A stretch of DNA of 38,328 nucleotides from Jiangella anatolica (lineage in GTDB: Bacteria > Actinomycetota > Actinomycetes > Jiangellales > Jiangellaceae), in contig NZ_POTW01000064.1 in the NCBI RefSeq assembly GCF_003236295.1, positions 1 to 38,328 on the forward strand, given 5' to 3'. The first letter of the stretch is position 1, and each line of letters starts with the position of its first letter. Position numbers and translations under genes: made by a program. The notes below the pieces were generated by a model. The model was given only the letters and a program-made list of their open reading frames with translations. It had not been told where the DNA came from and searched no databases. Positions 1 to 38,328 of the stretch are shown here, in pieces.

Positions 1-418
1 CATCACCACCGCCCAGATCGCCACCGCCTGACCAGCCCACCAGCACCGGACCCCGACAAGCCGACAACCCAAGAACCACCAACCCGAACCACACCGGTCA
101 GCTACAACCACAAAGAGCAACAGGCTCTGTGACGACGCAAAAGGTTGATGATCATGAGAATCCACAGCGGCGCACGTGGGCCGGGACACTGCAGCGTGCC
201 CACACTCCCCCCGTCCCCCTGATAGCTGCCCGTTCTTGGCCGGGACGACGCGGGTCAAGTACGGCGGCCCCAGCCACAAACCCAACAGCAACCAGCAAGA
301 GCCGCCGGACTTGAGGCGCGTCGTCCCGGCTAAGACAATCGGGCAGCAGGGGGACGGCCAACGTTCGCAGCTCCCTCAAGCCAACGGTCGCAGCCCCGTC
401 AACGCCGATTGAACGTCC
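1..418. other. Left-edge non-coding stretch with long inverted repeat
   Basis: No convincing gene is seen here. The first 31 bases read in frame 2 as nine GC3-rich codons ending in TGA at 29-31, which may be the tail of a plus-strand gene whose body lies outside the window. The remainder has lower GC than the neighbouring genes, no coherent codon bias in any frame, and is dominated by the inverted repeat at 211-357. Short open frames (for example 152-379 on the minus strand) run through the repeat and are rejected as chance. Confidence 0.6.
211..357. repeat. 57-bp-arm imperfect inverted repeat (giant hairpin or MITE-like)
   Basis: Bases 211-267 (starting CCGTCCCCCTG and including GCCGGGACGACGCG) are the imperfect reverse complement of 301-357 (ending CAGGGGGACGG and including CGCGTCGTCCCGGC). 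The arms agree over most of 57 bases, with a few mismatches and small indels, and are separated by about 33 bases of A/C-rich sequence. No transposase lies between them and no clear target duplication flanks them. The structure is seen directly; identity as a MITE, IS remnant or cruciform site is inference. Confidence 0.75.
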
Positions 419-790
419 TCAGGCCGCGAGCAGGAGGACGTCGCCGCCCCGGCCGGTGGAGGGACGGCGGACGGGGTCGCGGCGGCGCAGCGCCCGGACC
501 GTGTCGAGCCGGATCACCGTCGCACGGTGCTCGACCAGGTCGCGCCGGACCTCGCCGAGCAGGTCGGACAGTTCCAGCCCGAGCGCGTCGCAGATCGCGC
601 CGAGCACCTCGGACGAGGCCTCCTTGCGGCCGCGCTCCACCTCGGACAGGTACGGCATCGAGACCTTCGCGTCGTCCGCGACGTCGGCCAGCGTGCGGCC
701 CTGCTCGCGCCGCGTGCGCCGCAGCACGTCGCCGACCATCGTGCGCAGCAGCGGCGTCGACCGCTCCTCGTAGTCCTCCGGAGCCTTCAT
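419..790 (-). CDS. XRE-family HTH transcriptional regulator, ClgR-like
   Basis: A 123-residue DNA-binding protein. Residues about 17-75 form an XRE helix-turn-helix ([20 protein letters not shown], then [19 protein letters not shown], then [13 protein letters not shown]). This arrangement closely follows actinobacterial ClgR/PopR-type activators of clp protease genes, whose family signature includes YLSEVERG and KEASSE. The C-terminal 45 residues are basic and do not obviously match the ClgR tail, so orthology is not certain and no symbol is given. The gene is divergent from the ArsR-type gene at 926 across a 135-base intergenic region, and nothing co-directional lies downstream before the inverted repeat. 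It is likely cytoplasmic. A stress-protease role is only inferred from family resemblance. Confidence 0.85.
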
Positions 791-855
791 GAGCCCACGC
801 TAACGGCGCCGGCCCGGGTTCCGGGAGATCGGTTCGCCGCCGGCGAAAGCCGGTC

Positions 856-884
856 TTGCGCGTCACCTCACTTCAGCCTACAGT
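856..884 (+). promoter_or_regulatory. Putative sigma-70-type promoter of the ArsR-type gene
   Basis: TTGCGC (856-861) and TACAGT (879-884) are separated by exactly 17 bases, upstream of the regulator that starts at 926. The -10 box matches four of six consensus bases and the -35 box three of six. The expected start point falls inside the palindrome at 885-914, which supports autoregulation. Confidence 0.5.
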
Positions 885-914
885 GACACCTGTAAGAACT
901 TTCTTTCATGTGTC
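885..914. promoter_or_regulatory. 30-bp palindromic operator at the ArsR-type promoter
   Basis: The sequence runs from GACAC at 885 to GTGTC at 914, with inner half-sites AAGAA (894-898) and TTCTT (901-905). Twenty-four of 30 positions are symmetric about the centre. It starts directly after the -10 box and ends before the GGAGGA ribosome-binding site, as expected for a repressor that blocks its own promoter. Assignment to the adjacent ArsR protein is inference. Confidence 0.6.
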
Positions 915-925
915 GGAGGATCCTG

Positions 926-1243
926 ATGGCAGACGCGCCGAGCGGCGACCAACTGGTCGAGATGCTCGCCGCGCTCGCCAACCCGATCCGGCTGCGCATC
1001 GTCGCCACGCTCGCGGGCGGCCGCGACTACGTCAGCCACCTGGCCCGCGAGATCGGCATCAGCCGCCCGCTGCTGCACATGCACCTGCAGAAGCTGGAGG
1101 CGGCCGGGTTGATCGCCGGCCGGCTGGAGCTGTCCGACGACGGCAAGGCGATGAAGTACTACGAGGTCACCGCGTTCGACCTGCACCTGACCGCGGCGGC
1201 GCTGGCCGCCGCGGCCCAGACCCTCACCCCGAAGGAGTCCTGA
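926..1243 (+). CDS. ArsR-family winged-helix regulator
   Basis: A 105-residue regulator. The frame stays open to an ATG at 908, but that codon lies inside the palindromic operator; the ATG at 926 has GGAGGA five bases upstream (915-920) and is preferred. Residues about 9-80 form a winged helix: LAALANPIRLRIVATLAGG, then YVSHLAREIGISRPLLHMHL as recognition region, then the wing around GLIAGRLELSDDGKAMKYY. No paired-cysteine metal site of classical ArsR sensors is visible, so the signal is probably not a thiophilic metal. The stop TGA overlaps the ATG of the next gene (1243), a small membrane/coiled-coil protein, suggesting translational coupling and a shared pathway. Probably autoregulated through the palindrome at 885-914. 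Confidence 0.85.
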   Translation: MADAPSGDQLVEMLAALANPIRLRIVATLAGGRDYVSHLAREIGISRPLLHMHLQKLEAAGLIAGRLELSDDGKAMKYYEVTAFDLHLTAAALAAAAQTLTPKES

Positions 1244-1512
1244 TGGACGACGTCACCTGGCCGGCGGCGATGATCTTCCTGGGCGTGGTCGCCCTGGTGA
1301 TCTTCCTCGTCGGCGCGTCAATGTCGACGGTCCTCGAGATGCGCAAGACGCGGCTGGTCGCCGCCCAGGAGGACCAGTTGCGCCAGCTGGTCGGCCGGTA
1401 CGAGAAGCTGGCCGAGACCTCGCTCGACGCCCAGCAGCGCACCGCCACGGACGTGGCCGAGCTGCGGACGCGCGCGGCGGCGATCGAGCAGATCCTGCGC
1501 ACGGTGGAGTGA
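1243..1512 (+). CDS. Small single-pass membrane protein with coiled coil
   Basis: An 89-residue protein of unknown function. Residues about 6-28 (WPAAMIFLGVVALVIFLVGA) form one transmembrane helix. The rest (ETRLVAAQEDQLRQLVGRYE-like stretch, then DAQQRTATDVAELRTRAAAI) is a charged heptad-patterned helix, predicted to be a cytoplasmic coiled coil. Its start ATG overlaps the stop of the ArsR-type regulator by one base, so the two are almost certainly cotranscribed and coupled. It has no enzyme motif. A membrane partner or signal relay for the regulator is an inference from coupling only. Confidence 0.75.
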   Translation: MDDVTWPAAMIFLGVVALVIFLVGASMSTVLEMRKTRLVAAQEDQLRQLVGRYEKLAETSLDAQQRTATDVAELRTRAAAIEQILRTVE

Positions 1513-1570
1513 CGGCCAGGAAGGCGATGGCCGGCGCATCCGCCGTCCGGCCGCGGGGTACGAGACCGGC

Positions 1571-2518
1571 ATGCGGATACCGAAGGCACGGGGCGAGCTG
1601 AGCGAGGCGCTGGCGGCCGTCCTGCACGACGGCGCGACGACGGCCCTGCCGGCCGACGTCGACGCCACCGACGAGACCGACCGGCAGCTGAGCCTGTGGA
1701 CGTTGTACGAGCTGTCCTATCGCGGCTTCGACGACGTCGACGACGAGCTGGAGTGGCAGCCGGAGCTGCTCACGTTACGACGCACGCTGGAGCGCCGGTT
1801 CGAGGCCGAGCTGCGCGAGGCGTTCGCGCCGCCGGAGCCGGCCGAGCCGTTCGCCGACGCGCTGTTCGCGCTGATCGAGGGGTTCGACGGCGCCTCGGTC
1901 GCGTCGTTCGTCCAGCGCGACGCGACCGCCGAGCAGACGCTGGAGCTGCTGCGGTACCGCACGATCTACCACCTCAAGGAGGCCGACCCGACGGCGTGGG
2001 TGGTGCCGCGGCTGACCACCGGGCCGAAGGCGGCGCTGATGGAGCTGCAGTACGACGAGTACGGCTGCGGCGACCCGAACCGGCTGCACTCCCATCTGTT
2101 CGTCCGCGGCCTCGAGGCCACCGGGCTGCGCTCGGAGTACGGCGCCTACATCGACGACGTCCCGGTCGAGGTGCTGGCGCAGAACAACGCGATGTCGCTG
2201 TTCGGGCTGCACCGGCGGCTGCGTGGCGCGGCGCTGGGGCATCTGGCCGCGTTCGAGGCGACCAGCTCGCTGCCGTCGCGCCGGATGGCGCAGGGGCTGG
2301 AGCGGCTCGGGCTGCCGGCGGAGATGATCGCCTACTACGAGGAGCACGTCGAGGCCGACGCCGTGCACGAGCAGCTCGCCGTCCGGACCATCTGCGGCGC
2401 GCTGGTCTCCGATGAGCCGGCTCAGGCCGGGGAGGTCGCGTTCGGGGCGCTGGCCTGCCTCGGGCTGGAGGACCGGTTCGCCCGGCGGATGCTCGCGGAC
2501 TGGAGCGCCGAGACATGA
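1571..2518 (+). CDS. Iron-containing redox enzyme family protein (heme-oxygenase-like diiron fold)
   Basis: A 315-residue all-helical protein of the heme-oxygenase-like diiron oxidase (HDO) type. Candidate metal ligands can be seen: Glu in MELQYDEYG (about 159-163), His in NRLHSHLF (173/175), Glu in AAFEATSS (about 229), and the late helix YYEEHVEADAVHEQ with His259, Asp263 and His266. In characterised members of this superfamily (for example UndA- and SznF-type enzymes) such residues bind two irons and activate O2. The substrate here is unknown. The start follows 58 bases of spacer with no strong SD. The stop overlaps the next gene, a CDGSH Fe-S protein, by four bases (ATGA), and an LLM flavin oxidoreductase follows with another ATGA overlap. 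Confidence 0.82.
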   Translation: MRIPKARGELSEALAAVLHDGATTALPADVDATDETDRQLSLWTLYELSYRGFDDVDDELEWQPELLTLRRTLERRFEAELREAFAPPEPAEPFADALFALIEGFDGASVASFVQRDATAEQTLELLRYRTIYHLKEADPTAWVVPRLTTGPKAALMELQYDEYGCGDPNRLHSHLFVRGLEATGLRSEYGAYIDDVPVEVLAQNNAMSLFGLHRRLRGAALGHLAAFEATSSLPSRRMAQGLERLGLPAEMIAYYEEHVEADAVHEQLAVRTICGALVSDEPAQAGEVAFGALACLGLEDRFARRMLADWSAET

Positions 2519-2727
2519 CCGAGCCGATCGAGTTCGACCACCCCGACGTCGTCCTGTGCCCGGGCGGTCCGCTGCTGCTGCGCGGCGACCACGTCGTCGA
2601 GGACGCCGACGGCACGCCGCACCGCACGACGCGCCCCGTCAGCGCCGTCTGCCGGTGCGGCAAGTCGGCCGATCAGCCGTGGTGCGATGGCACCCACAAG
2701 GTGTTGCCTGACAAGCTGAGGCCATGA
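2515..2727 (+). CDS. CDGSH-type [2Fe-2S] protein
   Basis: A 70-residue protein with a single CDGSH iron-sulfur motif, VCRCGKSADQPWCDGTH: three cysteines plus one histidine in the CxCx2Sx3PxCDG(S/T)H pattern that binds a redox-active [2Fe-2S] cluster. The N-terminal 40 residues form a short beta-rich lead-in. No membrane anchor is seen, so it should be cytoplasmic. It overlaps both neighbours by four bases (ATGA at 2515-2518 and 2724-2727). The tight coupling to a diiron-type protein suggests that it donates electrons or iron-sulfur equivalents to it; that role is inference. Confidence 0.9.
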   Translation: MTEPIEFDHPDVVLCPGGPLLLRGDHVVEDADGTPHRTTRPVSAVCRCGKSADQPWCDGTHKVLPDKLRP

Positions 2728-3536
2728 CGCTGCGCTCCGCGCTCTGGTTTCCGTTGTTCGACGAGCTCGCCGACCCGGCCGTGGTGGTGCGGCTGGCCGC
2801 CGAGGCCGAGGAGGCCGGCTGGGACGGCCTGTTCGTCTGGGACCACGTGCGCTGGCGCGAGCCGGTGCGCGCGGCCGCGGACCCGTGGATCGTCCTCGCC
2901 GCCGCGGCCGCGGTGACCGAGCGGCTGCGGCTCGGCCCGATGGTGACGGCGATACCCCGCCGCCGGCCGACGAAGCTGGCCCGCGAGACGGCGACGCTGG
3001 ACCGGCTCTCCGGCGGCCGGCTGGTCCTCGGCGCGGGTCTGGGCAGCGACCGGTTCGGCGAGGAGTTCTCCCGCACCGGCGAGGAGCTGGACGACCGCGT
3101 CCGGGCCGCGATGCTGGACGAGTCGCTGGCCATCCTCCGCGCGGCGTGGTCGGGCGAGACGGTCCGGCATCGCGGCGAGCACTACGTCGTCGACGACATC
3201 AGGTTCGAGCCGGTGCCCCACGGCGTCCCGGTGTGGATTGCCGGCTTCCCCGGGAAGACCGCGCCGATGCGCCGCGCCGCCCGGCACGACGGGTACGTCC
3301 CGGTCAACCTCGACCATCCGGACCAGCTCGCGGCGGCGATGGACACGATCCGGGGGCACCGCGCCGACGCCGGGGCGAGCGGGCCGTACGACGTCGCCGT
3401 CTCCCTGCTGTCCGACGCCGACTTCGCCGCGTACACCGCCGCCGGCATGACGTGGTGGCTGACCGACTTCGACCCGCACACGATCACCCTCGACGAGGTC
3501 CGCGGCGTGCTCCGCGACGGGCCGGCCGCGCGCTGA
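2724..3536 (+). CDS. LLM-class flavin-dependent oxidoreductase
   Basis: A 270-residue bacterial-luciferase-like TIM barrel. Recognisable segments are LWFPLFDELADPAVVVRLAA, AEEAGWDGLFVWDHV (the family's GFDSVWVxDH-like strand), LRLGPMVTAIPRRRP, TATLDRLSGGRLVLGAGLGS and ARHDGYVPVNLDHPD. Such enzymes use FMNH2 or F420; the sequence alone does not decide which. Length fits a short LLM protein. It is the last gene of the cassette diiron protein - CDGSH protein - LLM oxidoreductase, starting in an ATGA overlap, and ends six bases before the convergent AsnC-type regulator. Confidence 0.88.
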   Translation: MTLRSALWFPLFDELADPAVVVRLAAEAEEAGWDGLFVWDHVRWREPVRAAADPWIVLAAAAAVTERLRLGPMVTAIPRRRPTKLARETATLDRLSGGRLVLGAGLGSDRFGEEFSRTGEELDDRVRAAMLDESLAILRAAWSGETVRHRGEHYVVDDIRFEPVPHGVPVWIAGFPGKTAPMRRAARHDGYVPVNLDHPDQLAAAMDTIRGHRADAGASGPYDVAVSLLSDADFAAYTAAGMTWWLTDFDPHTITLDEVRGVLRDGPAAR

Positions 3537-3541
3537 CGCCG

Positions 3542-4006
3542 TCACACCTCGGTGGCGGCCGGGTACTCGCGCAACACCAGTGACGTGGTGACCGGGCCGA
3601 ACCGGGCGATGGAGTCGACGATCGCCTCCAGCCGCTCGGCGTCGCCGGCATGCAGGTCGAGCAGGAAGCAGTCCTCGCCGGTCAGCCGGTAGATCGAGAC
3701 GATCTCGGGGATCGTGGCGAACAGGTCCAGGGCACGCGCGACGTTGGCCTGCGTGGTCCGCAGCCGGGCGACGGCGTGGATGGGGCGCCCAAGCCGGCGC
3801 CGGTCGACCCGGGCGCCGTAGCCGGTGATGACGCCGTTGTCCTCGAGCCGCTTGATGCGAGCGGAGACGGCCGGCTGCGAGAGGTTGACGCGGCGGCCGA
3901 TGGCCGCGCCGCCGAGGCGACCCTCGGACATCAGGAGACGCAGGATCTCGCGATCCACGCGGTCCAATGGAATCGACGCGTTCTGCACGTGGCGATTATG
4001 AGTCAT
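3542..4006 (-). CDS. Lrp/AsnC-family transcriptional regulator
   Basis: A 154-residue regulator. The N-terminal winged HTH begins at DRVDREILRLLMSEGRLGGA and includes VNLSQPAVSARIKRLEDNGVI as recognition region. The C-terminal RAM/AsnC ligand-binding domain spans about residues 75-150 (AVARLRTTQANVARALDLFA to TSLVLREYPA). Family members bind amino acids or related small molecules as octamers. The ATG at 4006 is taken; an internal GTG 18 bases downstream would trim six residues. It is divergent from the small alpha/beta hydrolase at 4078, with a 71-base shared promoter region, so that gene is a candidate target. Confidence 0.88.
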   Translation of the reverse strand: MTHNRHVQNASIPLDRVDREILRLLMSEGRLGGAAIGRRVNLSQPAVSARIKRLEDNGVITGYGARVDRRRLGRPIHAVARLRTTQANVARALDLFATIPEIVSIYRLTGEDCFLLDLHAGDAERLEAIVDSIARFGPVTTSLVLREYPAATEV

Positions 4007-4077
4007 CGGCGCGGCGCGACGGCAGCCGCTGCTTCATGGTCCGCTGACGGCATCTACCGCCGGAAGGGACCCTGAGC

Positions 4078-4611
4078 ATGCGCTATGTCATCGTGCCTGG
4101 CATCAACGGATCGGGACCGGAGCACTGGCAGTCGCACTGGGAGGCCGCCCTCGGGTCCCGGGCGGTGCGCATCGCGCCGGCGTCGTGGGACGAGCCGGAC
4201 GCGTCGGACTGGCGGCGAGCCGTCGGCGCCGCCGAGCCCCGGGCGTCGGTCCTGGTGGCGCACAGCCTCGGCTGCCTGGCCGCGGCGTCCTGGCTGGTCC
4301 GCGCCGGCGCCGGCGATCGACCGCTCGGGGCGTTCCTCGTCGCGCCGCCGGATCGCGACGGACCGCGGTTCCCCGCCGCGGCCGCGACGTTCACCGCTCC
4401 GGCCTCGCCGCTGCCCGTGCCGGCGGTCGTCGTCGCCTCGTCGGACGATCCCTACAGCGACCTGGACCGGGCGGCCGGCCTGGCGCGGACCTGGGGCGCG
4501 ACCTTCGTCGGCGTCGGTCCGCGCGGGCACCTCAACGACGCGAGCGGCGTCGGCGCGTGGGCCGCGGGCCGGGCCCTGCTCGCGGAGTTCACGGCCGGCC
4601 TGCCGTCGTAA
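4078..4611 (+). CDS. RBBP9/YdeN-type serine alpha/beta hydrolase
   Basis: A 177-residue single-domain alpha/beta hydrolase. It opens with the family hallmark YVIVPGINGSGPEHWQSHWE (the PGxxGSxxxHWQ loop). The nucleophile elbow is LVAHSLGC, the acid is in VVASSDDPYSD, and the base in GPRGHLNDASG, giving a complete Ser-Asp-His triad. RBBP9/YdeN proteins are small serine hydrolases of poorly defined substrate. GGAAGGGA lies 7-9 bases before the ATG. It is divergent from the AsnC-type regulator and followed 33 bases later by an APH-family gene. Confidence 0.87.
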   Translation: MRYVIVPGINGSGPEHWQSHWEAALGSRAVRIAPASWDEPDASDWRRAVGAAEPRASVLVAHSLGCLAAASWLVRAGAGDRPLGAFLVAPPDRDGPRFPAAAATFTAPASPLPVPAVVVASSDDPYSDLDRAAGLARTWGATFVGVGPRGHLNDASGVGAWAAGRALLAEFTAGLPS

Positions 4612-4644
4612 ATCGGTGGACGCGCGCCGGCCCGGCCGAGTGGG

Positions 4645-5544
4645 ATGGCCGCGATGACGACGTCGCGGATGCACGCCGACCAGGTGCGGATCGACGCCGC
4701 GCTGGTCCGGCGGCTGGTGGACCGGCAGTTCCCGCGCTGGGCCGGGCTGGCGCTGCGGCCGGTCCGCTCGGCGGGGACGGTGAACGCGATCTACCGGCTC
4801 GGCGACGAGCTCGCGGTGCGGCTGCCGCTCGTCCCGTCGTGGGCCGGCGGCCTGGAGCGGGAGCTGGAGTGGCTGCCGCGGCTGGCCGGCGCCGGGCTGC
4901 CGCTGGCGATCCCGGAGCCGGTCGCGGCCGGGACACCCGTCGCGGAGTATCCGCTGCCGTGGGCGGTGTATCGCTGGCTCCCCGGCGCTCCGCCGGCCGC
5001 CGGGGAGCTGGCCGACGACGTCGGCGCGGCGGCCCGGCTGGCGGAGTTCGTGCGGGCACTGCGATCGGTTTCGGTGTCCGGCGACCCGCCGTCCGGGCAC
5101 GGCGTCCGCCCCCTTGCCGATGACGACGACGAGGTACGCGCGGCGATCGCGGCGCTGGCCGGTGAGCTCGACCCGGCCGCCGCTGCAGCCGTCTGGGCCG
5201 AGGCGCTGGCCGCGGAGATCTGGGACGGCCGCCGGGTCTGGGTGCACGGCGACCTGCTGCCGGCGAACCTGCTGATCCGCGACGGCTCGCTGATCGCGGT
5301 GCTCGACTTCGGGACGGCCGGGACCGGCGACGGCGCGTACGACCTGCTGCCGGCGTGGAGCCTGTTCACCGGCGCCGCCGCGCGCTCGGCGTTCCGTCGC
5401 GAGCTGGCGCCGGACCCCGCGGCGTGCGCCCGCAGCCGCGGCTACGCGCTGGCCAAGGGGCTGTTCGCGCTGCCGTACTACCGCGAGACGAACCCGGCGT
5501 TCGCGGCGCTGGCCAGGCGGCTGATCGACGCGGCTCTCGCGTAG
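4645..5544 (+). CDS. Aminoglycoside phosphotransferase (APH)-family kinase
   Basis: A 299-residue APH/ChoK-fold small-molecule kinase. Visible are the N-lobe (SAGTVNAIYRLGDELAVRLP, with VRLP in place of the VAIKxx strand), the hinge around YRWLPG, the Brenner loop VHGDLLPANLLI (His-Gly-Asp with Asn) and the metal motif IAVLDFGTAG. The start could be 4645, 4654 or 4669; the GAGTGGG ahead of 4645 is better spaced for 4654. Members phosphorylate aminoglycosides, choline, homoserine or other hydroxyl compounds. Genome context gives no evidence for antibiotic resistance, so a resistance role should not be assumed. Confidence 0.85.
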   Translation: MAAMTTSRMHADQVRIDAALVRRLVDRQFPRWAGLALRPVRSAGTVNAIYRLGDELAVRLPLVPSWAGGLERELEWLPRLAGAGLPLAIPEPVAAGTPVAEYPLPWAVYRWLPGAPPAAGELADDVGAAARLAEFVRALRSVSVSGDPPSGHGVRPLADDDDEVRAAIAALAGELDPAAAAAVWAEALAAEIWDGRRVWVHGDLLPANLLIRDGSLIAVLDFGTAGTGDGAYDLLPAWSLFTGAAARSAFRRELAPDPAACARSRGYALAKGLFALPYYRETNPAFAALARRLIDAALA

Positions 5545-5566
5545 CGGGCCGGGCGGTGGTATTTTG

Positions 5567-5662
5567 CCGGCAGTGGCGCCGTCCCGCGCCCAACCCTCGG
5601 TTCCGGTGCTCACGCCACCGGCGTTGCGGGGGCAAAGGGGGCTCGAGCCCTCGGGATGCCGG
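5567..5662 (+). ncRNA. Possible structured 5' leader (three-helix junction)
   Basis: The 189-base gap before the DUF4287-SRPBCC gene can fold as a junction. CCGGCA (5567-5572) pairs with TGCCGG (5657-5662). CCCGC (5583-5587) pairs with GCGGG (5626-5630) and encloses CCGGTG/CACCGG (5603-5608 with 5616-5621, 7-base loop). GGGCTCGAGCCC (5639-5650) is a perfect palindrome. I could not match it to a known riboswitch class. In 70+ % GC DNA such pairing can arise by chance, so confidence is low. Confidence 0.3.
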
Positions 5663-5733
5663 TTCGGTGTGTCCTTTCCGGCGGACGACGTGAGCGTGAG
5701 TCGCGGTCGTGCCGCCGCCGAGAGGAACACCAG

Positions 5734-6423
5734 ATGACCAGGCAACGATCCTTCAAGCACCTCGTCCGCACGCGCATGGCCAAGACCGGCGAGAGCTACA
5801 CCGCCGCGCGCGCCGTCCTGCTCTCCGGCACGGCCGAGTCGGGCGCCGAGGCCGGCGCCGCGAAGGCCGTCCTCGCGACGTCCGACGAGACGATCCGCGA
5901 GCGCACCGGCCGCGGCTGGGAGGAGTGGTTCGACCTCCTCGACGAGTGGGGCGCGGCGGAGAAGTCGCACCGCGAGACCGCCCGCTGGGTGGCCGACCAG
6001 CTCGGCGTCGTGCCGCTGGCGTGGAACGCGCAAGCGGTCGTCGGCAGCTACGAGCGGGCCCGGCTCGGCCGCGCCGTCGGGCAGCACGAGGACGGCTTCA
6101 CCGTCAGCGTCTCCCGCACGGTCGGGGCGAGCGCCGAGCGCCTCTACGACGCCGTCGTCGACCCGTCGCTGCGCGCGTCGTGGCTGCCGGACGGCAAGCT
6201 GACCGAACGGACCGCGACCCGGCCCGCGTCGGCCCGCTTCGACTGGGACAGCGGCCCGTCCCGCGTGCACGTCGTGTTCGACGTCCGCGACGCCGGTCGC
6301 ACGCGGGTCACCGTCTCGCACGTCCGGCTCGCCGACGAGGATGCGGCCGCGGCGATGAAGGAGTTCTGGCGCGAGCGGCTCGACGCGCTCAAGGCGCGGC
6401 TCGAGGGCGGTTCCGATGCCTGA
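5734..6423 (+). CDS. DUF4287-like and SRPBCC (AHSA1-like) domain protein
   Basis: A 229-residue cytoplasmic protein. The frame is open further upstream, but ATG 5734 with AGAGGAAC about six bases before it is the first sensible start. Residues about 1-30 carry RTRMAKTGESYTAAR; residues about 50-115 match DUF4287-like sequence (IRERTGRGWEEWFDLLDEWG, then WNAQAVVGSYERAR). Residues about 125-225 form an SRPBCC/AHSA1-type hydrophobic-ligand fold (VSRTVGASAERLYDAVVDPS, then RVHVVFDVRDAG, RVTVSHVRLADEDAA). Ligand and function are unknown. Its last eight bases overlap the DUF1761 gene, so the pair is probably cotranscribed. Confidence 0.82.
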   Translation: MTRQRSFKHLVRTRMAKTGESYTAARAVLLSGTAESGAEAGAAKAVLATSDETIRERTGRGWEEWFDLLDEWGAAEKSHRETARWVADQLGVVPLAWNAQAVVGSYERARLGRAVGQHEDGFTVSVSRTVGASAERLYDAVVDPSLRASWLPDGKLTERTATRPASARFDWDSGPSRVHVVFDVRDAGRTRVTVSHVRLADEDAAAAMKEFWRERLDALKARLEGGSDA

Positions 6424-6793
6424 CGTCTCGCTGCTCGCCGTCGTGCTCGGGACCGTGGCGGCGTTCGTGATCGGGTTCGTGTACTACGGGGTCGTGGGCG
6501 CGCCCGCCGGGGCCGCCTCCTTGCCGCGGCCGGCGTGGCAGGTCCCGGTGGTCGAGCTGGTCCGCAACCTCGTCCTCGCCGCCGTCGTCGTCGGTGTCGC
6601 CGCCGCCGCGGACGTCGCCTCCGCCGGCGGCGGGCTGCTGCTCGGCCTGGTGCTGTGGATCGGCTTCCCGCTCGTCCTCTGGACCGGCGCGATGTTCCAC
6701 GAGGGCGTCCCGCTGCGCACCGCTCTCACCCACGGCGGCGACTGGCTGCTGAAGCTGCTGGCGATCGGCCTGATCGCCGGCCTGCTGGGCTAG
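6416..6793 (+). CDS. DUF1761-family membrane protein
   Basis: A 125-residue integral membrane protein with four predicted helices: about 5-26, 47-66, 70-90 and 108-124. The YYGVVGAP segment after helix 1 and the polar FHEGVPLRTALTHGGDWLLK before the last helix match the DUF1761 pattern. Function is unknown. It starts inside the preceding DUF4287-SRPBCC gene with GAGGG upstream, so it is likely translated by coupling. The length is near that of the family, with no sign of truncation. Confidence 0.78.
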   Translation: MPDVSLLAVVLGTVAAFVIGFVYYGVVGAPAGAASLPRPAWQVPVVELVRNLVLAAVVVGVAAAADVASAGGGLLLGLVLWIGFPLVLWTGAMFHEGVPLRTALTHGGDWLLKLLAIGLIAGLLG

Positions 6794-6808
6794 TGCACAA
6801 TCGGCCCT

Positions 6809-7136
6809 ATGACGGGCAGCGTTGTGGTGCTCCACCGCGATGGATGGTTCGTGCTCTCCAGCTACTCGCCGACGGACACCGGCCCGCACATCATCAACGG
6901 CTGGGCCCGGCGGACAGCCGACTCGCTGCCGGACCACGAGCTCGGCGCGCTCGTGCTGGAAGGGCTGGTGGCGAGTCTGGAGGTTCTGCCACGAGGTCGG
7001 CGGTGTGCTGACGGCTTCGGCCGAAGAGAACCAGGGCCGCTGGTTCGGCCCGGCCGATTTCGAGATCGGCGCCGAGCCCCGCGACCCGGCCACGGTGGGG
7101 CGGGCCGTGCGGACGGCCTTGGGACACGCCCGCTGA
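6809..7136 (+). pseudogene. Small hypothetical gene split by a +1 frameshift
   Basis: From ATG 6809, a GC3-rich frame encodes about 58 residues (MTGSVVVLHRDGWFVLSSYS to LEGLVASLE). Near 6983 the coding signal passes to the +1 frame, which continues coherently (CHEVGGVLTASAEENQGRWF, then GPADFEIGAEPRDPATVGRA) to TGA at 7134-7136. After the switch point the original frame reads as an arginine/glycine-rich shadow to 7207. The combined product would be about 108 residues; I do not recognise the family. Real inactivation, an assembly error or, less likely, programmed frameshifting could explain it. The break is at or next to GAGGTTCTG (6980-6988). Confidence 0.65.
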
Positions 7137-7222
7137 GGCTGGCCTGGTGGAACGGGTCGCAGCGGACCCCGGGGAGCGGCATACTCAACGCAGACTCGCG
7201 ACCGTAGACCGAGAGGCACACC

Positions 7223-7774
7223 ATGGACATCGACGACCTGCTGGCCCGGCTCCCGATCGACCAGATCGCGGCCTCTCTCGGCGTGGACGAGGAGACCGCC
7301 GGCCAGGCGACCCGGCAGGCGCTGCCGGCGCTGATCGGCGGCATGCAGGCCAACGCGCAGGACGAGGCCGGCGCGGCGTCGCTGGCGAAGGCCCTCGACG
7401 AGCACGACGACGACCTGGTGAAGGGCGGCGTCGACCTGAGCCAGGTCGACACCGACGACGGCGACAAGATCGTCAAGAACGTGTTCGGCGAGAACCGCGA
7501 CCAGGTGGTCAACCAGCTCGCCGGCTTCAACAGCAAGGGCGGCGGCTCGGACCTGATCGGCAAGCTGCTGCCGATGCTGGCCCCGATCGTGCTGTCCTAC
7601 CTCGCCGGCAAGGCCAAGGGCGGCGGCCAGGCCGCACCCTCGCAGCAGGCGTCCGGCGGCGGCCTGACCGACCTCCTCGGCGGGCTGCTCGGCGGGGGCG
7701 GCAGCGGCGGCTCCGGCGGCCTGGGCGGGCTCGGCGACCTCCTGGGCGGCCTGCTCGGCGGCGGCAAGCGCTGA
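7223..7774 (+). CDS. DUF937-domain protein
   Basis: A 183-residue protein with a DUF937 (YidB-like) region over about residues 1-125: MDIDDLLARLPIDQIAASLG, ALPALIGGMQANAQDEAGAA, VFGENRDQVVNQLAG and KLLPMLAPIVLSYLAGK. The tail is a Gly/Leu-rich low-complexity segment in which LLGGLLGGG recurs. No signal peptide is seen. Function is unknown. GAGAGG stands before the ATG. A strong hairpin (7806-7837) follows the stop by 31 bases. The gene stands alone between the frameshifted gene and methylglyoxal synthase. Confidence 0.85.
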   Translation: MDIDDLLARLPIDQIAASLGVDEETAGQATRQALPALIGGMQANAQDEAGAASLAKALDEHDDDLVKGGVDLSQVDTDDGDKIVKNVFGENRDQVVNQLAGFNSKGGGSDLIGKLLPMLAPIVLSYLAGKAKGGGQAAPSQQASGGGLTDLLGGLLGGGGSGGSGGLGGLGDLLGGLLGGGKR

Positions 7775-7805
7775 CCTCGTCGTCACTGGGGCGACACGGC
7801 GGCGT

Positions 7806-7837
7806 CACTCACCCGGCCGAACCTGGTCGGGTGAGTG
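7806..7837 (+). promoter_or_regulatory. Hairpin spanning the methylglyoxal synthase start codon
   Basis: CACTCACCCG (7806-7815) pairs perfectly with CGGGTGAGTG (7828-7837), and three inner pairs (one G-U) leave a 6-base loop. The GTG start of mgsA (7831-7833) lies inside the 3' arm, and no purine-rich SD is visible before it. The stem could terminate the DUF937 transcript, although no T run follows, or mask the mgsA start. The pairing is seen; the function is inference. Confidence 0.5.
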
Positions 7838-8277
7838 GAATCCGACGACATATCGCCCTGGTGGCGCACGACAACAAGAAGGTCGAGCTGCTCGGCTGGG
7901 CCGCCTTCAACCGCGACACGCTGGCCCGGCACCGGCTGTACGCGACCGGGACCACCGGCACGATGCTCCAGTACGAGCTCGGCCTGCCGGTGACCCGGTT
8001 CCTCTCCGGCCCGGTCGGCGGCGACCAGCAGATCGGCGCGAAGATCGCCGAGGGCGTCATCGACCTGCTGATCTTCCTGTGGGACCCGTTGGAGCCGCAG
8101 CCGCACGACCCGGACGTGCGGGCGCTGCTGCGGCTGGCGGCGGTCTGGAACATCGGCGTGGCCTGCAACGTCACCAGCGCCGACCTGATGATCTCGTCGC
8201 CGCTGCTGTCCGGCTTCTACCAGCGGGTCCGGCCGGACTTCGGCGACCGCGAGTGGCGCGCGGCGGAGGCCGGCTGA
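7831..8277 (+). CDS. mgsA: Methylglyoxal synthase
   Basis: A 148-residue enzyme converting dihydroxyacetone phosphate to methylglyoxal and phosphate, a bypass that relieves sugar-phosphate overload. It matches the E. coli enzyme throughout: IALVAHDNKK, YATGTTGTML (phosphate loop), LSGPVGGDQQIGAKIAEG (catalytic Asp), LLIFLWDPLEPQPHDPDVRA (His and Asp) and WNIGVACNVTSADLMIS. GTG 7831 is the only usable start, since the next GTG (7861) would delete the first beta strand. The frame is open much further upstream but without a start codon or coding signal. It lies near sugar-phosphate genes but is not linked to them in an operon. The start codon is buried in a hairpin. Confidence 0.93.
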   Translation: MSGIRRHIALVAHDNKKVELLGWAAFNRDTLARHRLYATGTTGTMLQYELGLPVTRFLSGPVGGDQQIGAKIAEGVIDLLIFLWDPLEPQPHDPDVRALLRLAAVWNIGVACNVTSADLMISSPLLSGFYQRVRPDFGDREWRAAEAG

Positions 8278-8308
8278 CGGTGTCGCCGGCCGGCCCCCGC
8301 CTCGCGCG

Positions 8309-11236
8309 TCAGCGTCCCGGCGACGCGACCACCAGCTGACCGGTCGCCGTCCGGCCGGTGCCGGCGCCCACCCCGGTGACGACGAGGTAGCGGGCGTCGA
8401 CGACGGCGGGAACGGCGACGGTGTGCGCGACGGCGCCGCGTGCATCGGCCACGACGTCGACCGGCGCCAGGCCGTCGACCGCGACGGTCACCGTCTCACC
8501 GGCCCGGAACCCGGACGCCGTCACCACGGCGGACGTCCCCGGACGGGCCACACCGCGGGCGCCGATCCGGGCGCCCGCCTGGACCTCGGCCAGCTCGTCG
8601 CAGGCCGAGCCCGGCGTCCCGTACGACGGCAGCGGGACGCCGCCGTCGAGCACGCCGTCGTCCTCGCGCAGCCAGGTGAAGCCGATGGCCCGCCGGCCCA
8701 TCACCGCGCCGGACGTGTTGATCACGCTGGCCTTGACCTGCGTCCCCGCGCTGGCGCTCGCCACGGTGTCGCCCTGCCGGGACGCGGTGACGACCTTGCA
8801 CGTCTCACCCGGCCCGAACGTGACCTCCTGCATCGTCGCGCCGAACCGGCTGGTCGCCGAGCCGAGCACCGAGACGTAGCCGGTCACCGGCACCGGCGAC
8901 GGCCGGTCGAGGTACACCGCGACCTCGGTCGTGCCAGGCCCGTCGCCCTCGTCGGTGTTCGGCGCGTAGACGTCGATCGACGGCCAGGTCCGCGACCGCG
9001 GCTCCCCGACGGCGGACGACTCGAACGCCAGGTCGGACACGTACGCCGCGCCGGCGCCCGTAGGGTCGGTCGCGCCCGCCGCGCCCGTCAGCTGGACCGT
9101 GGCGAGACGAGTGACGTCCAGCCCGGCGGCCGACAGCTCCGCGATCGGCACGTCCACCTGCTGCAGCACGATCTTCTTCAGCGTGCTCGCCGCCGCGGCG
9201 GTGTCCGACGTCGGCATCCGGACCAGCGCGTACGGGTTCAGCTGGCTCACCGGAGCGGACCACGTCGCGCCCACACCGTCGACGACGGACAGGACCAGGT
9301 CCGTGCCGACGCCCACCGTCTCGTCGGCGGCCAGCTTCACCGACAGCCGCTGGAACCGGCTCGCGTCGCGTTGCCCGGCCGGCACCGCGACGGACAACCC
9401 GTCGCCGGGTGCCGACCACGTCAGCCGGGTCAGCGGCGTCGCCGGGACGTTGCCGCCGTTGGAGGCCGGCGTCCAGTGCGGCGCGACGGCGCTCGGCGTC
9501 GACGCGCACGGCGGGAGGTGCTGCGGCACGGTGCGCTCGGACAGGCTGGCGCACACCGCCGCCGTCGCCGCGCCCGCCGTCGTCACGGCCGCCGACGGCG
9601 AGTCGAACGAGGCCAGCGTCGACCGCGATCCGGCCGGCGCCGTCGACACGCTGCGCACGTCCGCGTCGCCGAGCGACGCCGGCACCGCGCGGGACCCGTC
9701 GAACATCGGCAGGAACTGCTCCTCGCCGCCCATCGTCAGCCGGAACCAGGCCGACATGTAGGCGGTGCCGACGTCGTACTGCTCCTCGGGCGAGAGCCGG
9801 ATGGAGGTGTTCGCCACCGACGGGTCGGTGCCGCAGATCGGCTCCACCCGGCGCGCCGCGCTCCCCCAGTCGTCGCTGACGCTGAAGGAGAACAGCCCCG
9901 GCGTCCAGACGGTGTTGAAGAAGTTGTGGTTGGCGCCCATCACCCAGACGCCGCTGCGCAGCACGTCGTCGTCGAAGGCGTAGCGGGAGTCGTCCAGCAG
10001 GTGCTGGCCCTGCTGGTTCGAGACGTCGCCATCGCAGTAGGGCAGGATCACGTTCATCGGGACGTCAGGCACCGTCATGCGGCCGAAGTCGACCGGCGCC
10101 AGCGGCAGGATCGACTCAATGGCCCACGGGTTCGGCAGCGCCTGGTTGAGCACCGCGGCCGACGTCACGCCCTCGCCGCCGCGCGAGTGCCCCATCAGGC
10201 CGATGTGGCTCAGGTCGAAGCGGCCACGCAGGTCGGCGGCGCGGACGGTGTCGAGCGGGTCGACGCCGCCCGGGAAGGCGCCGGCCCGCGCGGCGAGGGC
10301 TGCGGTCCCCGCCGCGAGGGCCTGGTTCAGGGTGACCTCGCGGTCCGTCCACGCATCGGCGTAGGCGACCCGCCGGCCGTTCGTGGCGTTGTCCAGCATG
10401 GTCAGCGTGTCGAGGATCAGCTGGCCGCGTGCCTGGGCGCCCTGGTCGGCGGCGAGCTGGTTGTCGTTGGCGTTGACGGCGTTGGCCGAGATCGATACGA
10501 CGGCGTACCCCTGGCTGGCCAGCGCCCGCGCTGTCCCGTCGTAGCCGAGGTAGCTGGGGATCGACAGCCGGGCCGGGCTCGCGTCCGGCGACGCCGCGCA
10601 CGGCCAGCGGTTCGGGTTGGCCGCGCCGTCGCCGTAGCAGGAGCCGTGCCGGCCGTGCAGCAGGATGACGGTGGGCCGGGCGCCGCCGGTCGTGGGCAGG
10701 TAGAGCTTGCCCTCCAGCTCGCCGCGGATGCCGCCGATCGCGGCCAGCGGCACCGCCTGGTCGCCGAACGCGTAGATCGATTCGGTCCAGTCGTACGGGC
10801 CCGGGTCCAGCGGGTCCGCGGCGAGGTCCTCGACGGCGGCGTCCGGCACCGCCGTGGGGACGCGTGCCGACGCGGCCGCCGTCCCGCCCGACTCGCTGGA
10901 CCAGCCCGGTTCGACGCTGTCCGCGGCGGCCACCGCCGGGTCGGCCGTGACGACGGTCAGCGACCGGCCGTCGGCGGACTCGGTCGCCAGCCCGATCGGC
11001 TCCCCGTCGACGAGGATCGTGGGGGCGTCGCCGCGGATCGGCAGCGGCCGGTCCAGCTCGACGGTGACCTGATAGCCGCCGGGAGCCCGGTCGACGGACC
11101 AGTTCGGGCCGGACGCGACCTCGGCGGCGACGGGAGACGAGACGGCCGGCGTGGCGACCGCCGGCGCGGCGAGCAGTGCGGACGACAGCAAGACCGTCAC
11201 GCCGGCGGCGATGCACCGGCGAGCAGACGTGCCCAC
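8309..11236 (-). CDS. Large secreted alpha/beta hydrolase (esterase-like)
   Basis: A 975-residue exported protein with a signal peptide at 1-29 (cleavage near AVA-TP). The GTG start has AGGAG seven bases upstream. An alpha/beta-hydrolase domain spans about 150-560: oxyanion strand TVILLHGRHGS (about 190), nucleophile elbow LMGHSRGGEG (Ser351), acid near YCDGDVSNQ (Asp402 or 404) and base in GANHNFFN (His437). The last 400 residues are beta-rich, with accessory sections including a Calx-beta/fibronectin-like part (about 760-860, EVAVYLDRPSPVPVTGYVSV) and a final Ig-like module (RPGTSAVVTASGFRAGETVT). An esterase on plant or microbial polymers is plausible; the substrate is unknown. It is transcribed alone, just beyond the end of the catabolic operon. 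Confidence 0.83.
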   Translation of the reverse strand: MGTSARRCIAAGVTVLLSSALLAAPAVATPAVSSPVAAEVASGPNWSVDRAPGGYQVTVELDRPLPIRGDAPTILVDGEPIGLATESADGRSLTVVTADPAVAAADSVEPGWSSESGGTAAASARVPTAVPDAAVEDLAADPLDPGPYDWTESIYAFGDQAVPLAAIGGIRGELEGKLYLPTTGGARPTVILLHGRHGSCYGDGAANPNRWPCAASPDASPARLSIPSYLGYDGTARALASQGYAVVSISANAVNANDNQLAADQGAQARGQLILDTLTMLDNATNGRRVAYADAWTDREVTLNQALAAGTAALAARAGAFPGGVDPLDTVRAADLRGRFDLSHIGLMGHSRGGEGVTSAAVLNQALPNPWAIESILPLAPVDFGRMTVPDVPMNVILPYCDGDVSNQQGQHLLDDSRYAFDDDVLRSGVWVMGANHNFFNTVWTPGLFSFSVSDDWGSAARRVEPICGTDPSVANTSIRLSPEEQYDVGTAYMSAWFRLTMGGEEQFLPMFDGSRAVPASLGDADVRSVSTAPAGSRSTLASFDSPSAAVTTAGAATAAVCASLSERTVPQHLPPCASTPSAVAPHWTPASNGGNVPATPLTRLTWSAPGDGLSVAVPAGQRDASRFQRLSVKLAADETVGVGTDLVLSVVDGVGATWSAPVSQLNPYALVRMPTSDTAAAASTLKKIVLQQVDVPIAELSAAGLDVTRLATVQLTGAAGATDPTGAGAAYVSDLAFESSAVGEPRSRTWPSIDVYAPNTDEGDGPGTTEVAVYLDRPSPVPVTGYVSVLGSATSRFGATMQEVTFGPGETCKVVTASRQGDTVASASAGTQVKASVINTSGAVMGRRAIGFTWLREDDGVLDGGVPLPSYGTPGSACDELAEVQAGARIGARGVARPGTSAVVTASGFRAGETVTVAVDGLAPVDVVADARGAVAHTVAVPAVVDARYLVVTGVGAGTGRTATGQLVVASPGR

Positions 11237-11238
11237 AG

Positions 11239-11266
11239 ATGGCTCCTAGGGGTTGAAGGGAGCCAC
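11239..11266 (-). promoter_or_regulatory. SD-masking hairpin before the secreted hydrolase
   Basis: In the minus-strand mRNA, GUGGCUCC pairs with GGAGCCAU over eight pairs (one G-U) around a 12-base loop. The 3' arm contains most of the AGGAG ribosome-binding site, four bases before the GTG start at 11236. This could throttle translation of the large exported protein. The pairing is visible; regulation is inferred. Confidence 0.4.
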
Positions 11267-11324
11267 AGTCTGCCCAGCGCACCTTTCCGTACTATTTCAT
11301 TGCTTTAGCGGCTATATTTCGTAT

Positions 11325-12335
11325 TCAACCCAGCCGGGCCAGCTGTTCCGCGGTGACCTCGTGCCGCAGCTCCTCGCCGGCGAGGAAGCGGGCGATCTCG
11401 TCGGCGACGAGCGCGCCGCCGCGCGCCCGCGCCTCCAGCGTGCCGCCCGCCTCGTGCGGAGTGAGCAGGACGTTCGGCAGTGTTCGCAGCGGGTGGTCCA
11501 CCGGCAGCGGCTGCTCGTCGAACACGTCGATCGCGGCGTCCAGCCGCCCCGACTCGAGCTCGGCCAGCAGCGCCTCGCCGTCGACGAGGGCGGCGCGGGC
11601 AGTGTTGACCAGCAGCGCACCGTCCGGCAGCAGCGCCAGCTCGCGCGCGCCGATCATCCGCCGCGTCTCCGGCAGCACCGGCGCGTGCAGCGCCAGCACC
11701 CGCGAGCCGCGCAGGACGGTGTCCAGGTCGGCGACCCGCACGCCCAGCGCGGCGGCCTCCGACGCGGAGAGGTACGGGTCGGCGACGGTGACCACTCCCC
11801 CGAGCGCCCGCACCAGCTCGGCGTAGGCCCGCCCGGTCCGGGACGCCCCGACGACGCCGACGGGGCTGCCGGCCAGCTCGTGCCGGGCCGGCGCCGACGC
11901 CTTCGCCTCGGCCCACGCCACGCCGGACCGCAGCGCGCCGTCGAAACGATTCACCCGGTGCAGCAGCGCCAGCGTCAACGCCAGCGCCTGCTCGCCGACG
12001 GCACGGGCCATCGCGGCGCCGGCCTGGGTCACCCGGACGCCCCGCGCGAACGCGTCGAGGCCGACATAGGGCTTCACCGACGCGCCCGTGTGCGCGACGA
12101 GGCGCAGCGCCGGCGCCGCCTCGAGCACGTCGCCGGTGACCGGCGCACACGGCCAGCTGGTCACCAGCACGTCGGCCGGCCCGGCCAGCTCCGCGAGCAC
12201 CGGCGGCGAGCCCAGCAGCACGCCGTCGTCCACGACCCGCAGCGACCCCAGCCCGCCGAGCGACGCCTCCACCCCGGAGGGGAAGAACAGCGCCCGCAGC
12301 TCGGCGGGCACGGCCACCGCGATGACCGGGCTCAC
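11325..12335 (-). CDS. D-isomer-specific 2-hydroxyacid dehydrogenase family protein
   Basis: A 336-residue NAD(P)-dependent dehydrogenase. The C-terminal nucleotide-binding domain has VGVVGASRTGRAYAELVRAL (Rossmann glycines) with Asp in VTVADPYL. Catalytic residues are Arg in LLVNTARAALVDGEALL, Glu in DVFDEQPLP and His in LTPHEAGGT, where Glu replaces the usual Ile/Ala after His. It starts in a GTGA overlap with the upstream permease, so it is the last gene of the eight-gene operon that begins at 19219. Family members reduce 2-oxoacids or oxidise 2-hydroxyacids. In this context it probably handles an oxidised sugar intermediate; the substrate is unknown. Confidence 0.87.
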   Translation of the reverse strand: MSPVIAVAVPAELRALFFPSGVEASLGGLGSLRVVDDGVLLGSPPVLAELAGPADVLVTSWPCAPVTGDVLEAAPALRLVAHTGASVKPYVGLDAFARGVRVTQAGAAMARAVGEQALALTLALLHRVNRFDGALRSGVAWAEAKASAPARHELAGSPVGVVGASRTGRAYAELVRALGGVVTVADPYLSASEAAALGVRVADLDTVLRGSRVLALHAPVLPETRRMIGARELALLPDGALLVNTARAALVDGEALLAELESGRLDAAIDVFDEQPLPVDHPLRTLPNVLLTPHEAGGTLEARARGGALVADEIARFLAGEELRHEVTAEQLARLG

Positions 12336-13225
12336 CCCTTGACCCCGGTCATCGTGACCCCCTCGGTGAAGTAGCGCTGCCCGACCAGGTAGGCCATGAA
12401 GATCGGCACGAACGCCACCACCGACCCGGCCAGCACGATGTTGAGCGGCGCGTTCTCCGCGTTCAGCGACGCCAGGCCGGTAGTCAGCGTCCGCATGTCG
12501 GAGCTCTGCCCGACGATCAGCGGCCAGAGAAAATCGTTCCAGTGCCAGAGGAACACGAACACGCCGAGCGTGGCCAGGATCGGCTTGATCAGCGGCAGCA
12601 CCATCGTCGTGTACATCCGCCACTCCGAGCAGCCGTCCAGCATCGCCGCCTCGAACAGCTCGTCCGGCAGCGACTTGATGAACTGCCGCATGAGGAAGAC
12701 GGCCTGCGCGTTGGCCAGCGTCGGCAGGATCAGGCCCCAGTACGTGTTCACGCCGCCGGCCTCGGAGATGACGATGAAGCTGGGGATCAGCGTGACGTGG
12801 TACGGGACCATGATCATCGCGATGAACGACCAGAACATCACCTCCTTGCCGGGGAACCGCTTGCGCGCGAACGCGTAGCCGGCCAGCGACGCGAGGAACA
12901 GCACCGCGACCACGGACACGATCGAGTAGACGGCGGTGTTCAGCGTCCAGCGCAGCACCGACTCTGCGCCCAGCACCCGCTCGTAGGCCTCGGTCGAGAT
13001 CGGCCACGGCAGCAGGCTGTCCGGCATCGTGATCGCGCCGGTCGGTTTCAGCGACAGCACGACCATCGCGTAGAACGGGAACAGCGTCACGACGGCGCCG
13101 AGGAACAGCAGCACCGCCCGCACGGCCCGGCCACCGCGGCCGGGCTGCAGCGCCCGGTACGGCCGCCGTCGATCCGGGCGGACGGGAGCGGCCTCCACCG
13201 CCGCCGAGGTGCTCAGCGCCGTCAT
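12332..13225 (-). CDS. Carbohydrate ABC transporter permease (MalG-like, CUT1)
   Basis: A 297-residue inner-membrane permease with six predicted helices. The first is AVLLFLGAVVTLFPFYAMVV, and the last precedes the C-terminal QRYFTEGVTMTGVKG typical of MalG/UgpE-type subunits. The EAA loop ELFEAAMLDGCSEWRMYTTM, which docks to the ATPase, is intact. It overlaps the other permease by four bases upstream (ATGA) and the dehydrogenase downstream (GTGA). No ATPase gene is in the window, so a shared MsiK-type ATPase elsewhere is the likely partner, as is common for actinobacterial CUT1 systems. Confidence 0.93.
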   Translation of the reverse strand: MTALSTSAAVEAAPVRPDRRRPYRALQPGRGGRAVRAVLLFLGAVVTLFPFYAMVVLSLKPTGAITMPDSLLPWPISTEAYERVLGAESVLRWTLNTAVYSIVSVVAVLFLASLAGYAFARKRFPGKEVMFWSFIAMIMVPYHVTLIPSFIVISEAGGVNTYWGLILPTLANAQAVFLMRQFIKSLPDELFEAAMLDGCSEWRMYTTMVLPLIKPILATLGVFVFLWHWNDFLWPLIVGQSSDMRTLTTGLASLNAENAPLNIVLAGSVVAFVPIFMAYLVGQRYFTEGVTMTGVKG

Positions 13226-14118
13226 CGGTCCCTCCCCAGGGTCAGCCGCTGGATCAGCGCGACCACCAGCGTCATCACGAACAGCGCCAGCCCGATCGCG
13301 CTGGCGTAGCCGAAGTCGAAGTACCGGAACGCCTGGTCGTAGAGCTGGAAGACCAGCATGTAGCTCGACTGCGCCGGCCCGCCGCCGGTCATCACGTAGA
13401 CGGTGTCGAAGACCTGGAACGACATCGTCGTCTCGATGACGGCGAGGAAGAACAGCGCCGGCGTCAGCTCCGGCAGCACGATGTAGCGGAACCGGTGCCA
13501 GGGGCCGGCGCCGTCGGTGAGCGCCGCCTCCTCCAGCTCGCGTGGGATGTCCTGCAGCCTCGCCAGCAGGATCAGCATGCCGAACCCGAACCGCGTCCAC
13601 ACCGCGACGATCACCAGCGCCGGCACCACCAGCGTCGTGTCCGACAGCCAGGACCCGTCCGGGAGCCCGACGGAGCCTAGCAGCGACGACCACGGGCCAC
13701 CGGCGGAGAAGATCCAGGTGAACACGATGCCGGCGAGCACCAGGCTGGTCACGACCGGCAGGAAGAAGATGGACCGGAACAGCCGCGAGCCGCGGAACGA
13801 GCGCCGCACCAGCAGCGCCATGCCCAGCGCGGCCAGGATCGACAGCGGCACCGCCAGCACCGAGTAGATCAGCGTCGTGCGCAGCGCCCGCCAGAACAGC
13901 GGGTCGTCGGCCAGTCGGCGCAGGTTCTCCAGGCCGGTCCAGCTGGTCTCCGCGCCGATCGTGTAGTCGGTGAACGCGAGCACGCCGCCGGCGATCGCCG
14001 GCCCGAACCGGAACGCGAGGAAGAACAGGAAGACGGGCAGGACGAACAGCAGGCCGACGCGGGCCTCCCGCCGGCGCGAGGTCCGGCGGGAGGCGACCGC
14101 GGTGTCGCTCACCGTCAT
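13222..14118 (-). CDS. Carbohydrate ABC transporter permease (MalF-like, CUT1)
   Basis: A 298-residue membrane permease. A basic N-terminus is followed by helix 1 (VGLLFVLPVFLFFLAFRFGP), the periplasm-facing TDYTIGAETSWTGLENL segment and four to five further helices. The EAA loop ELEEAALTDGAGPWHRFRYI is intact, followed by the family signature VFDTVYVMTGGGPAQSS. It pairs with the MalG-like subunit and the lipoprotein encoded directly upstream, which it overlaps by four bases (14115-14118). The transported compound is probably a mono- or oligosaccharide or a derivative. Confidence 0.93.
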   Translation of the reverse strand: MTVSDTAVASRRTSRRREARVGLLFVLPVFLFFLAFRFGPAIAGGVLAFTDYTIGAETSWTGLENLRRLADDPLFWRALRTTLIYSVLAVPLSILAALGMALLVRRSFRGSRLFRSIFFLPVVTSLVLAGIVFTWIFSAGGPWSSLLGSVGLPDGSWLSDTTLVVPALVIVAVWTRFGFGMLILLARLQDIPRELEEAALTDGAGPWHRFRYIVLPELTPALFFLAVIETTMSFQVFDTVYVMTGGGPAQSSYMLVFQLYDQAFRYFDFGYASAIGLALFVMTLVVALIQRLTLGRDR

Positions 14119-15389
14119 CCGAGGAGCGCGTTCGCCGCGTCGGCGGCGTCGTCGAGCGCCTGCTGCGGGTCCTTGTCGCCGACGAGGACCGCCTGGATCT
14201 CCGGCGCCAGCACGCCCATCACCTCACGCGCGTGCTCGTTCAGCGGGCCGACGGTGGTGAGGCCGGCGAACTGCTCCAGCTCGCCGAGGATCGGGTCGCC
14301 CTCGTAGAGCGCGCCGACCGACTCCTTCGTCGAGAAGAACCGGCCGGCCGTGTCGAACTCGGCGGCCCGCTCGGCGGACGTGACGAAGTCGATCCAGGCG
14401 CCGGCGGCCTCCTTGTCCTCGGCCGAGGACAGCATCGACAGCGAGCCGACGGTGCCGTACTGGATCTGCTCGGCGTCCTTCAACGGCGGCCGGACGATGA
14501 CGTTCTCCTCGCCCCAGAAGTCGACCAGGTACTGCGGCTCCATGTGCCAGACGCAGGCGACCTTGTTCTGCGCGATCCGGGTCTGCTCCAGCGGCGGCTC
14601 GGTGGTGAGCTGGCCCGGGTCCACGTAGCCGCCCTCGACCAGCTGCTGGACGAACTCCAGCGCGCGCACGCCCTCGTCGCTGTTGAACGCGACCTCGGTG
14701 CCGTCCTCGTTGAAGACGTCGCCGCCGGCCTGCCAGAGCAGCGGGTAGAACGACAGGTTCAGCGAGTTGGCGACGTCGCCGCCGTAGGCCGTCATGTCGA
14801 AGCCGGCGTCCTTGAACGCCGGCGCCATCTCCAGCAGGTCGTCCCACGTCTCCGGGTACTCCGTCTGCCCGACGGCGTCGAAGACCTGCTTGTTGCAGAC
14901 CAGCGCGAGCACGCTCTGCAGGACCGGCGCACCCATCATCTGCCCGTCGATGCTGACGGAGTCGACGACGTTCTGGCGGTAGTCCGACCGCTCCTCCTCG
15001 CTCAGGTAGTCGTCGATCGGCTCGATGTTGCGCGCGTAGGCCGGCAGCTGGTCCGGGATCAGGTAGACGACGTCCGGCGCGCTGTTGCCGGCGATCGCCG
15101 TGGTCAGCGCCTGGTCGCGGTCGGCCCACGGGAAGATCTCGACGTTCACCTCGACGTCGGGGAACTCCGCGTTGAACGCCGCGATCGTGTCGTCCCAGAA
15201 GGCGCGGTGGGTGGGCTCGTCGGCGATGACGGGATAGGTCCACATGGTGACCTCGCCCGAGACGGCGCCAGTGCCGCCGTCGCCGTCGCCGCCGGTGGTG
15301 CCCGTGTCGTCGTCGCCACCGCAGGCGGTGGCGATCAGTCCGATGCCGAGCACGAGCGCGGCAACGGCCGGAGCGTTGCGGGTACGCAT
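14115..15389 (-). CDS. Extracellular solute-binding lipoprotein (CUT1, family 1)
   Basis: A 424-residue sugar-type substrate-binding protein. The signal peptide ends in the lipobox LIATACGG with acylated Cys23, followed by an Asp/Gly linker. The mature part shows the family pattern VTMWTYPVIADEPTHRAFWD, FNAEFPDVEVNVEIFPW, GNSAPDVVYLIPDQL and a late TSAERAAEFDTAGRF. AGGAGA precedes the ATG, with a 33-base gap from the FAD oxidoreductase gene upstream, so it may be translated at a higher level than its neighbours. It delivers ligand to the two permeases downstream. Many Asp/Glu and aromatic residues fit carbohydrate binding but do not identify the ligand. Confidence 0.93.
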   Translation of the reverse strand: MRTRNAPAVAALVLGIGLIATACGGDDDTGTTGGDGDGGTGAVSGEVTMWTYPVIADEPTHRAFWDDTIAAFNAEFPDVEVNVEIFPWADRDQALTTAIAGNSAPDVVYLIPDQLPAYARNIEPIDDYLSEEERSDYRQNVVDSVSIDGQMMGAPVLQSVLALVCNKQVFDAVGQTEYPETWDDLLEMAPAFKDAGFDMTAYGGDVANSLNLSFYPLLWQAGGDVFNEDGTEVAFNSDEGVRALEFVQQLVEGGYVDPGQLTTEPPLEQTRIAQNKVACVWHMEPQYLVDFWGEENVIVRPPLKDAEQIQYGTVGSLSMLSSAEDKEAAGAWIDFVTSAERAAEFDTAGRFFSTKESVGALYEGDPILGELEQFAGLTTVGPLNEHAREVMGVLAPEIQAVLVGDKDPQQALDDAADAANALLG

Positions 15390-15422
15390 CTCTCCGTCTC
15401 CTTCTGTGTGTCGGATGGGGTT

Positions 15423-16691
15423 CTAGAGCACGGCGCCGTCGGCGGTCAGCCGGTCGCGCAGCAACGCCGCGTCCAGCTCGCCGACGGCCCCGTCCGGGGC
15501 CAGTGCGGCCGCCGTACCGGCCGCCTGTCCGAGCGCCATGCACTGGGCCATCGAGCGCACCGAGGCGTGCGCGTCGTGCGTGGCGGACAGGCAGCGGCCG
15601 GCGACGGCCAGGTTGTCGAACTCGGCGGGGAGCAGGCACCGGTACGGCACGCCGTACGTCCGCCCGGTCCGGTCCCCGCCGACGTACTCCCAGCTGGTGC
15701 TGGTGCCTGCGTCGTGGTCCTCGACCGGCGCACCGCACCGGGCGACGGCGTCGGGGAAGTCCCGGGCGCCGAGGACGTCGTCACGGGTCAGCACGTACCG
15801 GCCGATCAGCCGGCGGGTCTCGCGCACGCCGATCCGCACCGAGGTGGAGAGCAGGTAGGCGTCCTCGTACCCCGGCACCTCCTCGGTCAGGAAGCGGACG
15901 TACTCGGCCACCTGGGCCCGTCCCTCGGCCTCGGCGGCCGAGAGCTGCCACGGATCGGTGGGGTCCACCCCGCCGACCCGGGTCAGGTTCGTGTGCACGA
16001 CGCCCGGCAGCACGGTCCGGTGCACCGAGCCCTCGCGCCGTGGCAGCCGGTACCGGCCGGACTCGGCCGCCTTGGCCAGGCGTTCGTGCAGGTCCTTCGT
16101 GCTGATGACGCCGGTGTCGACGCCGCCGAGCCGGAAGGTCGCGGTGAGCGGCTGCACGTTCTGGTCCGCTGCCGGACGTTCGAGAGCGGCGCCCGCGCGC
16201 CAGGCCACCTCGGCGTCGCCGCTCGCGTCCACGACGGTGTTCGCCTCGATCGTGTGGGTGCCGGCCTTGGTGACGACGGTGAGCTCGGCGACGCGCCGGC
16301 CGTTCGTCGCGACGCCGATGAGGATGGCGTGCAGCAGGACGTGCACGCCGGCGTCGGCCGTCAGCCGGTCCCAGGTGAGCTTGAGCGCCTCCGGCTCGTA
16401 GGTGACGCCGGTGCCGGCGCCGTAGCTGTTCGGGCGCTCGAACGCCTGGCCCGCGGCCAGCAGCGCCGACGCGACCTCCCAGCCGATGCCGCCGACGACC
16501 CTCTCGCCGTCGCCGCCGGGAGCGTAGAAGCCGTAGAACGTGTCGAGGACCGCGGCGCCGGTGCCGCCGAGGAAGCCGGCCGACTCGATCAGCAGCGTGC
16601 GGGCGCCCGTCCGGGCCGCGGCGACCGCCGCGGCGCAGCCGGCCGACCCGCCGCCCACCACGACGACGTCGCCGTCCCAGAGCCGGCTCAT
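15423..16691 (-). CDS. FAD-dependent oxidoreductase (FAD_oxidored type)
   Basis: A 422-residue flavoprotein. The dinucleotide-binding motif DVVVVGGGSAGCAAAVAAAR is at residues 8-27, followed by the acidic end of strand 2 in TLLIESAGFLGGTG. ANTVVDASGDAEVAWRAGA is the second FAD signature (T-V-V-D-A-S/T-G-D-A). Near the C-terminus, NLAVAGRCLSATHDAHASVR and MALGQAAGTAAALA complete the FAD-binding domain. Members of this family often sit in carbohydrate operons and are thought to oxidise sugars or sugar-derived alcohols. It overlaps the SDR gene upstream by four bases and precedes the solute-binding protein. Confidence 0.9.
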   Translation of the reverse strand: MSRLWDGDVVVVGGGSAGCAAAVAAARTGARTLLIESAGFLGGTGAAVLDTFYGFYAPGGDGERVVGGIGWEVASALLAAGQAFERPNSYGAGTGVTYEPEALKLTWDRLTADAGVHVLLHAILIGVATNGRRVAELTVVTKAGTHTIEANTVVDASGDAEVAWRAGAALERPAADQNVQPLTATFRLGGVDTGVISTKDLHERLAKAAESGRYRLPRREGSVHRTVLPGVVHTNLTRVGGVDPTDPWQLSAAEAEGRAQVAEYVRFLTEEVPGYEDAYLLSTSVRIGVRETRRLIGRYVLTRDDVLGARDFPDAVARCGAPVEDHDAGTSTSWEYVGGDRTGRTYGVPYRCLLPAEFDNLAVAGRCLSATHDAHASVRSMAQCMALGQAAGTAAALAPDGAVGELDAALLRDRLTADGAVL

Positions 16692-17392
16692 CGCAGGCTC
16701 CAGCCGCCGTCGGCGGGCAGGACGGCGCCCGTGACCTGCGCCGACGCGGGCGACAGCAGCCAGGCGACGGCCGCCGCGACGGCGTCCGGCGAGCTTGCGC
16801 TCCCCCGCCCGAGCGGCATCAGCTCCGGCAGCCGGCCGCTGATGGCCGGGTCGGTCAGCGCGCGGGCCGCCATCGGCGTCTCCACGAGGCCGGGCGCGAC
16901 GACGTTGACCCTGACGCCGTCAGGCGCACCCTCGAACGCGGCCGCCCGGGCGAGCGTCTCGACAGCGCTCTTGCTGGTCAGGTACGCGGCGGTGAGGAAG
17001 TCGCGGTCCAGCGTCCGCGCCAGCGCCGAGCCGACCAGGACGATCGAGCCGCCGTCCCCATCGCCGTTGCCGCGCAGCGCCGGCAGCGCGGCCCGCAGCA
17101 GCCAGAACACCGAGTCGAGGTTGACCCGGTGCACCTCCCGCCAGGCCTCGTCGGTGCAGGTGCTCACCGGGCCGTCGCCGAGCGATCGGCCGGACCGCCC
17201 GATCGCGTGCACGACGCCGTCCAGCCCACCCATCGTGCCGACCGCCTCGTCGATCGCCTTCTCCGCGCCGCCGGGCTGCGTGAGGTCGATCGTGTCCCGG
17301 TCGACGGCGACGACGTCGTCTCCGCCGGCGGTCAGCGTGGCGGCGCAGGCCGACCCGATGCCGCCGGACCCGCCGCAGACCAGGACCCTCAT
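16688..17392 (-). CDS. Short-chain dehydrogenase/reductase (SDR)
   Basis: A 234-residue classical SDR. The cofactor loop is VLVCGGSGGIGSACA, and Asp follows strand 2 (VVAVDRDTIDL), which favours NAD(H). The catalytic Ser lies in IVLVGSALA and YxxxK is YLTSKSA, with the NVVAPG loop after it. The C-terminus GAVLPADGGWSLR is the usual SDR ending. It overlaps the SIS gene upstream and the FAD oxidoreductase gene downstream by four bases each. Together with the flavoenzyme and 2-hydroxyacid dehydrogenase it makes three oxidoreductases in one operon, which points to an oxidative rather than purely phosphorylative pathway. Confidence 0.92.
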   Translation of the reverse strand: MRVLVCGGSGGIGSACAATLTAGGDDVVAVDRDTIDLTQPGGAEKAIDEAVGTMGGLDGVVHAIGRSGRSLGDGPVSTCTDEAWREVHRVNLDSVFWLLRAALPALRGNGDGDGGSIVLVGSALARTLDRDFLTAAYLTSKSAVETLARAAAFEGAPDGVRVNVVAPGLVETPMAARALTDPAISGRLPELMPLGRGSASSPDAVAAAVAWLLSPASAQVTGAVLPADGGWSLR

Positions 17393-18156
17393 GGCGTCCC
17401 TCGCAGCACCTCGGCGGCACGGCGGCCGTGGTCGAGGTAGGCCGCCTCGAACCGCGCCGCCGACTCCTCACCACCGACCAGCGCTTTGCTGGTGAGGACC
17501 GGCGGCATCGTCCCGGCGGCGGTCAGCAACTCCGCGACCCGCACCTTGATCTCGTTGACGATGGCGACGGCGGCCAGCGTGCTGCCCGGCCCGACCGGCA
17601 CGTCCAGCCCGTCGACGGTGCACAGGGCGTCGCCGGGCGGGGTGCACAGGTCGATGACGACGTCGGCGTGGTCGGCCAGCCGGGTGCCGGAGCTGTGCCG
17701 GGCCGGCGCCGACCGGGACTCCGCGAGCGCCGTCACCGCGACCACCTTGAGGCCGGCCTTGCGAGCCTGCTGGGCGACCTCGATCGGGACCGCGTTGAGA
17801 CCGCTGGCGCTGAACACGATCATCGCGTCGGTCTCGCGCAGGGTGAAGTTGGCCAGGATCTGCTCGGCCAGCCCTTCGACCCGCTCGATGAACATGGCCT
17901 GGCGCTGCCCGTTCGCGCCCACCACCTGGGTGTGAAACGTCATGGAGAGCTCGACGATGGGGTGGAAGCCGGGGTACGAGCCATAGCGCGGGAAGAGCTC
18001 CTCCACCGGAATGCGCGAGTGGCCGGTGCCGAAGGTGTGCACCACCCCGCCGCCGCCGATGGAGTCCGCGCAGAACCGGCTGGCCGTCTCGATGGCTTCA
18101 CCCTGCGTCCGCGCGATCGTGTCGAGCACCTCATGCGCTCGCCCAATCCAGCTCAC
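17389..18156 (-). CDS. SIS-domain phosphosugar-binding protein (UPF0309-like)
   Basis: A 255-residue protein with one SIS domain. GTG 18156, preceded by GGAGG five bases away, is preferred over the longer open frame. VVHTFGTGHSRIPVEELFPR (about 35-55) is the phosphate-binding start of the fold, and MIVFSASGLNAVPIEVAQQA the second Ser/Thr-rich loop. This pattern fits the UPF0309/COG4821 group, which carries a sugar-isomerase domain of unknown specificity. Its first 26 bases overlap the end of the ROK gene, and it runs into the SDR gene with a 4-base overlap. It probably isomerises, or senses, a phosphorylated sugar intermediate of this operon. Confidence 0.88.
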   Translation of the reverse strand: MSWIGRAHEVLDTIARTQGEAIETASRFCADSIGGGGVVHTFGTGHSRIPVEELFPRYGSYPGFHPIVELSMTFHTQVVGANGQRQAMFIERVEGLAEQILANFTLRETDAMIVFSASGLNAVPIEVAQQARKAGLKVVAVTALAESRSAPARHSSGTRLADHADVVIDLCTPPGDALCTVDGLDVPVGPGSTLAAVAIVNEIKVRVAELLTAAGTMPPVLTSKALVGGEESAARFEAAYLDHGRRAAEVLRGTP

Positions 18157-19219
18157 GTCCACCTCCGTCCGTGATCGTCGATTCCCGGGCGGCCAGCGCG
18201 GCGCCGACCGCACCCGCGTCGGCGCCGAACCGCGCCGCGACGACGTCGACCGCGCCGATGAAGCCGCGTCGTTCGGCCAGTGCGCTCTCGATGTACGGGC
18301 GCAGCCGGGGCAGCCCGGCCGCGACGCCGCCGCCGACCACCAGCAGGTCCGCGGGAAGGACGGCGCACAGGCTGGCGACCGTCTCGCCGATGGCCCGGCC
18401 GGCCCGCGCGATCGCCGTCTGCGCCCGCGGGTCGGCCGGCGCCAGGAAGACGTCGGCCGCGGTGGCCCGGCCGCCCTCGCGGGCGATCGCGGCGGCGCTG
18501 GCGTAGGTCTCGAGGCAGCCGCGGTGGCCGCAGCCGCAGGGCGGGCCCTCGCGGTCGTAGACGATGTGGCCGATCTCGCCGAGCCGGTCGTCCGGGCCGG
18601 TCAGCAGCGTGCCGCCGCTGACCACGCCGCCGCCGACGCCGGTGCCGAGGGTGAGGAAGAGGACGTCGGTGCGGCCGCGGGCCGAGCCCAGCCGCCACTC
18701 GGCGAGGCAGCAGGCGCGGGCGTCGTTGAGGACGGTGACGGCGCGGCCGGTGGCGGCGCGCAGCGTCTCGGCCAGCGGGAAGCCGGGCCAGTCGCCGGGG
18801 ACGTTCGGGATGAACCGGATGACGCCGGTCCGCCGGTCGACGTGCCCGGGGACGCCGACGCCGATCGCCGCGATGCTCCCGGGACCGGCGATCAAGCCGT
18901 GGACGGGGCCAGCGCCCGCCGCCGCGGCACCGAGTACCGAACCGCTCCCGGGACCGGCGACCGGCCCACTCAGGCTGCGGACACCCTCGGCGTCCGCCGC
19001 GGCGGCGCCGAGGGCGGCGTGAGCATGGGCACGCTCGTCGAGGCCGGCGACGACGTCGTCGGCGTGCTCGACCAGGGCGGCCAGATCGGCGGCGACGGTG
19101 TGCGGGTCGGTCGCGGTGGGGATGCTGCCCCTGGCCAGCACGCCCGAGGTCCCCGCGTCGAGCACGACCCACTTGATCGTGGTGCCGCCGACGTCGATGC
19201 CGAGGACCCGCTCGCGCAC
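18131..19219 (-). CDS. ROK-family sugar kinase
   Basis: A 362-residue kinase, first gene of the operon. GTG 19219 is preceded by GGAGGGAG eight bases away. ATP site: LGIDVGGTTIKWVVLD (residues 6-21) and VLFLTLGTGVGGGVVSGG. The zinc motif CGCGHRGCLETYAS with upstream His in GEIGHIVYD is complete, and catalytic Asp lies in VLNDARACCLAEW. No N-terminal HTH is present, so it is a kinase, not a ROK repressor. Residues about 62-115 form an Ala/Gly/Pro-rich insert carrying AGPGS twice, matching a 17-bp direct repeat 69 bases apart; this makes it longer than usual (about 300-320). It probably phosphorylates the imported sugar. It overlaps the SIS gene by 26 bases. Confidence 0.92.
   Translation of the reverse strand: MRERVLGIDVGGTTIKWVVLDAGTSGVLARGSIPTATDPHTVAADLAALVEHADDVVAGLDERAHAHAALGAAAADAEGVRSLSGPVAGPGSGSVLGAAAAGAGPVHGLIAGPGSIAAIGVGVPGHVDRRTGVIRFIPNVPGDWPGFPLAETLRAATGRAVTVLNDARACCLAEWRLGSARGRTDVLFLTLGTGVGGGVVSGGTLLTGPDDRLGEIGHIVYDREGPPCGCGHRGCLETYASAAAIAREGGRATAADVFLAPADPRAQTAIARAGRAIGETVASLCAVLPADLLVVGGGVAAGLPRLRPYIESALAERRGFIGAVDVVAARFGADAGAVGAALAARESTITDGGGRELDWASA
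18875..18960. repeat. In-frame 17-bp direct repeat within the ROK gene
   Basis: GCTCCCGGGACCGGCGA occurs at 18875-18891 and again at 18944-18960. The period of 69 bases equals 23 codons, so an in-frame duplication is possible. The repeats encode the AGPGS units of the low-complexity insert in the kinase. Similarity stops outside the 17 bases. Confidence 0.8.
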
Positions 19220-19246
19220 GGCATCTCCCTCCGGATCTCAACCTGA

Positions 19247-19278
19247 CTGGCTGTCTAGATAGCCAGAGTATCTATACT
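19247..19278. promoter_or_regulatory. Double palindromic operator in the GntR/ROK divergent region
   Basis: CTGGCTGTCTAGATAGCCAG (19247-19266) is symmetric at 18 of 20 positions about TCTAGA. It is followed at once by AGTATCTATACT (19267-19278), symmetric at 10 of 12. GntR/HutC regulators typically bind GTCTAGAC-like palindromes (DasR is a known case). The sites cover the -10 box and start region of the ROK operon and the -10 box of the GntR gene, so one protein could control both directions. Confidence 0.75.
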
Positions 19279-19295
19279 GCTTCTGAGTTCGTCAA
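19267..19295 (-). promoter_or_regulatory. Promoter of the eight-gene ROK catabolic operon
   Basis: Read on the minus strand, TTGACG (19290-19295) and GATACT (19267-19272) are exactly 17 bases apart, matching five and four of six sigma-70 consensus bases. The -10 box lies within the second palindrome, and the expected start within the first. This is a clear repressor-occlusion layout. Confidence 0.65.
19273..19278 (+). promoter_or_regulatory. -10 element for the GntR gene
   Basis: TATACT (five of six consensus bases) stands 54 bases before the GntR start on the plus strand, inside the operator. The best -35 candidate (around 19248-19256, CTGTCT-like) is poor and embedded in the large palindrome. 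This fits an autoregulated weak promoter. Confidence 0.4.
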
Positions 19296-19331
19296 CCACG
19301 CAGCGACATCAACCACAGCGACGGGGACCGG

Positions 19332-20048
19332 ATGAAGACGACCACACCGCCGGCATACGTGATCATCGAGCGCGAGCTGCGCAAGATGATCGCCAAGGCC
19401 CAGCCGGGCGACCCGCTGCCGTCCGACGCCGAGTTGTGCCGGCGCTTCGGCGTCAGCCGCATGACCGCGCGCCAGGCGGTGCAGCGCCTGGCCGCCGACG
19501 GCCTGCTGTACCGGGTGTCCGGCCGCGGCACGTTCGTCGCGCAGACCCCGGTGCACCGGCGCATCAACACGCTGCTGTCGTTCACCGAGGAGATGCGCCG
19601 CCGCGGGCTGAAGGCGGGCTCGCGGATGCTGCAGTCCGGCGTCCGCGCCGGCACCGACCATGAGGTCGTCGCGCTGCAGCTGCCGGTCGGCGGGCTGGTA
19701 GTGGCGATCCAGCGGCTCCGGCTGGCCGACGGCGTCCCGATGGCCGTCGAGCACGTCCGGCTCCCCGCCGTCTGCGCCGGAGTGCTGGAGACGAACCTGG
19801 AGGAGTCGTCGCTGTTCGTGGCGCTGGAGGGGATCGGGCGCACGCCGACCCGCGCGTACGGCACGCTCACCGCCGCGGCCGCCGACACGCAGGAGGCGCA
19901 GTGGCTCAACGTCCCGCCCGGCGCGCCGCTGCTGATCGAGCAGCGCACCATCCACGACCAAGCCGACCAACCGCTGGAGTTCACCGAGTCCCGCTACGTC
20001 GGCGGCCGCTACCTCTTCGACATCGAGCTCCTCCGCCAGCCCACCTAG
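19332..20048 (+). CDS. GntR-family (HutC/UTRA) transcriptional regulator
   Basis: A 238-residue regulator. Residues about 8-70 are the GntR winged helix: YVIIERELRKMIAKAQPGDP, LPSDAELCRRFGVSRMTARQ and LAADGLLYRVSGRGTFVAQ. Residues about 90-235 are a UTRA effector domain (FTEEMRRRGLKAGSRMLQSG, then IQRLRLADGVPMAVEHVRLP, and terminal LEFTESRYVGGRYLFDIEL). HutC-type UTRA domains usually bind sugars, sugar phosphates or related acids. The gene is divergent from the ROK operon and shares its palindromic operator; a similar site precedes the beta-helix operon at 25077. Its last four bases overlap the end of the convergent lactonase-like gene. Confidence 0.93.
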   Translation: MKTTTPPAYVIIERELRKMIAKAQPGDPLPSDAELCRRFGVSRMTARQAVQRLAADGLLYRVSGRGTFVAQTPVHRRINTLLSFTEEMRRRGLKAGSRMLQSGVRAGTDHEVVALQLPVGGLVVAIQRLRLADGVPMAVEHVRLPAVCAGVLETNLEESSLFVALEGIGRTPTRAYGTLTAAAADTQEAQWLNVPPGAPLLIEQRTIHDQADQPLEFTESRYVGGRYLFDIELLRQPT

Positions 20049-20998
20049 CCCGCCGCGGGTGCCCACGTGAGGGCGCGGGCGGGGTTGGCGCGGAGCATCG
20101 CGTCCACGGCCTGCGCGCCGACGACGGAGCGCAGCCGCGGGACGAACGTCTCGCCGAGGACGGCCATGCCCGGGCCGCCGCCGTACGACCGCAACTGCGA
20201 GCGGCGCCCCACGTCGGTGCCGAGCAGCAGCCGGTCGCCGTGGCCGGCCTCGACCAGACGCTCGATCAGCTCCACCAGCTGGGAGTCCGGCCGGTACTTG
20301 ATCCGCCCCACCGTGTCGTAGAGCAGGTACGCGCCGCGCGCCGCCAGCTCGGCGTGGAGGCCGGGGTCGGGGTTGCGGTCCAGGTGCGCGAGGAGCACCC
20401 GGCCGGCCGGGACGCCGTCGGCGTCCAGCAGCTCCAGCAGCTCCGGTCCCATGGTCCCGATCTCGCAGTGGACGGCGACCGGCGCGCCCGTGCGACGTGC
20501 TGCCGCGGCGCCCGCCGACAGCCGTACGCGTTCGGCCGCCGACAGCCGCTGGTACGAGGCGCCGAGCTTGACGATCCCCGCGCGATGCGACGAGGGCGAC
20601 GGCAGCGGACCCTGCCAGTCGCGCTCGTCGATGCCGCTGGTCAGGTCGGCGATCAGCACCGACTCCAGCACCGCCGCGGGCTCGCGGTAGACCCAGTGCC
20701 CGGCCGGATAGTGCGCGTCGCGGTGGTAGCCGGTGGCCGCGACGACGTGCACGCCGCTGGCCCGGCTGACCGCCGCCAGCCCGGTGACGGACCGGCCGAG
20801 CCCGACCGGCGTCAGGTCGACGACCGCGTCGATCCCGGCGGCCCGGACCGTCTCCACCTCGGCCGTCATGGCCTCGACGGAGCCGAAGTCGTCGCCGGGC
20901 AGCGCCGGTGAGCGCAGGAACAGGTGCTCGTGCGCGTCGACGGCGCCCAGCCCGGCCGGGTCGACCGGGCCGAGCACCGTCATGACGAATCCGCTCAC
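20045..20998 (-). CDS. Phosphotriesterase-family metal hydrolase (lactonase-like)
   Basis: A 317-residue amidohydrolase-superfamily TIM barrel. GTG 20998 overlaps the stop of the beta-propeller gene (GTGA). Binuclear metal ligands are all present: HxH in VDAHEHLF, the carboxylated Lys in GIVKLGASYQ, His in PVAVHCEIGT, His in VLLAHLDRN and Asp in LLLGTDVGRR. Family members hydrolyse organophosphates, acyl-homoserine lactones or sugar lactones; some PTE relatives in sugar operons open phosphorylated furanose lactones (Lmo2620/Bh0225 type). Next to three oxidoreductases a sugar-lactonase role is the best inference. It has no signal peptide, so it is cytoplasmic, unlike the two exported proteins upstream in its operon. 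Confidence 0.88.
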   Translation of the reverse strand: MSGFVMTVLGPVDPAGLGAVDAHEHLFLRSPALPGDDFGSVEAMTAEVETVRAAGIDAVVDLTPVGLGRSVTGLAAVSRASGVHVVAATGYHRDAHYPAGHWVYREPAAVLESVLIADLTSGIDERDWQGPLPSPSSHRAGIVKLGASYQRLSAAERVRLSAGAAAARRTGAPVAVHCEIGTMGPELLELLDADGVPAGRVLLAHLDRNPDPGLHAELAARGAYLLYDTVGRIKYRPDSQLVELIERLVEAGHGDRLLLGTDVGRRSQLRSYGGGPGMAVLGETFVPRLRSVVGAQAVDAMLRANPARALTWAPAAG

Positions 20999-22992
20999 GG
21001 CACCAGCCGGTGCAGCACGGCGCCCTTGGACAGGTACAGCGCGCCGTCGCCGCCCAGCACGACGGCCGAGACGCCGGACGTCACCGTCGTCACCGCACCG
21101 GATGACACGTCCGCACGCAGCAGCTGACCACCGACGACGGCGTACACGGTGCCGTCGGGCAGCACGGCGAGCCGCTGGCCCTCGGACCAGACGTGGTCGA
21201 CGTTCGTCCAGTCCTCGGCCGGCACCGGGATCTCCCGCACGACCTGCCGCGTCGACGGGTCCAGCTCGAACAGCCGGCCCTGCGTCAGACCCCACAGCGT
21301 CCCCGACGGCGACACCGCCAGCTCCGTCACCGCCGGCAGCCCCGGGTACGGCGTCACCTCCCAGAGCTTGGTCCGTGTCACCGGGTCGTAGGCGAACACG
21401 CGCCCGTCGTCGGCCGGCGGGACGATGCCCAGGCCGGCCCACTTCGACGTGCTCGCGTAGACGACGTCGCCGATCGCGACCGCCGAGACGACGCTGCCGG
21501 TCCCGGCCACGCCACGGTCCACGGAGACCGATCCCGTGGCGGGGTCGTAGACGCTGATCGCGCCGGACAGCTGTCCGTAGTTCGGCACGGTCCCGATGAC
21601 CAGGCGCCCGGCCGCCGACGCCAGCGCCATCGGCCGGTCCTGCCCCTGACCGGACAGGTTCGCGACCGGGCCAGGGTTGCTCCCCCACACGAACGGCTCG
21701 GACGGCCGGTACCGCAGCACCGTCCCCGCGGGATACGTGCCGAGGTAGAGGTCGGAGCCCACGGCGAGCATCTCGTCGGTCTGCCCGACGGTGCCGCGCG
21801 GCACCTGCGCGATCGCGCCGGTCGCCGGGTCGTACGACGACAGCCCGCCGGAGCCGAGGCCGCCGGCCCAGATCCGGCCGTCCGGGCCGACCCCCAGCGA
21901 GCGGATGTGCACCGGCTCGCCGGTGATCGTCAGCTGGTCGACCCGGGACCGGCCGGTGCGCGGGTTGTGCACCCACAGCCGGCCGATGTAGTCGGTCATC
22001 ACCAGCGACTCGCCCGGGTAGTCGTCCTCCTGCAGGTCGATCCAGGCGAACCCGCGCGAGGTGAACATCGACGGGAACGCGCCGGTCTCGCGGTGCCGCC
22101 CGGTCAGCGTGCTGAAAGCGTTCAGGCGGCCGTTCGTCCCGACGTAGTAGACCTCCTTGCGCATCGGCGACACCGGCGACACGTCCAGCCCGCCGGCCGG
22201 CCCGAGCGGCGTCAGCCAGCGCTGTTCGCGCAGGTCGTAGCGGAGCATGGTCCGCGACGCGGTCAGGTGCACGTAGGCGACGTCGCTGCGGACGGTGACC
22301 TGGTTGACCTCGTGCTCGGCGTCGTACGGCGCCGGCAGCGGGATCGGCGTGACGGCGCCGGAGTCGGGATCGACGCGGACGAAGCGGGCCCGCTGCGTGC
22401 CCAGGCCGGCGTAGACGTCGCCGCCCCAGACGGCGACGCCGCGGACGTACTGCGAGTCCGGCGCGAGGTTGCCGTAGTCGCGGAACGTGCCCGTGTCCGG
22501 GTCGTACGCGAACAGCTGCCCCGTCGGATAGCCGCCGAAGAACACCGTCCCGTCCGGGGCGATGCCGAGGCCGTAGAGGTACGTGACGGCGTCGGACGGG
22601 CGGCCGAGGTCGGTCAGCGTGTCCGTCGCGTAGTCGTAGGAGTAGAGCCGGCCCTGTTGAAACGTCGCGATGTAGAGCGTGCCGTCCGGCGCGACGGCGA
22701 GGTCGCGCGAGCCGATCGCGCCGGGCAGCCGGACCGACCGGATCGACCGGCGTTCGCGCACGTCGATCACGTGCAGGCTGGTCGTGCCGGAACCGAGCAG
22801 CACCGTGTAGATCACCGGGGTCCCGTCGGGCAGCGTCGCGTAGGTGACCTTGTCGATCGCGACGTTCGTGATGGGCGTGCCGACCTCGGTCAGGCCGGCG
22901 GTCGAGGCGGCCGGAGCCGGCGCCGCCGCGCCGCCGGCCATGAGGACGGCGGCGGCGGCGAGCGTCAGGACCCGGCGGACGAGTCGTGGCAT
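20995..22992 (-). CDS. Secreted beta-propeller protein (SMP-30/streptogramin-lyase-like repeats)
   Basis: A 665-residue exported protein. The signal peptide (RRVLTLAAAAVLMAGGAAAP) ends near APA-AS. The mature protein is built of many blades of the form LAVAPDGTLYIATFQQGRLY, YSYDYATDTLTDLG, LGIAPDGTVFFGGYPTGQLF and LGVGPDGRIWAGGLGSGG, with about 12-14 repeats suggesting two seven-bladed propellers. No heme, PQQ or known polysaccharide-lyase catalytic motif is evident. It sits between a beta-helix protein and a lactonase-like enzyme, so a carbohydrate-lyase or binding role is likely but unproven. It overlaps the lactonase gene by four bases; its ATG (22992) follows the beta-helix stop by 21 bases with a purine-rich SD (GAGGAGACC). 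Confidence 0.82.
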   Translation of the reverse strand: MPRLVRRVLTLAAAAVLMAGGAAAPAPAASTAGLTEVGTPITNVAIDKVTYATLPDGTPVIYTVLLGSGTTSLHVIDVRERRSIRSVRLPGAIGSRDLAVAPDGTLYIATFQQGRLYSYDYATDTLTDLGRPSDAVTYLYGLGIAPDGTVFFGGYPTGQLFAYDPDTGTFRDYGNLAPDSQYVRGVAVWGGDVYAGLGTQRARFVRVDPDSGAVTPIPLPAPYDAEHEVNQVTVRSDVAYVHLTASRTMLRYDLREQRWLTPLGPAGGLDVSPVSPMRKEVYYVGTNGRLNAFSTLTGRHRETGAFPSMFTSRGFAWIDLQEDDYPGESLVMTDYIGRLWVHNPRTGRSRVDQLTITGEPVHIRSLGVGPDGRIWAGGLGSGGLSSYDPATGAIAQVPRGTVGQTDEMLAVGSDLYLGTYPAGTVLRYRPSEPFVWGSNPGPVANLSGQGQDRPMALASAAGRLVIGTVPNYGQLSGAISVYDPATGSVSVDRGVAGTGSVVSAVAIGDVVYASTSKWAGLGIVPPADDGRVFAYDPVTRTKLWEVTPYPGLPAVTELAVSPSGTLWGLTQGRLFELDPSTRQVVREIPVPAEDWTNVDHVWSEGQRLAVLPDGTVYAVVGGQLLRADVSSGAVTTVTSGVSAVVLGGDGALYLSKGAVLHRLVP

Positions 22993-23013
22993 GGGCAGGG
23001 GTCTCCTCGAAGC

Positions 23014-25077
23014 TCAGGTGAAGATGAAGTGCCGGCCCTCGAGCGACTCCGAGACGCCGACCTGGGCGATCACGTCGTTCGTCGCGACCGCCGACGCGGT
23101 GGTCTTGACGACGATCTGGGCGTTGCTGGGCTGGATCAGCGCCCCGACGGCGACGCCGGCGACGGTGGGCGCGCCGGACCCGGCGGTGTCGCACTCGATC
23201 AGCTTCACCGTGTAGCGCTGGTTGCCGGGCGACGTCGCGATCAGCACGACCTCGACCTGCCAGGCGCCGGCGATGCCCGGCGTCAGCGACTTCACCATGA
23301 CGTCCTCGGTGCCGATCCACACCGTCAGCGTCTTCGCGTTCGCGTTGGGCGCCGTGATGCCGGTGAACGTCGTGCGCACGGCGGCGCCGGCCGTGTTCAG
23401 GTTGTACGCCGGGATCGCGTGCGTGTGCAGGTTGTCGTCGCCGCCGGTGATGTTGCCGACATCGGTCGTGGTGACCAGCGGCCGCAGGTGGTGGCCCTGG
23501 TTCTGGTACAGCGCGACCCCGGTGCCGCCGGTCCGCACCGGCGTCGTGCCGGCCGGCGCCCGGTTGTTGCGGGCGAACCCGGTCGCGTTCGTGTTGAGCA
23601 GGTCGATGAAGATCGTCGAGTGCGTGGTGTTCTCCGGGACCAGCACGTTGTTGGGCTCGATCCGCATCACCCGCAGCAGCGTGTTGTCGTAGATCTCCAG
23701 GTTGCTGAAGTTGTCGATCCGGGCGCAGCGCCCCTGCACCGACATCGCACCCGGCGTGCGGGTGTAGACCTTGTTGCCGGACAGCTCCAGGAAGTCCCTG
23801 GCCAGCGAGCTGCCGCCCTGGAACCACAGCTCGGCCGGGTCCTCGATGGTGTTGCCGACGACGCGGTTGCGCTGGCCCTGCATGACGATCGCGCGGGAGA
23901 AGCCCTTGATCACGCAGTCGCGCAGCTCGGTCTCGTTGTCCGTCGGCGCGGCGTAGAACCCCATCGTCTGGATGTCCTGCGGGACCGTCGGAGCCTCCGG
24001 GTTGTTGCGGATCGCGTGCCGGCGCCCGCCGACGATCGTCGTGCTGTCGACGATCACCTTGCCCAGCGGCCCGATCGTGTGCGAGACGCCGACGACGTAC
24101 CCCGTCGCGTCGATGAAGCTGCCGGAGAGCCGGACGGTGCCGCCCATCGAGCCGGCGAAGTCGATGCAGTTGAGGTTCTGCTCCCCCACGTCGGTGTTCG
24201 CCGAGACCGGGACGAAGTCCGGACCCGGGTAGCAGTGGATGTCGCGCAGGCTCCAGTTGCCGCCCTGGAACTTCATGCACCGGCGGGTCTGGTCGTTGTA
24301 GATGAAGTGGCAGTTCTCGAACGAGCCGTGCATGGTCGGCGTGGCCCGCTGGTCCAGCATGTGCACGAAGTCGTTGTCCTCGCCCGACCCGCCGGACGCG
24401 GTGACGTTGCGCACCGTCACCCGCTCGCACTCGTAGATGAACAGGTGGTTGACCTTGCCGGCCTGGTTGGCGAAGGTCCCGTCCTTGCGTCCGACGAAGT
24501 CGCGGCCGACGTAGCCGTCGATGATCACCTCGTTGACGTTCTTGGCGGTGACGCCGAACGTGCCCAGCGACGTCGAGTTGCCGACGAGGTCGAGGAACCC
24601 CATCTTGACCATGCGGGTGTCGTACATGCGCAGCTCGCCGCCGTCGGAGCGCCAGCAGCCCTCCGGGATGTTCAGCCCGTCGACGACCAGCCCGTACAGC
24701 CTGGTGTCGCAGTTCGTGGCCTGGAACCACTTTCCGGCCGGTCCGACGGCGTGCAGGCTCGGGTCCGGCTGCAGCAGGCTGCCCGGCATGAACCTGACGT
24801 TGATCGTTTCACCGGTGATCGCCACCTGACCGACGGTGTAGGTGCCCGGCGGGACGACGATCTGCCGGCCGTCCGCCGCCGCGACGTCGGCCATGAACGC
24901 GGCCGCGTTCGCGGCGCCCGTCGCCGACGGGCTCATGGTGCTCTCCTGCTCGCCGGCCGCGAACAGCGCTCGTGGGCCGGGCCTGGCGGCCGTCGCCGGC
25001 GCTGCGGTCGCGACGACTCCGGCCGTCGTGCCGGCCGCGGCGGCGGTGACCAGTGCGCGGCGGGTGAAGGTGCTCAT
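23014..25077 (-). CDS. Tat-exported right-handed beta-helix protein
   Basis: A 687-residue exported protein; GGGAGG lies five bases before ATG 25077. The N-terminus FTRRALVTAAAAGTTAGVVA is a twin-arginine signal with an AxA-type cleavage site near ATA-AR. The pectate-lyase-like start is FMADVAAADGRQIVVPPGTY. Parallel beta-helix coils follow (VNEVIIDGYVG, ERVTVRNVTASGG, NCHFIYNDQTRRCMKFQGG, ELRDCVIKGFSRAIVMQGQR, NRVVGNTIEDPAELWF). About residues 560-685 form a beta-rich tail. It may be a polysaccharide lyase or glycosidase, but the catalytic residues cannot be assigned by eye. First gene of a three-gene operon under the TGTCTA operator. Confidence 0.83.
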   Translation of the reverse strand: MSTFTRRALVTAAAAGTTAGVVATAAPATAARPGPRALFAAGEQESTMSPSATGAANAAAFMADVAAADGRQIVVPPGTYTVGQVAITGETINVRFMPGSLLQPDPSLHAVGPAGKWFQATNCDTRLYGLVVDGLNIPEGCWRSDGGELRMYDTRMVKMGFLDLVGNSTSLGTFGVTAKNVNEVIIDGYVGRDFVGRKDGTFANQAGKVNHLFIYECERVTVRNVTASGGSGEDNDFVHMLDQRATPTMHGSFENCHFIYNDQTRRCMKFQGGNWSLRDIHCYPGPDFVPVSANTDVGEQNLNCIDFAGSMGGTVRLSGSFIDATGYVVGVSHTIGPLGKVIVDSTTIVGGRRHAIRNNPEAPTVPQDIQTMGFYAAPTDNETELRDCVIKGFSRAIVMQGQRNRVVGNTIEDPAELWFQGGSSLARDFLELSGNKVYTRTPGAMSVQGRCARIDNFSNLEIYDNTLLRVMRIEPNNVLVPENTTHSTIFIDLLNTNATGFARNNRAPAGTTPVRTGGTGVALYQNQGHHLRPLVTTTDVGNITGGDDNLHTHAIPAYNLNTAGAAVRTTFTGITAPNANAKTLTVWIGTEDVMVKSLTPGIAGAWQVEVVLIATSPGNQRYTVKLIECDTAGSGAPTVAGVAVGALIQPSNAQIVVKTTASAVATNDVIAQVGVSESLEGRHFIFT

Positions 25078-25090
25078 CGTGCCTCCCGGT

Positions 25091-25116
25091 TGTCTAGCGG
25101 TATAGACAGATAGACA
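25091..25116. promoter_or_regulatory. TGTCTA/TAGACA operator before the beta-helix operon
   Basis: TGTCTA (25091-25096), TAGACA (25103-25108) and a further TAGACA (25111-25116) form an inverted pair plus an extra direct half-site. It lies between the promoter and the ATG at 25077. The TGTCTAG core is shared with the GntR/ROK operator at 19247-19266, which suggests common control by the GntR protein. Confidence 0.65.
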
Positions 25117-25127
25117 CTTGTGGCGGC

Positions 25128-25157
25128 ACCCTAGCCGCACGCCCGGAGACGGGTCAA
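25128..25157 (-). promoter_or_regulatory. Promoter of the beta-helix/propeller/lactonase operon
   Basis: On the minus strand TTGACC (25152-25157) and TAGGGT (25128-25133) are separated by 18 bases. The -35 box matches five of six consensus bases, and the -10 box keeps the key TA....T. The operator half-sites at 25091-25116 begin about 12 bases downstream of the -10 box, so a bound repressor would block initiation or early elongation. Confidence 0.55.
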
Positions 25158-25311
25158 TGTCCGATTCGCCCGGCGAGCACGCCGACCGAAGCGTCAGCCG
25201 GCGATCAGCGCGGCGACAGAGCGGACGACGGCAAGGCGGCACTCGCGGCAGACCTCATCGACGACGCGACACCCGAGCAGCTGGGCCCGCTGGGCGCGTC
25301 GCGGTGACGGG

Positions 25312-25962
25312 TCAGCGACGCGGGTCGAGATAGGCCAGGACGGCGAGAACGCGGCGGTTGTCGTCGGGATCGGGCTCGAGTCCTAGTTTGGAGAAGATCG
25401 AGGCGATCGAGCCCTCGACCGTCTTGACCGAGAGCGCCAGACGATCGGCCATCGAGCGGTTCGACCGGCCTTCGGCCAGGAGGGCGAGGACGGCGCGTTC
25501 GCGGTCGGTCAGCCGGGTGAGCCGATCCTCGCGGCGCCGCGCGCGGACCAGCTCGCCGACGACGGCCGGGTCGACGGCCGAACCGCCCGCGTGGACCCGC
25601 TGGGCGGCGTCGACGAGCTCGTCGGCGTTCGCGACGCGGTCCTTCAGCAGGTAACCGACACCGCCGACGCCGTCGCCGAGCAGCCGCAGCGCATAGTCGG
25701 GTTCCAGGTACTGCGAGAGGACGAGCACGGCCACCCGTCCCGCGTAGAGATCGCGGATCCGCTCGGCGGCGACCAGGCCGGCGTTGCCCGCCGGGGGCAT
25801 CCGGATGTCCACGACCGCCAGGTCCGGACGGTGGCTCTCGACCGCGGCAAGGAGCTCGTCGGCCGTCTGTGCCTGGCCGACCACGTCCATGCCGCCGTCG
25901 GTGAGGATGCGGGCGACCCCCTCGCGGATGACGACGGAGTCGTCGGCGACGATCACCCGCAC
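25312..25962 (-). CDS. NarL/LuxR-type response regulator
   Basis: A 216-residue two-component regulator. GTG 25962 lies within the last codons of the kinase gene (10-base overlap). Receiver domain: acidic pair in IVADDSVVIREGV, phospho-acceptor Asp in LAVVDIRMPP, Ser/Thr position in VLSQY and Lys in YLLKDR. The LuxR-type HTH spans about residues 148-210: RLTDRERAVLALLAEGRSNR, ALSVKTVEGSIASIF and KLGLEP. It is the partner of the kinase encoded immediately upstream. The divergent beta-propeller lipoprotein gene at 27865 is the most obvious local target. Confidence 0.93.
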   Translation of the reverse strand: MRVIVADDSVVIREGVARILTDGGMDVVGQAQTADELLAAVESHRPDLAVVDIRMPPAGNAGLVAAERIRDLYAGRVAVLVLSQYLEPDYALRLLGDGVGGVGYLLKDRVANADELVDAAQRVHAGGSAVDPAVVGELVRARRREDRLTRLTDRERAVLALLAEGRSNRSMADRLALSVKTVEGSIASIFSKLGLEPDPDDNRRVLAVLAYLDPRR

Positions 25963-27704
25963 GGGATCACCGCCCGCAGCCGAGTACCGCAACCGGGCGG
26001 GCTGTCGACGTGGAGGGAACCGGCGACGGCGTCGAGCCGATCGACCAGGCCGCTCAGCCCGGAGCCCGGGCGCGGTGCGGCACCGCCGTCGCCGTCGTCG
26101 ATCACCTCGACCTGGAGCTGCGCGGCCCGCTGTCGGAGCCGAACCGTCGCCGACCGGGCCCGCGCATGCCGGCTGACGTTGGCCAACGCCTCGGCCACGA
26201 CGTAGTAGGCAGTCGTCTCGACCGGCGCCGGCAGCCGCCCGTCCAGCTCGATGTCGAGCTCCACCGCGACGGCCGAGCGACGGGCCAGGCTGGTGACGGC
26301 GGCGTCGAGGCCGGCGTCGGTCAGCAGGGTCGGATGGATGCCGCGAGCCAGCTCGCGCAGCTCGTCGATCGCGGCCAGGAGTTCGTCCGCGGTGTCGTCG
26401 AGGCGGTGCAGGAACGGCGCGTCGGGCACGTTCCTGCGCGCCTCGGTGCGTGCCTCCCGGAGGACGAGGGCGACCCCGATGAGGCGCTGCTGCGCGCCGT
26501 CGTGCAGGTTCCGCTCGATGCGGCGCCGCTCCGCTTCGGCGGCCTCGACGAGGCGGGCCCGCGACGCGCGCACCTCCTCGAGCTGGTGTCGCACGTCTCC
26601 CGCCAGCCGCTCGTTCTCGACCGCGAGGCGCAGCACCGCCGTGGCCGCCGCCACCAGGCCGGGATCCTCGCGCAGCGCCCGGTCGTGGAGCAGCGCCGCG
26701 ATCGGCTCGTCGTCGCGATCGATCCGGGTCACGGTCCGCACGTCGTCCTCGGTGAGCTCGGCGACCCGCCGGCCGTCCGAGTGGCGCCACTCCGCACGGT
26801 CGCGATCCCAGATCGCGAGCTCGAGAGACGGGTCGCCGAGCGCATGACGCAGCGCCAGCTGCAACCGCAGCGGATCGGTCCCGCGGTCGAGCTCGAGGGC
26901 CAGCGGTGCGATCGCGCCGTGCGCGAGCCGCAGTCGCAACGTGCCGGCCAGGAACCCGAGCGGGATCAGCCCGACGACCCCGAGGATCGCCCAGGAGATG
27001 ATCTCGCGCCACGGCTCGGGCGCCCGCACGAGCCCATCGCCGGTCGCGATGAACGTGATCAGGTCGGAGCTGTCCCAGGCGGCAACGAGCGCTGCCGCCA
27101 CACCGGCGGCGACGATCGGCTGCAGGACGCGCCGCAGGGCGGGCCCGGCCCGGAGCAGCCGACGAAGAGCCGAGACCGCCACGCCGAGCGCTGCGGCGAC
27201 GATGACCGCGCTGGTGAGGACCTGGGTCGTCTCGAACAGGGATTGATCCTCCACCATGGCGAACGGGTTCGCCACACACCCGCAGTCGATGAACAACCTC
27301 GCCGCGCTGCGGGCGACATAGGCCGCCGCCAGCAACCAGAGGAGCACCTTCCGTTCCCGGGTCGGCGGCACATCGGGAAACGTGAGGACGAGCACGGCCA
27401 GAACGAGGTCGTAATAGCGCTCGAACGCGAACCCCAGCACGGCGTACGGGACCAACGAGGTGGGCGCGTAACTGCCCACGAACCACAGGGCCCCGGCGGC
27501 GAGCAGCAGCGGCCCGGACCGTGCCTCGGGCCGTCTTTCCCAGGCCACGAGCCCCGCGATCGCGAAGAGGAGGCCGATCGCGGTGTCGGTGACCAGGAAG
27601 CTGGACGGCGCCCCCTGATCAACGCCGACCATGACGGTGACCGCAGCGAGTGCGACGACCGACACGGCGAGGACGGGACCGAGGGCCCGCCGGGCCGCGA
27701 TCAT
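25953..27704 (-). CDS. NarL-family sensor histidine kinase with eight membrane helices
   Basis: A 583-residue membrane kinase. About eight hydrophobic helices occupy residues 8-320, with no large extracellular loop, so it may sense within the membrane or through a partner. HisKA_3 dimerisation/phospho-acceptor site: AERRRIERNLHDGAQQRLIG. ATPase: N box in VVAEALANVSRHARA, G boxes in VIDDGDGG and GSGLSGLVDRLDAVAG, then GCGTRLRAVIP. The frame continues upstream, but ATG 27704 immediately precedes the first helix; its SD is weak. It overlaps the response-regulator gene by 10 bases and is divergent from a beta-propeller lipoprotein that could act as an extracellular sensor component (inference). 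Confidence 0.9.
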   Translation of the reverse strand: MIAARRALGPVLAVSVVALAAVTVMVGVDQGAPSSFLVTDTAIGLLFAIAGLVAWERRPEARSGPLLLAAGALWFVGSYAPTSLVPYAVLGFAFERYYDLVLAVLVLTFPDVPPTRERKVLLWLLAAAYVARSAARLFIDCGCVANPFAMVEDQSLFETTQVLTSAVIVAAALGVAVSALRRLLRAGPALRRVLQPIVAAGVAAALVAAWDSSDLITFIATGDGLVRAPEPWREIISWAILGVVGLIPLGFLAGTLRLRLAHGAIAPLALELDRGTDPLRLQLALRHALGDPSLELAIWDRDRAEWRHSDGRRVAELTEDDVRTVTRIDRDDEPIAALLHDRALREDPGLVAAATAVLRLAVENERLAGDVRHQLEEVRASRARLVEAAEAERRRIERNLHDGAQQRLIGVALVLREARTEARRNVPDAPFLHRLDDTADELLAAIDELRELARGIHPTLLTDAGLDAAVTSLARRSAVAVELDIELDGRLPAPVETTAYYVVAEALANVSRHARARSATVRLRQRAAQLQVEVIDDGDGGAAPRPGSGLSGLVDRLDAVAGSLHVDSPPGCGTRLRAVIPCG

Positions 27705-27864
27705 ACGGCGATGATGCCACAGAGTCGCACCGGCACACACCGGGAAAACCCTGGTGAGAAACCCGGGCTTGCTCGGTGGCGGGGCCGCGGGCGGCGCCCT
27801 AGCGTCGCTGGACATCGAGAGACGCGAGCGCTGTCCGCGGCTCGCACGATGCCCGGGGGAACTC

Positions 27865-28881
27865 ATGCCAGCACCGTTCGCCAGCTTCCGTGCCGCAGGG
27901 ATGGTCGTCGTGCTCGGCCTCGCGTGGCCCGCCGCCGGCTGCTCGAGCGAGCCCGACACCGAGCCATCGGATGCCGGCCGCCCGGTCACGTCGGCCACCG
28001 CATCGGCCGAGACCGTCCCGGACTTCCCCGTCGCAGGCGTCGAGTCCAGGCAGCAGGCCCGGCTCGTGATGCCCGGCGGCCCGGACTGGCTGGTGGCCGA
28101 CACCGCCGGTGTGTGGGTCAAACGCGACAGCGGCTACGTCGATCTGGTCGACCCGGCGACCACCGAGGTCGTCCGCTCCGTCGAGGTCGGCGGTGATCTC
28201 TGCCAGGGCATCGGTGCAGGCTTCGGAGCCATCTGGACCTGTTCTGGCACCGACGTCGTACGCGTCGATCCTCAGTCGGGTGAGGTCACCGCGCGGTTGC
28301 CGCTGAACAAGGCGTTCGAACAGGGCAATCTCGCCACTGGCTTCGATCGCCTGTGGGTCCTCATCGGCGACGGCAGCACGCTGGCCGGCGTCGATCCGGC
28401 CTCGGGCACGGTGACGACGACCGTCGACCTCGGCGTCCGCGGGACCGACCTCGGCGTCGGCGCGGCCGGCCTCTGGGTCGCCAGCAAGCCCGACGACACG
28501 GTCGTCCGGGTCGACCCGGACCGCGCCGAGGTCATGGTCGAGGTCGGCGACATCGACTCACCTGTCGCCGTCAGCGTCACCGATGAGGTGTGGATCGGCG
28601 CCGCGGCGAGCACCGTCCGTCTGGATCCCGCCACCGGTGAGCCGGTGACCACCTCGCCGATCGGGACGGGCGGCTACGGCGGTCTCGCCGTCACTCGCGA
28701 CGCTGTCTGGGTCCGTAGCCCGAACCGGTTCCTCGTGCGACTCGATCCGTCGGACGGCCGCGCCGTCGAGGGCTTCACCGCCGACACCCCCAGCGGTGGC
28801 AGCGTGCTCGTCGCCTTCGGCTCCGTGTGGGCCACCGCCTTCGACGACGACGTGCTGTTCCGAGTCAGGCCCACGGGCTGA
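27865..28881 (+). CDS. Beta-propeller lipoprotein
   Basis: A 338-residue exported lipoprotein. ATG 27865 with GGGGGAACT before it is preferred to the longer frame from 27754. The signal peptide FRAAGMVVVLGLAWPAAGCS ends in a lipobox (acylated Cys), followed by an acidic/Ser/Thr linker. Six to seven blades follow, of YVTN/Vgb-like type: DTAGVWVKRDSGYVDLVDPA, AGFGAIWTCSGTDVVRVDPQ, DRLWVLIGDGSTLAGVDPAS, AAGLWVASKPDDTVVRVDP and TRDAVWVRSPNRFLVRLDPS. No catalytic motif is seen. It is divergent from the two-component pair across 160 bases, so it may be controlled by, or present signals to, that kinase. Confidence 0.83.
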   Translation: MPAPFASFRAAGMVVVLGLAWPAAGCSSEPDTEPSDAGRPVTSATASAETVPDFPVAGVESRQQARLVMPGGPDWLVADTAGVWVKRDSGYVDLVDPATTEVVRSVEVGGDLCQGIGAGFGAIWTCSGTDVVRVDPQSGEVTARLPLNKAFEQGNLATGFDRLWVLIGDGSTLAGVDPASGTVTTTVDLGVRGTDLGVGAAGLWVASKPDDTVVRVDPDRAEVMVEVGDIDSPVAVSVTDEVWIGAAASTVRLDPATGEPVTTSPIGTGGYGGLAVTRDAVWVRSPNRFLVRLDPSDGRAVEGFTADTPSGGSVLVAFGSVWATAFDDDVLFRVRPTG

Positions 28882-28895
28882 GTCGACGCCGGACG

Positions 28896-28911
28896 CGGCG
28901 GTGCCCCGCCG
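28896..28911. terminator. Hairpin between convergent genes
   Basis: CGGCGG (28896-28901) and CCGCCG (28906-28911) form a perfect 6-bp stem with a TGCC loop in the 48-base gap between the convergent lipoprotein and TIGR03943-like genes. There is no T tract, as is common in actinobacteria. It may serve both directions. Confidence 0.4.
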
Positions 28912-28929
28912 AGACGGCGGCGAGGTGGC

Positions 28930-29664
28930 TCAGTACTCGTACGGCTCGGCCGGCTGGTCGATCGGGGTCACCCGCTCGGCGACGAACAGCGGGGGCTCCG
29001 TGTCCGCCGTCCCCGGCTCGTGTCCGTCCCGGGGCTCCCAGCGGCCCTCGATCTCGAGCCAGGTGTCCACCGGCCGGGCGCCGTCGCCGACCACCTCGAC
29101 GGAGAGCGCGGTGGCGTCCGCGGCGCAGCAGTTGACGGCGAACCTGGTGAGCAGGTAGCCGCCGGCCGCGTCGTCGTCCAGCGGCGCGACGAAGCCGACC
29201 AGCCGGACCCGGGTGTCCGCCAGCGACGTCGCCTCGTCGTAGAGAGCGCGGCCGACGTACTCGCGCATGGAGAGGTCGACGGCGCCGTCGCGCGGTTCGG
29301 GGAGGCCGGCGAAGTCGATGCCCGACATCAGCGCCGGCGGCTCGCTGCCCTGACGCCCGGCCGCGAACGACCCGAGCGGGGACGGCGCGACCAGCAGCAG
29401 CGTCAGCAGCGGAAGGGCGAGGAGCCAGGCCACGCCGGGCGCGTGGTCGTGGCCGGCGGCTTCCGGATCACCGGCCGCCGGCCGGAGATCCCGGCGCAGC
29501 GCGTGCGCGCCGAGAACGGCCAGGACGATCCCCGCCGCGAGCAGCGCCGGCCGCAGCCCGGGCCGGACGAAGGGCAGGGCGGCGTCGGTGAGGCCGAGCC
29601 GGATCAGGATCGCGGCGAACGCGAGCAGCAGGATCGCCTGCGCCCGCTCGTTCAGACCCCTCAC
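28930..29664 (-). CDS. TIGR03943-like putative permease partner protein
   Basis: A 244-residue membrane-anchored protein. GTG 29664 overlaps the permease stop (GTGA). Three helices lie in the first 110 residues (AQAILLLAFAAILIRLGLTD, LLAAGIVLAVLGAHALR and VAWLLALPLLTLLLVAP). The C-terminal soluble domain has VRLVGFVAPLDDDAAGGYLL, then the conserved Cys-Cys in TRFAVNCCAADATALSVEVV and WLEIEGRWEPRDG. TIGR03943 proteins are found next to DUF318/ArsP-type permeases as here, and the two are thought to form one transport system. The Cys-Cys pair suggests metal or thiol chemistry; the substrate is unknown. Confidence 0.85.
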   Translation of the reverse strand: MRGLNERAQAILLLAFAAILIRLGLTDAALPFVRPGLRPALLAAGIVLAVLGAHALRRDLRPAAGDPEAAGHDHAPGVAWLLALPLLTLLLVAPSPLGSFAAGRQGSEPPALMSGIDFAGLPEPRDGAVDLSMREYVGRALYDEATSLADTRVRLVGFVAPLDDDAAGGYLLTRFAVNCCAADATALSVEVVGDGARPVDTWLEIEGRWEPRDGHEPGTADTEPPLFVAERVTPIDQPAEPYEY

Positions 29665-30677
29665 AGCAGCCACCACCCGACGATCAGGGCGCTGACCACT
29701 GCGGTGACGAAGGTCAGCGGCGCGAACCGGACCGCGAAGGCGCGGCCGAAGACACCGGTGTGCAACGCGATCAGCTTGATGTCGACGACCGGCCCGACGA
29801 CGAGGAACACCAGCCGCGCCGTGAGCGAGAACTGGGTCAGGCTGGCCGCGACGAACGCGTCGGCCTCGGAGCAGATGGCCAGCAGCACCGCCAGGGCCGC
29901 CAGCACGAGGATCGCCAGCCACTCCGTCCCGGCGATCGCCGTCATGACCGACCGCGGGACCACGACCTGCAGTGCCGCGGCGGCGACGGAGCCGACGACG
30001 AGCCAGCCGCCGGCGTGCAGGAAGTCGTGCCGGGCCGTTCCGGCGAACACCTCCCACCGTGTCGACCCGTGGGTGACGTGACTGCGGCGCCGCAGCAGCC
30101 ACTCCGATCGGCCGAACCGCGCCCACACGAAGCCGACGATCACGGCCGTCGCGAACGACGCCAGCAGCCGGGCCACGACCATGTCCGGCCGGCCTGGGAA
30201 CGCCACCGCCGTCGCCACCAGCACGACCGGGTTGATGGCCGGCGCGGCCAGCATGAACGCGAACGCCGCCGCGGGCGCCGCGCCGAGCGCCGTCAGCCGC
30301 CCGGCCACCGGCACCGACCCGCACTCGCAGCCCGGGAAGACGGCCCCGGCCACGCTCGCCGCCGGCACGGCCACCAGCGGCCGGTCCGGAAGCAGCCGCG
30401 CGATCAGCGCCGACGGCACGAAGGCGGCGATCGCGCCGCTCACGACCACGCCGAGCACCAGGAACGGCATCGCCTGGACCGTGATCGACACGAAGATCGT
30501 GGCCCAGGTCTGCAGCGCCGCGTGGTCGAGAAACGGCTCCGCCCACGGCCGGGCGACGACCGCCGCGATGAGCGCGACCATGAACAGCTCCGGCGCGTGC
30601 CGCCCCGCGGCGGGCAGCGGTGCCGCCGGAAGGCGCCGGCGCCACCGCTGCCGCTGTGCTGGTTCCGTTCCCGCCAT
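29661..30677 (-). CDS. DUF318/ArsP-type permease
   Basis: A 338-residue integral membrane protein with about eight to nine helices. Conserved features of the UPF0718/ArsP_1 family are VFPGCECGSVPVAGRL (the PxCxCG motif), AFAFMLAAPAINPVVLVATA and the late CSEADAFVAASL and GPVVDIKLIAL segments. Characterised relatives export organoarsenicals, but most members are uncharacterised. ATG 30677 has no convincing SD: nine bases upstream the CTAG flank of a MITE-like element begins. Without the element, the peptidase stop would sit eight bases from this ATG. The next gene, TIGR03943-like, overlaps by four bases. Confidence 0.87.
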   Translation of the reverse strand: MAGTEPAQRQRWRRRLPAAPLPAAGRHAPELFMVALIAAVVARPWAEPFLDHAALQTWATIFVSITVQAMPFLVLGVVVSGAIAAFVPSALIARLLPDRPLVAVPAASVAGAVFPGCECGSVPVAGRLTALGAAPAAAFAFMLAAPAINPVVLVATAVAFPGRPDMVVARLLASFATAVIVGFVWARFGRSEWLLRRRSHVTHGSTRWEVFAGTARHDFLHAGGWLVVGSVAAAALQVVVPRSVMTAIAGTEWLAILVLAALAVLLAICSEADAFVAASLTQFSLTARLVFLVVGPVVDIKLIALHTGVFGRAFAVRFAPLTFVTAVVSALIVGWWLL

Positions 30678-30689
30678 CCGGACGGCTAG

Positions 30690-30848
30690 GGGGTGTCCCG
30701 TGGATCTTCGGCGGCGCGGATCGACGCCCAGACGCCGACCAGCTGCGTTGTCGTCGTCGCCCGATGGCACCGCATCGAACTCCTCCTCCGCCTTGCTGGA
30801 TCGACGCCTGGACGCCGCCCGCATCCACCAATATCCACGGGACACCCC
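30690..30848. mobile_element. 159-bp MITE-like element with CTAG target duplication
   Basis: GGGGTGTCCCGTGGAT at 30690-30705 is the perfect reverse complement of 30833-30848, with weaker pairing continuing inward. Both ends are flanked by CTAG (30686-30689 and 30849-30852), the duplication typical of IS5-group insertions. No transposase is inside. An internal direct repeat GGATCGACGCC occurs at 30718 and 30798. The TAG stop of the M14 peptidase lies in the right CTAG copy, and the permease ATG is nine bases beyond the left copy, so the element split a formerly 8-base junction. The ends and flanks are seen; IS5-type mobilisation is inference. Confidence 0.85.
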
Positions 30849-33731
30849 CTAGTCCCTGATCGTGATGGTGGCCCGCTGGTAGTTGTCGCGGGTCCCGTCC
30901 GGCACGTAGTTGTTCTGGATGTTGCCGGCCGCGTCGACGGCGAACCACTTGATCGTCGTCGTCTCGCTGATCGTGATCGGCTCCTGACCCTGGCGCGGGC
31001 CGGTGAACTCGATCCGCGGCGACTCGAACGTCGGCCGGCTCCCGTCGAGCGTGTAGTAGACGTCGGACGGCTCGCTGAGCTCGAACGTGATGTCCACGGG
31101 GTCGTCGAACGGGCCCCGTCCGGGCTCGAGGGTCGAGCGGGGCATGACGTTGTCCAGGCCGTACATCTGCGCGACCTCGAGGATGCCGAGCCAGCCGTTG
31201 GAGAACTCCTGCGCCTCCTCGTGGCCCTCCTCGTACGGCGGCGTGAAGCCGACGTCGGACCAGCCGCTCCCGTTCCAGGTCGGCGAGCCCGCCTCGAAGC
31301 TCCAGGCGAAGATGCCGTTGTTGTAGAAGTGGTCGTCGGCGGAGTTGCCGGCCGCCGAGTAGAGGACGTCGCTGATCGGCCCCACCCGGCTCGGCCACAC
31401 ACTGGTGCCGCGGTGCTCCTTGATCCGGTTCAGGATGACGTCCGACGCCGCGTAGAAGTAGCTCTCGACGCCGAAGCTGGGCCGCTCCAGCCCGTCGCGC
31501 GTGGGCAGCCGGTACGCGCCCGGCGCCCACATGAAGTAGCCGCCGTGGGTGTGCGTGTTCATCGCGAACCGGATGTTCGGGTTGTTCTCCACCAGCCAGA
31601 TCTCGTTCTTCGCCTCCGGCTCGGACAGCGGCGTCGGCCCGCTGTACGTGTCGCTGGTGCACGACCCCGAGGCGCCGCTGAAGCCCTGCTCCCGGTTGCC
31701 GACCCGGAAGTTCCGGTTCAGGTCGACGCCCCAGCCGTTCCTGGCCCGCAGGTCCGACGCACCGGTGATCGCGCAGTGGTTCGTCATGTTGCGGCGCTGC
31801 AAGGTGAAGTCGTGGATCGAGTAGTGCGAGCCGTCCGGGTTCACCGTCGGGACGATGAAGATGTCGAGGTTCCTGACCAGCTGACGGATGAACGGGTTGG
31901 ACCGGTAGTTGCGCAGCAGCCGCTCGGCGGTCTCGATGGCGACCAGCGGCGTCACCCACTCACGGGCGTGCTCCTGCGAGTACAGCAGGACGCCGGTCTG
32001 CGAGCCGTCGCGGTCGGTGCCGATCCGGATGGCCTTGACGGTGAACGGGTCGCGCGACACCGACTCCGGCGCCGACAGGTTGTCCGTCAGCCTGCGTGTC
32101 TGTGCCGGCGCGACGACGCCACCGCCCGGGCTGCCGCGCCAGGTGTAGGCCCGCACCAGCGCGCTCGCCGCGGGGTCGGCGTTCAGCGCAGCGACGACCT
32201 GGGCCGCCGTGCTCGTGACCGCCCCGGTCGCGTTGGTGGCGAGCTGGACCCGGACCGCGTCGCCGGTGACGCCGACGCTCAGCGGCGAGTTCGCCGCGCC
32301 GGGATCGGCCAGCTCGACGGTGATGTCGTTGCCGCCCTCGTGGCCCCAGGCCAGGGAGTCGACGCCGACGCGGTTCTCGTTCGGCGCTCCGTGCACGCGG
32401 CCGGCGGCGGGCAGGCCGGGCTTGACGACCGCGCCAGCCTCCATCGAGATCATCACCGACGGGATGGTGTTCGCCGGCGCCGTGCCGGTCATCGTGACCG
32501 GGTCGCCGGGCACGTTGTTGACGACGACGACGGCGATCGCGCCGGCGGCCTGGGCGTTGAGGACCTTGACGGTGTAGCCGCAGGTGCCGCGGTCGACCAC
32601 GGCGATGCTGCCGGCCGGGAAGCCGACCAGGGCCTCGCAGCCGTCGGCCGGATCGCCGGTCCCGTCGGCGACGCGGGCCAGGGTGCCGGGGATCCCCGCC
32701 GCGGCCGGCGCCTGGCCGAAGCCGGCGGCGACCGCCTCGTACTCGCCGGCGCCGGTGGACGGCGCGTCGACGACGATCTTCTCGGCGAACAGGGCCTGCG
32801 CTGGGCGCCGGTAGCCGTTCGTCTGGTTCGGCAGCTCGACGATCTCGGCCAGCTCGGGGAACTCCGCGGCCAGCGCCTCGATCCGCGCGGTGGCCTCGGT
32901 CGCGTCGACGTAGTGGTCCACGAAGCCCGTCGCCAGGTTGCCCCACTCCTGGGGCGCGCCGCGCCCGCGCGGGTACTCGCCGTCGAGCCACTCGGTGACC
33001 GGCCGCTCGGCCTCGCCGACGACCTGGCCGTTGAGGATGCTGCGCACCCGCATCCGCGACGGCACCGGATCGGCCGGCACCGGGTCGCCGGTGCGGTGGT
33101 ACATGTAGTGGCCCCCGTCGACGAACCGGGAGAGGTTGAACGTGCCGCCGGCGCCGATCGGCGTGCCCGGCCCGGCGTCGAGGCTCACCTCCACCAGCAC
33201 GTTCGCCGAGCTGGACCCGGCCTCGGAGAAGACCTCGATCTGGATGAACGTCTGGCCGAGGTTGTCGAACCAGGCGGCGCGCTGCACGTTCAGGTCGTCG
33301 CCGACGTCGAGCGCCGCCTCCTCAGCGGTCTCGATCTCGGCGACGGTGTCCTCGCGCTCCTCCTGCAGCGCGGCGAACTGCTCCTCCGACAGCACTGCCT
33401 CGCCGACGGCGAACCCCGCGTCGGTCAGCCACTGCTGCTCCGATGGCGTGACGATGGCCTCGACCCGCAGGCCGTCGGCGGTGTGGTCCACCTTCTCGGC
33501 CAGGTCGACGCCGGTGGCCACCAGCTGGTCGAGCGCGTCGCGGTCGGGCACCGTGATGGGGACGATCTCAGGCAGCTCGTAGCCGTCGGACGCGACCGAC
33601 TCGGCGGTGAGCTCGGGTACGGGTTCGGTCGCCGTGCCCTGCATCGCGAGCGGCGCGATGAGCAGTGCGGCGGGGACGACCACAGCGGTGGCCATGCCGG
33701 CGCTGCGGCGGGAGAGAGTGGGGCGAGCCAC
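30849..33731 (-). CDS. Secreted M14 zinc carboxypeptidase with nested insert domains
   Basis: A 960-residue exported peptidase; GTG 33731 follows GGAGGTGGATC, with a signal peptide at 1-35. The M14 fold starts at about 258 (GNLATGFVDHYVDATEATAR). It is interrupted at about 325-450 by a PA domain (GSIAVVDRGTCGYTVKVLNA, AIAVVVVNNVPGDP) and at about 453-555 by a phage-tail-like module (DITVELADPGAANSPLSVGV, TSTAAQVVAALNADPAASAL). The fold resumes at 565. Zn ligands are His588 and Glu591 (QEHAREW) and a His in MNTHTHGG (727/729); catalytic Glu813 is in WSFEAGS. A chitobiase C-terminal-like beta domain (VYYTLDGSRPTFESP) ends it. Its TAG stop belongs to the CTAG flank of the MITE. Confidence 0.9.
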   Translation of the reverse strand: MARPTLSRRSAGMATAVVVPAALLIAPLAMQGTATEPVPELTAESVASDGYELPEIVPITVPDRDALDQLVATGVDLAEKVDHTADGLRVEAIVTPSEQQWLTDAGFAVGEAVLSEEQFAALQEEREDTVAEIETAEEAALDVGDDLNVQRAAWFDNLGQTFIQIEVFSEAGSSSANVLVEVSLDAGPGTPIGAGGTFNLSRFVDGGHYMYHRTGDPVPADPVPSRMRVRSILNGQVVGEAERPVTEWLDGEYPRGRGAPQEWGNLATGFVDHYVDATEATARIEALAAEFPELAEIVELPNQTNGYRRPAQALFAEKIVVDAPSTGAGEYEAVAAGFGQAPAAAGIPGTLARVADGTGDPADGCEALVGFPAGSIAVVDRGTCGYTVKVLNAQAAGAIAVVVVNNVPGDPVTMTGTAPANTIPSVMISMEAGAVVKPGLPAAGRVHGAPNENRVGVDSLAWGHEGGNDITVELADPGAANSPLSVGVTGDAVRVQLATNATGAVTSTAAQVVAALNADPAASALVRAYTWRGSPGGGVVAPAQTRRLTDNLSAPESVSRDPFTVKAIRIGTDRDGSQTGVLLYSQEHAREWVTPLVAIETAERLLRNYRSNPFIRQLVRNLDIFIVPTVNPDGSHYSIHDFTLQRRNMTNHCAITGASDLRARNGWGVDLNRNFRVGNREQGFSGASGSCTSDTYSGPTPLSEPEAKNEIWLVENNPNIRFAMNTHTHGGYFMWAPGAYRLPTRDGLERPSFGVESYFYAASDVILNRIKEHRGTSVWPSRVGPISDVLYSAAGNSADDHFYNNGIFAWSFEAGSPTWNGSGWSDVGFTPPYEEGHEEAQEFSNGWLGILEVAQMYGLDNVMPRSTLEPGRGPFDDPVDITFELSEPSDVYYTLDGSRPTFESPRIEFTGPRQGQEPITISETTTIKWFAVDAAGNIQNNYVPDGTRDNYQRATITIRD

Positions 33732-33913
33732 GATCCACCTCCGGGTCTCGAGGCCGGCCCCGGGGTCGCCGCGCCGTTCGCCTCGAAGTCAGTAAGGGGC
33801 AGTAAAATGTGACACTCCGGCCGAACGGAACGATCGGACTGTAATGCCCCACTGATCAACTTGTCCAGAGCCGTGAGTACGGCCCGGCCCGCCGGCGTCG
33901 GCATCGCGCCAGT

Positions 33914-33968
33914 CGAACTACCTAAACATGCTAATGTGCAGGCGTAATTAGTTAGTTTAGCTAGTTCG
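33914..33968. promoter_or_regulatory. AT-rich inverted-repeat operator/promoter of the Fic gene
   Basis: CGAACTACCTAAAC (33914-33927) is the inverse complement of GTTTAGCTAGTTCG (33955-33968) with one mismatch, separated by 27 bases. The segment is far richer in A/T than the surrounding DNA and contains -10-like TAATGT and TAATTA. It ends two bases before the GGGAGG ribosome-binding site of the Fic gene. A dimeric regulator is expected to bind here; which one is unknown. Confidence 0.6.
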
Positions 33969-33980
33969 TTGGGAGGTTTG

Positions 33981-35033
33981 GTGCAGTCCTTCGCCGACAC
34001 CGACTCGCTCGTGGGCAGCGTGCCGTTCGCGCTGGTCAACGACCTGCGCGTGGTCGACACCGGGCGGGGCACCGAGGCGTTGTTCGCGGACAAGCTGCCC
34101 GGGCTGCTCACCAGCCTGGCGGACCGCGCCCGGGTGGCCAGCATCGAGGCGTCCTCGGCGATCGAAGGGGTCGTCGTCGCGGACCGTGCGCGGGCCGCGG
34201 AGATCCTCGCCGGACGGGCGGAGGGGCTGCGGAACCGCAGCGAACAGGAGCTGGCCGGCTACCGCGCCGCGCTGGACTACCTCTATCGCGAGCCGTGGCA
34301 GCCGCTGAACGCCGGGCTCCTGCTGCACCTGCACCGGCTGCTGTTCGCCTACACCGAGGTGTCCGGCGGCACGTTCAAGCCGGCCGACAATCTGGTGGTC
34401 GACCGGCTGCCGGACGGCACCCGGGTCAAACGGTTCACACCCGTCCCGGCCGCGCGGACGCCGTCCTCCGTCGACGAGCTGATCGGCCGGTACACCGCCG
34501 CTCAGCGGGCGGGACGGCACCATCCGGTCATCCTGGTCGGCCTGTTCGCGCTGGACCTGCTGACGATCCATCCCTTCCTCGACGGCAATGGACGGATCAC
34601 CCGGGCACTCACGAACGCGCTGCTGCAGGAGGCCGGCTACGGCGTCACCCGCTACGTCTCACTGGAGACGATGATCGCGAACTCGGCCGACGCCTACTAC
34701 GCCGCACTGCTCGCGTCGACCGACGGCTGGCACCAGAGCCGGCACGACCCGTGGCCCTGGCTGCGCTACTTCGTCACCGTCGTGCGGCGCAGCTACGAGG
34801 AGTTCGCCACCGTCACCGCGGCGGCCCGGTCCGGCGGCAGCAAACAGGACCGGGTCCGCGACTACGTGCGCCACCACGCGCCGCCGACGTTCCGCATCGC
34901 CGACGTGCGGATCGCGCTGCCCGGCGTCAGCGACCAGACGATCCGGCTGGCGCTCGACTCGCTCAAGGTCGCCGGCGAGGTCGAGGCCGACGGCGTCGGG
35001 CGAGCCGCCACCTGGACCCGGTCTCAGCGGTAG
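33981..35033 (+). CDS. Fic-family AMP-transferase with C-terminal winged helix
   Basis: A 350-residue protein. GTG 33981, four bases after GGGAGG, is preferred to the in-frame TTG codons at 33969 and 33978. The N-terminal inhibitory motif S/TxxxE(G/N) is present as SSAIEG (class II Fic: the Glu blocks productive ATP binding). A FicN-type segment follows (GYRAALDYLYREPWQPLNAG). The Fic core HPFLDGNGRITRALTNALLQ (about 193) has catalytic His and anion-binding residues intact, with the flap near GTFKPADN. Residues 285-350 form a winged helix (QDRVRDYVRHHAPPTFRIAD, VSDQTIRLALDSLKVAGEVE). It probably AMPylates protein targets under self-inhibition. It ends in a 10-base overlap with the convergent aldolase gene. 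Confidence 0.92.
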   Translation: MQSFADTDSLVGSVPFALVNDLRVVDTGRGTEALFADKLPGLLTSLADRARVASIEASSAIEGVVVADRARAAEILAGRAEGLRNRSEQELAGYRAALDYLYREPWQPLNAGLLLHLHRLLFAYTEVSGGTFKPADNLVVDRLPDGTRVKRFTPVPAARTPSSVDELIGRYTAAQRAGRHHPVILVGLFALDLLTIHPFLDGNGRITRALTNALLQEAGYGVTRYVSLETMIANSADAYYAALLASTDGWHQSRHDPWPWLRYFVTVVRRSYEEFATVTAAARSGGSKQDRVRDYVRHHAPPTFRIADVRIALPGVSDQTIRLALDSLKVAGEVEADGVGRAATWTRSQR

Positions 35034-35986
35034 AGCGGCGCGCGGCCGGCCTGGCCGAACAGCACCATCCGCTCCTCCAGCAGCCGCTGCGCCGACTCGC
35101 GCCCCGCGGCCAGGTACAGCGCCGGGTCGACCGACCCGGGGTCGGCGGCGAGAGCCTCGCGGACGCCGGCGGTGAAGGCGAGGTAGTGGTCCATCCCTTG
35201 ATTGACCTTGCGGACGCCGAGCCCGATCGCCTTCACCTTCTCCTCGTCCGCCACGCCCCACGACGACGGCACCGCGCCGCCGCACGCGTTCACCCGCGCC
35301 CGCAGCTCATCCGGCAGCGACGACGACCCGTGCAGGACGAGGTGGGTGGACGGCACCAGGGCGGCGATCGAGGCGACGAGGTCCAGCCGCAGGACCGACC
35401 CCGACGGCGGGGTGGAGAACTTGTACGCGCCGTGCGACGTGCCGACGGCGACGGCGAGCGCGTCGACCCCCGTCGCGGCGACGAACGCCGCCGCCTCGGC
35501 CGGGTCGGCCAGCACGATCTCCGCCCGCGTCGACCCGTCCTTCGAGCCGCCGATCGTCCCCAGCTCGCCCTCGACGGAGACGCCGCGGTCGTGCGCGTAC
35601 TCGACGACGCGACGCGTCACCGCGACGTTCGACTCGAACGACGCAGGAAGACCGGAGGCGTCCAGCGACCCGTCGATCATCACGCTGGTGAACCCGGCCG
35701 AGATCGCCCGCACGCACGTCTCGACCGTCGGCCCGTGGTCCAGGTGCAGCGCGACCGGCACCTCCGGATAGTCGTCGATGAGCCGCAGCAGCAAGCCCCA
35801 GAACACCGAATCCGACCCGAACGGATGCGAGCCGGCCAGCGTCTCGACGATCACCGGCGAGTCGGTCGCGCGCGCGGCATCCAACACCGCCTGGGCCATC
35901 GTCAGGTCGGCGACGTTGAACGCGCCCACGCCGAATGCGGCACCGGCGGCGACGTCGAGCAGGGTACGGTTCGTGACGAGCGTCAT
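35024..35986 (-). CDS. Class II fructose-bisphosphate-type aldolase
   Basis: A 320-residue zinc-dependent aldolase of the FbaA/GatY group. Zn and catalytic residues are visible in VALHLDHGPT (catalytic Asp, His), EGELGTIGGSKDG, VAVGTSHGAYKF (His) and LVLHGSSSLPDELR (His). KVNQGMDHYLAFTAGVREAL forms the phosphate-binding N/D-x-(D/G) region. GGAG precedes ATG 35986. It is divergent from a LacI regulator 60 bases away, so it is probably a dedicated catabolic aldolase (ketose 1,6-bisphosphate or 1-phosphate type) rather than the glycolytic enzyme. Confidence 0.9.
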   Translation of the reverse strand: MTLVTNRTLLDVAAGAAFGVGAFNVADLTMAQAVLDAARATDSPVIVETLAGSHPFGSDSVFWGLLLRLIDDYPEVPVALHLDHGPTVETCVRAISAGFTSVMIDGSLDASGLPASFESNVAVTRRVVEYAHDRGVSVEGELGTIGGSKDGSTRAEIVLADPAEAAAFVAATGVDALAVAVGTSHGAYKFSTPPSGSVLRLDLVASIAALVPSTHLVLHGSSSLPDELRARVNACGGAVPSSWGVADEEKVKAIGLGVRKVNQGMDHYLAFTAGVREALAADPGSVDPALYLAAGRESAQRLLEERMVLFGQAGRAPLYR

Positions 35987-36045
35987 GGCAGCTCCGGTGA
36001 CATGGGACGGGCGAGGACGGGGGTGAGCGAGTGGAGGGTTCGCAG

Positions 36046-37083
36046 GTGACGGCGGCCGGCGGGCGCACCGTGCGCCTGGCCGACATCGCGACCCGCGCCG
36101 GCGTGTCCGTCAAGACGGTGTCGCGCGTCATCAACGCCGAGCCGCACGTCGCCGCCGCCACCCGGCAGGCCGTCGAGGCGGCGATCGAGGAGCTCGGCGC
36201 CGGCGGCGAGGGCCGGCCGCGCGGACGCAAGCGGCGCACCGGCGTCGTCGGGCTGATCTTCCCCGACGTGCGCAACGACTACTTCGCCGCGGTCAGCCGG
36301 GCGCTGCAGGAGCGGCTGGCCACCGTCAGCCCGACGCTGGTGTCCAGCGACTCCGACGACGACCTGCACATCGAGGAGGACATCCTGCAGGCCTACCGCC
36401 GGCTCGAGGTCGACGGCCTGGTGATCTTCCCGACGGGCGCGCCGGGGCTGCCCGACTTCGCCCAGCAGATCCCCACCGTCGTCGTCGACCGGACGGTGCC
36501 GTCGGTGCGCGGGCTGGTCGACCACGTGCTGCCCGACAGCCGCCGGGCGGCGGAGTCGCTGACCCTGCACATGATCGAGCAGCACCACGTCCAGCGGGTC
36601 TGCCTGGTGGCCGGCAACCTCGGCGTGTCGACGCTGCGCAACCGGCACACCGCCTTCCACCGGGTGGTCGGCCGCACCGGCACCGAGAACCACGTGCTGG
36701 CCGGACTGACCACCGCCGAGGAGGCCGAGACAGCGGCGTACGCGCTGTTCCGGACGCTGGAGCCGCCCTTCGGCGTGCTGTCGACGAACAGCCTGATGTT
36801 CTGGGGCGTGCTGTCCGCGGCGGTCCGGCTCGGGCTGAAGATCCCGTCCGACATCGTGCTGACGACGTTCGACCAGATCCCCGGCGTCGGCACGACCGGG
36901 ATCATCCCGACCAACGCGGTGGCGCCGGCGACGACGCTGGCCGCGCGGGTGGTGCAGCTGCTCACCGAGCGGATCAACAACCCCGGCCTGCCGCCGCGGC
37001 TGCTTGAGATCGACTACGACATCGCCTACGGCACCACCTGCGGCTGCATCCCGCTCGACGCCGCCCGCAACGTGCTGGGCTGA
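36046..37083 (+). CDS. LacI-family transcriptional regulator
   Basis: A 345-residue repressor. GTG 36046 with GGAGGG seven bases upstream is preferred; GTG 36031 would overlap that SD. HTH and hinge: VRLADIATRAGVSVKTVSRV, then INAEPHVAAATRQAVEAAIE. The periplasmic-binding-like domain runs from TGVVGLIFPDVRNDYFAAVS through VDGLVIFPTGAP, RVCLVAGNLGVSTLRNRHTA and FGVLSTNSLMFWGVLSAAVR to IVLTTFDQIPG. The C-terminus has an unusual Cys pair, TTCGCIP. It is divergent from the aldolase and convergent with the AraD-like/FGGY pair, so it likely controls a sugar pathway made of those three genes. Confidence 0.9.
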   Translation: MTAAGGRTVRLADIATRAGVSVKTVSRVINAEPHVAAATRQAVEAAIEELGAGGEGRPRGRKRRTGVVGLIFPDVRNDYFAAVSRALQERLATVSPTLVSSDSDDDLHIEEDILQAYRRLEVDGLVIFPTGAPGLPDFAQQIPTVVVDRTVPSVRGLVDHVLPDSRRAAESLTLHMIEQHHVQRVCLVAGNLGVSTLRNRHTAFHRVVGRTGTENHVLAGLTTAEEAETAAYALFRTLEPPFGVLSTNSLMFWGVLSAAVRLGLKIPSDIVLTTFDQIPGVGTTGIIPTNAVAPATTLAARVVQLLTERINNPGLPPRLLEIDYDIAYGTTCGCIPLDAARNVLG

Positions 37084-37097
37084 CGGCGGCGCCGGGC

Positions 37098-37742
37098 TCA
37101 CAGCGTGTGCGTGATGCCGAGCGAGGCGTAGTCGAGCACGATCGGGTCCGACGTGATCGCGCGGGCGTGCGTGAGCACCTTCGCCGCGCTCTCCACCGCG
37201 ACGGTGGTCTTGAACGCGTCGCGCAGGTTCGGCCCGACGGTGAGCAGCCCGTGGTTGGCCCACACGACCGCGTTCCGGTCCTCCAGATAGCGAGCCATCT
37301 CGCGGCCGAACTCGGTGGAGTTGCTCAGCGCGAACGGCATGATCGGCACGTCGCCCTTGGTGTAGATCACCATGTTGACCAGGGCGCCGCGGATCGGCTC
37401 GCCGAGCACGCCGAAGACGTTGGCGAACGTCGGCTCGGTGTGCACGATCGCCTGCACGTCCGGCCGGGCCGCGTAGACGGCGAGGTGCACCGTCACCTCC
37501 GACGACGGCTGCAGGCGGCCGTCGACGACGTTGGCGTCCTTGTCGACGACGACGAGGTCGGCCGGCGTCATCTTGTCGTACTCGAGGTCGGTCGGGGTGA
37601 TGAGGAACGTCTCCGTGCCCGGGATGCGGATGCTGATGTTGCCCTGCGTGTTGAAGTTCAGGCCCAGCTGCACCGACTCCAGGCAGTAGGCGAGCACGCT
37701 CTCCCGGGCGGCCTGCAGGTCGAACGTGTCGAGCGTGGTCAT
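37098..37742 (-). CDS. Class II aldolase/adducin-fold enzyme (AraD/FucA-like)
   Basis: A 214-residue protein of the sugar-phosphate aldolase/epimerase fold. GGAGGA stands six bases before ATG 37742. GLNFNTQGNISIRIP is the substrate-phosphate loop (N-T-x-G-N-x-S), followed by ITPTDLEYDKMTPADLVVVD and catalytic-type Glu in PSSEVTVHLAVY. The metal motif, normally HTH, reads AIVHTEPTFANVF, so the second His is Glu; the third His is in VWANHGLLTVG. It overlaps the FGGY kinase gene by four bases upstream. The pair resembles ribulokinase/ribulose-5-P epimerase or fuculokinase/fuculose-1-P aldolase partners, but the altered ligand makes specificity uncertain. Confidence 0.85.
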   Translation of the reverse strand: MTTLDTFDLQAARESVLAYCLESVQLGLNFNTQGNISIRIPGTETFLITPTDLEYDKMTPADLVVVDKDANVVDGRLQPSSEVTVHLAVYAARPDVQAIVHTEPTFANVFGVLGEPIRGALVNMVIYTKGDVPIMPFALSNSTEFGREMARYLEDRNAVVWANHGLLTVGPNLRDAFKTTVAVESAAKVLTHARAITSDPIVLDYASLGITHTL

Positions 37743-38328
37743 GCGGTTTCCTCCAGTGCGGTGAACGAGTCGTTGACGGTCCGCAGCAGCGGGTAGAGGC
37801 TGCCGAAGGTCTCGCGCTGCCGGGCGTACCAGGCGGCGTGTTCGGGCTCGGGCTCGGCGTCGTGCAGAACCGGCGGCGCGGGCAGTGCGCTCACCCCGTC
37901 GTGGACGCCGACGCCGATCGCGGCCAGCAGGGCGGCGCCGCGGGTGGACGCCTCCTTGGTGACGGCGCGCAGCCGCACCGCGGCCGCGTCGGCCCGGGCC
38001 TGCAGCGCGCTCGGGTTGGCCGACCCGCCGCCGACGGCGTACACGTCGGTCCCGGCGATGCCGCGCTCGGCCAGGGCGGCCCGGATCTTCGCCAGCTCGT
38101 ACCCCGACGCCTCGACGAACGCCCGCGCGACCTGCGCCGTCGTCGTCTCCAGCGTGAGCCCGAGCAGCGCGCCGCGGGCCAGCGGGTCGTTGTCGAGCGT
38201 GCCGGACCCCGCGAGGTACGGCAGCACCAGCAGGGCCGGCGGCGGCGTCGCCGTCAGGTCGAACAGCGACGCCCACGGGTCGACGCGGTCGTGGTGCACG
38301 AGCGAGGCGAACCAGTCCAGCGCCCACC
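37739..38328 (-). CDS. FGGY-family carbohydrate kinase, C-terminal part (runs off window)
   Basis: The frame is open to the right edge; about 196 codons are present and the N-terminal half lies outside. Visible is the FGGY C-terminal ATPase domain: LVLPYLAGSGTLDNDPLARG, LLGLTLETTTAQVARAFVEA, VYAVGGGSANPSALQARADA (adenosine-binding GGGS/A) and KEASTRGAALLAAIGVGV. These match xylulo-/ribulokinase-type enzymes. The stop overlaps the ATG of the class II aldolase-like gene (ATGA), so phosphorylation of a ketose followed by aldol cleavage or epimerisation is the likely order. The specific sugar cannot be assigned. Confidence 0.88.
   Translation of the reverse strand, partial: WALDWFASLVHHDRVDPWASLFDLTATPPPALLVLPYLAGSGTLDNDPLARGALLGLTLETTTAQVARAFVEASGYELAKIRAALAERGIAGTDVYAVGGGSANPSALQARADAAAVRLRAVTKEASTRGAALLAAIGVGVHDGVSALPAPPVLHDAEPEPEHAAWYARQRETFGSLYPLLRTVNDSFTALEETA

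What the first reader, a model, noticed from the sequence alone, without database searches (positions are those of the whole stretch)
30690..30852. MITE-like element inserted exactly at a stop codon, splitting an operon junction
A 159-bp element with 16-bp perfect terminal repeats and CTAG duplications separates the M14 peptidase from the permease. The duplicated CTAG preserves the peptidase TAG stop. Removing it leaves the stop eight bases before the permease ATG. It probably uncoupled translation or supplied new regulatory sequence to the permease/TIGR03943 pair.
Basis: partly seen in the sequence, partly recalled or inferred. Interest (0 to 1): 0.55.

Follow-up and report, generated by a model that had tools for sequence, protein, structure and literature searches.

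The report
Stop-codon MITE with structured core
A short piece of mobile DNA has jumped into the stop codon of one gene, and its kin in actinobacteria share a conserved folded core while wearing many different transposon ends, which suggests a hitchhiking structured nucleic acid that borrows different transposases.

Summary
In detail: 30690-30848 is a 159-bp element with 16-bp perfect inverted ends between two CTAG copies. A sister genome has the empty site with one CTAG, so it is a real insertion. The host is a Jiangella species (inferred); ten near full-length copies lie in its genome, this one included. Autonomous IS5-family elements with closely matching ends and CTAG flanks occur in sister species, so it is most likely an IS5-mobilised MITE. 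Sitting on a stop codon is common in the family: 23 of 37 insertions with intact CTAG are at gene stops against 44 of 164 other CTAG sites. A regulatory role at this operon is untested.

The surprise is the body. Copies in many actinobacterial genera share a core that folds on one strand: 22 of 28 pairs change on both sides in 75 distinct sequences, G-U exceeds A-C in the outer stems, and an internal loop of G-A modules is conserved. It is not coding and matches no Rfam family. It rides at least 14 end types and two target classes (CTAG, TNA). Ends and core have separate histories: identical ends (20/20 twice) with 61% core, and 90% core with 14/20 ends. I read it as a hitchhiking structured RNA (or ssDNA hairpin) module.

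The parts
30686..30689 (.). left CTAG, one copy of the duplicated target
   Evidence: single CTAG in empty-site orthologue L072
30849..30852 (.). right CTAG, other copy of the target; holds the peptidase TAG stop (30851-30849 on -)
30690..30848 (-). 159-bp MITE (the strand that folds best is the minus strand)
   Evidence: copies in own genome and relatives
30690..30705 (+). left terminal inverted repeat, 16 bp perfect
30833..30848 (-). right terminal inverted repeat, 16 bp perfect
30705..30833 (-). conserved structured core (stretch used for model R1)
   Evidence: covariation and strand asymmetry
30780..30796 (-). 5' side of the conserved internal loop (GCAAGGCGGAGGAGGAG on the structured strand)
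   Evidence: near-invariant columns, G-A modules
30760..30779 (-). apical hairpin, sequence variable, pairing kept
   Evidence: helix 6: 9 of 9 and 8 of 8 pairs with both-side changes
30745..30759 (-). 3' side of the conserved internal loop (CGACGACGACAACGC)
30849..33731 (-). M14 zinc carboxypeptidase gene upstream in the operon
   Evidence: PF00246 E 7.2e-35
29661..30677 (-). predicted permease gene (PF03773); ATG at 30677; its frame is open through the MITE to a GTG at 30845
28930..29661 (-). TIGR03943 putative permease subunit gene (start approximate)
   Evidence: E 1.3e-37

Best explanation
A non-autonomous element (MITE) moved in trans by an IS5-family (PF13340 + PF01609) transposase inserted into a CTAG that was the stop of the peptidase gene and duplicated it. 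Insertions on stop codons survive because the upstream gene keeps its TAG. Shown: insertion, copies, empty site, IS with closely matching ends, enrichment at stops. The body is not just a shrunken IS: it is a conserved core that folds on one strand as a long hairpin with a variable apical stem and an internal loop of repeated G-A modules, with compensatory changes in the stems (shown). Core and terminal repeats have separate histories, so the core has been paired repeatedly with different ends (shown); that different ends mean different transposases is shown only in Jiangella and inferred elsewhere. Inferred: the core acts as a folded RNA (less likely as a single-stranded DNA hairpin) that helps the element's own spread or persistence, and it changes transposase by acquiring new ends, perhaps by template switching or conversion between the hairpin arms. 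At this operon it most likely has no selected regulatory job.
For: Copies: window plus 9 near full-length copies in the own genome. Empty site in G011. IS: 1017-bp IS in G010, five copies, CTAG-flanked, ends GGAGTGTCTGACGGATC(T/A)TG; MITE copy L156 of the same genome has at one of its two ends the same first 19 letters after CTAG; DDE_Tnp_1 and DUF4096 domains. Stops: 23 of 37 against 44 of 164 control sites, Fisher p 8e-5 (first, less clean control 51 of 179, p 2e-4). Fold: 91 of 91 copies passing the filter fold better on the structured strand; inner alignment -25.8 against -7.0 kcal/mol on the other strand and -3.0 +/- 1.7 for column shuffles. Covariation: 20 of 28 pairs in 28 representatives, 22 of 28 in 75 distinct sequences, slid controls far lower. 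Strand-neutral arm alignment: G-U 155 to A-C 18 in the outer stems of the 28, 282 to 53 in 58 longer rows of the second set. Not coding: spacing 43, 44 or 45 nt in 132 of 140 copies; no frame open in more than 59 of 142. Modularity: L170/L187 ends 20/20 and 20/20 with core 64/105; L170/L069 core 95/105 with ends 14/20 and 14/20; 14 end clusters among 65 of 154 elements with target copies at both ends, 52 CTAG and 13 TNA.
Against: No transcript or transposition data. No PF13340 match in the MAG with most end types, G028; in 13 named genomes (10 with a PF13340 match) I found no IS with the ends of the local MITEs. 89 of 154 elements lack target copies at both ends (48 one CTAG, 41 neither). If G-U pairs are forbidden, the inner alignment folds almost equally on both strands (-11.2 with 12 pairs, -10.0 with 11), so the strand preference rests on G-U pairs in the outer stems and, by inference, on the loop. 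In one search the number of pairs with both-side changes (22) exceeds the shuffles (mean 19.1, 1 of 500 reaching it) much less than the other measures do. Pair statistics are inflated by relatedness. In one genome orientation is biased to the fork (14 of 16), which would fit a DNA role better.
Confidence: 0.78

Rival explanations
1. The core acts as single-stranded DNA: the hairpin forms on one template strand during replication or transposition and is recognised there; no RNA is involved.
For: Orientation to the replication fork is biased in G340 (14 of 16 against the fork) and 43 of 68 pooled, p 0.04. No orientation preference towards the gene whose stop is hit (16 against 15), so co-transcription is not favoured. 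Tandem G-A pairs are stable in DNA too (recalled).
Against: In four Jiangella genomes 29 of 52 only. The excess of G-U over A-C in the outer stems fits RNA better than DNA.
Confidence: 0.3
2. An ordinary MITE: a deletion derivative of an IS5 element whose long hairpin is a by-product of its ends, with no selected structure.
For: Ends match IS5 elements; many MITEs are palindromic (recalled).
Against: The body shares nothing detectable with the IS beyond the ends; covariation and the conserved loop lie inside, not in the ends; the core is shared by 14 end clusters.
Confidence: 0.08
3. The element was kept here because it rewires translation or transcription of the permease/TIGR03943 pair.
For: A stop and an ATG that lay 8 bases apart are now separated by 171 bases; the permease frame is open through the element to a GTG at 30845 with AGGGA 7 bases upstream of it, so an extended permease is possible.
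Against: No sigma-70-like promoter or intrinsic terminator pattern; insertions at stops are general and orientation-neutral; position empty in G011.
Confidence: 0.1
4. The element belongs to an IS630-type system with TA duplication inside CTAG.
For: CTAG flanks alone cannot separate TA from CTAG duplication; an IS630-type IS in G001 also sits in CTAG.
Against: That IS has unrelated ends (TCTCCTGAGTC); IS5-family elements in sister genomes have ends close to the MITE's; no PF13358 match at E 0.001 in the own genome.
Confidence: 0.06

Closest known systems
MITEs of IS5-family elements (general class)
   Same: short, non-coding, terminal inverted repeats close to those of a resident IS, target duplication, many copies
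   Different: body is a conserved strand-specific fold shared across many end types and two target classes
QMITE1/CbsR13 of Coxiella burnetii (PMC5896051, passages read)
   Same: MITE that folds as a long palindromic RNA and is transcribed as small RNA
   Different: its authors found no orthologue in other genomes by BLASTN; no conserved core with exchangeable ends in the passages read
TnRErm46/ISRe46 of Rhodococcus equi (PMC6794481, passages read)
   Same: targets CTAG, so target genes can keep their TAG stop
   Different: IS481 family, 6.9 kb with cargo, unrelated ends
ERIC, Correia/NEMIS, RUP elements (recalled, no call)
   Same: intergenic palindromic mobile repeats that can be transcribed into hairpins
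   Different: other taxa and ends; not known to me to swap ends around a conserved loop

Membership tests
MITE | short non-coding element with terminal inverted repeats | tested here: met
   159 bp, 16-bp perfect ends, no conserved frame
MITE | target-site duplication with an empty site in a relative | tested here: met
   G011/L072 single CTAG at the same junction
MITE | multiple dispersed copies | tested here: met
   10 of 12 genomes of the genus and 23 of 60 relatives, own genome counted in both
IS5-family mobilised | autonomous IS with closely matching ends and the same target | tested here: met
   G010 and G001 IS, CTAG flanks, DUF4096 + DDE_Tnp_1; met in Jiangella only, not found in G028, G340 or 13 named genomes
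IS5-family mobilised | transposase moves the element | not testable with these tools
   needs a transposition assay
IS630-family mobilised | IS630 element with the same ends | tested here: not met
   PF13358 loci in the genus: no matching end found; the one resolved has other ends
Rfam RNA family | match above gathering score | tested here: not met
   (parts of the window and 13 loci)
structured RNA | covariation beyond shuffled and slid controls | tested here: met
   a single-stranded DNA fold would give the same signal, and the controls do not model phylogeny
structured RNA | transcribed | not testable with these tools
   no expression data held

The most novel reading that the evidence does not exclude
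The core is a new class of mobile structured RNA of Actinomycetota, comparable in lifestyle to a eukaryotic SINE: a folded module without protein that has spread through many genera by repeatedly taking the ends of different resident transposases (CTAG and TNA types), using its hairpin to copy a new end onto the other arm.
Probability: 0.4. Interest if true: 0.9.

Novelty: new variant of a known kind. Interest (0 to 1): 0.7.

Why it matters
Non-autonomous elements are usually pictured as decayed copies of one IS. Here ends and body evolve apart, and the body is under structural constraint on one strand across many genera of a phylum. That makes it possible to test how MITEs change transposase, and whether a bacterial MITE can be a selected RNA. 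It also gives a covariance model for annotating unlabelled repeats, and a simple rule (CTAG target = free TAG stop) for why such insertions sit on stop codons.

Tried and rejected
IS630 parent (CTAG preference, recalled, suggested it): its ends do not match. Deletion derivative of the IS: only ends are shared. Small protein (the window copy reads KAEEEFDAVPSGDDDNAA): spacing of the two loop sides is 43, 44 or 45 nt in 132 of 140 copies and no frame is open in more than 59 of 142. Rfam families: none. Plasmid and phage carriage: one Streptomyces plasmid record, no phage record, one viral contig. IS with the same ends outside Jiangella: G340 has one PF13340 locus with other ends; in 13 named genomes 10 had a PF13340 match and the 30 loci looked at gave no IS with the local MITE ends; draft assemblies break at repeats and my end search needed equal 3-base flanks. 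Replication-fork orientation: biased in G340, not in Jiangella; the G340 length was taken as 4.5 Mb and termini as opposite dnaA; inconclusive. Ten literature searches gave no paper on this core; most subscription journals are not held.

Rows dropped before counts: 11 of 102 loci failed the end-symmetry filter; 2 orthologous duplicates were removed before the stop count. The first control (51 of 179) could still hold some element ends; on re-check I masked element-like stretches in all loci L001-L191 and the window, and dropped end-like sites, repeats and sites near locus ends: 385 raw, 164 kept, 44 at stops. The codon model was trained on Jiangella loci but used for all. A3 is not independent of A2: records with contig lengths equal to those of G028 and G037 (Sporichthyaceae MAG, Microbispora amethystogenes) occur in both, and J. 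muralis, a Jiangella relative, is in A3. The G-U counts (97:11 and 145:18) use a structure chosen on that strand with G-U allowed and so lean that way; two searches were run to check this. The tree used 46 hand-chosen rows and has weak deep branches.
Full report
What is there. On the + strand the stretch 30686-30852 reads CTAG, 159 bp, CTAG. The 159 bp begin and end with a 16-bp perfect inverted repeat. Genes here run on the minus strand: an M14 zinc carboxypeptidase (33731-30849; PF00246), a predicted permease (30677-29661; PF03773) and a TIGR03943 subunit. The peptidase stop is the TAG of the right CTAG.

It is an insertion. Searching the own genome (7.0 Mb, 256 contigs) with the element gives nine further near full-length copies at 89-95% identity, one copy with an internal deletion (C249) and three copies of a sister family at 71-76%. 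The peptidase orthologue in genome G011 (86% protein identity) has GGACTAG followed directly by the permease start, with a single CTAG; the orthologue in G008 ends in TAA and has a different downstream region.

What moved it. PF13340 transposase loci occur in 5 of 12 genomes of the genus. I looked for inverted ends with equal flanks around 34 transposase loci. G010 has five copies of a 1017-bp element in CTAG with ends GGAGTGTCTGACGGATC(T/A)TG; G001 has three copies of a 1007-bp element (GGCGTGTCTGGCGGATCTTG) and 993-bp elements (GGCGTGTCTCYTAAGTC). For many other loci no such ends were resolved. The resolved ends closely match those of the two MITE families of this genus (for example GGGGTGTCTGACGGATCT and GGTGTGTCTCCCAAGTC). 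In G010 the MITE copy L156 carries at one of its two ends the same 19 letters after CTAG as the IS. Beyond the ends nothing is shared that blastn shows. The own genome keeps two PF01609 matches, one with an end of this type.

Stop codons. With a codon model trained on 29,794 codons I asked for each copy whether the CTAG is the stop of a coding frame. Of 89 independent insertions 37 keep CTAG at both ends, and 23 of these are at gene stops, 4 of them for convergent genes on both strands. Of 164 other CTAG sites in loci L001-L191 and the window 44 are at stops (Fisher p 8e-5; the first control gave 51 of 179, p 2e-4). Among 67 copies with at least one CTAG, 35 are at stops: 16 only on the side that reads into the structured strand, 15 only on the other, 4 on both. 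So stop-codon insertion is explained by target choice plus presumed loss of damaging insertions, and does not depend on orientation. The same logic is published for TnRErm46 of Rhodococcus equi, an IS481-type element (PMC6794481, passages read).

The body is structured on one strand. The window element folds with -125 kcal/mol on the minus strand (z -13) and -93 on the plus strand (z -7). All 91 copies that pass an end-symmetry filter (of 102) fold better on that strand. I aligned 28 representatives under 88% identity and their inner parts without the ends (A2). The inner alignment folds with -25.8 on the structured strand, -7.0 on the other, and -3.0 +/- 1.7 for shuffled columns. Of 28 pairs 20 show changes on both sides; 0 of 500 shuffles reach any of the five measures, and slid controls score 0.04-0.15 against 0.46. 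As a second, partly overlapping set I took the 80 listed loci found by an exact core pattern in genome records; 75 distinct rows give 22 of 28 pairs with both-side changes (shuffles 19.1, one of 500 reaching 22), 396 cells with such changes (shuffles 124) and a score of 0.50 against 0.05-0.09 when slid. That alignment was fitted to the model and its loop columns are fixed by the pattern; the stems were free.

How strand-specific is it? G-U against A-C cells are 97:11 in the inner stems of the first set and 16:7 in the ends, and 145:18 in the second set, but those counts use a structure chosen on that strand. With G-U forbidden the two strands fold almost alike (-11.2 and -10.0), and only the inner dozen pairs remain. 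A strand-neutral alignment of the two arms that scores G-U and A-C equally gives 155:18 in the outer stems of the 28 (196:79 over the whole inner part; 23 rows with more G-U, 1 with fewer, 4 ties) and 282:53 (352:193; 47, 7, 4) in 58 longer rows of the second set. So the asymmetry is real in the outer stems, though related copies inherit it together.

The conserved loop. The structured strand carries GCAAGGCGGAGGAGGAG, an apical hairpin of free sequence, and CGACGACGACAACGC. G-C pairs recur every third base, and between them GA stands opposite GA in 21, 23 and 19 of 28 representatives at three successive positions, which suggests tandem sheared G-A pairs (inference); in single rows Watson-Crick steps stand there instead. 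The two sides are 43, 44 or 45 nt apart in 132 of 140 copies measured, so no reading frame is kept, and no frame is open in more than 59 of 142 copies. No Rfam family fits the stretches searched.

Ends and core are separable. Of 154 elements examined 52 have CTAG and 13 a TNA triplet at both ends; these 65 fall into 14 clusters of ends at the threshold used. The TNA elements (Micromonospora and others) start with GAG. A telling comparison: L170 (from G028, where one contig has the length of a Sporichthyaceae MAG record) and L187 (Jiangella G008) have identical ends, 20/20 on both sides, but cores alike at only 64/105; L170 and L069 of the same genome share 95/105 of the core but 14/20 of each end. 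On a tree of 46 inner parts the target class changes at least 3 times and the end type at least 17 times (16 types), with weak deep support. So the core has been joined to new ends repeatedly. How both ends change together is unknown; copying from arm to arm through the hairpin is one possibility.

Range. Matches occur in 10 of 12 genomes of the genus and 23 of 60 relatives, own genome counted, in 10 of 296 genomes drawn from the phylum under strict filters with 11 candidates scored each, an undercount, and in records of about 18 named genera among the 80 listed by a scan that hit its limit; the listed titles all name Actinomycetota. Plasmids, phages and viral contigs hold almost none.

RNA or DNA. 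Covariation cannot tell these apart. In five complete genomes the structured strand runs against the fork in 43 of 68 copies; the bias comes from one genome (14 of 16) and is absent in Jiangella (29 of 52). I lean to RNA because of the G-U excess in the outer stems.

This operon. The element adds a very stable hairpin; no promoter or terminator pattern was found. The permease frame stays open through the element to a GTG at 30845, 3 bases after the peptidase stop, with AGGGA 7 bases upstream of it; a permease with 56 more residues is therefore possible (inference). Whether expression changed is not known.

Verdict. I found no paper on the core in ten searches of the held library (listed under Tried and rejected), which is not proof that none exists.

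Noticed in passing
G340 (unnamed complete genome, 4.5 Mb): 16 core copies, 14 of them oriented against the replication fork; unexplained and not seen in Jiangella.
   Followed up: partly
L098 1373-2504 and L099 935-2066: An IS630-type element in Jiangella G001 sits in CTAG directly beside an IS5-type element that also uses CTAG; CTAG seems a shared target of several IS families here.
   Followed up: partly
L018 (own genome C249), about 3001-3087: MITE copy with a large internal deletion that removes the apical core and leaves both arms; the joint lies in the two 23-nt direct repeats seen in the window copy (30718-30740, 30798-30820).
   Followed up: no
window 30677-30845: The permease frame is open through the whole MITE, giving a possible 56-residue extension that starts in the terminal repeat.
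   Followed up: no
L345, L354 (Actinopolymorpha pittospori): IS5-type elements with GAG ends and TTA/TAA flanks, the same target class as the TNA group of MITEs.
   Followed up: no
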